64,000 nt of DNA from contig CAIIXF020000009.1 of assembly GCA_903813345.2 (NCBI GenBank), positions 13,900,347 to 13,964,346 on the forward strand. The letters run 5' to 3'. Of this stretch, positions 1-64,000 are shown piece after piece. Below the pieces are notes generated by a model, which was given only the letters and a program-made list of their open reading frames with translations, was not told the DNA's origin and searched no databases. This DNA is from Owenia fusiformis (taxonomy: Eukaryota; Annelida; Polychaeta; Sabellida; Oweniidae). The position numbers were made by a program, and so were the translations under genes. The number at the start of each line of letters is the position of its first letter. Positions within the stretch are counted from its first letter, which is position 1.

Positions 1-2095
1 AAGAAAACCTCATAAAGTAGGAAATAAGTCATGATTTACTGCATGGATCAATAGAATATAAGACTACATTGAACTGAAAATGCAATGGGACTTTATGGAT
101 GGTGAGGCTACAGTTATCAAAAGCATATAAGCCTAATAAGGCTAGAACGACAACTCAGAAATTAGGCTTTATAGTGAAAAGACTACATGAAAGAACTCAT
201 TTTTGATAGGTTGTAAGGGTTTTGGAGAGTACAAACAAGTGCCCAGAGGCACTTATATTCAACACTACATGAAATGACTTAGTAAAACACACTTAAGTTG
301 GTCTTTCATGTGGTGATAGTGTAATAGAATATCTTTTATATTTGTGAAATTTCAAAGATTAAAGAAAGCACTTTCAACTCTCTCAATTTTTTTTACAGAA
401 AGTAGCTACCGATATTTCCAAGCCTGATATAGATTTAAAGGGGCAACGAGGACTGTAGAGAGAATATTCGAAAATTGTTATCTTTTCTGAGCTATCAGGT
501 CAATATTTGGCTTAACATCTTTGACATTCTATTTTCTTAAAATGTTTGGATAAATAATCAATTTCAGCATTAAGAAGTGTTAATTCAGTTCAAAGCTTCT
601 ATAAAGGGAATCCTGCTTATAGATTTTTAAGATCAACCACATTTCAAGAGGAATATCAGCTGAAATAATGTTCATCATGGGGTTTTCTTTGTAGATAATA
701 AAAATATTTGTTAGTCTTGATGAAATATCCAAACTTAAATATATTTTGACACTGGTCGATGATCGTTGAATGCCCCCCCCCCCTGCAGTAATTGTTGCAT
801 CTTTAATTACAAAACCATAAAAAGTTGTATCGTTTCAGCATCTTCTATGTTTTCAACCAATATGATTGCTGCTCTGTCTTCAAGCTTTCTTAGACTGCTA
901 AAGGATGAGTCTGGGAATGAGTCTGGGTATCGACTTAGAAAATATTGAAAATTGTAATGTCTGAAAGACCAACTCAGTCACACATATTATTAAACTTCAA
1001 TATCTTATCCTTCTTCTGAGAGTACAAAAACGTCAAATTGTATCTCAATTGATGAAGAATTTTGGCATCAAAGACAGTGCATATCACTTTGTCAGAATTG
1101 AAAAAAATTAATGGCAAATATTAAATGAATTATTTATACAAAAGGTTTGAAACATATCCTCCAAAACATAGCTTACTTTCTTTGTATAGACATTGAATGG
1201 TATTTCTGGATAAGTGAATTGTTTTTTATCTGGGTAATCAAGGGATTATACTCACTCAAAGTTACTGAGCTTCCAGTTTTGAGACTTCAATTGTGTTGGT
1301 GAAGTTACACATACTTCAGTCAAATTCATGCTGAGCACAACATTTTGGTTTCAATTTTATAATCTCTATACATGACCCTGGTGATGAAGAGTCAGAATCA
1401 GTCAAAAAATCTAAACCGGAAAACTGTGCTCATTGTGAAAACTTAAAGTGAAGCAACTTTTTCTCTGATATTTCTTACATCAAATGGCAGCCATCTTGTT
1501 TTTTCCCTTCAAATTAAATTGGCGGGAAATTCAAGAATTTGAAAAAAATGTAATCCTTAAATAATGTATATTTCAAAAATATGATTTTCTTTTAAATTCT
1601 TCATGGGTCTTAAGTTATTTCTTCTTTGTAAGTCATACATGTTGCCATTGGTGTTTTTTCTATGATAATGACTTTTTTTGTTTAAGATACTTATTCTGAC
1701 CCTCAACAGGGGGTTAATTATGCATTAAAGCTCATGAAAAAGTTAATAAAAACCATATTTCACATACATTTGACTGAGGGACCAAAGGGGCATACACCCG
1801 GACACATCCTTTTGATGTTTAGCTAATTTCTATAAGAATCCTTGAAGCCAACATCATCATCACTGATATTTCAAGCAAGCAATATATATTCTGTTTTGAC
1901 CACTTGTAGTATTCAGGCTTTTGGGGTTATAATTTCCTCTGCTCATATATACAGTACATTATATATTGGATGTCCCAAAAAAGTGAGCCACTTTTTGACA
2001 AATATCTTTTGCAATAGATGAGCCAAAATTCTTTGAATTTCTTTATTTAGCAATAATAGTATTAAGACAACTACATACTGTTAACAGTTTCTCAC
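1..2095. other. Non-coding sequence, probably JMJD8-like intron or flank
   Basis: I see no exon here with convincing splice sites and protein similarity. It lies downstream of the two JMJD8-like exons, so it is probably intron, with the remaining exons left of the window. It holds a dispersed repeat at about 434-810. Near 1964-2000 there is a sequence resembling one end of a mariner-type element (GTCCCAAAAAAGTGAGCC), with no matching second end recognised. Confidence 0.5.
434..810. repeat. Dispersed MITE-like repeat, copy 1
   Basis: This segment matches 34366-34680 over most of its length, sharing for example TTTCAGCATTAAGAAGTGT, AAGAGGAATATCAGCTGAAA and ATCCAAACTTAAATATATTT. The outer ends form a short inverted pair: TTTAAAGGGGCAAC on the left and GTTGCATCTTTAA on the right. 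That suggests a non-autonomous DNA element. A short poly-C run sits near its right end. No coding potential is seen. Confidence 0.6.
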
Positions 2096-2857
2096 CTCAT
2101 TATGTGTAGCACCACGTATCACAAAAGGTTTCTCGGTGGCATATCTGAAATTAATCAGGTCACATTTAATTCATTATATAACACATGTCTGGGATGAATA
2201 CTAGTATACAGGAAAATACTATGTATAGCAGCAAACCAAGTTAGCCATCTAAAAGACTGTAATGTCAAACCACTGTAAAGAATGAATGAATTTGTTGCAA
2301 GCACATATTTTAAACCATGGTCCACTACTGAGCAGAACAAAGTGTACAGTGGGGTACATTGTCACCTTTTCTGAATTAATAGCAAAGAATTTAAAGATGT
2401 TTGGGCAAGACTAATATAGTATACCATAGGACTTGTGATACATATTACACCTTTTCAATGATTTTTATAGCCTGTTTTTAACAATACTATCAGTTATCAC
2501 ACCTTTCAGCATGTGATAAGGAAATATTCCACGAAAGTAAAAATTGTATCATCACGAAAGCTCAACTTGAGTGGTGATACTTTTTACTGGGTGGAATATT
2601 TCCAGTATCACGTATGCTGAAATGTGTGATGATAATTTTATCAGTAGTTTTATGAAGTAGGTATCTTAAGTGTAAGAGGCGTAGTAAATTCTCCCATGTT
2701 GTAATCGTACAGGCAAAAGATTGAGACGCTCTCAGGACTATAGTCCTGGCACGGGATAACTTACATGCTCATGAAGTCAGTCTGTGAAAGTGAATAATCT
2801 ACAGTGTCTACATTACAAGGACCAGGATGTGCTATAAGATCAGCTTCATTTGTAAAC
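2096..2857 (-). CDS. JMJD8: JmjC-domain protein, JMJD8-like (two N-terminal-side exons, partial)
   Basis: Two minus-strand exons join in frame: 2857-2765 (acceptor TTGCAG, donor GTAAGT) and 2144-2096 (acceptor TTTCAG, donor GTGAGA). The spliced peptide contains CNVDTVDYSLSQTDF followed by IYATEKPFVIRGATHNE. This resembles the start of the JMJD8 fold, where a Cys-x-Val motif and a TYAEF-type helix precede a Y..xxPVIxxG strand. JMJD8 is an ER-luminal member of the JmjC family. The first exon begins with the last base of a split codon, so an upstream exon with the signal peptide must exist; I could not find it between 2858 and 7580. The exons with the JmjC core and C-terminus should lie left of the window. 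Another small JmjC protein is possible, as the match is short. The exon structure is more secure than the name. Confidence 0.5.
2490..2640. repeat. Foldback inverted repeat
   Basis: The left arm, running from CACACCTTTCAGCATGTGAT to GGAAATATTCCAC, is mirrored on the right by GTGGAATATTTCCAG and then CGTATGCTGAAATGTGTG. An inner pair, GTATCATCAC and GTGGTGATAC, extends the stem. It lies in the intron between the two JMJD8-like exons and is probably a small MITE. Confidence 0.55.
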
Positions 2858-3059
2858 CTGCAATGACATGAACAAGTTTATACTTTATTTCCATATATTC
2901 TTTCCAACTATCATTTTTACAACAGCAGATATCATATTCATCACATTCAGTCACATATACTTCTAGCTCTATAATGATTATAAGACCAATGCAAAGTTAA
3001 ATGTCACCTCTCTACTGTTATTAGCAGTGGTGGATCTGGGGGATCCAGCCGCCCCCCGC

Positions 3060-3605
3060 TTATCCCGTTCCCGGACTATGGTCCTGTGAACATCTCAATC
3101 TTTTGCCTGTGCGATTACAACATGGGAGAATTTTTTACTCATCTTACACTTCAGATACCTACTTCAATAGATTCCTTGGTAATTTATCATTCTTTTCGTG
3201 TAGTTGAATCCACAATTGTCTGGGTTTATCGGCAGAACAAAGACATTTTCGTTTTTGATCGCAATATTTGCGTGTAACATTTAACTTATTTCAACCATCA
3301 AATTCCTCCATATTGGTACTTCCGGGCTACATCCGGGACAGCCAAACGGGGGATTCCCCTTTTAAATCCAACCGCCATTTTGAAAAGTGATGGAATCTCT
3401 CTCGATGAAAAAGAGAAAATGTTCCCGTTCTGCCGATTTACCCAGACAATCGGCGGTTCCAATATATTAGAAGTTACATCTTGAGTTCTATAATGCATTG
3501 AGGTAGGTATCTTAAGTGTAAGGGGCGTAGATAATTCTCCCAAGTTGTAATCGTACAGGCAAATGAATGCGCTCAGTGCAGGACTATAGTCCGGGAACGG
3601 GATAA
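3060..3605. mobile_element. Foldback MITE-like element with long terminal inverted repeats
   Basis: The left end reads TTATCCCGTTCCCGGACTAT and the right end reads ATAGTCCGGGAACGGGATAA, an almost perfect inverted pair. The arms extend about 110 bp each and include the shared segment GATTACAACATGGGAGAATT in the left arm. A third, isolated arm of the same family lies at about 2655-2762, with TCTTAAGTGTAAGAGGCGTAG and GGACTATAGTCCTGG. No transposase is present. The 63-aa and 81-aa open frames inside are the two arms read on opposite strands. Confidence 0.7.
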
Positions 3606-3790
3606 CCCCCCGCCACCCCCCCCCCTTGGCAAGCCCAGCAATTTGTTTTAGATTTTGGGCCCCAAAATTTTGAAGGGCCTCAAAAATGGGCCTTTTTGGT
3701 TTTAGGTATTTTTTGGGCCATTTGGGCCTAATTCTTCAAAATTTGGGCCCAGTTTAAGGTCTTAAGGGCCCTAAATTTTTATTAGTTATA
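3606..3790. repeat. Degenerate GGGCC-rich low-complexity tract
   Basis: This stretch repeats GGGCC(C/T) and AAAATTTTG words in alternating orientation, such as GGGCCCCAAAATTTTG and CAAAATTTGGGCCC. It immediately follows the 3060-3605 element after a C-rich run. It reads as simple or degenerate repeat sequence with no coding potential. Confidence 0.5.
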
Positions 3791-4683
3791 ATACTAAATG
3801 ACAAATGTTTCCACACATAATGACTTCTGCATATGTGCTCACACACACGTACGCTGGTGAGAATGAATTGTATTTCAATTTGGATATGCATTTTAGATCT
3901 ACACTAGAAAGAAGAACAGTATATTTATTTAGCATATTACCATCCACCATCACATGGACTATCTTTAGAGCATTGCAATTCAGTCTCTAAGCACCTACAA
4001 AGTGTCAAAAACTGTAGAAGTATGACCGAAATTGCCACACAAACATTTTCCATTTTTATTTTCAAACGACTGACTTTCTATATCCGGTTTAACACGCATG
4101 TTTACGGCATTCATTTTTACTTTCCACGTTATTATTAAAGTATGAAACATTTACTTGGCTCCTTTTGTTGATTTGTAGCGGTATGATATGAAATATGAAT
4201 GATAATTATGTTTTTACTCAATATTTAATTTTATAAAATGTCGTAATTGTGGAGTACTGACCTACGACAAAGACAACACATGAGTTTTCAAAATATAAAC
4301 ATCAGGTAATATTTCACTGCTATTGCATGATTATAAACTAACGAGGATCAAAGTATTCAACTGGTTCAAGGTTTGGATCAGTTTTATAGAATTGAAGCGT
4401 CATGATGAGCATTGTGACTTCTTGTCATGTCTAAATTTATTACTGTAAATATTTTCAAATTTCTTTCACTGACACTGATTTAGACTATATTTAGTCTGTT
4501 GGATACATACTAGACACTGATTGACTGAAACTTTTAGTGAGTGTCTGATGATGATATCTTATTATACTCTGTAGATCTGAGAGTATACTCTCCTTTGGTG
4601 TGATATGTGTGGGACAGGAGCCTATGGAAGGGGAGATTTGTCACGTAGTCACAATTTTGTATAGGGGCCTTTTTAGCACATGC

Positions 4684-5699
4684 CATCTATTGCAAGACTT
4701 ACGCCTGCCACAACCGTCACCATGTTAATCAGTGTTTTTTAAGTAGCGCAAGGATCCTGCCATGACCGTGGTAGTGTTATTGTGTAAGCCTGGTATAACC
4801 GTGACAGGCTGGTATAACCGTGACAATGCTGTATTCTATTGCAAGGCCTGTCATGACCCTGGAAGTGTTATTGTGGAAGCCTGGCGCGACTGTAGCCTTT
4901 ATTGTGGTTTATAAGCGAATGTGAATATTAATGTATAGTAGTAATTTTGATTTTGACATGATTAAGGTAGTTAAACACCATGATCATAGTATTAAACTGT
5001 TTAATTGTAATGAGGATCACTTAGAATTGTTAAGGATATTCCTGGCATTAATATCATACATATTTACTAGTCATTGCAATACATTATAACGGTCATAGTA
5101 GAACTAAGCCTAAATCTCTACATTACCACCCTCATACATGGCCTTGCAATACTATATTACATTGTCACGGTCATACCAGGCTTTGCGATCCCATAATACA
5201 TTGTCATGCCAGGTTTTCAAATACACATTGTCACGGTCAATTATAGCAATCATAAATTTCTACATCATCACTCTCATACCCGAACTTGGAATACTATATC
5301 ACATTGCCATGGCGGTCATACCAAGCCTTGCAATACTTTATTACATTGCCATGGTCATGCCAGGCTTTGCAAAACACATTGTCACGGTTATAGCAGTCCT
5401 AATCGTAAATTTCTACATTACCACTCTCATACCTGAACTTGCAATACTATATTACATTGTCACGGTCATGCCAGGCTTTGCAGTACCATATTACATTGTT
5501 ACGGTCATACCAAGCCTTGCAGAACTATATTACATTGTCACGGTCATGGCAGGCATTGCAATATAATACAGCATTGTCGCGGTTATACCAGGCTTTCACG
5601 ATAACATTACCACGGTCATGGCAGGATCCTTGCGCTACTTAAAAAACACTGAATAACATGGTGACGGTTACGCCAGGCGTTAGTCTTGCAACAGATAGG
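4684..5699. mobile_element. Non-autonomous element with long TIRs and internal tandem repeats
   Basis: The left arm (about 4684-4790) carries ATTGCAAGACTTACGCCTG, CACCATGTTA and TAAGTAGCGCAAGGATCCTG. The right arm (about 5590-5699) carries the inverted forms CAGGATCCTTGCGCTACTTA and AACGCCTGG...TTGCAAGACTAAC-type sequence in reverse. Between 5130 and 5600 the element holds roughly 40-bp degenerate tandem units built on CATTGTCACGGTCAT and CCAGGCTTTGCA. These create overlapping open frames of 67-142 codons that are not genes. The exact ends and target-site duplication are unclear. Confidence 0.6.
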
Positions 5700-6269
5700 G
5701 TCTCCTTTTTAGGGCACTTTTTATTTAGTCACGTCAGGTGGCAATTCATTTTCACGTTGCATGTTACCAATCAGAATTACTTTCACGTTTCACATCCTTG
5801 ATCATCATAATATCACTTGATTCACATTTCACGAAAATCAAATGGATCTATCGAAATGGCCTTACTTTAGTCACAGACCCCTGAGAGTTCTGATGTCTGT
5901 AACAATTCAATGGAATTCAGGGATATTTTTTCTGAAGAAACTTAACAGCATCACACATGGTCTCATAATTCAAAAAACAATGCATGCACGAGGTAATGTC
6001 TATTAACTTCACGATGCACAGGTTTTATTCCATGAATGTCTGCACAGGGCTGCTGAACTTGATTTTTCCCATTCACTCAAAATGTACTAAAACACTGAAC
6101 GCTCAAATCATAGGCGCTGTAGATATTATGTCCATTCATCTATAAACATGTGTCTTTGTTTGTATCCTTTTAAGCGTTACAATGCCGCTTAACATTCAAG
6201 TGATGCCTTGTTATCCTCTAGTGTTTGCTCATTGTGCTGTTTCTCTTGTTCTTAAAGTAAAAGTCTAAG

Positions 6270-6690
6270 TCTATTAGGCTACTTCCTGCGAAAGCTATGT
6301 GGATTTTGATATAATAGCTTTCCCACGGCGCACTGCACAGCTGAATAATAGTGACCTTTAAAACATGAATAATGAGATCAGTGGCTTACTTTTGGTCTCT
6401 AACTGTGTCTTACATCAGTATTATCCATCCGTGCAAGTATTGGAGCGCTAAAATACTTCTTTTTCGATCAAGACATGTAAATTGTTCATAGAGTGAATGT
6501 TTTTTCGACCCATTTCCAATATGGCGGTTTGCTTGAAGTGAGATACGCAATTAACAAAATGAATTTTGAGAGTGAGTAAGGTTCAGACAACCTCCGGAAA
6601 GTTATGGAAATGTCCGAGCAGAAAACGCCATATTGGAATTTGGCAGAAAAAACATTCACTCAACAATTTTGTTCATGGTTGATTTTCAAA
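6270..6690. repeat. Dispersed foldback repeat, copy 1
   Basis: This segment is the inverted, partly decayed counterpart of 27955-28520. Shared words include GCAAGTATTGGAGCGCT, TTTTCGATCAAGAC, TTTCCAATATGGCGGTTT and GATATAATAGCTTTCCCAC. The halves around 6510-6660 are themselves inverted (CCAATATGGCG against CGCCATATTGG), so the family has a hairpin core. It contains no recognisable protein. Confidence 0.6.
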
Positions 6691-7580
6691 ATGGCAACTC
6701 GTTTAAAATGATGGCCATTTTAATGCCGATTTAACAGTAATTTAGGTACAATATATAAAACTGGAGCAATATGATTTAAATGTAAAAAGGTTATATTAGG
6801 ACATTAATAAAGCTAGAAATCTAATTATTTAAGAAACACATGACAGCCATTTGAAAAATGGTGGCCTTTACACATTATTTTATGATTTTTGCTGTTAATT
6901 AAAAAGTAGTGGTAACCATTTGGAAATGGCATCCATCTTTACATGTGTTTTTACTCAAAAGGTGATATATTTTGTCATTGGCTTCACAAATGGCATATAA
7001 CTTAGCACATAGGGTGTTGATACAGTCTATTTTTTATTCTCATGTGAAAACATGCAATTTTGCTTAATTTTCCATCAAAGTTGCCAGTCACAAGCAGAAA
7101 ACCTCCGAAAATAGCTTTGGCCAGCAATGAGTTAATCAGTAGGAAACACGAAGAAATTAATTTTTTTTAAAGTACATGTATGTCAACTTTCTTACAAGAG
7201 TAAACTTCCTGGGAATTGTAAAATTGAATTGGGAAACCCACTCCCTCTATCAGTGGGATTGGCACGGAAAATCAGAGAGGTTTTTAGATGCAATGTGTAT
7301 CAGAATGACTTAGAAGCATATTACACTTTCTTATGACAATTTAGCTAGTGAGGGACCATTTTGAAAATGATGGCCATTTTTTATGTGCGTTATTTTATGA
7401 TTTTTGCTATAACTTAAGAACTAGTAGAAGGAATTTGTAAAATGGCAGGCATGGCTGTTCGATGGGATTTGCTATGCTTTTGCGTTGTTGTTATCTTGTT
7501 TCAACTTATAGGTATCCAGGATATTTTTTTCAAATCCATATGATGTTTCTTTAGTACTTTCATATTTTCCAGTTAAGAAG

Positions 7581-10500
7581 ATGTTTATCTTAACAGAGAT
7601 GAAAGACACTGTAACAATTCCCCCAAGACTCTTCTATCTCAACTTTAAAGAAGCTGTTATCGAAACTCTCAACAAGAAGCTTGCAAATAAGGTATACTGT
7701 AGCTAACACTTATTTTATTTACTAGTTTATTTATTTACTATGTTTGATGGAGAGCTTCCACTTAACAATACACTTTGTTTGAAATGGAATGTCAATATGT
7801 ATCTCACAATCTCATATAATGTTGGTGTATTCTTATATGTTGCAGGTTGTACATTTTGTTGATGTATGTATTTCATATGTTGCAGGTTGTACATGCTGTT
7901 GGTGTATGCCTTGTATGTTGCAGGTTATACATTAATGTTGGTGTATGTGTCTCAAATGTTGCAGGTTGTACATAATGTTGGTGTATGTATTTCATATGTT
8001 GCAGGTTGTACATGCTGTTGGTGTATGCCTCGTATGTTGCAGGTTGTACATAATGTTGGTGTATATATCTCATATGTTGGAGGTTGTACATAATGTTGGT
8101 GTATGTCTCGTATGTTGCAGGTTGTACATAATGTTGGTGTATATATCTCGTATGTTGCAGGTTGTACATATTGTTGATGTATGTATCTCATATGTAGGAG
8201 GTTGTACATAATGTTGGTAATGTCTCGTATGTTGCAGGTTGTACATATTGTTGATGTATGTATCTCATATGTTGCAGGTTGTACATAATGTTGGTGTATG
8301 TATATCATACATTGCAGGTTGTACATAATGTTGGTGTATGTATTTCGTATGTTGCAGGTTGCACATAATGTTGGTGTATGTATTTCATATGTTGCAGGTT
8401 ATACATGATGTTGGTGTATGTATTTCATATGTTGCAGGTTATACATAATGTTGGTGTATGTATCTCATATGTTGCAGGTTGTACATAATGTTGGTGTATG
8501 TATTTCATATGTTGCAGGTTATACATAATGTTGGTGTATGTGTCTCAAATGTTGCAGCTTGTACATTATGTTGGTGTATGTATTTCATATGTTGCAGGTT
8601 ATACATGATGTTGGTGTATGTGTCTCAAATGTTGCAGGTTGTACATAATGTTGGTGTATGTATTTCATATGTTGCAGGTTATACATAATGTTGGTGTATG
8701 TATCTCATATGTTGCAGGTTGTACATAATGTTGGTGTATGTATTTCGTATGTTGCAGGTTGCACATAATGTTGGTGTATGTGTCTCAAATGTTGCAGGTT
8801 GTACATAATGTTGGTGTATGTATTTCGTATGTTGCAGGTTATACATGATGTTGGTATATGTGTCTCAAATGTTGTAGGTTGTACATAATGTTGGTGTATG
8901 TATTTCATATGTTGCAGGTTATACATAATGTTGGTAATGTCTCTTATGTTGCAGGTTTTACATATTGTTGATTTATGTATCTCATATGTTGCAGGTTGTA
9001 CATAATGTTGGTGTGTGTATTTCACTTTGGGATATGACAAAGTATGAAGATTCCTATCTGCTTCCTGGTGATGGGGCCTCACACACAATAGGTATCTATG
9101 AAAACACCACAAATGATTAAAATGCATCATAGTCTTCTGTGCCTTCATTTAGGTATTATTGTTCATTTGAGGAGAAATTGTGGCTCCTAAACAGTAGAAT
9201 CGATTTTTCACTTTATTGAGGTTTTTTACCAATAACCACACAGAGTTATTGTCATCAAACTGAATGTGAGAGAGTGTGTTTCAACCCATTATGAAAGTAT
9301 ATTGATGCAGTAAACACCTTTCAGAGCACATCAGTTTCATTGAATATCAATATAGAGTTACATTTTACATAGATGCAGTTTGTACCTGTTTTTAAAGGTT
9401 ATTAAAATAGTTATGTATTTCTGTTTAACTCCAGTTCATTTCCGCTATGTGGTGTTCAGGCCATTCTTAGATGAAGTCCTTCTTGGTAAAATCAAAAGCT
9501 GCAGTAAGGAGGGTGTTTATGGTAAGTTTTAACTCACTTAAATTGAAATTCGCTGGTGCATGATCTTAAGTAAAAATTCATCTTAAAGAGGAACTCTCTG
9601 TATTATTTCAACTAAACTCATCAAAAGTGTAGATACATGTTAAAGTTGTGCAAACTTATGATAATTAGTAAGCGGATGCACTACAATAGATACATATACA
9701 GTACTGGTCTCATATCAGAATATATAATTCATTTTGCTCAGAAATACCAGTATTGATGTACCGGTGACACTAAAATAATAATATTCATTGCTTCCAATTA
9801 GGTGCAAGGATCCCAGGCCCGTAAGACACTTTTCTCCAAGGGGGGTGCGGTTTTTAGCTAACTAAAGAGAATTTAAAATCGTCAATTTTTTGCCGCGTAA
9901 ATCAAATTGCGTAAGACAGAGGGGGGGGGGGGGTCAGTTACTCCCTATATTGGTTTGGAATTAACAAATGCAACTTCCAAACGTTCAGATTGTTTTGTGG
10001 GGGGTGTGAGGAGTGGTCCACTCCCCCTAGAAAATTTTACAGTTTTGAGATGCTATTTTGGTGATTTCTGGGCACTTTCAAAGTGTAAGTTTCTAAGTAG
10101 TACGCCACCACCACGGGAATAAGAGTTGAGTAAATAAGAAACCGAGCATTCAGGGGGGTCTGGGGGTTCTCCCCCAGGAAAATTTTGAAGTTTGGTTGTA
10201 TTTGGTGCGAATTTGCAACCATCTGCTACGCCTGTGCGTTATGAGTCAATAAGAAAAATGTGAATTTTTTTCAAATTCTTTTGGGGGTGTCAAAGAGGAT
10301 GAGAGGGTGAAGTGGGGTGGGGTGCCAGTAGGGGAGCAAGGGGTTGTCACCCAGAAACATTGACCATATCAAGGTGCTATTTGATGATGTCTGGGCACTT
10401 AAAAAATGTCTGAGACAATACATGAAATTCAGAATATTTTCTTTTGTTTTGTGGGGGATGTGAGGGGTGGCTAACTCTCCTAGAAAATTTTACAATTTAA

Positions 10501-13500
10501 AGATGATATTTGGTGCTTCTGGGCACTTTTAAAGTGTATTAGTCAATAAAAACATTGAAAAACAATCACAATTTTTTTCAAATTTTGGGGGTGGGGTGCC
10601 AGAGGGGGAGGTGGGGCTGGAGTGCCAGAGGGGGAGCAAGTGTTTATCCCCCATTACAATATCAAGGTGCTATTCGATGAAGTTTGGGCACTTTAAAAGT
10701 GTCTGTGTCTAAAAGTGCCTATTTCCCAAGAAAATTTTACAATTTTAAGATGCTATTTGGTGCTTTCTGGGCACTTTCAAAGGGTATGAGTCAATAAAAA
10801 ATTTGGAAAATCTCAGGGGGGGTCTGCCAGAGGGGGAGGTGGAGTGGGGATCGCCAGAGGGCGAGTAAGTGTTAGTCTTCCAGAATCATTAACTTTATCA
10901 AGGAGCTATTTGATGATGTCTGGGCAATTTAAAAGTGTCTGAGACAATACATTAAACAAATTCAGAACTTTTCCATTGTTTTGTTTGGTGTGTGAGGGGT
11001 GGCCCACTCCCCCTAGAAAATTTTACAATTTTACGACGCTATTTGGTGCTTTCTTTTTTGGGGGGGGGTCAAGGAGGGGGGCGCCAGAGGGGGGGGGGGG
11101 GTATGCAAGTGCAAGATGCAAGAGGGGGAGCAAGTCCCCCAGAAACACTAACTATATCAAGGAGCTATTTGATGATGCACTTTAAAAGTGTCTGAGACAA
11201 AACACTAAAATAAATTTAGCACTTTTCCATTGTTTTGTGGGGGGTGTGAGGGGTGGCCAATACCTCTAGAAAATTTTACAATTTGAAGATGCTATTTGGT
11301 GCTCTCTGGGTATTTTCAAAGTGTATGAGTCAATCAAAAAAAATTACAAAAAAAATATTTTTCAAAAAAACATTTTTTTCAAATTTTTTTTTTCAAATTT
11401 ATTTTGGGGGGTTACAAAGGGGGGTGCGGTCGCACCCATCGCACCCCCCCATCTGACGGCCCTGGATCCCTTAATTTCTGTTTGAAAAAATGGAAAAACA
11501 AGGTGAAAGATCATTTTCAGTTCAGTGTATTTCTAGGTATTACTTCACATTTTCTAAAATATAGTATGTTATGATGTACACATGTAGTTATGTATAAGAT
11601 GTTAGGGTTCCTCATATCTTGTATATATCATATTCATTATTGTAAGGTAAATATCATGATCTGAAAATTGTGGTATCGCTAAAACATGTTAATGTACTAA
11701 TTGAAATGTTTACTACATTATATACTTGCAGTCTCTCTTGGATTCTTTGATGACATTCTCATCCCAGCAGATGCACTACAACATCCATCTAAGTTGTATC
11801 CTTTCTACTCAATACATGAGTTATAAAAGTTGTAATACAATTTAGTGTACTATGTTTACGTTAATGTATTTTAAAGAAGCCAAGAAAATACACAATGAAT
11901 TAATTAATTTTTCCAACTAAAATTATGATAATAAAATCATGATATATGATAATAGAAACATGATGATATATTATGATATAAACATGATGATATTTGATAA
12001 TAGAAACATGATGATATATTATGATGTAAACATGATGATATTTGATAATAGAAACATGATGATATTTGATAATAGAAACATGATGATATATGATGACAGC
12101 AACATGATGATAGAAATGATGATTAGGTTGATGTTAGAAGTCTGATGTTGTTATACTTAACTGAGTCAGTGATGACAGTGAGCAGTTATGGGCCTGGGAG
12201 TATGCCACAGATGATGGCAGTCATGACCTGTATATGGACATAGGGGAACAGATAAGGTATTACTTTATATGGACATAGGGGAACAGATAAGGTATTACTA
12301 TATGGACATAGGGGGAACAGATAAGGTATTACTATATATGGACATAGGGGAACAGATAAGGTATTACTATATATGGACATAGGGGGAACAGATAAGGTAT
12401 TACTATATATGGACATAGGGGAACAGATAAGGTGTTACTATATATGGACATAGGGGAACAGATAAGGTATTACTTTATATGGACACAGGGGAACAGGTAA
12501 GGTATTACTAATATGGACATAGGGGAACAGATAAGGTGTTACTATATATGGACATAGGGGAACAGATAAGGTATTACTATATATGGACATAGGGGGAACA
12601 GATAAGGTATTATTTTATATGGACATAGGGGAACAGATAAGGTATTACTTTATATGGACATAGGGGAACAGATAAGGTATTACTTTATATGGACACAGGG
12701 GAACAGGTAAGGTATTACTATATATGGACATAGGGGAACAGATAAGGTGTTACTATATATGGACATAGGGGAACAGATAAGGTATTACTTTATATGGACA
12801 TAGGGGAACAGATAAGGTGTTACTATATATGGACATAGGGGAACAGATAAGGTATTACTATATATGGACATAGGGGAACAGATAAGGTATTTCTTTATGT
12901 GGACATAGGGGAACAGATAAGGTGTTACTATATGGACATAGGGGAACAGATAAGGTATTACTTTATATGGACATAGGGGAACAGATAAGGTATTACTTTA
13001 TATGGACATAGGGGAACAGATAAGGTGTTACTATATATGGACATAGGGGAACAGATAAGGTATTACTATATATGGACATAGGGGAACAGATAAGGTATTA
13101 CTTTATGTGGACATAGGGGAACAGATAAGGTGTTACTATATATGGACATAGGGGAACAGATAAGGTATTACTATATATGGACATAGGGGAACAGATAAGG
13201 TATAAGTTGCACCAGTTTGATAAAGCATACTGAGCTTGATGTCATGTTTTGAATAATGTGATTTAAGTAATTAAACACAGGTTTTTGACATGTAAAGAAA
13301 ACAAGTAAAGTAGATCCTTACATGAATGAGTTTGCAAATGAATCAAGTACAGACTTTTTCACTTCATGTACTACAATGACAATATTATTAACCACTGTCA
13401 TTGATATAGTCCGATTTATTTTGAGTGGTGATATGACATTTTTGAAATGTATAAAGTATGATGTTCAGATTCATTGTCCATTCATTTCTGGACCAGTATT

Positions 13501-14580
13501 TGATCCGAAACATTTGGTCTATTACTGTCTAGACCAGGACTGTAGATAATTGTTGGTTATTCTTACGTGTGGTGTGGAGAATTGAAAATTATGGAAGATG
13601 GTGAATGATTGATAAGCATTAGATCTTAGAAAGATGGCAGTGATGATCTATCCTAAAATTGACAGACCACTACAACCATTTTTCTTGAAGTAATTTACAG
13701 TCCCAGGCTATACACTATTTTTTTGATACAGTAAAACCTGTGTACAGTGAACACTTGTGAAACCACAAAAATGTGTTCACTGTAGGTAGATGTTCACTAC
13801 AGAGGGCCAATGTTAAACAGAAGTCTGTGAAGTGCTAAAAAGGGGTGTTCACTAAACACATGTGTTCACTATAGAGAGGTGTTCACTAAAACAGGTTTCA
13901 TTGTATTATGTATAATCTAAAACATATTGGATGTTTTTAATTGTAATTTTTTGTGGATGACAGATGCGTTATGATGTAAATGCCAAATGAACAACTATCC
14001 ATTACCTTCTTCTTGTCTTTCTTGCATGCTAAGTTTGAATAATTATAGTATGCAATAAAATCCGAGTTATAAATTTCTTTGGTTCCAATAAATGTCAGCT
14101 GTTTTTAAGAAAGATATTATTGATTAAAGAGTGCTTTGAGTTTTATGAAGGTATGATTTTTGTAAAGAAAAAATATGTTCTTATGGAAGACATTCACTGT
14201 AGCTTCATATCATCATATTTACTTCAGGTTCAGAGTTGTGGATGAAACATTTATTGATACATCCCCAAGTGGCCCTGATTCAAGCTCTATAGATGTCACT
14301 GAACAAACAGACGAGACAAAAAAGAACCCATATACCCTATTGGTAAGTCATTCCTTACCCATCATACAGTGCAACTTGAAACATGTTCCTTGAGTTAATA
14401 ATATGTGCGCAATTATAAACCTGGAGGGCAATATGTCTTTTCATTCTCAGCATGGATCAAAGATATTGATAAAAATGACTAAGTTGTTACTATGTGATAA
14501 GGCATGTTTGATGCTATATTTTGCAGGGCTCAATCAATGAACCAGGATTAGGCCTTTTAACATGGTGGAACAATACTTAG
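7581..14580 (+). CDS. POLR3H: RNA polymerase III subunit RPC8 (complete, 7 exons)
   Basis: RPC8 is the Pol III homologue of Rpb7. It pairs with the RPC9 (CRCP) subunit in the stalk that supports initiation on tRNA, 5S and U6 genes. The exons are 7581-7691, 8995-9091, 9435-9521, 11732-11795, 12170-12256, 14228-14342 and 14527-14580. They total 615 nt, giving 204 aa, the length of the vertebrate protein. All introns are GT-AG. The start [15 protein letters not shown] matches the family's first residues. The SHS2/Rpb7-N part includes LNKKLANK, then [20 protein letters not shown] and LPGDGAS. The C-terminal OB-like part has [51 protein letters not shown] and the ending [11 protein letters not shown] before TAG. 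Introns 1 and 5 contain minisatellites that copy the adjacent exon edges; intron 3 holds a G-rich transposon-like element; intron 5 also holds a small MITE. Identity is very secure. Confidence 0.96.
7816..8994 (+). repeat. 40-bp minisatellite made of the POLR3H intron 1 acceptor plus exon 2 start
   Basis: About 30 tandem units of 40 bp end exactly at the exon 2 acceptor (AG at 8993-8994). Each unit consists of an intronic end, TATGTTGCAG, followed by exon-like sequence starting GTTGTACATAATGTTGG and running to ATTTCA. That matches the first 30 coding bases of exon 2 (8995-9024) apart from a single difference in the consensus. Most units keep the splice-acceptor CAG; two read GGAG and one GTAG. 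Unit variants (GTTATACATGATG, TGTCTCAAAT) recur in blocks, suggesting higher-order duplication. Reading through the array opens several frames of 75-147 codons that are artefacts. Confidence 0.95.
9814..11464. mobile_element. G-rich transposon-like element in POLR3H intron 3
   Basis: The ends look like inverted repeats: CAGGCCCGTAAGA on the left and TCTGACGGCCCTG on the right. The short flank GATCC is present on both sides. The CAGG-type ends recall hAT elements, but an 8-bp duplication is not evident. The interior is built from four or five degenerate units spaced about 250-450 bp apart (near 9994, 10442, 10720, 10972, 11227). They share GGGGTGTGAGGGGTGGCC, TAGAAAATTTTACAATTT and GCTATTTGGTGCTTTCTGGG. 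Long G runs (9919-9933, 11089-11101) could form G-quadruplexes. No transposase is seen. Confidence 0.55.
11938..12122 (+). repeat. Short AT-rich tandem repeat in POLR3H intron 4
   Basis: Degenerate units of the form ATGATGATATTTGATAATAG alternate with ATGATGATATATTATGATGT over about 185 bp. The array ends roughly 50 bp before the exon 5 acceptor at 12169. A 68-codon open frame through it is an artefact. Confidence 0.75.
12231..13203 (+). repeat. 35-bp minisatellite made of the POLR3H exon 5 end plus intron 5 donor
   Basis: I counted 28 copies of GGACATA or GGACACA at 33-36 bp spacing. The first copy is the real end of exon 5 (TATATGGACATAGGGG, then AACAGATAAG to 12256) and its donor GTATTACT. 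Every later copy repeats about 26 bases of coding sequence, for the peptide YMDIGEQIR, plus about 9 bases of intron starting with the donor GTATTA or GTGTTA. Two copies read ACAGGTAAGGTATT, which adds a second possible donor. The array stops at 13203, where GTATAAGTTG leads into unique intron. Confidence 0.96.
13729..13903. mobile_element. Small Tc1/mariner-type MITE in POLR3H intron 5
   Basis: The element begins CAGTAAAACCTGTGTACAGT and ends ACTAAAACAGGTTTCATTG, an imperfect inverted pair, with TA on each side (13727-13728 and 13904-13905). The interior repeats GTGTTCACT several times. Its length of 175 bp and TA flanks fit a non-autonomous Tc1/mariner-like element. Confidence 0.7.
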
Positions 14581-15181
14581 CAATGATATATAGAGACCAT
14601 GTATATACGAGATGAAAGGTATAATGTATATAGACTGCGGAAATATCACAAATATTAAAGAAATTACCATATACGATCACTAAATCACTGAACTGTAGCT
14701 CAGAAGTACTAAATCTTGTGTTCATTGATTAAAAGCAGACTGGTGGTAGCACGCTATAAGCAAATGGGATGATGGCAGCTTATGTAAATATATTAGCAAG
14801 TCAAAGTGCCGTCAAGTGTTTCTATGCATTCATTCTCTTAAACCATTATGTTTTTTGTTTTTTTTATTTCTTGTTTGATAGAATATAATATGGGGAGTTG
14901 TTCCAGAGCTACCATTAATTCAAAGGATATGTCAAAATGAAAATGGTATTTTTTACCAGTGGAAAAATATCAGTTTTTATCAAATTTTCACTCAACCATC
15001 AAATAAGACTTAACCATGAGATGAGTATCCTATGTTAACAGATTCAAAATGATTCAAATGAAGGCTGATGATAACAATGGCACAGACAATCAATGACATG
15101 CAACTTCAGAAAATATCAATACTCTGCTCTCTAATTATGCCTTTATGCAGTCGTTCTATTTGTAACATGTCAATAACAAGT

Positions 15182-15187
15182 AATAAA
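15182..15187 (+). terminator. Candidate polyadenylation signal for POLR3H
   Basis: An AATAAA hexamer lies about 600 bp after the POLR3H stop codon. AT-rich sequence makes chance occurrences common, so this is only a candidate. Confidence 0.25.
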
Positions 15188-15538
15188 ACAAAAACCAATG
15201 TTGGATCAAAAATATGTACAGATATTTAATTCACTTTACAACTACATGACAATAGTAAACTCTGTATCAATGTAATAAATTATCAATATTACATTTATTT
15301 ACAATATTATTATACATTTAACAATTGTGAGATTCTAAAATCAGTGGTACAACATAACAATAACATTATTTATCATGTGATGTGTATAATGAAGCCTTCT
15401 GATTGGTCAGTTCTTGTGCTGTACCAATCTGTATTCCTACTGAGATTGTCCCCGTTTATCATCTCCGTCGCAAAACAGAAAATATTGGTATTGAGGGGAC
15501 CATATTAGTAGTAATACAGAGGATCACACGATAAAAGC

Positions 15539-15676
15539 GTTATTGAATGATTTGAAGTGCAATACAGGATATATTCTGTCTCGATATTCTGTATTGGCAC
15601 TCGACTTAGTCTCGTTCCAATACGTAATTTCTCGAGCAGAATATATCCTGTATTGCACTTCAAATCATTCAATAAC
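15539..15676. repeat. Perfect 40-bp inverted repeat (hairpin)
   Basis: The arms 15539-15578 and 15637-15676 are exact reverse complements by eye. The left arm starts GTTATTGAATGATTTGAAGT and the right arm ends ACTTCAAATCATTCAATAAC. The 58-bp spacer contains a weaker inner pair (TGTATTGG and CCAATACG). Confidence 0.85.
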
Positions 15677-17769
15677 TTAGAGTATAGAGATGCACCCTAC
15701 AAGAAATAAGCTCAATTTTGATAATTTTGGTGCAGAGGGTATGCAGACATGGCCACCATTTTTGGTAAAGATTGTTATTATTGATTATATAAAGATGATA
15801 AACAGTCAGGAATGAATGGTGTAAACTCTGGATGTCAAATCAATCGAACTCTGCAATCTGTCATCATAGTGGGTGTTGTACTCTGCTGAAAACTTGAAAA
15901 TGACACTTGCCACCCTGTTGAAAATCTGTTTTCACCAGAGTGTCAAAAGGAATAAATAGTATTGAGGTATTTTTACAAAAACAGACCAAATTAGATTTTA
16001 CACTGTTGAGAAAAAGAAAAATACCTGTGGAGATCACTGTGAAGTATATCTACGGGAAAATATGACCATTTATGTAATTTTCTGACCTTAGCTCGGTCAC
16101 AGGATTTAAAAGAAACAAGTGGATGGTGGATAAGGTGACTAGACATTTATACATTTCTCAAAAATTATGCACTGAGCTTTAAAATACATTTTACCCTGTC
16201 TGGTAAGATTTGATCACCATTCACAAAAAAGTGTCTTGTTGGGATGTATACACTTGATAATTGAAATGTCATAAGTTCATCTTCTAATTCAAAAAGAAAT
16301 CTTGATCTAAGTATGCAGCCAAAAATTACATGTAAGGTAGTCTCATTTTAGTAGCCAGATTGACAAACAGGAGTCTCCACATTTGTAAAGTTGTGCACAT
16401 GTAAGTGAGATTTAAAAACTAAGTGACATCTTACTATGTTAGAAATAATCTTTTGGCATTTTTCACTGTAGTACAGATCAATTTAGCATTTATTAGATCC
16501 TTGTTAGGTTCTGATTTAAAGATATTTAAGTTATTTGAGCTTCTGATTTTGTAATTTATAATAGAATATGTATTTTCACTGCTATGAATGAGTGGAATTC
16601 ACTGTTTATACTTAGTTCTTCAGTCTTCATTTGTTTAAGATGTTAATCAAATATTTCCTTTCATGAGATGAATACCTGTTATAAAGAACGCAGCAAGGTT
16701 TATACCCTAAAGCAAGCAGAGTCAGAATATCCATTGCCTAATCATTGAAACTGCAACTCAACAGACATTCATCAGTAATGCTGAATGCTTCATCATCTAA
16801 AGTCATTTTAGAAATTGTTTGCCGTGATGGAAATTATAGGATGTTTACCCTGGGGATTGGGAAATGAGAATGACACTAAATGTGAAAAATATGCACCATT
16901 GAATTTGTCTCACCAATGCAGGATGGGAAATACACACTTTGATCACATGGTACAATATTGCCCAATCAGGAAATTGATATATGGATGTAGAGTATTAAGA
17001 CTTCATATTCCACACAAGGGTAATAGGGGCTAGTAGGGCTAGAGTGGTGGTTTTGTTAGGGTAAATGGGGCTAGTGGGGCTAGGGCTAGAAGAAGAATCA
17101 TATTATTTACTATTATATAAGTTCTTCTATCAACAATCTTCATTTTTCAAAATTTGTTTTGGTGGTTGGCAATAGAGCAAAAGAAATATGGCAATTTTTG
17201 TAAAACATGACAGAGAAGAAATGTTACCTGATCTGATTAATTATTGTTCTTTGCAGTTATACTTTAATAGCAACCATTTAAAAGAATAACATTTTTGGCA
17301 TTTTTTACATTTGACATCTTACATTTTTATTATTATTTCTCAGAATGAAGTTACAGTAGGGATATAGAGAAGCTTTTTGTCTGTTCATCCACTCATCTGT
17401 TCAAGCAATAACTCAAAAAGTGTAATAATGTAATATGCCAAATATAAAAAATGACCATTCACTTGATTCAGTGGAATTTGTTACTCAAGGGAGTTACTGT
17501 TTTTCTAGTTTCACAATTTAGCAATTATCTTGAAAATTGATACATAGTCTTTCAATATATTGTATAACCATTTTAGCTCATTTTGAAGTGGTTGCCATGT
17601 AGTGTAGATGTCTGCTGCTTGACTTGTGATGAGATCTGATGAGTGCATATGCACCAAGGAATCTCTTGTACAAATCCATTAAGAGCTACATGTATTGCAG
17701 CAAGTAGGACTTAAATAGGGTGTCCCTTATAAGTTTATAGTGAATAATCACTTCTATGAATGAATTATA

Positions 17770-18115
17770 ATGTACTCCTTAGTGCACATTGCACCTGCTA
17801 GAGTTCATTGTACTCCCTAGTGTTCATTGTATTTCCTAGTGCTCATTGTATTCCCTAGTGCTCATGTATTCCTTTGTGCTCATTGTACTCCCTAGTGATC
17901 ATTGTATTCCCTAGTGTTCATTGTATTCCCTAGTGTTCATTGTATTTCCTAGGCTCATTGTATTCCCTAGTGCTCATTGTACTCCTTAGTGTACATTGCA
18001 CCTGCTAGAGTTTATTGTACTCCCCAGTGATCATTCTATTTCCTAGTGCTCATTTTATTCCCTAATGCTAATTGTACTTCTTAGTGTTTATTGTACTCCA
18101 TAGCAATCATTCCCT
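17770..18115. repeat. Approximately 20-bp degenerate tandem repeat
   Basis: Some 16-17 diverged units follow the pattern CATTGTATTCCCTAGTGCT, with variants ACTCC, TTTCC and GTTCA. It lies about 325 bp beyond the FBXL16 stop and may be within its 3' UTR. Confidence 0.75.
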
Positions 18116-18439
18116 TATTTGTTGTACTTGCTAGTGTATTCCCATATTCAGATCTTCCTGTGATGCAAACAATTATCTTACAACAGATCTGTTACTTATT
18201 ATGATCTGGCTTCCAAAAGGCTTGAAAGTGTTATTGAACTGCCAACTCTACCAATGTCACATTACTCGTGTGATATTGCACAGATTTACAGGGAATGTAC
18301 AATATTACTGTATATTTCCTAATAGAACTTTATGTGACTGGCATTGATATGCTCTTCCAGTTCAATGCAGAAACACCAGAGTCACTTCAGGAACACGTTC
18401 ATGTCCATGGGCCTGGTAGTAGCTTGGGTGGTAGGTGGG

Positions 18440-21400
18440 TTATTCTAATATGAGACACTTGTACATGTTGTCTCTCAGGTACTGACAGACCTCCTTGCTT
18501 GCCCCTGGGCCACAGTTTGTAAGCTCTAGTTCCTCCAAATACCTCATCTGTACTAGACTTGACACACCAGTGTTAGTCAACTGTGTACAACCTGCAATGA
18601 AGACACACATCATAATGAGATAATGTGGAGTTGGTATTCAAAATGGTCTGATGTTTGTCAAACAAATAATCAATCCAGATTTTACTCCAATTGAGTTTAA
18701 TATATCTATCTAAACTACTGGGTTTACTTTGAATCAGGTTTATAATGACCTTTAGGTATTTAAGCATTTCCAACTAGCTATAATTTCGGTTGGAAGAAAA
18801 GGATGACACCACAAAAGGATGACACCATAAAAGGATGACACCACAAAAGGATGACACTAGTAGAAAAAGAATGACACTAGTAGAAAAAGGATGACACTTG
18901 TAAAATGTTATAAGAAATAGATGACAATGCATGATTTCTATATTTCATAATCCCTTTGGACCAAATACTTTGCTAAATATAAGAAATTAGCTTTCACTTA
19001 TGCAAATGATGAAAATGAGAATAAAGCAAGAAGAACCATTGTAGGAGCTAAGATACATTAGGGGTTGAGTTGAAAAAGACTATCATCATTGTACAGTAAT
19101 GCATATTGTTATTTGAGAATTTCAATGATCTGCCATGGTAGTTAATGCAAAAATAGCTACAAATCTATGGAATCCCAAACTGTCATAATCATAAGCCATT
19201 TTGAAATTCAGCTGCCGTCTAAAACAAATTATTCTTGAGCAGAGGTCCTTTGTCCTCAGCATCAGTATATAAAATTTGAACAAAACCAGTCAACGTGTAC
19301 TAAGTAATCAAGTATTACATCCTTTTATGAAAAATGGTGGCCCTTTTAAAATTCAGGTGCCATATTTCCTCTCCAGCAGAGCTCCTGCGTCCCTAGGCCA
19401 TGTAGGCTTAAGCATATAAAATGTGAATCGAATCTATCCACTAGTATTTAAGTTATCAAAGATAACATGTTTTATGAAAATGGTGGCCATTTTGAAACTA
19501 AATGACCACCTTGAAAATCTCTTTTTGAGCAGAGCCCCATCGTCCCTCGGCATCAGCATATAAAATTGAAACCAAAAAGAAATCAACTATTCTAGTATTT
19601 GAGTTACAATTATAAAACAATAAAAGTTACAATTTTACGAAAAGTGATGGCCATTTTGAATTGCGCAGCCATATTGAAATTCCTTTTTGACAGAGGTCCT
19701 ACACATACAAGGCACAAGCCTATAAAATTGAATTAAAATAAAAAATGAATCAAATCCATCAACTGGTATTTTGTAATCCCTCGGGCAAACAAACGAATAG
19801 ACAGATGGTTTCTCTATATCCATGCAAACTTTATTTGGTAGGATAACAAAATGTGTTTCTCCGTATGAAGGCCAACAGAGTTTCAAAATATATCTTGTCA
19901 GACTTTGTGAATTTGCAGAATTGCCTCCTGTCTCCAATTACATCACAAGTAGAATGGTCCGAAGAGAATGGTATCTCATCCATCGAAATAAACCTTTTAT
20001 ATAAGATCTAATTTTTTCTTATTTTGTTGATATATAATTTGTTGTTGTTCTTATACTTAAAGCAAGATTAATATGCAGACCTTCTTGGGACATGCTTTTC
20101 ATTATGAAAATATTCAAGAACTGATGAATTAATTCAACTTACAAACGATTATGTAAATTAAGTCAAGTGTGGTCAATTCCCAAAAATTATAAAGCACTTA
20201 GATTGGATGATAAAATAGTTTAAGAAGTCATCACATGCAATATACCACTTAGATCCATCTTTAGAGTCAACCTTGCAAATAGATAAAATAGATAGTTAAA
20301 TTACAAGGAAAATAAATGAAAAAGACAGAATACAAATAAACTAACGGAACTATTTCATTGTGAAATGAACCTTATATACAGTCCATCACTTTTTCTACGT
20401 AGTTATTGAATATTTGCTGAAGCTGGTTTAAAAGTCCATCAAAATTTATCAGGAAGGGAAAATACATTGACACTCAGATGGTAGACTGTAAATCTAGTAA
20501 ATCTAGTAAATCTAGTAAAACTAGTAAATCTAGTAAATCTAGTAAAATCTTGTAAAATCTTGTAAAAACTTGATTATTCAATGTCAAAGATATAAAGTGC
20601 AAATGTCGAAAAAGCACTGAAAATGCTTTTGTATTAATGAAATGAACATGTAGAAAAAATTCTACATTTTATTTCATTATATTTAGTTACAAAACAACTA
20701 TATGTTAGTACTGGATAACAAAATGGTTATCAAATGGTACACCCATTTTATCATCATACACAACCCACCCAAGAAGCATGCTCTATTAACAAATTAAGCC
20801 ACACATTTAAGGACTGAGGGGACAATGGTACCATCTTAATGACACAGGCTTGTTTTTCCCTCACAAAATGTTATAATGCTTAGCCTATCAGATAATTTAG
20901 TTATTGCTTATTTTTTGGCGATGCTGTTCAATTGACAATATTTGTAGAAGTTCCAATATGAGAGGAATGGATAAATGGCAATTTCAAAATTGATTTTTGC
21001 CAACCCCCAAAAATAATAAAAACAATCAAATGCTGTTGTAAGGGGAAGAGTGAGACAACTTTCTAATTGATCTATTTGCTTTACCTATACATAAAGTATA
21101 GTATGGCATTTCTACAATGCTTTCCATTTACGTTTTGATGATGATATGTTCCTTGTATGCCTTGTAATTAATAGTTTAAAGCCATCCCTTAAACATTCTT
21201 TTTTAATTATTATAATATTTCACAATTTTGTTAAAAAATTTGTATTTGATTATTTGATGAAAGGAATGACTCTGAATTTTAATGCAGAGAAGGTATTTTT
21301 CTAATGTTGTAAAATGAATCATAATCACCAATACTCTTCAGAGAGACTGACATTGATATCAAATGAATGGTCCCTAAAAAGTTTACAAGATTTTACAAGA

Positions 21401-24400
21401 TTTTACTAGATTTACTAGGTTTACTAGATTTACGAGATTTACTAGATTTACAGTCTACCCACTCAGATGCATATCTTTAGTGTAACAATAAATGGGCCTG
21501 AACAAATTGCACAAGCATGCAGTAACATTAACCCATATTTGGTAGACTGTAAATCTAGTAAATCTAGTAAATCTCGTAAATCTAGTAAACCTAGTAAATC
21601 TAGTAAAATCTTGTAAAATCTTGTAAACTTTTTAGGGACCATTCATTTGATATCAATGTCAGTCTCACTGAAGAGTATTGGTGATTATGATTCATTTTAC
21701 AACATTAGAAAAATACCTTCTCTGCATTAAAATTCAGAGTCATTCCTTTCATCAAATAATCAATATACAATTTTTGTGACAAAATTGTGAAATATTATAA
21801 TAATTAAAAAAGAATGTTTAAGGGGCTGATATGATATGGCTTTAAACTATTAATTTCATAAGGAATACAAGGAACATATCATCATCAAAACGTAAATGGA
21901 AAGCATTGTAGAAACGCCATACTATACTTTATGTATAGGTAAAGCAAATAGATCAATCAGTAAGTTGTCTCACTCTTCCCCTTACTACAGCATTTGATTG
22001 TTTTTATTATTTTTGGGGGTTGGCAAAAATCAATTTTGAAATTGCCATTTATCCATTCCTCTCATATTGGAACTTCTACAAATATTGTCAATTGAACAGC
22101 ATCGCCAAAAAATAAGCAATAACTAAATTATCTGATAGGCTAAGCATTATAACATTTTGTGAGGGAAAAACAAGCCTATGTCATTTAGATGGTACGCATT
22201 GTCCCCTCAGTCCTTAAATGTGTGGCTTAATTTGTTAATAGAGCATGCTTCTTGGGTGGGTTGTGAATGATGATAAAATGGGTGTACCATTTGATAACCA
22301 TTTTGTTATCCAGTACTAACATATAGTTGTTTTGTAACTAAATATAATGAAATAAAAGTTAGAATTTTTTCTACATGTTCATTTCATTCATACAAAGGCA
22401 TTTTCAGTGCTTTTTCGACATTTGCACTTAATATCTTAGACATTGAATAATCAAGTTTTTACAAGATTTTACAAGATTTTACTAGATTTACTAGATTTAC
22501 TAGTTTTACTAGATTTACTAGATTTACTAGATTTACAGTCTACCCCCATATTTACCTTTTAGTATCTTCAATGAGACCACCTTTAAGTATGTTCTTCCAA
22601 ATAATATATGAAAACTTATATTTGATTTGAATTTATTTTTGATAAAACACATACATAGCTGGCTGCTAAGGTCAAAGACAATTTAAAAAGAATAAAAATA
22701 AAGCATGTTTCAAAACAATTCCATTGCTTGATGCTTTATGAACAGGCAAGTGGGACAATCCTGGCGAAACTTGATATTTTATGTACAGGATAGTGGGATA
22801 ATCCTGGTACACATGATCTTCATTGCAGTTTAATAGGTACAAGCGACCTTTAGATGTAAACAAACACATCATAACAAAGAGTGTGCAAAGTTCAATCTAG
22901 TGTCATCCTTTTGTAGTGTCATCTGTTTATAGTGTCATCTTTTTCTTCCAACCGCTATAATTTGGAGGCAACTCATGATTTTTACAACTATTGAGACCAC
23001 TTATAGTACAAAGATTGACCATTCCCATTTAAATTTTTGAAAAGGAGATAGTATATCTGTGTTTGTAAGACAATCAAGTGAGCATATAACATTTCTATTG
23101 CACGCACATGTTGTAGGATATAAATCAAGTCAATTTTGAGTATTCATGTACATATCTATTAATCATTTTTATAAGGAAAATAATGTGCACTTAGTAATAT
23201 CATGAGACACATTATACATGTACTTGAATTGATAAAACAATACTGCAGTTTTCCTAATAGACTTAAGCAAGGAGCTCCATATATCATATTCCCAAAGGCT
23301 AATATATAAGGGTTATGTACTGGGAGGTTTTGAATATGCGGTTTATCCAGAGGGAGATATGCATATCTACCTGAGGGACCGTAGGGACCGAAGGTAGATG
23401 TGCATATCTCACGAGGGATGAACCCAATATCCAAACCGACCGTACATAACTGCTTTATCCTATACCAAGTAGAGTTTTCAGGGGCATATGGCCATTTCAA
23501 TAGTACAAGGTGTAAAAATAAACAAATCATTCATATGCAAAGTCATTTTATTGCATATCCACTTTTAAATTTGAAAAAAAATGAAAAAAAATTTTGAAAA
23601 GAAATTTTGAAAAAATAATTTTTGAAAAAATATTGAAATTTCTTTTTTCAATTTTTTTTTAAAAATGTGAAGTGAAATTACCGGAAGCGGGAAGATATGC
23701 ACCGAAGCGGGAGATATGGCGGGAGATATGGAGGTTCTGGATATTGAAACCTCAAAATCAAGATAAGGGATATATCTTACCAACTTATCTCCCTAAAACT
23801 CTACTTGGCATAGGATAAGATTATGTATCATTGAATAAAACATCCTCAAAGACCCCATTCAACTTACATTCTGAGCTGTCACTGATTCAATCATTCAGGG
23901 TTAATAGAATCTCCACGCAACAAATGTGCATATTGATTAGACTACAGAATGATTTACAGTCATGGCCATTAAAATACAAGGAAAGTCATTTCAATATATT
24001 AGGCAAATAGTGTAAAAAGCCTTCACTAATTATTGTAAGTTAGACTTGGCTTAATATTATTCATTTTGAGAAACCTAGCCAAACGATCATCTGACTGTCA
24101 TTTCATGACATGTTTGAGTCTTTATTTTACATTCATGTAGCAATTTCTCTTACATTTCTGAGAAAACTGTTGAATATAAGCTGCCATAGTCCAGACATGT
24201 TATTTCACTTGTATATGTCACTTGTATATTAAATAAGTTTAATCATTGGAATATTGCATGAACTAATGAGTACTTCTAGCAATAAGCTTGCTCAGAGAAG
24301 ATTTGAAATAATATCTGCTGTAATGGTGATAATAATAATGATAATCTAATTAGCTTTTAGTCTATCTGCTGAAGCAGAAAAGAGCCACATTTCCAGAGCA

Positions 24401-27400
24401 ATCATGATTTTCACTTAGTTGTATGGCATCTTTATTGATTGTTCCCCTTGCTTTAAATGAAGAAGCTAACGTACCTCATTCATCAACCATGTTCAACTCA
24501 TTTATTCATGTGGTGCCATTTTTGAAATTGCATTTTGATTTATGCTTAAACCTGAGATGTTTTAATTATATGTTGCGATTTGATATCATTTCATGTTTAA
24601 CAAACGTTTTGAATAGAAAACAGAGTGATGTCACATGTATTATTAAGATGAAACAGGGTGATATCACATGTATTATTAAGATGAAACAGAGTGATATCAC
24701 ATGTATTATTAAGATGAAACAGGGTGATATCACATGTATTATTAAGATGAAACAGAGTGATATCACATGTATTATTAAGATGAAACAGGGTGATATCACA
24801 TGTATTATTAAGATGAAACAGGGTGATATCACATGTATTATTAAGATGAAACAGGGTGATATCACATGTATTATTAAGATGAAACAGAGTGATATCACAT
24901 GTATTATTAAAATGAAACAGGGTGATATCACATGTATTATTAAGATGAAACAGGGTGATATCACATGTATTATTAAGATGAAACAGGGTGATATCACATG
25001 TATTATTAAGATGAAACAGGGTGATATCACATGTATTATTAAGATGAAACAGGGTGATGTCACATGTATTATTAAGATGAAACAGGGTGATATCACATGT
25101 ATTATTAAGATGAAACAGGGTGATATCACATGTATTATTAAGATGAAACAGGGTGATATCATATGTATTATTAAGATGAAACAGAGTGATATCACATGTA
25201 TTATTAAGATGAAACAGGGTGATATCACATGTATTATTAAGATGAAACAAGGTGATATCACATGTATTATTAAGATGAAACAGGGTGATATCACATGTAT
25301 TATTAAGATGAAACAGGGTGATATCACATGTATTATTAAGATGAAACAGGGTGATATCACATGTATTATTAAGATGAAACAGAGTGATATCACATGTATT
25401 ATTAAGATGAAACAGGGTGATATCATTGTATTATTAAGATGAAACAAGGTGATATCACATGTATTATTAAGATGAAACAGGGTGATATCACATGTATTAT
25501 TAAGATGAAACAGGGTGATATCACATGTATTATTAAGATGAAACAGAGTGATATCACATGTATTATTAAGATGAAACAGGGTGATGTCACATGTATTATT
25601 AAGATGAAACAGGGTGATATCACATGTATTATTAAGATGAAACAAGGTGATATCACATGTATTATTAAGATGAAACAGGGTGATATCACATGTATTATTA
25701 AGATGAAACAGGGCGTTATCACATCTATTATTAAGATGAAACAGGGTGATATCACATGTATTATTAAGATGAAACAGGGTGATATCACATGTATTATTAA
25801 GATGAAACAGGATGATATCACATGTATTATTAAAATGAAACAGGATGATATCACATACAGGGTGGTCCAAAAAAAGTGAACCCCTGCAACTGGCCATATT
25901 TCCCTTATTAATTTCAGGAATTCTTTTTTATTTTCACATGTTGTAGAGGAAGGTCTAAAATTTATGTTGGTACCATACATTTTTCTTAGTCTTGAAATTT
26001 GCAGAAATTATAAGCCCTAACCAAACATTACTGAAAATGGACAAATTGTGATTTTCAATATCCGCGATTCTTCAACCCTTTAACACCTTTCTCTTGAGAA
26101 TTTTTTAAGCTGCAGTCTTAAAGAAGTAATATTTACTGACTTTGTTCAATTTTAAATCCTGCACATTATGGCTTAACATTAGCATCTTACCTTTGTTAGT
26201 TGCAAAGTTATTGTGATCCAAAGAAATGTGCTTAGCTTCCACAGACGAAAACATTTTCCAGTGAAATCATGAACATACCCCTATATGATCTTGAAATGTC
26301 AATATCTTCATAAATCATGGACCAATTCTAATGATATATGGCTCAAAACATTGAATATTGGATTTTCTTTTGATTTTTAAAGATATTTGATGAAGGGGTT
26401 ATCAGATTCCTGGTCACAGGGGGCAACTTCCTTCCATAAGAGGCCCCCCTTTAACTGTTGGTGTACCTGAACTGTTGAACAGTTAAAAATGCTTCAAAAT
26501 GATCAATGAAAGTGTGAAATGTGTTTTCTGCTTGAATAGTGTCCCTTTTGTCATATGGTAGGGTTGTAAACTTGTATCTCTAACTAAAAGCTGTTTAAGA
26601 TCATCCAATGTGTTTCAACAATTTCCGTGAATCACATTTTGTAAAATTTTGTACAATATCTTATTTCCAGGCATGTTTGTTAAACGCTTGTAATTTCTTC
26701 AAAATTTAAGACTGAGAATAAATTATGGCATCAACCAAAATTTTAGACCTTTCTCTACAACATGTGATAATATGAGCCTATTCATGCAAGTATTAAGGAA
26801 AATATAGCATGTTGCAGGGGTTCACTTTTTTTGGACCACCCTGTATAATGAAGATAAAGCAGGGTGATAATCCATACGTTATTACGGGGTGGTCAAAAAA
26901 TGGAAACCCTGATATTTGGCACATTTGTGCATCATTCAATTTGCTACCAGCCTACCATATTTCATGACCATCAGATTGATTGTCACAATGTTACAGCGCT
27001 TTAAACAACACATGCTGTAACATTGAGACTATCAGTCTGATGATCATGAAATATGGTAGGATGGTATGAAACCGAATGATGTACAAATGTGTCAAATATC
27101 AGAGAGTAGTTTCTTAAAATTAAAAATATATGAGGAAAATTCAGGGTTTCCGTTTTTTTGACCACCCTGCAAAATAAAACAGGATGGTGTCACATATATA
27201 ACAGACTTGCCAACCTAAAATGAAAAATTTACGGGAGATTTAAAAAAAATTGCGGTACTTTTACGGGAGTTTTTTTCAAAATCCGGTAGTTTTTGCGGGA
27301 GTTTTTTGAAAAAAAGCGTGAGTTTTACGGGAGGTTTTTGAAAAAACTGGAGTTTTTGCGGTAAATTTTGAAAAAAAAACGGGAGTTTTTACGGGAGATT

Positions 27401-30400
27401 TTGAAAAACGGGAGTTTTTACGGGAAATTTTTTTAAAAAGGTATTTTTCGCGGTGAATTTTAAAAAACGTGACTTTTTTACGGAAGATTTCAGAAAAAAC
27501 GGGAGTTTTTGCGGTAGGTTCTGAAAAAACGGGAGTTTTTACGGTAGGTTTTGAAAAAACGGGAGTTTTTGCGGTAGATTTCTAAAAAACGGGAGTTTTT
27601 ACGGTAGATTCTGAAAAACAGGAGTTTTTACGGTAGATTTCTAAAAAAACTGGAGCTTTTACGGTAGATTTTGAAAAAATCGTGAGTTTTTACGGTAGAT
27701 TTCAGAAAAAACGGGAGTTTTTACTTTAGATTTTGAAAAATTGGAATTTTTACGGTAGATTTATGAGCATTTAATCCAGCGATTTAATTGGTTGAAATTA
27801 TTATGACGCATGCGCAGTTAATAAATTAATTAGAACTTATAATCTAAAATAGATGTCACTTACGTTCATTATTTCACAGCAGTCCCTACCAATAATGCGC
27901 CTTATATTGCGGGAATTTACTCACTTCGAGAGCCATGTTAGATTTTGAAACTTATGGCTCTCAAACGCAAAAGTGGACAGCTCATCGATTGTGACCTTTG
28001 ATATCGAATTAAGTCGATCAGCGGCCTACTTTTGTTCTCTAACTATGCTATACATCATTATCATCCTTCTGTGCAAGTATTGGAGTGCTGAGGTACTTCC
28101 TTTTCGATCAAGACTTGTAATTTGTTAGTCGAGTGAATGTTTTTACTGCCTAATTCCAATATGGCGTTTTCTGCTCGGACATTTTCGTACATTTCCGGAG
28201 GTTGTCCGAACCTAACTAATTCTCAAAATTCATTTCGTTCGTTGCGTATCTCGCTCCTAGCAAACCGCCATATTGGAAATAGGTCTAAAAAACATTCACT
28301 CGATGAACAATTTACAAGTCTTGATCGAAAAAGAAGTATTCCAGCGCTCTAATACTTACACGGATTGATGATACTGATGTAAGACACAGTTAGAGACCAA
28401 AAGTAAGCCGCTGATCGACTTAATTCAATTTCAAAGGTCACAATCATTGAGCTGTCCAAATGCTCCGTGGGAAAGCTATTATATCAAAATCCAAATAGCT
28501 TTCGCAGGAAGTAAGCGGGAATATTTTGTTTAGCGCCATATAAAAACAAAATGTATTCTCCCGACAGAAGTATGACAGAATTTGAACTGGCCCCTGTTTG
28601 TGGACATTTGGTGTGCAAACTTATACCGAACTGATCGCAGAAAAGCAATTTGAATCATGGGAATGAAGTACTTTTAAGTTATTTATGAAAGTATCGATAG
28701 TGAACCATGGGAGCCAACCTTCTTGGAGTAAAAGAAAGAAGCGTGCCTGCAATAATCAAGGTCACAAATTTGTCAAATTCCTTTTAAATACGGTAGATAT
28801 CGACAGCAAAAAACGGAGATTTTACGGGAGTTATACCAAGAATACAGGAGAATTTACGGGAGTTACACCAGAATACGGGATATTTCAGCAAAAATACGGG
28901 AGATTTTACGGCCATATTTTTTAAAAAAATTACAGGAGATTTTAGTAGAAATACGGTAGGGGAGTTTACGGGAGTTTTTACGGGAGAAAACGGTACGGGA
29001 GTTTGGTATTTTTTACGGAAAAACAAAAAATTTACGGGAGATTCCCGTAAAAAAACGGGAGGTTGGCAAGTCTGTATAATGAAGATAAATCAGGGTGATA
29101 TGAAACAAATCATAACTCTAAAAAAATGGCTTACCTGCAAGAGACAGGATCCTGAGATTCTTCATAGTAAGAATGTGCTGCAGGCCAAAGTCTCGTATCT
29201 GTGTACACCACCTGAGGTAGAGTCGTATTAAACTTGTCATGGTAGACAGGTAACCAACTCCCACATCTGTTATGTTGTTACATCTACAAATAAATTGTTC
29301 ACATTCATTATGTCTTGGTAATAAATAGTATGATGGTATATTATCAGCCTTGAAGGTCATTCTAATAACTGCTATTCACTATACAGGGTGATCCAAAAAA
29401 TGGGACACTTGTATTTCAAAAAATAAATATTGATTTTATTGACGAAAACTTGTCATATTATGCATTGGATACTGAATTTAATTATCGTTAATTTGGTATT
29501 TGTAGAAAAAAAACGGGTACCGGGTAGTTAATCCTCCATACTGGGTTCAAACTTGGTACCCGGTACCCAGTCGAAAAAACCGTGTACCCAAAAAAACGAA
29601 AAATACGAATGTACAACATAATTAGATCATTAGAAAACGTGTAAGATTTGTGTAAGACTTCCTTATGTAGGGTACAATTAACCACAGATGTAAGGTACAA
29701 TTAACCACATATGTAGGGTACATTTAACTATATATGTAGGGTACCATTAACCACATATGTAGGGTACAATTAACCACGTATGTAGGGTGGGTACATTTAA
29801 CTATATATGTAGGGTACAATTAACCGCTCGTGTAGGGTATGATTAACCACATGTGTAGACTACAATTAACGACAAATGTAGGGTACATTTAACTATACAT
29901 GTTGGGTACCATTAACCACATATGTAGGGTACAATTAACCACGTATGTAGGGTGGATACATTTAACCATATATGTAGGGTACAATTAACCGGTCATGTAG
30001 GGTACCATGGACCACATATGTAGACTACAATTAACCACATATGTAGGATTCAATTAACCACACATATTTATGGTTCCATTAACCACATATATACACTTGT
30101 AATTAGGAGATCAAGAGCATAACCGAGTTCTGATACAATTCTTTTGTTCTTTTCTAAGATAGTCGTTTAAGATGTTTTTTTAAAGATATTTTTTAGTCCC
30201 GGCCTCAAGAGGGTTCTTTGGTTTTCTTATTTTTGGCAAGTTGTTGTTAAGAACTCGTATAAGATAAGCAAGTTGTTACATAAGACTGATGGGAAGCACG
30301 TGTTTTTTCTAAAATGCTTAAATAAAAGAAACAAGGGTAGTACGAAATCTGAAAAAGAGATGAAAAGTCTATTATTTTGTTATGAAAACATTCCTTTATT

Positions 30401-33400
30401 TATCGCTATCTTACACTGTTGTGTTGTTTGGGATGGGATGAAACTGTGAAGATAACTAGATAATGGGTCAAGTACTTGTAGAAGACAGATACCCACTCAC
30501 TAACTATAAGTACAGTAAATAGTTGTTTTTATTCGGGATGTTTATACTTCTTTCTTTGATATGGTATCAGATTCCAACTCATGAGTTGCCACTTGTAGAT
30601 CGCAGATTGCCAGACTGAGAGGCTGTTTCTATGCCTTCTCATGGTATTGGCGTGGGTGTACGAGGCGCTATCCCTTAGGACACTGGGGGCAGACGGTGCC
30701 GTCTGTTAGGGTTTATGAGGTGCGTCTTTTTGTGTAGGAATTGCTGCCTTTAATTGTTCAGTGCGCATGGTGTGCAATCTTTAAAAGGTTTTGTTGTTGA
30801 AATAGTGTGTCCTTTGTTCAATCTTCGCAATGGTGTTAAAAAGATACTTTTATTTGAAAAACTTTGTTTTCAAATGAAATATTTTCTTCAAAATATCTCT
30901 AAAATAACTTTAAAAGTCATGAAAAATAGTAAATGAATAAAAAACATATTTTCAAACTTTACACGGGGCCTTGAATGACATGGGTGAGGTTCTGCCTATT
31001 AAAGTTCTGGGTGTACGGGGTACCATTGTGTTATGGGTAATGTTTGCAATGGGTACTGTCTATTAATTGTTCTGGGTGCAAGCGGTGCCGTCTATAAGGC
31101 TGCATTAGTAGGAGGAAGGCGATCCAGAATAATCGAGTTTCAGCAAATGTTCTCTTTGCGGCAGATACCTTGTTATATATAAAATATGTGTTATTTTCGT
31201 AAGACAGTGCAGGAACTACACAGCTCATTCAGTTCATTTGTTATACATTTTTATCAGACTTTTCATTCCTCAGTTAATGAATAACATTGTGCTTATCTAG
31301 CTCCATGTAGTCCCTCATAATGTAAAAACAAAAATACTAAGGAGAGAACAGTTTTGTTTTCCGTCTTCACCCTATGCAGACAGAGCCTGTGGGAAATATT
31401 GGGTGCGGAGCAAATGAGCGGAGGGTGCGGAGCTAACGGTCATTTTTGAATTTAAATTTGGGATATTTCTGAAACTAAGCCGTTTTGGGACTTCAAATAT
31501 ACCAAGATATGTGTATTTGACACCAAATATCAATACAATTGTGAAAATAGTAGCGCAATTCATTCTATAGCGACGCAGTGTGCCTTAAACCTTTCCCAGA
31601 CCTATATATTTTGAAATTATCCTTTTAATACTGAGTCCCCAGCATTCATAAAAAATGGTGTTCAAGGTACACTATCTATACAAATTATTTTTGCATCTTG
31701 GAAGCCAGGCAGTATCTGTGTGATTTTATAAAAATTCGGAATGTTTTTCAGATATGAGCCCCCTCTAAATATTGGGTGCGGAGCAGCTCCATAAACGTAG
31801 CTCCGCACCCAATATTTAGAGGGGGCTCATATCTGAAGAACATTTCCGAATTTTTATAAAATCACACAGATACTGCCTGGCTTCCAAGATGCAAAAATAA
31901 TTTGCATGGGTAGTGTATCTTGAACACCATTTTTTATGAATGCTGTGGACGCAGTATTAAAAGGATAGTCTCAAAATATATAGGTCTGGGAAATGTTTAA
32001 GGCATACTGCGTCGCTATTAAATGAATTGCACTACTATTTTCACAATTTTATTGGTATTTGGTGTCAAATACACATATCTTGGTATATTTGAAGTCCCAA
32101 AACGGCTTAGTTTCAGAAATATCCCAATTTTAAATTCAAAAATGACCGTTAGCTCCGCACCCTCCGCTCATTTGCGCCGCACCCAATATTTCCCACAGGC
32201 TCTGTCTGCATAGGGTGGTCTTGTGAAGGATGAAAAATTAAATATGGTTGCTGTTTTGCATTTGTTTACAATGATTATTCTCAGTTCGTGCCTGTTAACA
32301 TTTACAACCAGGATGAAGAGAACCTCACTTACTCTGTTACTCAATCTCCAATCAACATTCATATTAATATTCATTGAAAGGTGGTAAAAGTACATCTCGG
32401 TTACATTTGTTTGTTGTTATTAAATGTGTTTGATTTGACAAACCATGCACTAAGTGTATCACATTTTCTGGAAAACAAAAAACATATGGAGATCATCTAT
32501 TTCAAGATGTGAATCTTGTACTTTAACTAGGGCTACCTCTAAACTTCTATATAAAACATTATCATTATCCCACCGAATTAAGCTCGTATGGATATAGAGA
32601 AGCCGTCCGTGCGTATGTTCGTCCGTCCATGTTCGTTTATCCGGAAGATTTTAAATTTTTATAGCGCTTGTGCCTTATATATGTATGTATGTATGTATGT
32701 ATTCTTTATTTGCGTCTATTCATTTAGACAGTAACAGATAATGGGTGTAGAGCCTCTGCTCTTGAAGGAATTTTCAATAAGCCGCTCAATTCAAAATGGC
32801 CGCCTTTTCTCTAAAAATGTAATCGATTTCTCAAATACCAATTGACGGATTTGCTTCAAATTTTTTATGCTAATGCCTAGGGACACAAAATAAAATACCA
32901 GTGGACTGATTAGGATATATGCTTATATCAAAACATTCGGTTGGATTTGCTACTCCGTGGAGCTGTTTTCTAGTTGTTATTTTAAAAATATTTGAGCGAC
33001 TTTCTTTTTTGAAATCCCTTCAAGAATTGAGCGCAACTTTTCCTAAAACGAAAGCCCAAACAGTTTTTTAACGTGGCCCTCTCATTTGTAGCCATTCGAT
33101 TTACTAATGATAAGAGTAACAGGCTAATCATGAAGGTAATTCATATCTTACCCCAAACGCATATTATAAGGGTTGTGTTATATAATACAATTATAATGAT
33201 GATTATGGCGAATTATACACCGCCTCATGAAAGGAATCCTAATAGTACTGTCCATTATTAAGTTTTCTTGCGGCTTTAATTCTGGAATCATACTATTTAG
33301 AGAATGGGTCTTTATATTAGTTACGTTGTTTCTCAAACAAAGTAGGAAATATGTATTTAGTGGCTAGGTTTCTAATGTCGCCTCCCTTTCCACTCTGCCG

Positions 33401-36400
33401 TGTAAAGGTATTCTCAATCTGATACATTTATGGGTCTTGCTTGACTATCTTTTTCATCTTTAGAAATGCCTCGCGGCTAGAGCGCCTTTCCAATATATCA
33501 GAGGAGATCTATCAGAGGACATTAATTCCAACGGGTCCAGTGTGCGTCGAGTGATCTTGAAGACTCGATCGATATTGACTATACAGGTTCTTTACGAGTG
33601 ATCTTAATTAACCAATCTCTCTGGGAGTAAATACATTATATTGAACAGTTCAAGAGATAATTAAGTAACTATCGATTTTGATCTTTGATCACCAATCAAA
33701 GTATGCACTGGGTTACATCAAACAAAATGTCATGCAGACGTCATAATTCAAGAGGAGAATTCAACCAAACAAAAAGGTCAATATAATAGGGTACTGCTCC
33801 ACCGGGATAAGATAGATCCCACCCTGTGTCAGGTCCCGCGGATACAAAAACATGTCAGGACCAGGTACAAATAGCCACTTTACCCCGGAATAGCCTGACA
33901 ACGGTAAAGTCAGATACCGTTGTCACAAATGGCGGACATAACCGTCGCTTCAATTAAATTTTCATGAACTGTATGTTTAATAGAGCACTTACACTAAATT
34001 CCTCTGGAACAACAATCGATCAAAGTGTCTTAATACTCATTGTACAGTTGATAATGTTCTACCATCGAAATAAAGTCTTTAATTAACCGATCAAAATGAG
34101 ATACGGGACAACGGACACTGAAATTACCATATTGTCATTGACGATATCGAAGACGCTATATTGTTGCGATTCACGACCCAATTAACCGAAAATGGGATTT
34201 CATATGATACATTATCACAAGAGCTTAATACATGCACAGAATTAGCTACGATAAAATCCCATGAAATGAGGATCAAGTGATAAAACAGTTGAAGCGACGG
34301 TTATGTTCGGAAACAATTATTTAAAAGAGGTGATATTAGGCCGCCGCGAAGGATCAAGATTATATTATTAAAGGGGCAACAAGGCCTGTAAAGGGAAATT
34401 AACATCTTCTCTCACATACCCATTTTCTTAAAATGTATGGATAAACTATCAATTTCAGCATTAAGAAGTGTAAATTCAGTTCAAAGCTTCGAAAAGGAAA
34501 ATCCACTTTTATATTTTTAAGATCCACCGCGTTTCAAGAGGAATATCAGCTGAAATAATGTTTGTAGATAATAAAAATAGATGTAAGACTTGATGAAATA
34601 TCCAAACTTAAATATATTTTGACACTGGTATATGATCGTTGAATGGCCCCTCTGCACTAATTTGTTGCACCTTTAAATCAAAACAAGGAAAAGTGATAAA
34701 TGAATGGTTGCTATGAAGACATATTAATTCATATACCCATAGTATAATAAGAGATGAAGTGCCAGGTTGAATCATGGGCTCTATCAGTGGTAGAGCCCAT
34801 GGTTGGATAGAAACACATCTTTTAGGTTCAGTTGGTAGAGAACAAAATTGTGGCACATATACCCATGGAGACGGTTTTTGATGCAAACAAGATTATGAAA
34901 CCGAGATTCTGATCACATTATGTACAGTCAGACTCAATCCCATACCGGATATAAGTTCCCAAATGCAAACTGAAATTGCTCACAGACTAATAAGTTATAT
35001 ATCCAATAATATAGTGGAGATCTTAGCAATTGCCTAGCTTCATAATTATTTCTATTTGCTATTCATTTCTAGAGAAGTAATTCCCTCCAGAACCAGAAAA
35101 TACGAAAATGTAGAATAAAGTTAAATACTAGGCTATACTTTGATAGAATAAATACCATATATATGAACTTATGTTAAAATAAAGAATTATGTTCTGGTGG
35201 TGTGACGCACGACATGCAAATATTATTCTGACTATATTAATCACGTACTAATTTGCTCTTGCTGGCTGGACTACGATATCCTGGAGTTTTGATCTGCAAA
35301 GCGTGATGCAGATCCCGTACGCCCATCGTCGCCAAATATTAGCGAAAACAGGGGGGGGGGCGTCATTTTCAAGGATTTCAATGAAACTAGATTCATTTTA
35401 TAATACCGTTTTACTGTCGTTTATTCTGCCTTGATCTATCAAGGGCATGTGTTAATCTGTTGATTCATAGTGAATAATGATCCGAGAGTTTCGTTGAGTG
35501 TTGAGTCCCAAAGGACAAGAAGGTCATTAATCATTCCAAGATCGTGATCCGTATCTTGAAACCGCTGCGACAAACGTGACATACCCAACACGTGTCACAT
35601 TTGCTTCTGGCACTTTCCACACACGGAGAACTGACCCTTACGATGCTCATTGAGCTTAATATGGCAGTCAATAATCAAGTTTTCAGTGAAACGTAATTCT
35701 GTTAGTCAGTAGTAGAATACAGAAACCGGGACAGAAACAGACTATGATCGTTTAATGTATAATTTTATACGCACGGCAAAAACTCTGTGTGTCTAAATAA
35801 GAATACCGACACATGGTTTGCTGTTTCTGGTACGATCACTTAAACTGTTCAAAACGTTAGCAACAAGTTTTTTTAATTGTTTCTTCCAAAAATTGTCGTC
35901 GACGATTAAAAGGTTGGGTCCCTTCCTCTGAGAACTCACGGTCCTCTTATGTTCACGCTCTGAGAGTGTAGGTGGTTTCCTGTTGACCGAGTGGACCGAT
36001 CAGTGAACACAAAGGTCAAGTTAAGGGACGACATCCGGTATGAGAATAATTGGATTCGTTAGTGGGTATATGTGAAGATTATACTTATAGATACAACAAA
36101 GATATGCTGTGGTTAAGTCTCCAAATCCATTGATTTTTCATCTCTATGACGGTGGTTAGCCATTGGAAGTCATACTAATCGAAATTACTTATTGTATTGA
36201 AGGAATCATTAGTGTGCAGATAATAGCGTTGAACACGCTGTTTTAACCCAAGTTCATGCATTCTAAGCACATTATTAGTCGGGCTAACGTAGAATTGATC
36301 CCATTGCATGTATTTCGACATTTATAGATTACAATATACGAGATCTCTAAATTATTTATAGCATCGACAACTACTAAAAGAGTAGTGTGTCGGGTCTACA

Positions 36401-37848
36401 ATTTCTTTAATACTCATATTCAAATCAAACGACACAATTTGAGACTGATCATTATGTTTATTTGCCATTCCTATGGTTGCTACGGTTACCTTGATGTAAT
36501 TGATATAGTTCTGATATTTAGTACCGGGATGAACGTAATTTACAGATGGGGGAAGTGTGATGAATCGGTCACGTCAGTACACGTTAGTCATAATGCCATG
36601 AATTAATAGCTTTTACGACAATCAAAGCGCTCACCTGTCAAGCGTAAGTTCTTCTAGTTGCCCCAGGTCACAAGCGATATATTCTAGCGAGGCGTCTGTA
36701 ATGCGTGAACACCAGGATAAATCAAGGGACCTGAGCTTTCGGAGATTCTCTGCTATCACTTCGATTCCATCATCTGTAATCTTGCTGCAACCACTGAGGC
36801 TGATGGTGGTCAGATTAGGCAGCGAGTGGACCAGGTTCACTATTCCATGGTTGGTGATTTCCCAACAAGATGTCAAACGAAGAATATTGAGCGTGTAGCT
36901 TTGCTTGGCACTGAAGTAGGCCATAGCACCATCAGTGACGTGATACGCCTGGATGTTGAGTTCATACAATGAGGGCAAAAGTTGGGAAATTGCTGCTATG
37001 GTATCATCCGCAACGTTGATACAGTCACTGATACTGAGTGAGACAATTTTAGAATTCAAACATGACCACAATCCCGGCTCTGTGAGTTCATTACACCCTG
37101 ATAGTTCTAGCCTATACACACACTGCATCTTTTCTAACATTGATTCTAGCCCCTGGTCGGTGATGTTCGAGCACCGGAGAGCCAGGGAACGAATGTGTTT
37201 TCTGGAATATGGAAAATCTGTGATAAAACTGATGAGATCGTTATCAGTTGCCCCGTAGAGACCTATAGAATCAAACCCTCTCTGTAGGAAACTAGCGTAG
37301 AATTTCTTTCTTGTAGAATCATCTTTGATGTCTTTGAAATTTAACACTGGTGTCACCCCTAGCCAATACTCCGGTCTGTACAATACATCCCTCCATTTCT
37401 CTGACACCTGAGCTAAAGTACATCGTTCACAAGTGGAAAAATACCAGAATAACTTCGATGTGAAATATTGATCCGTCCACATGTCATCTTGAGTGAGTTG
37501 TCCATGTTTTGGAATGTATCCATTAAGGTCATACTTCCTTGGTTTAGTTGATATGGATGTTGGGCTGATTGCCTGTGTTTGTTGAGGGACCTTACCATTA
37601 GGGCTTGGTACCTTGCCGTTGATTGTCACCATAACTGTATTGTTCATTGCATCTTTGCTAGTGCCGTTAGGGCTAGTGGCGCTTCCACCGCCAACACTGC
37701 TACTACTTGTAGAGTTTTCCCGACTCCTGGTCAGCCGGAAGCCTTTGATGCTGTTTGATAACTCAGCGCAAGCCTTGCTGAATGACGACATTATTTTCTC
37801 CCGCTGTTCGCTTTTATCAGTCATAACGCAGAGGGTCGAGTATTCCAC
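18440..37848 (-). CDS. FBXL16: F-box and leucine-rich repeat protein 16 (complete, 3 coding exons)
   Basis: The coding exons are 37848-36635, 29283-29135 and 18591-18440, all GT-AG. They total 1515 nt, or 504 aa, against about 480 in mammals. The N-terminal third is Ser/Thr/Gly-rich and poorly conserved; in-frame ATGs at 37848, 37824 and 37791 are all possible starts. The F-box follows at about residues 136-180 ([20 protein letters not shown]). A run of AMN1-type leucine-rich repeats reaches the C-terminus, including [82 protein letters not shown] and ELTNCGPGA. The ending CLILE matches the family's CLVIE. F-box proteins usually recruit substrates to SCF ubiquitin ligases; mammalian FBXL16 is reported to be atypical in CUL1 binding. 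The introns of 10,543 and 7,351 bp are packed with transposons and satellites. Confidence 0.95.
20480..21459 (+). mobile_element. 980-bp TIR element, nested copy A
   Basis: An exact 9-bp duplication CACTCAGAT flanks it (20471-20479 and 21460-21468). The ends are GGTAGACTGTAAATCTAGTA and its complement, ending GTCTACC. The terminal inverted repeats are tandem arrays of the 9-bp word TCTAGTAAA, then TCTTGTAAAA. The interior is non-coding and is the reverse complement of copy B at high identity. The 9-bp duplication suggests a non-autonomous Mutator-like family. Confidence 0.85.
21541..22544 (-). mobile_element. 1004-bp TIR element, nested copy B in opposite orientation
   Basis: An exact 9-bp duplication CCCATATTT flanks it (21532-21540 and 22545-22553), so it is an independent insertion and not a duplication of copy A. 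The interior matches copy A on the other strand; for example ACCATTTTGTTATCCAGTAC here pairs with GTACTGGATAACAAAATGGT in copy A. The two copies are 81 bp apart and together make a 2-kb imperfect palindrome. Confidence 0.85.
23454..23820. mobile_element. MITE-like element with about 28-bp TIRs
   Basis: The left end TTATCCTATACCAAGTAGAG and the right end CTCTACTTGGCATAGGATAA form an inverted pair that extends into AGTTTT/AAAACT. The interior holds AAATTTTGAAAA-type simple sequence and GCGGGAGATATGG repeats. A related sequence (CCGACCGCACATAACTTGG) occurs at about 43760 in the TIR gene. The duplication at the target site is not clear. Confidence 0.5.
24617..25855 (+). repeat. 33-bp satellite array (about 37 copies)
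   Basis: Highly uniform 33-bp units are built on GATGAAACAGGGTGATATCA and CATGTATTATTAA, with few variants (CAGAGTG, GATGTCA, one CAGGGCGTTATC). Since 33 is divisible by three and the unit lacks stops in several frames, the array opens frames of 146-443 codons on both strands. One plus frame repeats [11 protein letters not shown]. There is no start context, splice evidence or protein similarity, so I treat it as non-coding. Single diverged units continue at about 26846-26884, 27170-27200 and 29076-29100, between transposons. Confidence 0.95.
25858..26843. mobile_element. Mariner-like non-autonomous element with long TIRs
   Basis: TA flanks both ends (25856-25857, 26844-26845). The ends CAGGGTGGTCCAAAAAAAGT and ACTTTTTTTGGACCACCCTG are inverted, and the similarity continues through GAACCCCTGCAAC for roughly 150 bp with decay. 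TA duplication and this end type fit Tc1/mariner relatives. No open frame for a transposase is present. It interrupts the 33-bp satellite. Confidence 0.8.
26885..27169. mobile_element. 285-bp foldback MITE
   Basis: The ends are CGGGGTGGTCAAAAAATGGA and its near-complement ending TTTGACCACCCTG. The arms are long: ACCATATTTCATGACCATCA and TGATCATGAAATATGGTAGG mirror each other around a centre near 27015. TA precedes it; CA follows. It sits one satellite unit away from the mariner-like element. Confidence 0.75.
27201..29075. mobile_element. 1.9-kb TIR element rich in ACGGGAGTTTTT repeats
   Basis: The ends are ACAGACTTGCCAACC and GGTTGGCAAGTCTGT. The flank TATAA occurs on both sides if the element is taken from CAGACTT to AAGTCTG. 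The interior (27215-27770 and 28790-29060) is a degenerate tandem array of ACGGGAGTTTTTACGG and GTAGATTTTGAAAAA units, inverted between the two sides. A separate foldback repeat (27955-28520) sits in the middle. No transposase is recognised. Confidence 0.7.
27955..28520. repeat. Dispersed foldback repeat, copy 2 (fuller copy)
   Basis: The arms mirror each other: TTCGATCAAGACTTGTAA against TTACAAGTCTTGATCGAA, GAGTGAATGTTTTTA against AAAAACATTCACTC, and CCAATATGGCG against CGCCATATTGG. The centre lies near 28210. The same sequence family occurs at 6270-6690. It is nested in the 27201-29075 element. Confidence 0.65.
29384..29412. repeat. Single mariner-like terminus
   Basis: TACAGGGTGATCCAAAAAAT and then GGGACACTTG resemble the ends of the nearby TA-flanked elements. 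A partner end was not found, so this may be a truncated copy. Confidence 0.35.
29660..30090. repeat. 23-bp degenerate tandem repeat
   Basis: About 18 units follow TATGTAGGGTACAATTAACC with variants (CATTTAACTATA, GGGTGGATAC). The array is in FBXL16 intron 1, about 380 bp upstream of exon 2 on the minus strand. Confidence 0.85.
31368..32217. repeat. 850-bp near-perfect palindrome (foldback element)
   Basis: Two arms of about 417 bp (31368-31784 and 31800-32217) are reverse complements with few differences, separated by only about 15 bp. The ends are CACCCTATGCAGACAGAGCC and its complement ending TCTGCATAGGGTG, flanked on both sides by GTCTT. The matched 63-codon frames starting MNCATIF (minus) and MNCTTIF (plus) are the same sequence in the two arms. 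It lies in FBXL16 intron 1. Confidence 0.85.
32684..32703 (+). repeat. (TGTA)n microsatellite
   Basis: A short run of ATGTATGTATGTATGTATG lies in FBXL16 intron 1. Confidence 0.8.
33933..34310. mobile_element. Foldback element, about 380 bp
   Basis: The left end CGGACATAACCGTCGCTTCA is matched by the right end TGAAGCGACGGTTATGTTCG. The interior also shows shorter mirrored pieces. No coding sequence and no clear target duplication are seen. It lies in FBXL16 intron 1. Confidence 0.55.
34366..34680. repeat. Dispersed MITE-like repeat, copy 2
   Basis: This matches 434-810 in the same orientation. The ends TTAAAGGGGCAACAAGG and TTGTTGCACCTTTAA are inverted, which supports a small DNA element. 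A fragment with ATAAAGGTGCAACAAAG at about 38462 may be a third, partial copy. Confidence 0.6.
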
Positions 37849-40800
37849 TCCCTCTTTCCAAGTGATGTGTATTATCCACAGTTGCTATATCTTCTGATAG
37901 TCTGAGAACGTCGATATGTGCCGGAATACCATTCTGTATTGGAACTGTAACACTGGAATGGAATTATCATTAAATATTCCTATATTGGCTGCTTCCAAGC
38001 GAAGCATGATCTATAATGCTTAGATCGATATTCCCCTATACTATAAACAGCCTCGTGTATCGGGCCTATCAGCGAAGGTTACGCAGTCCCCAGGACACTC
38101 TAATAATGCTGAGATACCGAAGAGATAAATATAAAAACAACAGCCAACACTCAACAAGCCCTCTGAGTATAAGTACGTGTAATGTATGCTCTGTGATAGG
38201 GCAGCATAATTAAATACACCGTTCATAATGTAGATTGTCAATTCAAACCCTCCATCTCAATGATGCTCCATTTTCTGAATGTTAGAATCGATATTCCGCT
38301 GGCCTTAGAACACAATGATATTATCGTTATTGTTTTTCCATAAGCAGGAAGTCTATCCGTCAGCATATAATATACAAAGTAATACAGATAGTTTATACGG
38401 TTCTAAATTATTGAGGGTTGTGATGATTTACTACCATTACCAATGTATAAATATTAATAATAAAGGTGCAACAAAGACAAGGGACGATGTTTTTCCTCTC
38501 AACTTTCAGAACATTCTCATTTTCTATAGTCATCTTATTTAAAGAATGGTTCGATCCTTATATCATTTTGAAATCTTTCATTTGATCAGATATCTAAACC
38601 AAGATTTCTAACCTTGTACACTCTCTGTTCTTTGCTGCCACTTTAAAAGGTATTTGAGTGTTTTTGTGGTCAGCGAAACCACATAGTATTTCTGTATCGT
38701 AATCTTATCTATAGTTATATATTAACTAAAAAAAAACAGCAACTCACGGAGTACCAAATCCCACCGAACAAAACATATTTTATCAATTCACTCAACATAA
38801 CATGATATTCTTCAGGGGGTACGGCGGTTCACCCGGGAAATTTTTTAAATACTTTGTAAATGGTGCATTCTAAGCATTTCAAACTATAATTACTTTTACA
38901 AAGGATGGGTATCGATATGGTGAACTTTTTGAACACACGTTTCTCTTAAACCAGCCATAAAAAATCTGAAAATTTTACACATCGTCAATTTAATGGTCAT
39001 CTTTTGAATGGTAATATAATTTGAAATAAATATTTATACTTTTCTCTATATTGTTTTAGAAAACACATCAGACACTTATTATGTTCTTGGTATCATATGT
39101 TCGGAATGAAATGAAACATCTATACGAACCTCATTGGAACAAAATGACATAAACACAACGTGTTTAGGTCTCTCAATATTGTAATTGTATTGTAATCTTG
39201 TTAATGAAATAAAAGGTTTATCTTAATTTTTATCTATTTGGGGGGTTGTTAATCTCATTTGTAGAACTATAATATTGAGAGGTTAAAGAAAATGTTGTAT
39301 ATGCTATTTTGTTCCAACAAGCTTCGGAAAGATATTTTATTTCCTTCTCAAGAATTGGTAAAAAGGAACAAAAACAATTGCACTAAAAACAAAAAAGTTA
39401 ACAAAAACAGTTATATAAAATATATGATATATAAATAATTTTCGCATTAAATTGTTGTCAATCAGCCAAAATTACATAGTGTTACAATACATTACATTAC
39501 AGAGTGTTTTCAATAATTGGTTTAAGAGAAAAACATTGTTGAATTCAGTTCACCATATCGATACCAATCTTTTTACAAAATTGCTTTTTTATTTTTTGTG
39601 GGGGTGGGAATGGGCATTGGCATATAAAATTTGGGATACTGATACGACCACGGTAGGCCAATCCCTGAATATAGTTATATTGAATTACGGCACTTTATGT
39701 TTTGATAAAGATAATATTAGTCTTGCTTCAAGACTTTGGACCTGGCCCCTATCTAAACAACAGTGTCTTGAAGCAAGTCTAGATTTTAATATTAAAATAT
39801 TTAAAAGTACATTTCTGGTTCTACATATAACATGTAATCAACATTTCCATAACAAATTGAAATGGAACAAGTTTCATCATATCATACCAAGGCCATACCT
39901 CATAAGCAAGGGAATGGAGTGTCTAGATAAATGACAGGGATGGCATCAACGAATGGGATGTAGTTGTGATTCCTTATCTGTGGCCCGTTGACTAATGTTG
40001 AGATTTTGTATTATCAGTTCTAAGAGATTTACTACACGCCAGTCGCTAGCGTTGTCGTTTCCTAGTTATTTTGAATATCTTGGCAAAACCATGACATGTC
40101 TCTTGAATGCCCATGACATTATCACTAACAACGTGACATTTATGCAAAGGCCATCCCATAATGTATAAGATCGAGAGCTTGCGGATTATTGATAATCTAT
40201 ATATTGTGTTTGCTATGGCCCATGTTCTTCTATAAGCGTCTAGAGGTAAATGCTTTAAACTGCTTACTCATTGTTCCCTATTGATCTAGTGCATTATGCA
40301 TATAGTGCCTTTAAAGAAGCTACAATCGTATTGGTAACTCACAGGGGCACCGGGCTACATTTAATAACAAACCTGTTAAAAGCAAATGAACAACGACAAA
40401 TGTGAATGTGCGTTCTCACTCTTTGGCATTTATGGATTCAGTCGAGTTCTGCTTCACTCAAGATGTAAATTACATGGCGTGCTGCGTTGTATGTTGCTAC
40501 GATAAATCATGAAGCTGACATTGACATTCTTGTTGGTGAAGGTTAAAGAACTGCCGGATTTCTGGAGAAGTCATTAATGTGTAAGTTAATATGTTCGTGT
40601 ATTTCATAACCTGATTTGTTGGGGCAAGTTATTTGACTGATCCAGCCAGTGATAACGACAAATGTGTAATGAAAATGAGAATGGAAATGTCAAACATAGG
40701 TCGAATGCTAATCATGGTATATGTTACTTGTATGAGGGTGTAATTACATGATGAGAATGGTCGCATCTTCAACAGTATGTACATGAGTAACTCGTATAGT

Positions 40801-40956
40801 ATTGATTCATTTCAGATAAACGTGTTTGTCCTCTCATCTCTTAGATGTAATGATACACAAACAACAAATGTAAGATTCCAGCAAATGTTAATACAACATC
40901 AGTGAACAACAACCATAAAAGCAAGAGAGGCAACCTATGAGAGAAGTTGATACACT
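37849..40956. other. Divergent intergenic region between FBXL16 and the ARM-TIR-SAM gene
   Basis: The two genes are transcribed away from each other, so both promoters and any 5' UTR exons should be here. I find no convincing core promoter element. A stretch at 39715-39800 folds into a hairpin (TCTTGCTTCAAGAC against GTCTTGAAGCAAG). A 160-codon open frame at 39452-39934 lacks protein similarity and I do not call it. Confidence 0.5.
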
Positions 40957-43900
40957 ATGGAAGGTCTAAATAAACATATAGATGAAATGGATGAAAACTG
41001 TAAGCAGATTCATCAGTTATTTATTGACAGGGAGCTTGTACCAAATGAAGCATACCTGAACATGATCACCTCCCTCTCCAAGGCACTGTACATCATAGAA
41101 GACCTTTCAGAGGAGGAGAAAGCCCCCATAAAAGAGCGTGTGCATAAGAACTTTGAAGAGAACAAAGCCTTAAATGGGATGGTGACTATTCTAACAATAA
41201 CATGGGACACAAGTTTCTCGCTATGGAACTCTGATTCTAGTGGAATAGAATGCAAGTGCTTTACACAAACATTTTCATTCATACAAAATCTAACCTGGTT
41301 TTATGACAAAATGTCCTGCCTATTTGCTGATGCTGGGATGGTAGATGTATTGATGGCGTCGCTCAAGGCCTACAACCCCTCGCATTTCAACTCAGAAACA
41401 TCAGAGGTAACAACCATTGTTATGTCACCACCACAAATGGTGACATATTATTGTGGTCTCCAAGACGGGGTTCGGCGGTTGTTGTTCAGTGGTTGGCGTT
41501 CGGTGTCTGTACCAAATGGCAGATGGTGACATTTTGCATGTTAATGCCTTGACATTGTATTTATTTTTATCAATTCAAGAATTACCTTTGCCCTGAGTTT
41601 GAAAACACTGTCTTAACCGTTACTAACTTGATTCACATGGATTCCTTGTAAGCAGTAGATGACATTTCACAGTATCTATTGCTTGTAGGTGGAGGAAGAG
41701 ATTGTTCTGATGACAGTATCAACAAGTCACAATATGGCATACTGTGAAATGGCCAATTGGTACTTCATCGACTCCGGCTTTGTAGAGGCTATAACTCCAT
41801 ACCTTAAAACGCCTAAAGTTCATTTTAAAACTCCAGTGATCATGTGCCTGTTTTATCTGGTGAATGAAAGCCAGAGTGAAATATTCAAGACAGACCCGTC
41901 TCACCTCAGGTACATTATTATATTACTGGAAACGTCTTTGAAATCAGAGGATGGTACAGCACGGGATTGGACACCATACAGGCTGGTTCGAGGTACATAA
42001 CATTTCAGTTATCAATAACAACCAGATAATCATCCTTCACCCTGCTAAAAGCTTCATTTATGTTCCAATATGGAAAGGAGTGAAACACCCTTGAACCACT
42101 GATGCCAGATAATGCGTGGCTAAGATTTTATGAATCGTTTAATTCAGTTTGGTGATGATACATATATTACGCTGGAGTATGCTTATTGTAGGTCTCGCAA
42201 TGCTTTCTTCAAACGACTCAAACAAGAGAGGGATCTTGGATGCGGGTATTTTACCTTCCCTTGTTACAATGATGAACAATGGCAACACCCAAGAGCAGAA
42301 AGGTAATTGCATTCAACTTTAACAGAATCTTGCTTGATTAAAGATAAATCTTTCAATCCAACTTAGTTCTGTTGTTATATCATTGTCCCCTTATATTAGT
42401 TAGATTGTAACTTTTAAAATCATGTTCAGTTTAGGTCGACTTTAGTTCAACAAACACATACTGTTATGAGTAACAGGTATTGATAACATTTCATCCATCA
42501 GCTAAACATAAAATACAATATTTACTTCTACAGTTGCGGCACATACCATATGGGTTCTCTCATTTGACAAAGTCAACAAAGAGATGATGGCTGCCAACCA
42601 AGATGTTATGGATGCATTGATGGCTCTCACAAGAAACAGCTCTGATCATGGGGTCAAGAAAATGGCGATGGGAGCTCTGTGGGGGTGTGGAATATACCAA
42701 AGGCACAGTAGTTCCAAAATGGGAATGCATTTCAAAATGATGAAATCGCACGAACCATCCCATGTTGAGACAAGTCCCAAGAAAAAATCTCCCTCACCAA
42801 GACCTAGAAGTTCATTGACAAAAGTCAAACCTTTACCACCTATAGCCCCTTCCCCATCATCATCGACACATCCCCCTCCATTTGAAGATGTACGTGTAGG
42901 GAATCCACCACCTCCGGCTCCTCCACCCGCTGGAGCACCACCACCCGCACCTCCCATTTCGGATGCCCAAAATGATAAACTTGCCAGCTCCAGCACACAA
43001 ACAGGTCATGTTATGATCAGCTATAGCTGGAGCAATCAAAAACAGGTTCTCGAGATCAGTGAATATATCAGAAAAGCTGGCTATAAAGTCTGGTTGGACG
43101 TGGATCAAATAGAGGGGTCCACAATTGAAGCTATGGCAAATGCTGTGGAGAACGCCCATGTTGTATTAGTGTGCATGTCACAAGCCTACAAGGACAGTCC
43201 CAACTCACGAGCAGGTAAGGGCATTCCACTCGGGCCCGTTGAAGATTAATTCTGTTCTTATCGTTTGTGTGCAAGTCTCTGATTTTAACATTAATATCTG
43301 CCTTTGGTTTTATATTTTTAAAAACTTCAACTACTCTATTTGCAGAAGCCGAGTATGCATACCAATTGCGCAAAGAGGTTGTACCTTTAAAGCTACAGAG
43401 GAATTACAGGCCTGATGGATGGCTAGGCTTTGTTGTTGGTAGTAGACTTTTCTTCGACTTCAGTGGCAAATACACATTTGAATCTCGTATAGATGGCCTC
43501 ATGAAGGAGCTGAGACGAAAGTATTTTCCCAATAGTGTAAGTTGCAGTTTCGTCATTCTCGCGTTGTAGCAACACTTGTTTCTATGTTAAAACCATACTC
43601 ACCATAACTAGTATATGATTTTGAATATAGAAAGAGTAGGGGCTGTTATAAAACACTTTAAACTCTTATAAAATTGTATTGCGTGTGTGATCTTTTGCAC
43701 TGGGAGCTTTTGGACCCATGTTTTATCCTGAGGGACAGAGGTAGAAACCCTGGATCCAAAGCCGACCGCACATAACTTGGTATAATTCTACCTTCTGAGA
43801 TTTCCAAATTTTCAAGAATGGATTTTTGTAACATTAATTTCAATTTTTAACAATTTTTGGGGAAAATTAGTAAAATATGTTTAAATTTTTTAAACTTACA

Positions 43901-44792
43901 TTTTCCGAACAAAAATTTAAATCAATATTAAAGAACCAATTTAGAATTGTGGAGCGCAGACCTCCGCGATATTGAAATAGAAAATATCGACCCGCTCGCT
44001 AGATATACTATACATTTACGCACGTTATGTACCAAGAACCTTAGTAGGTAAAGAATACATTGTTATGTATGTATATAGGAACAGGAAGATACTGCAGATG
44101 TTGTGGCAAGGGTGGAGGGGAGCAAGCCTCCCAAAGAAGAGGGCGGTTCCAATTCTGACAATAAGATCACCACTTGGAATACTAAAGATGTGATACAATG
44201 GCTAAATGGTTTACATCTCAGTAGCTTTGATAGGTGCGTTTTTAACCCGTTTATGTCATGTCCAGAAAGAGATTAAATATTGCAGTCACCATTTTTGCAT
44301 CAATCCAATGTTCATTGTCAAACCAATGATCAGCGTCTGTAATAAACGGTTACACTTTTACAATTACAACCAGCTGATACATCCTTATTTCTTGCTTCAA
44401 AATGAACACGCAAAAGGACACTTCTTTATATAATTTATTTAATTTTTCTTACTCTGCTACAGATCTGTGACAGAAGGTTGGACTGGCCTGAATCTTCTTT
44501 ACTTGAAGAGGATCGAAAATAAGGTAAACTACTCAATTATTCTAAGAAATACTAAATATATGTAAAAGATCTATTGATTGTTTAAGATTTTAAGCCTGGT
44601 ATTGTTCATATGGTTTGTAGGGATTTGTTGTTTAATTTTAAAATACACCACTTTGTTAACATTAAAGCCATGCAGCAATTTGTGTATTTTTCATTTCAGG
44701 CTCCGGAATTTTTCTACCATTATATGGCAGCTACACTGAAGCTAAATTTGGAGGATATGATGCGCCTTGAAGATGGACTATTTATACTTTGA
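40957..44792 (+). CDS. ARM-repeat / TIR / SAM-like protein, putative SARM1-like NAD hydrolase (complete, 8 exons)
   Basis: The exons are 40957-41406, 41689-41992, 42192-42302, 42534-43214, 43346-43536, 44079-44233, 44463-44523 and 44700-44792. All junctions are GT-AG and the total is 2046 nt, or 681 aa. Residues 1 to about 340 are helical, with an armadillo-like stretch (GILDAGILPSLVTMMNNG). Residues 367-430 are Pro-rich (NPPPPAPPPAGAPPPAPP). The TIR domain is about 446-577: it opens HVMISYSWSNQKQ, continues GYKVWLDVDQIEGST, and has VLVCMSQAYKDSPNSRAEAE. The Glu at 516 aligns with the catalytic Glu of NAD-cleaving TIR domains, and its codon is split by an intron. Residues 608-675 look like a SAM domain (WNTKDVIQWLNGLHLSSFD). 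Human SARM1 has the order ARM-SAM-SAM-TIR; here SAM follows TIR. NAD cleavage and a role in innate immunity or cell death are inferred from the family. An upstream non-coding exon is possible. Confidence 0.88.
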
Positions 44793-45145
44793 CGTATAAC
44801 AGCTAATTTTATAGCCTATGCGCATCTTCATATCTTATATTTGGATGAAAGTTCCAATGTAAGAAATTTTTAATCGTTCCATCAACGATTGTGCCGTTAG
44901 TAAAAAAGTGCCAAAATTATACTAATATTCTTAGCAACTGCTATTGGTCCTTCGGGTACTGAAATGCTTGGACACTAAATGCAAAATACTCAAGAATCGA
45001 AAAATATATAATATTATGTATATTTTGTATTTTATAAGTATAATATACATATTTACTGAACTATTTTTGTAAGTCACTCTAAAAAAGAAAAATTAAAATA
45101 AATATAAAAATACATATAACATTTACTTTAGCTATTACCCAAGAA
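44793..45145. other. Shared 3' region of the convergent TIR and SLC16-like genes
   Basis: Only 353 bp separate the two stop codons, so the 3' UTRs probably abut or overlap. The sequence is very AT-rich with TATA-type simple runs near 45005-45055. No other feature is seen. Confidence 0.6.
45097..45102 (+). terminator. Candidate polyadenylation signal for the TIR gene
   Basis: An AATAAA hexamer lies about 305 bp after the TGA at 44790-44792 and just before the SLC16-like stop. The AT-rich context makes it uncertain. Confidence 0.3.
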
Positions 45146-48100
45146 TTATTCCAATTTTTCATAAGGACTTTTTTTGGAAGACAACGTCAACACAGGATCC
45201 ATTTGTATGTGTGGCCTGCTATTATCATCTGTGTTATTGCTTGTCCCAGCATTATTGTTCTTCCTATCAGACTTTACCGCCAGGTTGAAATATTCGCCAC
45301 CGTAGGTATAGTCTGGGTAGAGGTGCCGCTGGAGTATGATAAGTAATAGGAAGAATATGGCAGCCGCTCCATACAAACCACAGTTGAGGAAAAACACATT
45401 TCTGTAACTGCCCGTAGACTCGTAGATGACACCTGGAACCAAAATGCCATGAATTTCTTTGGATAACAAACTTCATGTATGAATGTGTCACGGGAATTTT
45501 TTCGGATATTGATTAGTATTCACGTTAAGTTATAGTTTGACGGTTTGAATAGTCTTTTGAATTGAATATGCTGGTCTGAATTACCTGCGATGAGTGGTCC
45601 GAGTCCAAGTCCTATTCCATTCATAGAACGTGTAAGTGTAAACAACAGAGGGATGTGTTGGCCAAAGAGTACGTCACCGCATGCCCCGTACCATGCTGCC
45701 CACATTGGACCTGCAGCTAGCCCCATCACTGGAACATGTATACATCCAAGCTTATATCATAGCCTTTCAAATCAATTGTTATAATATACTTACACAATTG
45801 ATATTTAAAAGTTTCATAAATGCAGCCCGGCATAGGCAACAATAGGCCGTGAACCTTACCAGGGACTGATTTTTTTTTTATTCATAGAATTTATTTTACA
45901 AATACATAAAATACATAAACATTATGCACTTGTAGTGGCTTTGCTGAAGGCATTATCAGCCACTTGATTAACAATTGCAGGGTGGAGAAAAAAGAAAATT
46001 TAAATATGGACTCAAGAGTGAAGTGAGTGGTGGCAGGGAAACCTACACAGCTTGAGAATTTTAAAATTAGTGGATTTAGTTAAGTTTGAATCCTCATAAA
46101 GAAATAATTCTACTTTGTCCCTCTTGTGTTTGAATTGAGAATAACCAGAATTAAGAGACTGATGAGCCGTATGAAATAATCGTTACTTATAATATAACTA
46201 TAATATATCCTATATATCATATTTAACACATCATCACTGCAGTATGTATAAGTGATTACCAGATAGGGAACAAACCATTTATCCGAATTTTCAAATGAAG
46301 TACATAATGAAATAACGTTTAGCATCCCCTCTCCCAAAATTCAAGTATTATTATTGCAATCCGAAACCACAATACCACATTTCATTCAAACTGGAGTGGC
46401 GTCAAATAACGAATCAAAACCCAAAGGGCTCAAGCGTCTCGAACTCTCAATAGGGAGTTTAAGCTTGCAATGTTTTTCACAACCTAAACGTGAACGGAAA
46501 ATAATAAAGCGATGCATTTGTATGATCGCCATACGTTTCGATTATATATGCATGCTTTAACTCCCTTAAATAAGCTTCAGATACGTCTACTGTTACAGTA
46601 CGAATAGAATGATAGTTGAAACAATCACCTGAAGTAAAGATTGACATGTGCATGAAATCTCTGCCAGATAGGCCTGCTACATTATCCAAGACTAGAGCTA
46701 TATTGCAGAAGACGTACAGCCAGAAGAGTCTTCCTTTAATGCGATCTCCGAAGATACATGTGACCAATCGGGTAATGATCTCCCCTATACCCAGCCACAC
46801 TATGGTCAGCGCCCCTCGCCAACTGTCTATGTTTAGACTCTTTTCCATATATTTCACCTACAAATATGAATTGTGTTTTGATAAACAGAGGAAATTACCG
46901 GTGAGTACATTTCGTGTTGCCTCTTTGGAGCTGAGATTACTTATAATGTAGAAATTATATAAATATAGATGTACCAAAGCCGTATGGTTACTCTTTGTTG
47001 CGTTCATTTGGAGATTGTGACAATGTGTTACCGTTTGCTATAGCTAGAAACTTACTATGACTATTGAATGGGCATAATACGCCAGACTGGTTGAGAAACA
47101 TCCAATCAGCCATAAAACAACAAATAGCATGAGTATACTATAGCCATTAAATGGCAAAGTTCCTGGTGTCATTTGCTTATCGTCAACATTGTCATGGTTC
47201 TCATTGATGACATGTTTCTCTGACTCTGAAGAGAATGTGTTTGCGTCTTTTGTAGTTTTATCTACTGGAGACAGTTCCGTGCTCTCAATGGGACTGTTTT
47301 CCTCGGGTGAGTCATCTAACAGAGCAGTTGTTTCTGTGTTGCCACTAGTTGAACACGGGCGGAACGTGGCACACGTCACAGTACCAACTATAAACTCCGT
47401 AACTCCAAAGATGAGGAATGTAGTTGACCAGCCATAATGTTGAATGAAGATTTCAGAAAGCGGCTGTATAATTACATGACCTGGAATCGGATGAATCATG
47501 TTAGTCCTGTTTAGATGTGGCATTTTTAACAACAAGCATGTATCATATGTGAACGGGCTTTATACTTCTATGGAATAACTCCGGGAATAACAGTATTACA
47601 TGTTTGAAGTATAAAACTGTCTCAGGTATCCAACTCGTTCTGGATTTACGGAAACATACCTGGCAATTTCGAGTACAGTTCAAGAGGACGACGAACACAA
47701 TGTGTTACTAATTTGTCATTAAATATGAAATGAATCAGACTGTAGATGCTCTTAATAATATAATTATTGATTTCGAAATGTTACGTAAATGGTCATTTAA
47801 TCTTATCAACAATGAGAGTTCTGAGGGCAAGATTTAAAGTATATATTTTATATTCCCACTAATTATTATTGAAACAAAGGTTCTTATGCTATCTGAGTTA
47901 AACACCACAAAGAAAGTCTAATCCCTTGATTTGCATATTATTACGAAACATAATTATTTTAGGATTATTTAGGATGAGAATCATATCCATTGTCTCTTTA
48001 ATATCAATACTATTTTAATTGCACTTATAAAATAAGTAGAAATACAAAAAGTACCCAATGCTCCCCCTATTGCCTCCATGCTCGTGGCCGCTATGTGGTA

Positions 48101-48691
48101 CTTGTTGTTTCTTGGGAAGTATTCGCCCACTAGAAGAAAGGAAGGATGTGTGGACAAGCTGGCACCAACACCGAACAGGACACTGTACGTGAGGAATAGA
48201 TGCCATATTTCAGTGGACCAAGCCGCTCCTACCAGACCCGCTGATGAAATGATGACACCGAGTAAAGCAGTGAATCGCGTCCCTATCTTAGCATTTAGAA
48301 ATAGTGCCAATGGCGCTATCACATACAGAAGAAAACCAGCTAATGACCCGATGAAACCTGAAAGTTGAAGCATTTGACTTTGTATCAATACAGCGACACA
48401 ATAAGGAGTCTGTAAGACTACTTCTTGTAAAAGGTATAACATGGTGTTCCTGATGATGTTACACTGTAGTGTTACATTGTAGGCTATTCGAATATGAAAC
48501 ATGGGCATGCCAAATTGCCAATTTTACTTACCGATCGTTTCCATCCCCGCTGCCTTGAAATCATCCACATGACTGAACTCTACAAGGAGTTGTCCATAGC
48601 TCACCACGATCCCTACCAATAGGGCGAAGTTGAAGGAAGACGCAAAACACACTAACCAGCCCCAGTACTTGTCACACCATGTGAAAGCCAT
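45146..48691 (-). CDS. Monocarboxylate-transporter-like MFS protein, SLC16 family (complete, 6 exons)
   Basis: The exons are 48691-48532, 48357-48055, 47480-47056, 46857-46629, 45728-45585 and 45432-45146. They total 1548 nt, or 515 aa, typical for SLC16. The start MAFTWCDKYWGWLVCFASS corresponds to the family's Asp/Gly...WGW entry into helix 1, and that helix continues NFALLVGIVVSYG. The N-terminal half carries GFIGSLAGFLLYVIAPLA, ILPxx-type loop residues and YFPRNNKYHIAATSMEAIGG. A hydrophilic, acidic loop (about residues 200-270) separates the halves, as expected. The second half includes WRGALTIVWLGIGEIITRL, FTLTRSMNGIGLGLGPLIA and a final helix before a polar tail ending KLE. Members move lactate, pyruvate, aromatic amino acids or other organic anions with protons; the substrate here cannot be read from sequence. 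A TMHMM run should give 12 helices. Confidence 0.88.
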
Positions 48692-51600
48692 CCCCGCTGG
48701 GACGCTTCAGCTTTTAGTGAATTTCTGGTGGTATCATGGACCACTGATACCTGAAAAAGCCAATTAGTCTCAAGATGATTATATTGTGGTAGGTGTAAAT
48801 ATAATCCTTGTCCTATCCACACATGGTCCCTCTCACAGGTATAAATGGTATCTGGGTCCTAAAACAGACTCCCTCCCTCCTAAGATAGTCTCCCCCAGTC
48901 CTCCATATTCTCCCCCGAAGGCCTTCATAAGTAATTTTATAGGTATAACCTGTAAGTGAGCTTTCGAATTTCTATACACTGGTTTTCTAATAAAGTATAC
49001 CGACTAGACTAATATTGGACGAATATGTTATGACAAACGAATTTGTTACTAGTAAACATAAAAAAATCAACAATACTGAATTTTACGGCTGTGACATTTC
49101 ATAAAATAATTATTGGTTGCATGTCTATTCCATTCTAATTTTTATAAATCTGTAATACATGTGGTCATCGCTTCCTATTATCATCCACATGACCACTATG
49201 ACCACATGACAATTGTGTCTTATATTCCAACTACTGGTTTATTCCAATTGTGTCTTATGAGTCAATCATATGATCATTGTGTCTGATGCGTCAACCACAT
49301 GACACTTGTGTCTTATGTATCAACCAAGACATTGTGTCTTATGTGTTAAACATATGACAAAATGCGTCTTCGAAGCCATCCATGGCTTATTGTTTGGAAT
49401 CCACATTACTAATTTGTTCAGACATATATTACTTTTGAATTGTATGTCCAGATGTCATTCCGTGCAAGATAAGTCAACCAACAACAAACTGACGATGTCG
49501 AGGTTAACTAAAAATATCTTGTTGAAAATCGTGATCCTGGTTCATTTATAAGTAGCATATGTTTTTGTACTTACTTTAATACAGACAGCAGTCACACGAA
49601 GTAACGTGTTATATTTTCCATAACCTCTCAATCAAGTAAAATAAATGTTACTGTGCATTCCCATATCCTTAACTAAACCTGGAATAATTTAAATCGATAT
49701 AGTAGTTCAATCCAATAATGAAAATATTGAATTCCTGCTTGGATCAGTATGTTTTGTTTGAATAGCGAGTTTAATAATCATTTAGGCTAACCAAGTTTTT
49801 CCAATATGTTATTTTCTCATGTCCAGCATTCATTGCAACCTGTTGCATTTGTATACATCATGATACATGCAGAACACGATAAACGTTTTTATATCATTTA
49901 TATTTCTTTTCATAGCTATCGAGTCACTGTAGTCGGTGGAGCGTTTCACTGAACAGTTTGCAGTAATAACTAACTTAGTATAGTACCTGGATGCTCGATT
50001 CATTTCAATAGTTCTTATATGTTTTTAAATGAGCTTGTCTTTCTAATCCACCTCGTTTTAAATAGGCATAATAAAGTTGGCATCGGGTTTGATGTTACTT
50101 GATACGACCGGAAAAGAGAACGTCTTATTTCAGTCTATATTTTGTATTTGGCAATAAGATTAAGACCATGCATGTTATGGCAAATTATTTAAGTCCATCT
50201 TCTTCGTATAGTAGTGTTGAAAAACTAGAATAAAAGGCTTATTAATTTCCCTATGTTCTTAAGTCATAATTCCTCATTGTTATTAAATTGCCAAGTTTAT
50301 GATTTCGAGCACACTTAATTAATGTTTTTGGACACCATGTAAAATGATAGATTTTTTCAATCGTACCTTGCAAGTCTGTGCTTCTGTAATTTTTCTAGCT
50401 TCGGCCACAGATGAATGGCACTTTATGGCGTAAAAATCAAGGTGATTTGGGGTATAGGGGCAAAGTTATGACAATCGGAAGTTTAAGCCAAAAATTGAAA
50501 TTCGCAAAATATTTATAGTCACATAGTTTCTAATACTAAAGAAAATAATTCATTATTACTCTGTTGGGTAGATAGTTCTCATTTAGCAGATTGAATTCTC
50601 TTTCCTACATGATTTGTTTCATGAAAATCGATTTCAGTCAATTTTTGTGCATGTTCCATAATGCTTAGGTAAACTGTGGTGCCAGCATCTTTTTATTTTC
50701 CCTTACCCCCAATTTTTTCAATTTCACTAATTCAATTTATATTCCGTTGCTATGTGGTTGCTAGCGAAAATCATGGACCGAATTTATATCGAAATGATAG
50801 TTAGTCAGCATTTATCTATTATTTAACTAAATCAGTAATTGTTATTGTTATTTGTAGAACTTCTTGAAATATGAATGTTAAAGACAATAACAAGTTGAAC
50901 TTGAAATTGTTGATTATTCAGTTAAGCGTTCCATTGATTTCAATGAGTTTTCGTGATGCCTGGTATCTTTGAAAGTACACAACTTCAGTTCTAGGAAAGC
51001 AATTACCCTAATTATTATTTCATTTGAAAGATAATAGATTATTATTTCAGGAAATAAAGCATTTAGGCACCAATTATTATTTTGAAAGGCAATTAACAAG
51101 TTATCACTTAATGACACCCTGACCTTTGTTGAGGGTTTTTTGGTCTTGCGAATATGGTTGCAGATATTAGAGTTAGTTGTATCATTGATCACGTTTTCCA
51201 TACCATATATGGGTTCTTTCAGTCCTTTTAAAAAATCATTCGAATGAATCTGAATGTTCTTCTAAAGGTATGCCAATTACAAAAGTGTAACACTGGCATA
51301 CATGATACCATATTCTCAAGTTCTCTGCCTAGATCTTTTCGACTTTAAAGGGTTCCGATTAGCATCCCGTATAAAAACAATATGGTGGCTCCAGGCGAAT
51401 CAACTGGATCAGTCCATTTATAAGAAATAAGGGGAGTTCTGTAAAATCCAGTTTATTGAAATTGTCTTTGAGATAAAGTAATCCGTTTATAATGATTTTG
51501 AAAACGTTATCCAAAGAGTGATTGCGTTCAAATAATACATGTACAACAGCCAATATAAATCCTTGTATTAGAAACCGGTTTGTCTTGCTTTGTTTCATTT

Positions 51601-52977
51601 GTAGGATATTTCATATGCCAAGCTGTGTGCTATTACGTTATGGGGAAATTTAGATGCCAATTTTTCCTTATTATACACAAATAGAAGATCCTGAAACTTC
51701 ACCCATAAATGTGGAATTGATTTGTCAAAATAAAAATCACCCTTTTATAAATGTGTGACGATCTATAATAGACTTATGCTATATAACAGTTAGAGGTGTT
51801 GACACAACGACCTCGAACCTGTGAACCCTTGAGTATTATTCCGGGATCGGGCCTTTTATACTAAACGGTGAGCAACACCAGAAACGAGCGTTCGATTTGC
51901 TAAACGATATGCGTCACCCTTTAAAACGAACCTTACCTTAATAGATTCGTGTCCCGGGAACATTTTTGTAAATAGTTGTTATAAACAATTCTGAAAGAAT
52001 ATCACACATGAGATTTCAGTCATGAATTACGTCAATTTCGCGTGCAAACATTGGGCAGACATTGTCATTACCGGATGCCCAAACGTGTCAGGAACACATG
52101 TACTCGAATAATGTTGATTGGACATAAGGGTGCAGAGGAATCGTAATTTTACTGAGTGCCTTCACGAAAAAATAAGCAGCACTTTAGGCCACCTTAACAA
52201 AAATAACATCTCAATGGTGACGTAAAAATGAAATAGATGGCCACTCAATTAATTAATCTACTGTAGAAATTGCTCCAGGATCAATTCTTTTTGCGGATGA
52301 ATGTTTATTAGTTTTTTTTTCTTTTTAGAAATATTAATGTTGAATGGGTAACTGGAAAACTCGGTTGGTTATCATATTATGGAATTATTTGTTTAATGTT
52401 TAATGTTTAGCATGACACATATTATATGTATATTATGAGTTTATAATAATTGTATTTATTTGATGAAGATCTTTTAATGTGTAACCTTTTAATTAACTTA
52501 TTTGATGAAAGTTAAGAAGTAAGACCAAGTAAACATTCATTCACAAAAACGATTGATCCTAATTTTATTGAAGGTGAAGACCCAAGACAACTCGGGTCAC
52601 CTTTTGAAATTATAGTTAATTTAATATGAAACAATTTCATCTAATTAACACACTATATGAATTCAAAATATATAATATATGTCATAAAAGCCCCATACAA
52701 TGATAAAAGCCATAATTTCAAAATCTAATCCAAGTTGTAGTGTCTTGGGTCTTTAGTTTCAATCATTTCTTTCTTCTTTGCTCTCATCAAAACGTAAATT
52801 TAAAACAATTTCATCAAATTAACATAATATATGAATCTACAATAATATAATATGTCACCACTTGTATTGGTGACATCAAAACAAGATGTCCTATTCCTGC
52901 ACACCTTTATATCCAGATCACATTTCCACCGGCATATCACAGTCAGCCGAGTAGAGTGAGCCAGACCTAAATCAACC

Positions 52978-53078
52978 CTATATGAGGCCCTGCTCTATTC
53001 AAGAATAATGACAAGGCCCACTTTGATTCTATATGAGGCCCTGCTCTATTCAAGAATAATGACAAGGCCCACTTTTAA
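52978..53078 (+). repeat. Tandem duplication of about 57 bp
   Basis: The segment TATATGAGGCCCTGCTCTAT, continuing to ATGACAAGGCCCACTTT, occurs twice in direct succession, starting near 52979 and 53029. The copies are nearly identical, so the duplication looks recent. Confidence 0.8.
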
Positions 53079-53287
53079 TTCCATGTGTGATATTCAGAGG
53101 TAACTTAACAGCTTAAATCTGGGACAATTTGGAATATTAAAGAAAATAGAATAGAAAATTCACCTGAATTCTATTTACTGGGATTGTCAAAGATGCCCTC
53201 GATCTAACAACGAAATATAAATTAAAGAATTTCTAACAAGAAAATAAAAATGAAAGGATTAACTCAAATATACATATTTTCACTGTG

Positions 53288-53293
53288 TTTATT
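53288..53293 (-). terminator. Candidate polyadenylation signal for CCAR1
   Basis: TTTATT on the plus strand gives AATAAA on the minus strand about 500 bp past the CCAR1 stop. It is a candidate only. Confidence 0.3.
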
Positions 53294-53788
53294 AAAAAAA
53301 CATTAATGTTTTGTACATTAAATTCTGATGATGACACTACTCAATGTCTTGCTGAAATTCACATTATGCAATAATCTATAGCACATTGTATGTAGTATGG
53401 ACATTGAAAATACATTCATTCAATCCTACTTAATAATATCTAATACACTCAAATTATAAACAAGTAGAAGTCTACAGTCTACAGATAATTTCAGAATCAT
53501 ATTTCTAAACATATCTTCCCCTGAACACAATTCTTTCCACAGAGATTTTCTATTAAATTCATCATGCAGCCACAGACGACATTGACCGGTCAGTTGAATG
53601 CTGCACATATAGTGCATAAATCATCATCACTGAATAGAATATTTAAGACATTATACCTCACTTCATTCAATTCATTAGGAGGCTTTATCGCTATCCACTG
53701 TGTCTCTATTCATGATGGCATACATCTATTCAATGTACATCAATAACATTCATTTGAATTATTCTGAATATTGTTATTCACAAAAACA

Positions 53789-56700
53789 CTAAGAATCTCC
53801 ATTTTCCTTTGGCTCAGTGACATCTAATGTTGATCGTACCTCTTTTAATAAAGAAGTAAGATTGTCCAATGAACGGTTGAGAACACCATGGTATTTCTTA
53901 GAGTTAGACTCTGCCGCATCAGTTGCCTTCCTTTGATCTCGCAATTTCTTCTTTAACTCTTGAAGCTCCAGTGCCACCTTTTGGCTGTTCTGTTCACTAG
54001 ATGAGAAGCTAGACTTGAGATCATCTGGAAACAAGGAATAAAATACTATACTACATGTTCTCCTGTTACCAGCTTGACGTTTTCATTTGTTGTGAAATAA
54101 AATACTATACTACATGTTCTCCTGTTACCAGCTTGACGTTTTCATTTGTTGTGAAATAAAATACTATACTACATGTTCTCCTGTTACCAGCTTGACGTTT
54201 TCATTTGTTGTGAAGTAAAATACTATACTACATGTTCTCCTATTACCAGCTTGACGTTTTCATTTGTTGTGAAGTAAAATACTATACTACATGTTCTCCT
54301 ATTACCAGCTTGACGTTTTCATTTGTTGTGAAATAAAATACTATACTACATGTTCTCCTATTACAAGCTTGACGTTTTCATTTGTTGTGAAATAAAATAC
54401 TATACTACATGTTCTCCTATTACAAGCTTGACGTTTTCATTTGTTGTGAAGTAAAATACTATACTACATGTTCTCCTGTTACCAGCTTGACGTTTTCATT
54501 TGTTGTGAAATAAAATACTATATACAAAATTGTTGACCTCTCCAGAGGTCAACCAGCAAAATTGTAAACCGAGAAACTACTGTTGACAGAGACCGAAGGT
54601 CGAGGTTTACAGTTGAGGTATATGATTTTGACAGTTGACCGAATGGAGAGGTCTACAGTTGTTTTGTTAGTCCGAAAAACTAATAATACACATATAGACG
54701 AGAAACATCGACCGACATGGCTTCATTTCACAATCTTTACTCCAAACCACGCCAGCAATGCATACTCATTAGTAAATTAATGTTAATTTTATGTTTCTAT
54801 TTGTATTTTTGCTCTACTTGTCGTCTAGTAAAGTCAAAATATCACTTTCATCAACGTTTAAAAAATGTCCGTCTACCATGTTTTTTCTTTAAACAGTACG
54901 ACGTCATGAAACTTATTTTTCAAAAGTAGCAGTCAACAGTACCTAGTAGCGGTCAACAGTACATATTGTTGACCGCTAATCAACCAATCAGAATCAAGTA
55001 TTTCAGTTGAGGTACTAACAATACTAAATGTTCTCCTGTTACCAGCTTGACGTTTTCATTTGTTGTAAAATAAAATACTATACTACATGTTCTCCTATTA
55101 CAAGCTTGACGTTTTCATTTGTTGTGAAATAAAATACTATACTACATGTTCTCCTATTACAAGCTTGAGGTTTTCATTTGTTGTGAAGTGCACATGTACA
55201 TGTGTAATCGCTCTATATATTATATGCCTTTTTGAATTCACAATGGTAATTAGCATTCAACTCAAAACATTTGTAAAACTCTTTTCATTATCACATGATC
55301 TGTACCATACTCACCAATCTCAGTCTGTGTGTCTTTCATCTTGGCCTCTACAGCCTTCCTTGAGTTCTCACTCTTCTCCAAGCGTGTCATCACACTGCCT
55401 ATGTCCAGGAGGGAGCCATTGTACATTACCATACCAGAGCTAGCATCCTGCTGCTCTCCCTCTGCCTTCTTAACAGACCTTCTTCCTCTACCAGTGGGGG
55501 TTAGTGGCTCTTTCTTCACATCACTCAGGAGGAGAGGCTTGTTGCCTGAAAATATTAGCACTTTTTGTCAACTCACGTTAACGCTTTTTTAAGGTAAAAC
55601 CTATTTAACAGACATCATACTGTGTGAGATTTCAGTTCTAATCACCTCATCATTTTCAAGATGTATTGGAAAATACAATGGGACAGTTCAATTTTGACAA
55701 CATTTTGTTCACTAAATTGTATATAAAACTTTTAGTATACATGAACTGAATGAACTGTTTCTTTGTCATACCTAAACTGAGAACATCATCTGTAGGTATG
55801 CCATCTGCTACATGAGTATCCTCTGAAGGCTCAGACTTCACTTGGGTCTTCAGGTCAGCTTCATCTGCAGTCTCCTTCTTCACCTCAACCTCATCAGTCT
55901 TAACTTCCTTGTCAGCCTTTTCTCCTTCCTTGGGCTTTGTGCTTAAAGGTTTGTCTGTTATTTTGCGGTAATTCAGGGTGTCTCGTGTCACTTGCTTTTG
56001 GACTAGTTTCTTCACCTGCAAATATTTTACACAGTATTAAGAGACAATCACACAAATACAGATTTCTTCAGCCTCTACAATAAAATAGATACACAATCCT
56101 GAGTTCAATGAAAGTGTGTGTAAGATTTTAAGATATTATATACTGTACCTGTGATCTAGAGAGTGATAGGCCAAGTGTATGTAAGATATCCTCCACATCT
56201 TTGTCCATGAGGTAGCCAGAGTGACTCTGATCGAAGTAGACGAATGCCAGAAGAAGAGCTGGGTCTATAGTTCTATATTTTAACTTCTCCTTCTTGTCCT
56301 TGTCTTTCTTGTCCTTGTCCTTGTCTCTGTCCTTAGAGCTGGAGCTACGTTCCTTAGAGTCCTTCCTGCGCTCATCCCTCTTCTTATCATCCTTATCATC
56401 ATCCTTCTTATCACTCTGAAACAGTCATTTGGGTACATCATTACAATTTAGCATTACAAAGCTACCCCTTTCTCTGAACACCAAACAATTCTAACAGTGA
56501 TGTCTTAATCTATAAAGCATTCAATTTTTCATTCTTCATTCATAAAAGTCCATATGGAAAAGTGTGTACCTCTTTATCATCTTTTTTATCTTTATCATCC
56601 TCAGTCTTAGATTCTTTGTCATCTTTCTTGCTAGTCTTATCACTGTCTCCATCATCAGTGCGAGCTTTTTTGGAACTTGGCTCCTGTAGTAAAGATAAAG

Positions 56701-59700
56701 TAAGTCAGACATATTTCCTTTTAATTATATTATGAGAAGTTTCTTAAATATGGATAACAGGCCATTCGAATAAAAATAAATCAATGATATAAAGCATTTC
56801 GATGATCTTATTCCATGACTTACTTTAGAATCATCTTTTTTGGCCTCTTTTTCTTCCTTCTCCTTCTTTTCTTTCTCTCTCTTTTTCTCTTCCTCTTCTT
56901 CCTTCCTCCTGTCTGGGGCAACCATCAATCCCTTGTAGATGGTGAAGCCAAAGTCCCTCATCAGCATCTCATTGAATAGCTCGGCGAATAGGGACACCTG
57001 CACAGTTAATGAATACATGTACTTAACAAATGATTCAGTTCACTGCTTTTCCATTTATAGCAGAACCAGGTTATATATCATAGCATTGCACATATAGTTT
57101 ATTAAATCAACTACCTCAGAAATGAAAAGAACAAGGATCCAAAATCAATGAACAAATTGTGAATGTGAGTTTTATTTTATCCTTCTCCACCAGAAAAAAA
57201 GAGATCCATTTAAGGGCAAAATCAATATGTAGAGGGCTTAAGTACCTCAAAGGAATGTTCCTTGTTATCTTCTGGCCTGTAGTCTAAGAGCACGCTGAGA
57301 GACATAGTTGTACAATCAAACTTGCCACTCTTGGCTGTGGTGGAGGGATGCACAATGATGGCTGGGTTCTCAGGTAGTGTGTAGCGGCGTTCCCTGGCTG
57401 CCTTCTCTCGGTCTTCACGGCGCTTCTTCTCTTCATCCTACATTTATACAGACATAAATTACAGTAGTTCCAAATGTTTGAGAAAAATCATGCTGTACAA
57501 TGCAATAGAGTTGGAAAGGTAGAGATCTGTTGTGATGTGCATATAGAAAGATGACTGAATGTGTCTGATGAGGCTAGAGAATTCACTTACCTCTTTCTTC
57601 TTTCTCTCTTCATCTCTCTCATCCACCTCCATCTTCTCTGGCTCCTTCTCTTCCTCTGGTTCCTGCAAAACACCAATAAGTACAATCAACACTATTAAAG
57701 CAACAACATGGCAAATCATCATTCATTGTTCAACTCCACCAAAGTCATCTTGGCGCTAAGTCAACTCAACACTATATTCAATAATAAAATAACATTGTTT
57801 TTATCAAATATAAACAATTTATTTTTGAGTTGCAGAATGATTATTCTAAATGGCACAACATTATTGTTTCAGTGCAATAAATGACAATGCCATACCCCTT
57901 CTTCTTCCTTCTTTTCTTTCTCTTCAGTTTCCTTCTCAGACTCACACTTGGTTGCCTTTAGGAGGCGGGCTATCAGCTGGGACTTGAGGCCTTTAGAGCT
58001 GAGGGTGCGTGCCTCTAGTTCATGTCTCAGTTCACTCACCTACAACACACACAGCCATGTAACCAGTGGCAGCATAATAAATTAAGTCATTTTAAAGTAG
58101 TTTTAGGAGCTTGATTTTTTGATATTTACAAGAGCTAACTTGTGGCCAGGGGATTTTTTCTCTTCTAGATACTAATAGTACTCTATAATAGTAGCTCCTC
58201 ACTATAAACAGAATAAAGCACCCATAACAAGGCATTAACAACATGCAATGCGAAATGTCACCACCTGCCACTTGATGCCAAACACCAACTGCCGAACACC
58301 ATCAACATAAAGTTGGAAAAATAACAATATTTAAACCACTTCTTGTGATGATGTAATACTAATATTGTATCATCTATAATACAATAGATATACAGATAAT
58401 TACCTTCATGGTTTTAGGATCTAACTCTGAAAAGTGAGAGGGCTCCTTGGGACCACCATCAGCTGCTGCCTCCTCTTCCTCATCCTAAAACATAAACAAT
58501 CTAATGCTTTATTTTTGTTCTTTATCCTAGGGGTCTTTCAATTTGCAAAGTTTACAGTTCGACTGAGTCTTTTTCTAGTTGGTCTTCAATCTTTGATTTA
58601 GACAATACATATTTTAAAGTAATGGTAAACAATGTATGGAACTGATCGTAACACTATCTCAAGGTAACGCCTACTCTTGTCTCAGACAGGTATATTTTCA
58701 TGTTTGAATTTTTCAATGTCAAACGTTTGCCCTATTTTTTTGTCGTCTTCACTGAAAGAAAAACACACATCAGCACCCATTTACTTGCAGCCCCACCTAC
58801 ATTTACCCACTGCAACTACAAACAGGAGATTCATACACGGCATTACGCCCTCTCATCTAGCTCTATTGTTGCCAAGCTCCGTGATGTAACAATATCCATT
58901 GAGTGTCCAGTGAACATTGCCATGACAACAAGCTCAATGACACCCAATAGTTCAAACTAAGGCAAAAAGAAAGCGTTGGTGAACATTATATAAATGTAGT
59001 ATATAGAGTGCCTGATGGTCTTCATTGGATTCTTCACTGAGTTTATCAGTCAGCTGTGACTTGTACTGGCTCTGGAGGCCTTCCCATTCCAGACGTGTAG
59101 GCTGGCAGCTCCAAACATCAGGCAAGAAAATGACTGTGGTCTCCACCCTGGCGGGCACCAGGCGTCCCTTGTGAGTCTCCTCTGGCCGGTGGTAGTGGAT
59201 CTCAGTAAATCTGTACCTAGACAAATGGGGAGAAATAATGATGTTTTAATATACAGAGAATACAAGCATGTACTGACATAGCGTAGAATAGCACATTGTA
59301 AAATCATTCATTTCAAATTATACAATGTATTATAGTGCAGCTTGTTCTTCATAATATTCTAATGGTACATAAAGAGAAAGTCATAGCGCATCTCTAGCTC
59401 AGAGAAGTTGTATAACTGTCAATGCTTACACACAATGATATTACTATGATACAAGATACAACCAAACCTGTAGGTACTTCAAGTACATAAGGGGAGGTTA
59501 GAAGCATGAGGCTATAATCTACAGGTGAATGGCAAGACTAAGTACAGGTGCTGCTATAAGGAAACTATAGAACACAGAGGAAATGTGAGTTAAAATTGAT
59601 GTAGAAAAATCTAAAGGTAGATCAAATTGCAATTTGTCCCAGTAACTATTCATGTAGCACCAGGGAATACGTCACAGAATCAAAAGCATGTATTTATAAA

Positions 59701-62700
59701 ATTGGGGTTTTCCCTCGATACTAAAAACAGCAGCATTTCTTCATAATTCTTCACAACATATTCATACATGTATTGCTAAGCAAAATTATCCAGTCCAATA
59801 ACGACGTAATGTACCATCTAAATCAACAAGGAATGAAAGTCCTTTCTAAAGCAATGGAAAATGGTGATACTACCAGTGACATTAAATATATGAGAAAAAA
59901 TATCCACCAATCATTAGTGCAGAAAGAAATCACACACTGGTATTTATACATCATGATAGTCCCAAAGCATGAATAACTGAAATTTCTGCCAAAAAACAAA
60001 ACCAGAGCAAATATTTATGTATGTCCCCTGGTTGATATTGACTCTACAATCATTTCTCCCACTTTTCTGTTTCCATGGAGGAGCAAAGACAGAAGTTTGT
60101 GGGTTTGGCAGTTCTATTTCTTGTAAGATTTTGACCATAAATAGCGAAAAAGTATAACATAACATCTGATTTTGTATTGTTTTACTCCCAAAATGACAAC
60201 TTGTGTCTATGACTATCATAATATTTCACACTCAACGACTTCATATTTGTATTATTGAATTGACCCAAGATTTCTCTTGCATAATTCTCGAATTTCACTT
60301 GCAGGATTCTTTTTTTTAACTTGCAGAAAACTGGGAGGATCTGATAGTTATAAATGTAGTACTAGTCAATATCATACAGAGCATCTGGTTGCAGTTGTCC
60401 TGGTGTTGTTGCTATTGTATTAGAACATGCATAGTGAGGACTGGGATAGCCATTGCATAAGGTTGCTATGGTAGCCACATACATACAACATATATAAATG
60501 TGTGCATGTTGCACATAGCAATGAATCAAGAGAGTGCTATTATGACATAATACAATCACCTCTTATGTAATGTTACTCTAAGTGTTGAATCTCTTAAGAA
60601 TACTCAAGTATAAAACTTCTTCAACTTATCTAACTTGACTCTAATTGAGATATGTTAGGTGATTGTAGGTACATACCATTGTGTGCAGACACTCAGGTCG
60701 AGCCCTGTAAGGGCCCTGGTAGTTCTGATTGCAGTCTTGATCAACACGCGAGGGTCTTCTCCTGGGTTGGGGCCATCTAAGGAGGGTGACCAGGGGCCTC
60801 CTATAGCCATTGGCTCACTCTTGCCTTTTAAACCAACAAGGAACTGGAGCAGCCGTGTGGGATGTTGGAAATTTTCTCGCATCTCTGACACATCATCAGC
60901 CAAGGCGCAAGATTTGTGATAGATGTCTTCCCTACTAGGGCTGGCCAGTAACATTACCTAAAAGAGTCAATGCCATTAATGTAGACCAGTCAATACACAT
61001 AAAGTTGGCAACAGAATATACACTACCCAATAAGACTAGGCCAAAAGCAGAGAAGGGGAAAAAGCATTGGTTAAAAATACAGGTACTAGAAATAATAGTG
61101 CCACTACAACAAACACTAGTATATCAAAAACAGTCAAAATTCTTTTGAACAAGAAGAAATGCAGAGAACCAACATCCAGTGGTAGAGCTATTGATTGTTT
61201 AAGTGAATGTTATATAATATTTACCTTGGCACTATATAGATGATCAGCATCTGGTGGTTCAAGTATGGCATCATTCTCTGTGAGAGCATCAACCTCCTTG
61301 TGGGCAACATGGAATGCACAGTGATTACCTACAACAACATCATACAAACATCCATCAAATAAATATCAATACATCCATGGATTTGTATCATCTATTTATG
61401 TATTTCAATTACAATCTAGCCTTATAATTTTTCATCATATCACGAATACTGCCCAAAAGACATTATGTTTAAGTTACTTTACAAGATGTTTGGGATTTTA
61501 TGAAATAAATTTAAGTTGTAGCTACCTATCTGTAAGGTTCTATGTGCTGGGAACGCATCAACCCAACTAAATGTAGCTTGGAAAAAGTCACTAGGAATAT
61601 AGAGGTTCTGGTATCTCTGCTTGAGGGTCATCACAACAGCTTCAGTCCTGAAAGACAATAACAACATCTCTTAATCCTGGCAACATTGTGTTGGTATCTT
61701 GAACTTTGATCATATTAGCCATTAAACAGAATACAAAAAGAAACAAAGCATTGTAATTATACCTTCATACTAAACAAGCAATGCATTATGTTGATAAATG
61801 AATGACTTACGTGTCGAGCAGAAGCTTTGGAATCTGCACCATGTATCTGGGTACAATTCTATTGGGCCTTCTCCTTGGAGGACTCCTACGTGCAGGTGAC
61901 CTTGACCTTGCACGCCTCTGTACTGGTGACCTTGACCTCTTCCTTGGTGACCTTCGCTCTCTCTCCTGACCACGTTCATTGCGATGATCCCTGTTTCCCC
62001 TTCCCTCTCTTGAATCTCGATCACTGAAACGATCCCTGCCACCTCGCTGGTTTGGTATAGATTGGTTTGAACTTGCACGTCCTATGGAAAAAACATTATG
62101 ACTGAGAACTTTAAGTGTGTGGAATGAGCTGAATGTGTGTAATTTAGCATTAACTGTAAACAGACATACGTGCTGAATAAAAGATTATTTAAATCATCCT
62201 ATTAGGCCCACCTTATAAATCTCAAAACAATTCATATATGAAGACCAAGATAGCATGACATTTAAATGTTCATTAATGATGCAGAGGAGTGTTAGATAGT
62301 TGAAGTCTTACCATGTCCCATGAGTGGCGGGGGAGGCTGGCTGAGGTTTGGCACAGCAGGGGTTATACTGGGGGTGATACCTATAACATACAAGTAGTTT
62401 TCAACGTACAAGCTAATAACCACATAGTTTAATCTAATACAGACACAATACCTGTCTTGGATATGCATCTTCACTTCCCATGACTGCAGGGTTAAAAGCA
62501 TGAGATATTTAGAGCAAACCACAGACAAGACAAACTAAACAAGATGGTTTACCTGGTGGAGCAACTTTGAGCATGGCCTGTTGTGCTGCTTGCTGTTGTT
62601 GTAGAGCGGATGGTCCTCCCATTGCCTGAAATACCAGATTACATATTATTAGAGTATGTTGATCAATGCAAGGTTAGCTACATAGCTTTCAAATCTCATT

Positions 62701-64000
62701 GAAATGTTGTTTCACATGTGATTTAAAGAGATATGCTTTTACTGGTTATATTAGATAACACATTCTAATTCTGTGCATATTCTTCAATTAAGGAAACTTT
62801 GATTTTATTTGATTCCACTTGCCAGGATTTTATCTTTTCTGAAAAGGTTGGGCTAAATCCTAGACACAATGTAAAAATATCTTAATAAAAAGTTAATTAA
62901 CTCTTTTTAAGATGACCATTTTAAAGTGATATGACAATCTGCACATGTCAAATGAGCTTTAAATTAATATAATTAGAATATTTTATGAATGAAAGCTTTT
63001 TTTCCATTGAGAATACTGGTCTATAGCCCGACACATACAATGCTGCCATTTATTTATCCATGTAATTAGCAACTGGTCAATTTTTGGATATTCCATTATG
63101 ATGCTATTGTCATAATTGGCAAAATAAGATGCTGTGGCTATGTGCAGTAACTGTGGTGAACAAAAACATGTCCCATCAAGTTCCTCACCTGATTGGGTAA
63201 GACTTGGATTCTGGTAGCATTCCACTTGAATGGCATATTAGCATTGTAACTGGCCTCAACTAGTACACGGTCCCCCACACGTGGAAGGGTTCCCTTGACA
63301 ACCCTACAATAAACAACAATAAATGCAAACTCAACTGTCTATTCTACCTTCTTATCTATGAAGCAATAATGGAAATAAAAATACTTTTCTTCTGTTTCAT
63401 TCTCCTTTCATTTAACTAACTGATATAATATGCACAAAATAAAGAAATTCGATTTCAGTTTATTATCTTATATAATTCAAATGAATCTAGATATACTTAC
63501 GAAGTTTGAAAGAATACATCTTCATCAACAAAGCCAAAGTTTTCATGAAGCTTTGTGACCTGTCCAGTGAAAACTCTCTGTTTGGGTGTGGGTTGTGCCC
63601 CTGTGGCTCTAGGTGCTGGGTAGGACACTGTGGCCACTTGGTTGGATGACAAACTTGTAGGTAAAGCAACACCAGGCTATAGGAAAACATATACACAAAA
63701 TCACTATAGAACTATAAAGTAGGAATTCTATTCCAAGATTCAACACCGGAAAACAAATGAGGCAAGTACAACGGTAGTACATATACCTATGAGGCAAATA
63801 TAGAAGTTGTATACTGTATATGTACCAAAGAGGCAAGTATAAAAGTAGTACATGTACCAAAGAGGTAGGCATATCAGTTGTATCTGTACCTATAAAATAA
63901 GTTTATTTGCAGGACATGAAGCAAGTATAATAGATATGTGTTCCTATGAGGAAAGTGTAATGGTAGTACCTGTACCTGTGGCAGGCCCATGCTGCCTGGG
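53789..64000 (-). CDS. CCAR1: Cell division cycle and apoptosis regulator 1 (5' end outside window)
   Basis: Minus-strand exons are >64000-63976, 63676-63501, 63303-63189, 62625-62553, 62380-62312, 62081-61811, 61647-61526, 61328-61225, 60957-60677, 59216-59012 (end uncertain), 58484-58404, 58039-57896, 57662-57591, 57437-57246, 56997-56824, 56683-56570, 56415-56149, 56015-55772, 55545-55315 and 54024-53789. Phases agree throughout, giving about 1064 residues of a roughly 1150-aa family. In order: an S1-like domain (QRVFTGQVTKLHENFGFVDE); an RS-rich stretch; RPNRIVPRYMVQIPK; the inactive-Nudix DBC1 region (NLYIPSDFF, AMAIGGPWSPSLDGPNPGED); WYRFTEIHYHRPEETHKGR; a SAP motif (LSSKGLKSQLIARL); IIVHPSTTAKSGKFDC and VLLDYRPEDNKEHSFE; charged Lys/Asp/Glu-rich exons; an EF-hand-like part (LLLAFVYFDQSHSGYL); and a C-terminal coiled coil. 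CCAR1 is a nuclear coactivator for nuclear receptors, p53 and beta-catenin signalling and associates with splicing factors. Confidence 0.95.
54030..55186. repeat. 59-bp minisatellite in the last CCAR1 intron, with an insertion
   Basis: Eight or more near-identical 59-bp units (54030-54526) follow AAAATACTATACTACATGTT, CTCCTGTTACCAGCTTGACG and TTTTCATTTGTTGTG. Variation is mainly CTGTTACC/CTATTACA. About 500 bp (54527-55020) interrupts the array; it is rich in GTTGACC and GGTCAACAG words in both orientations and looks like an inserted element. Three further units follow at 55022-55186. The array starts about 6-10 bp from the acceptor of the final exon (54024). Confidence 0.9.
59217..60676 (-). 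other. Longest uninterrupted CCAR1 intron seen here
   Basis: This 1.46-kb intron separates the exon ending in CTQW from the one beginning YRFTEIHYH. Nothing other than ordinary AT-rich intron sequence is seen. Open frames of 65-91 codons in it have no similarity. Confidence 0.7.

Follow-up and report, generated by a model that had tools for sequence, protein, structure and literature searches.

The window, by which the whole analysed stretch of 64,000 nucleotides is meant, carries a gene for POLR3H/RPC8, and two of its coding exons have one edge within a minisatellite (Table 1). The joined product of the seven coding exons matches the solved RPC8 structure PDB 7a6h_G, which we take to be the human one, over residues 1-203 (E 3e-93), the exon 5/6 joint included, and the locus is present once in the assembly. 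According to the coordinates, the first coding-region intron, which holds the array at exon 2, measures 1303 bp, and the intron 5′ of coding exon 6, which ends at 14227, measures 1971 bp.

Other repeats were observed in the window. A 24/48-bp array at 11922-12112 ends short of exon 5 by about 60 bp, so that arrays flank this exon on both sides. By eye, the intron sequence at 9920-11430 contains diverged, G-rich dispersed repeats that are several hundred bases long. At 24618-25856, 37.6 copies of a 33-bp unit, 96% alike, lie in tandem and, the unit being a multiple of three, leave several reading frames of both strands open.

Table 1. Coordinates of POLR3H features in the window
Feature	Position	Strand	Details
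POLR3H/RPC8 coding region	7581..14580	+	Seven coding exons, 204 aa
Acceptor minisatellite (mirage type) at coding exon 2	7816..9024	+	40-bp unit; 30 acceptors, 7846-8995
POLR3H coding exon 2	8995..9091	+	97 nt; acceptor at 8995
POLR3H coding exon 5	12170..12256	+	87 nt; final 26 nt form array unit 1
Donor minisatellite (mirage type)	12231..13203	+	TRF: 35-bp unit, 27.9 copies; 28 in-register donors
Donor presumably used, AAG/GTATTA	12257..12262	+	First of 28; from coding continuity
Cryptic strong donor CAG/GTAAGG, unit 8	12494..12502	+	8/9 consensus bases; U1 duplex -11.5 kcal/mol
Cryptic strong donor CAG/GTAAGG, unit 14	12704..12712	+	8/9 consensus bases; U1 duplex -11.5 kcal/mol
Final donor, with the presumed original start of the intron, GTATAAGTTGCACCAG	13200..13215	+	Putative ancestry

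Anatomy of the donor and acceptor arrays

The original prediction described the end of exon 5 and its donor as being repeated 28 times at about 35 bp. A motif scan recovered 28 in-register donors, whose first intronic bases run from 12257 to 13200 at a spacing of 33-36 (exactly 35 in 22 of the 27 gaps), and TRF gave a period of 35 with 94% matches and a score of 1709, far above chance. The span had been placed at 12170-13203, of which 12170 is the start of the exon; the array itself starts at 12231. Unit 1 is the end of the real exon 5 and the remaining 27 units are intronic which, together with the RPC8 match across the exon 5/6 joint, agrees with the view that the first copy is the true exon end. 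The donor hexamer is GTATTA in 19 units, GTGTTA in 7, and GTATTT and GTATAA in one each. The CAG/GTAAGG donors at 12497 and 12707 lie 5 bases upstream of the donor of their own unit, in a variant common to units 8 and 14.

Among the 27 intervals between units, 11 types can be told apart, of unequal lengths and with recurring neighbour patterns. The units carry AG and AG/GT signals and, as read by eye, their exon-derived part appears less variable than the intron-derived part. The final unit leads into GTATAAGT, which looks like the original start of the intron, and its continuation GTATAAGTTGCACC is probably that start. Neither the exon folded together with the first units nor a set of four later ones gave a strong RNA structure (z -0.79 and -1.56).

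The array had been called the second minisatellite of its gene, and a further one is indeed present at coding exon 2, where a series of acceptors spaced at 37-41 bp ends with that of the exon itself, which is the coding-compatible one. The needed copies are located at opposite ends of the two arrays, the first donor at exon 5 and the last acceptor at exon 2, and each adjoins the body of its exon.

Reading frame and splice-site choice

The reading frame that continues past donor 1 meets a TAG in unit 2. Each of donors 2-28, if used instead of donor 1, leads to a product of 155 residues rather than 204 (27/27), and the products for donors 2-4, 27 and 28 end in IRYYFIWT. This is what had been foreseen, namely that a single retained unit runs into TAG and that downstream donors truncate RPC8. 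The cryptic donors at 12497 and 12707 would be expected to truncate the protein as well, because both lie beyond the TAG of unit 2. At exon 2, the use of any earlier acceptor also leads to a truncated product, of 40-105 residues (29/29).

Scoring of U1 complementarity, which had been proposed beforehand, was performed with what we take to be the U1 5′ end sequence. Donor 12257, the use of which is suggested by coding continuity, forms a duplex of -5.7 kcal/mol, equalled by 20 of the 27 in-register decoys, the other 7 being weaker, and the two off-register CAG/GTAAGG sites are about 6 kcal/mol stronger. Hence, site strength cannot explain the choice of donor. Moreover, in none of six donor arrays, those of POLR3H and of the genomic stretches L055, L060 (two), L046 and L042, does the true donor alone have the greatest strength; provided that the coding reading is correct, the choice must therefore be made by position. 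Because the two cryptic donors are stronger and should compete, leakage to truncated RNA through them is quite possible.

A rule by which the first transcribed site wins fits the donor array but fails for the acceptor array, where the last copy is needed, whereas exon definition fits both. The exon-proximal copy, that is the first donor or the last acceptor, would be used since the exons would be defined across their own 87 and 97 nt. In mammals, the available text of PMC9225289 reports that the donor closest across the exon is preferred when flanking introns are long and sites nearly equal, which is a preference only; the upstream donor wins 60% of near-equal events overall, and the stronger donor dominates in 86% of events. 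Both POLR3H arrays sit in long introns (1971 and 1303 bp) and the reported exon-proximal preference therefore supports exon definition. It had also been argued that selection or exon definition must hold splicing to the first donor. The requirement itself follows from the frame and exon definition is a reasonable means of satisfying it; however, the structure has an amphioxus precedent and is not special to POLR3H.

Exon-edge arrays in other genes

The recurrence of such arrays was assessed in 45 stretches of the genome (169,945 bases) containing 154 exon matches of kinesin and TCP1 genes obtained by family searches. Arrays were defined by a period of at least 15 and a score of at least 80, and edges are the ends of profile matches rather than annotated splice sites. 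The two family searches listed 60 and 144 matches, of which 50 and 104 entered the count; the remainder comprised TCP1/Cpn60 matches on contigs C222, C3, C8, C7 and C11 (C11:135225-135701 lies inside the fetched stretch L060), kinesin exons beyond the fetched stretches and all repeat copies but one in L018. A myosin sample contributed 60 of 92 matches (61 typed, one unplaced), that is 120 edges.

In the kinesin and TCP1 genes, 17 of 43 arrays cross a match edge and touch 18 of 308 edges. Two of these 18 are not real exon edges but the ends of a decoy copy in L018, although the L018 array still spans a real acceptor. In the myosin genes, 2 of 11 arrays cross one of the 120 edges, one of them (L065) marginally, with about 4 exonic bases before the donor. 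The splice site is repeated 2-20 times in the clear cases. The L018 array, in the kinesin gene at G000:C2:23266345-23269188, repeats an acceptor with about 114 nt of exon in 18 copies at 159 bp over 2.8 kb. A PVAL-stop ends each of the first two copies that were read, and the last copy continues as coding exon. Exon-edge arrays thus recur in this genome, for which the three gene families sampled provide good evidence.

Whether such arrays are over-represented depends on the null. When whole arrays were shifted around their own locus, no excess was found over the 308 edges in any of three settings (18 vs 21.8 ± 4.5, 19 vs 23.4 ± 4.5 and 15 vs 20.4 ± 4.1). In a second null, picked after this result had been seen, only the founding unit of each array is placed, on the reasoning that an array grows by gaining copies next to existing ones. 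Under this null, the 17 of 43 arrays in the kinesin and TCP1 genes compare with 3.9-5.8 expected, and the 19 of 54 in all three families with 4.5-8.3 expected (P 1e-9 to 8.6e-6); the myosin replicate alone is not significant (2 of 11 vs 0.68 expected, P 0.13). The spans judged clearly to duplicate a splice site number 12 of 43, or 13 of 54 with the myosins (P 8.6e-5 to 0.029 by null; 1.3e-4 to 0.029 for the 13 of 54 alone), the ambiguous L057 (two arrays), L047, L039 and one L046 acceptor being excluded. In the three families sampled, this amounts to moderate evidence for over-representation.

Among the myosin matches, twelve hit one and the same part of the head (approximately positions 18-84), 0.3-2 kb apart over 8 kb at G000:C9:37986009-37994334, which looks like a large alternative-exon cluster in a muscle-type myosin gene.

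Origin of the arrays and relation to known mirages

We put at roughly 0.78 the probability that the donor array is a tolerated expansion of the mirage type, of which the exon-proximal copy is spliced by exon definition and the others leave with the intron, and which serves no needed function. The unit patterns suggest that a one-time short tandem duplication spanned the end of exon 5 and its donor, and that slippage or unequal exchange then enlarged the array inside the intron. The latter step is supported by the 11 unit types among 27 intervals and their recurring neighbour patterns. The pentamer GTATA, seen by eye 27 bases upstream within the exon as well, could possibly have seeded the first duplication, a weak idea because the unit has about 8 further bases. 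The other copies would be spliced out with the intron and the array thereby tolerated, so that it is most likely tolerated rather than useful. The seemingly lower variability of the exon-derived part of the units would count against this.

A more far-reaching proposal, which we regard as doubtful, is that minisatellites are preferentially born or kept at exon edges. Perhaps 1 in 20-30 splice sites of conserved genes would then carry a ladder of decoys, and correct mRNA would need exon definition to override decoys of equal or greater strength. The excess of exon-edge arrays under one null hints against purely random placement. Under this proposal, array growth may be self-protecting: with the 29 extra units removed, the first coding intron would shrink to about 154 bp, a length at which pairing across the intron would favour the wrong acceptor; at 1303 bp, exon-centred pairing favours the right one.

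It is improbable that the arrays are regulatory poison elements, in which decoy donors would set the dosage of RPC8 by capturing U1 or by yielding truncated RNA sensitive to NMD. Such a role would suit the equally early stop behind all 27 alternative in-register donors, the two decoys much stronger than the true donor and the truncating nature of both POLR3H arrays; however, the like arrays at exon edges of the sampled kinesin, TCP1 and myosin genes speak for a general mutational process. An intron-gain stage, in which units would be recruited as new exons or introns as proposed for amphioxus globins, is very improbable: the AG and AG/GT signals of the units and a published model (PMC3087553, available text) would allow it, but a single retained unit shifts the frame to a stop and an intron already exists at that place. 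Finally, although long near-identical arrays are difficult to assemble and amphioxus BflGb6 seems to be misassembled in the draft genome (PMC3087553), the unequal lengths and 11 distinct types of the intervals, a first unit that joins the exon, a last unit that differs and similar arrays on several other contigs make an assembly or collapse artefact very unlikely, even if the exact copy number may be wrong.

The POLR3H ladders, with up to 30 near-identical splice sites on the donor and acceptor sides of one gene, allow the effects of splice-site strength, transcription order and exon definition to be told apart in a natural experiment. Should arrays at exon edges prove common in the genome, annotation errors and unstable intron length would result from them and, possibly, new introns outside amphioxus.

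Mirages of the amphioxus Adh gene were reportedly described by Canestro et al. in 2002. In the available text of PMC3087553, mirages are minisatellites over exon-intron boundaries in amphioxus genes, with units of 10-160 bp, at which RT-PCR suggested regular splicing; similar duplications are reported in lancelet PGBD5 (PMC3902484), and both sources describe the mRNA as undisturbed. So far, mirages are on record from cephalochordates, which concerns distribution and not definition. The POLR3H arrays cross an exon-intron boundary and repeat its splice site, at a 5′ boundary in exon 5 and a 3′ boundary in exon 2, with units of 35 and 40 bp. By their structure, in the features tested, they are mirages, a kind already known from amphioxus. 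As in Adh3, globin and PGBD5, their tandem units combine exon sequence with a splice site on the donor or acceptor side. Unlike the amphioxus globin BflGb6, with its 3-6 units, they contain 28 and 30 copies and, unlike amphioxus mirages, they occur as two arrays in one gene of a genome that is probably not amphioxus. In family searches of this genome, 34 innexin matches and three erythrocruorin-linker matches, the latter weak though over the cut-off, point to an annelid-like protostome and not to amphioxus, which had been considered first. The GFP family gave no match, which is weak evidence against amphioxus because no control genome gave one either. A search for COX1 likewise found nothing.

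For Adh3, a mirage gene in amphioxus, comparison of coordinates revealed no array at matched exon edges in the present genome (0/14). Between Adh3 exon matches, the same 92-bp array and its neighbours were observed twice, about 5 kb apart (L015 3851-4087 and L016 2823-3059), which is probably a tandem duplication of several kb.

Beyond amphioxus, the internal tandem repeats of human segmental duplications (PMC2812944, available text) resemble the POLR3H arrays in a unit length of about 30 bp, in lying at exon-intron boundaries in some cases and in changing introns; however, they average about 4 copies, lie in primate-specific duplicated genes and give alternative transcripts in most intron cases. 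The intron gain reported for potato RdRp (PMC4974935) and the Rogers model cited in PMC3087553 likewise involve a tandem duplication that includes splice signals but, unlike these, the POLR3H arrays lengthened an existing intron, and no new one is seen. Among annelids, the intron repeats of earthworm metallothionein are not described as crossing splice sites in the available text of PMC12783039, and no report of annelid splice-site minisatellites was recognised among the titles and abstracts of a partial literature coverage. What is likely new here is the occurrence of such arrays outside amphioxus and their recurrence across the genes of an annelid-like genome.
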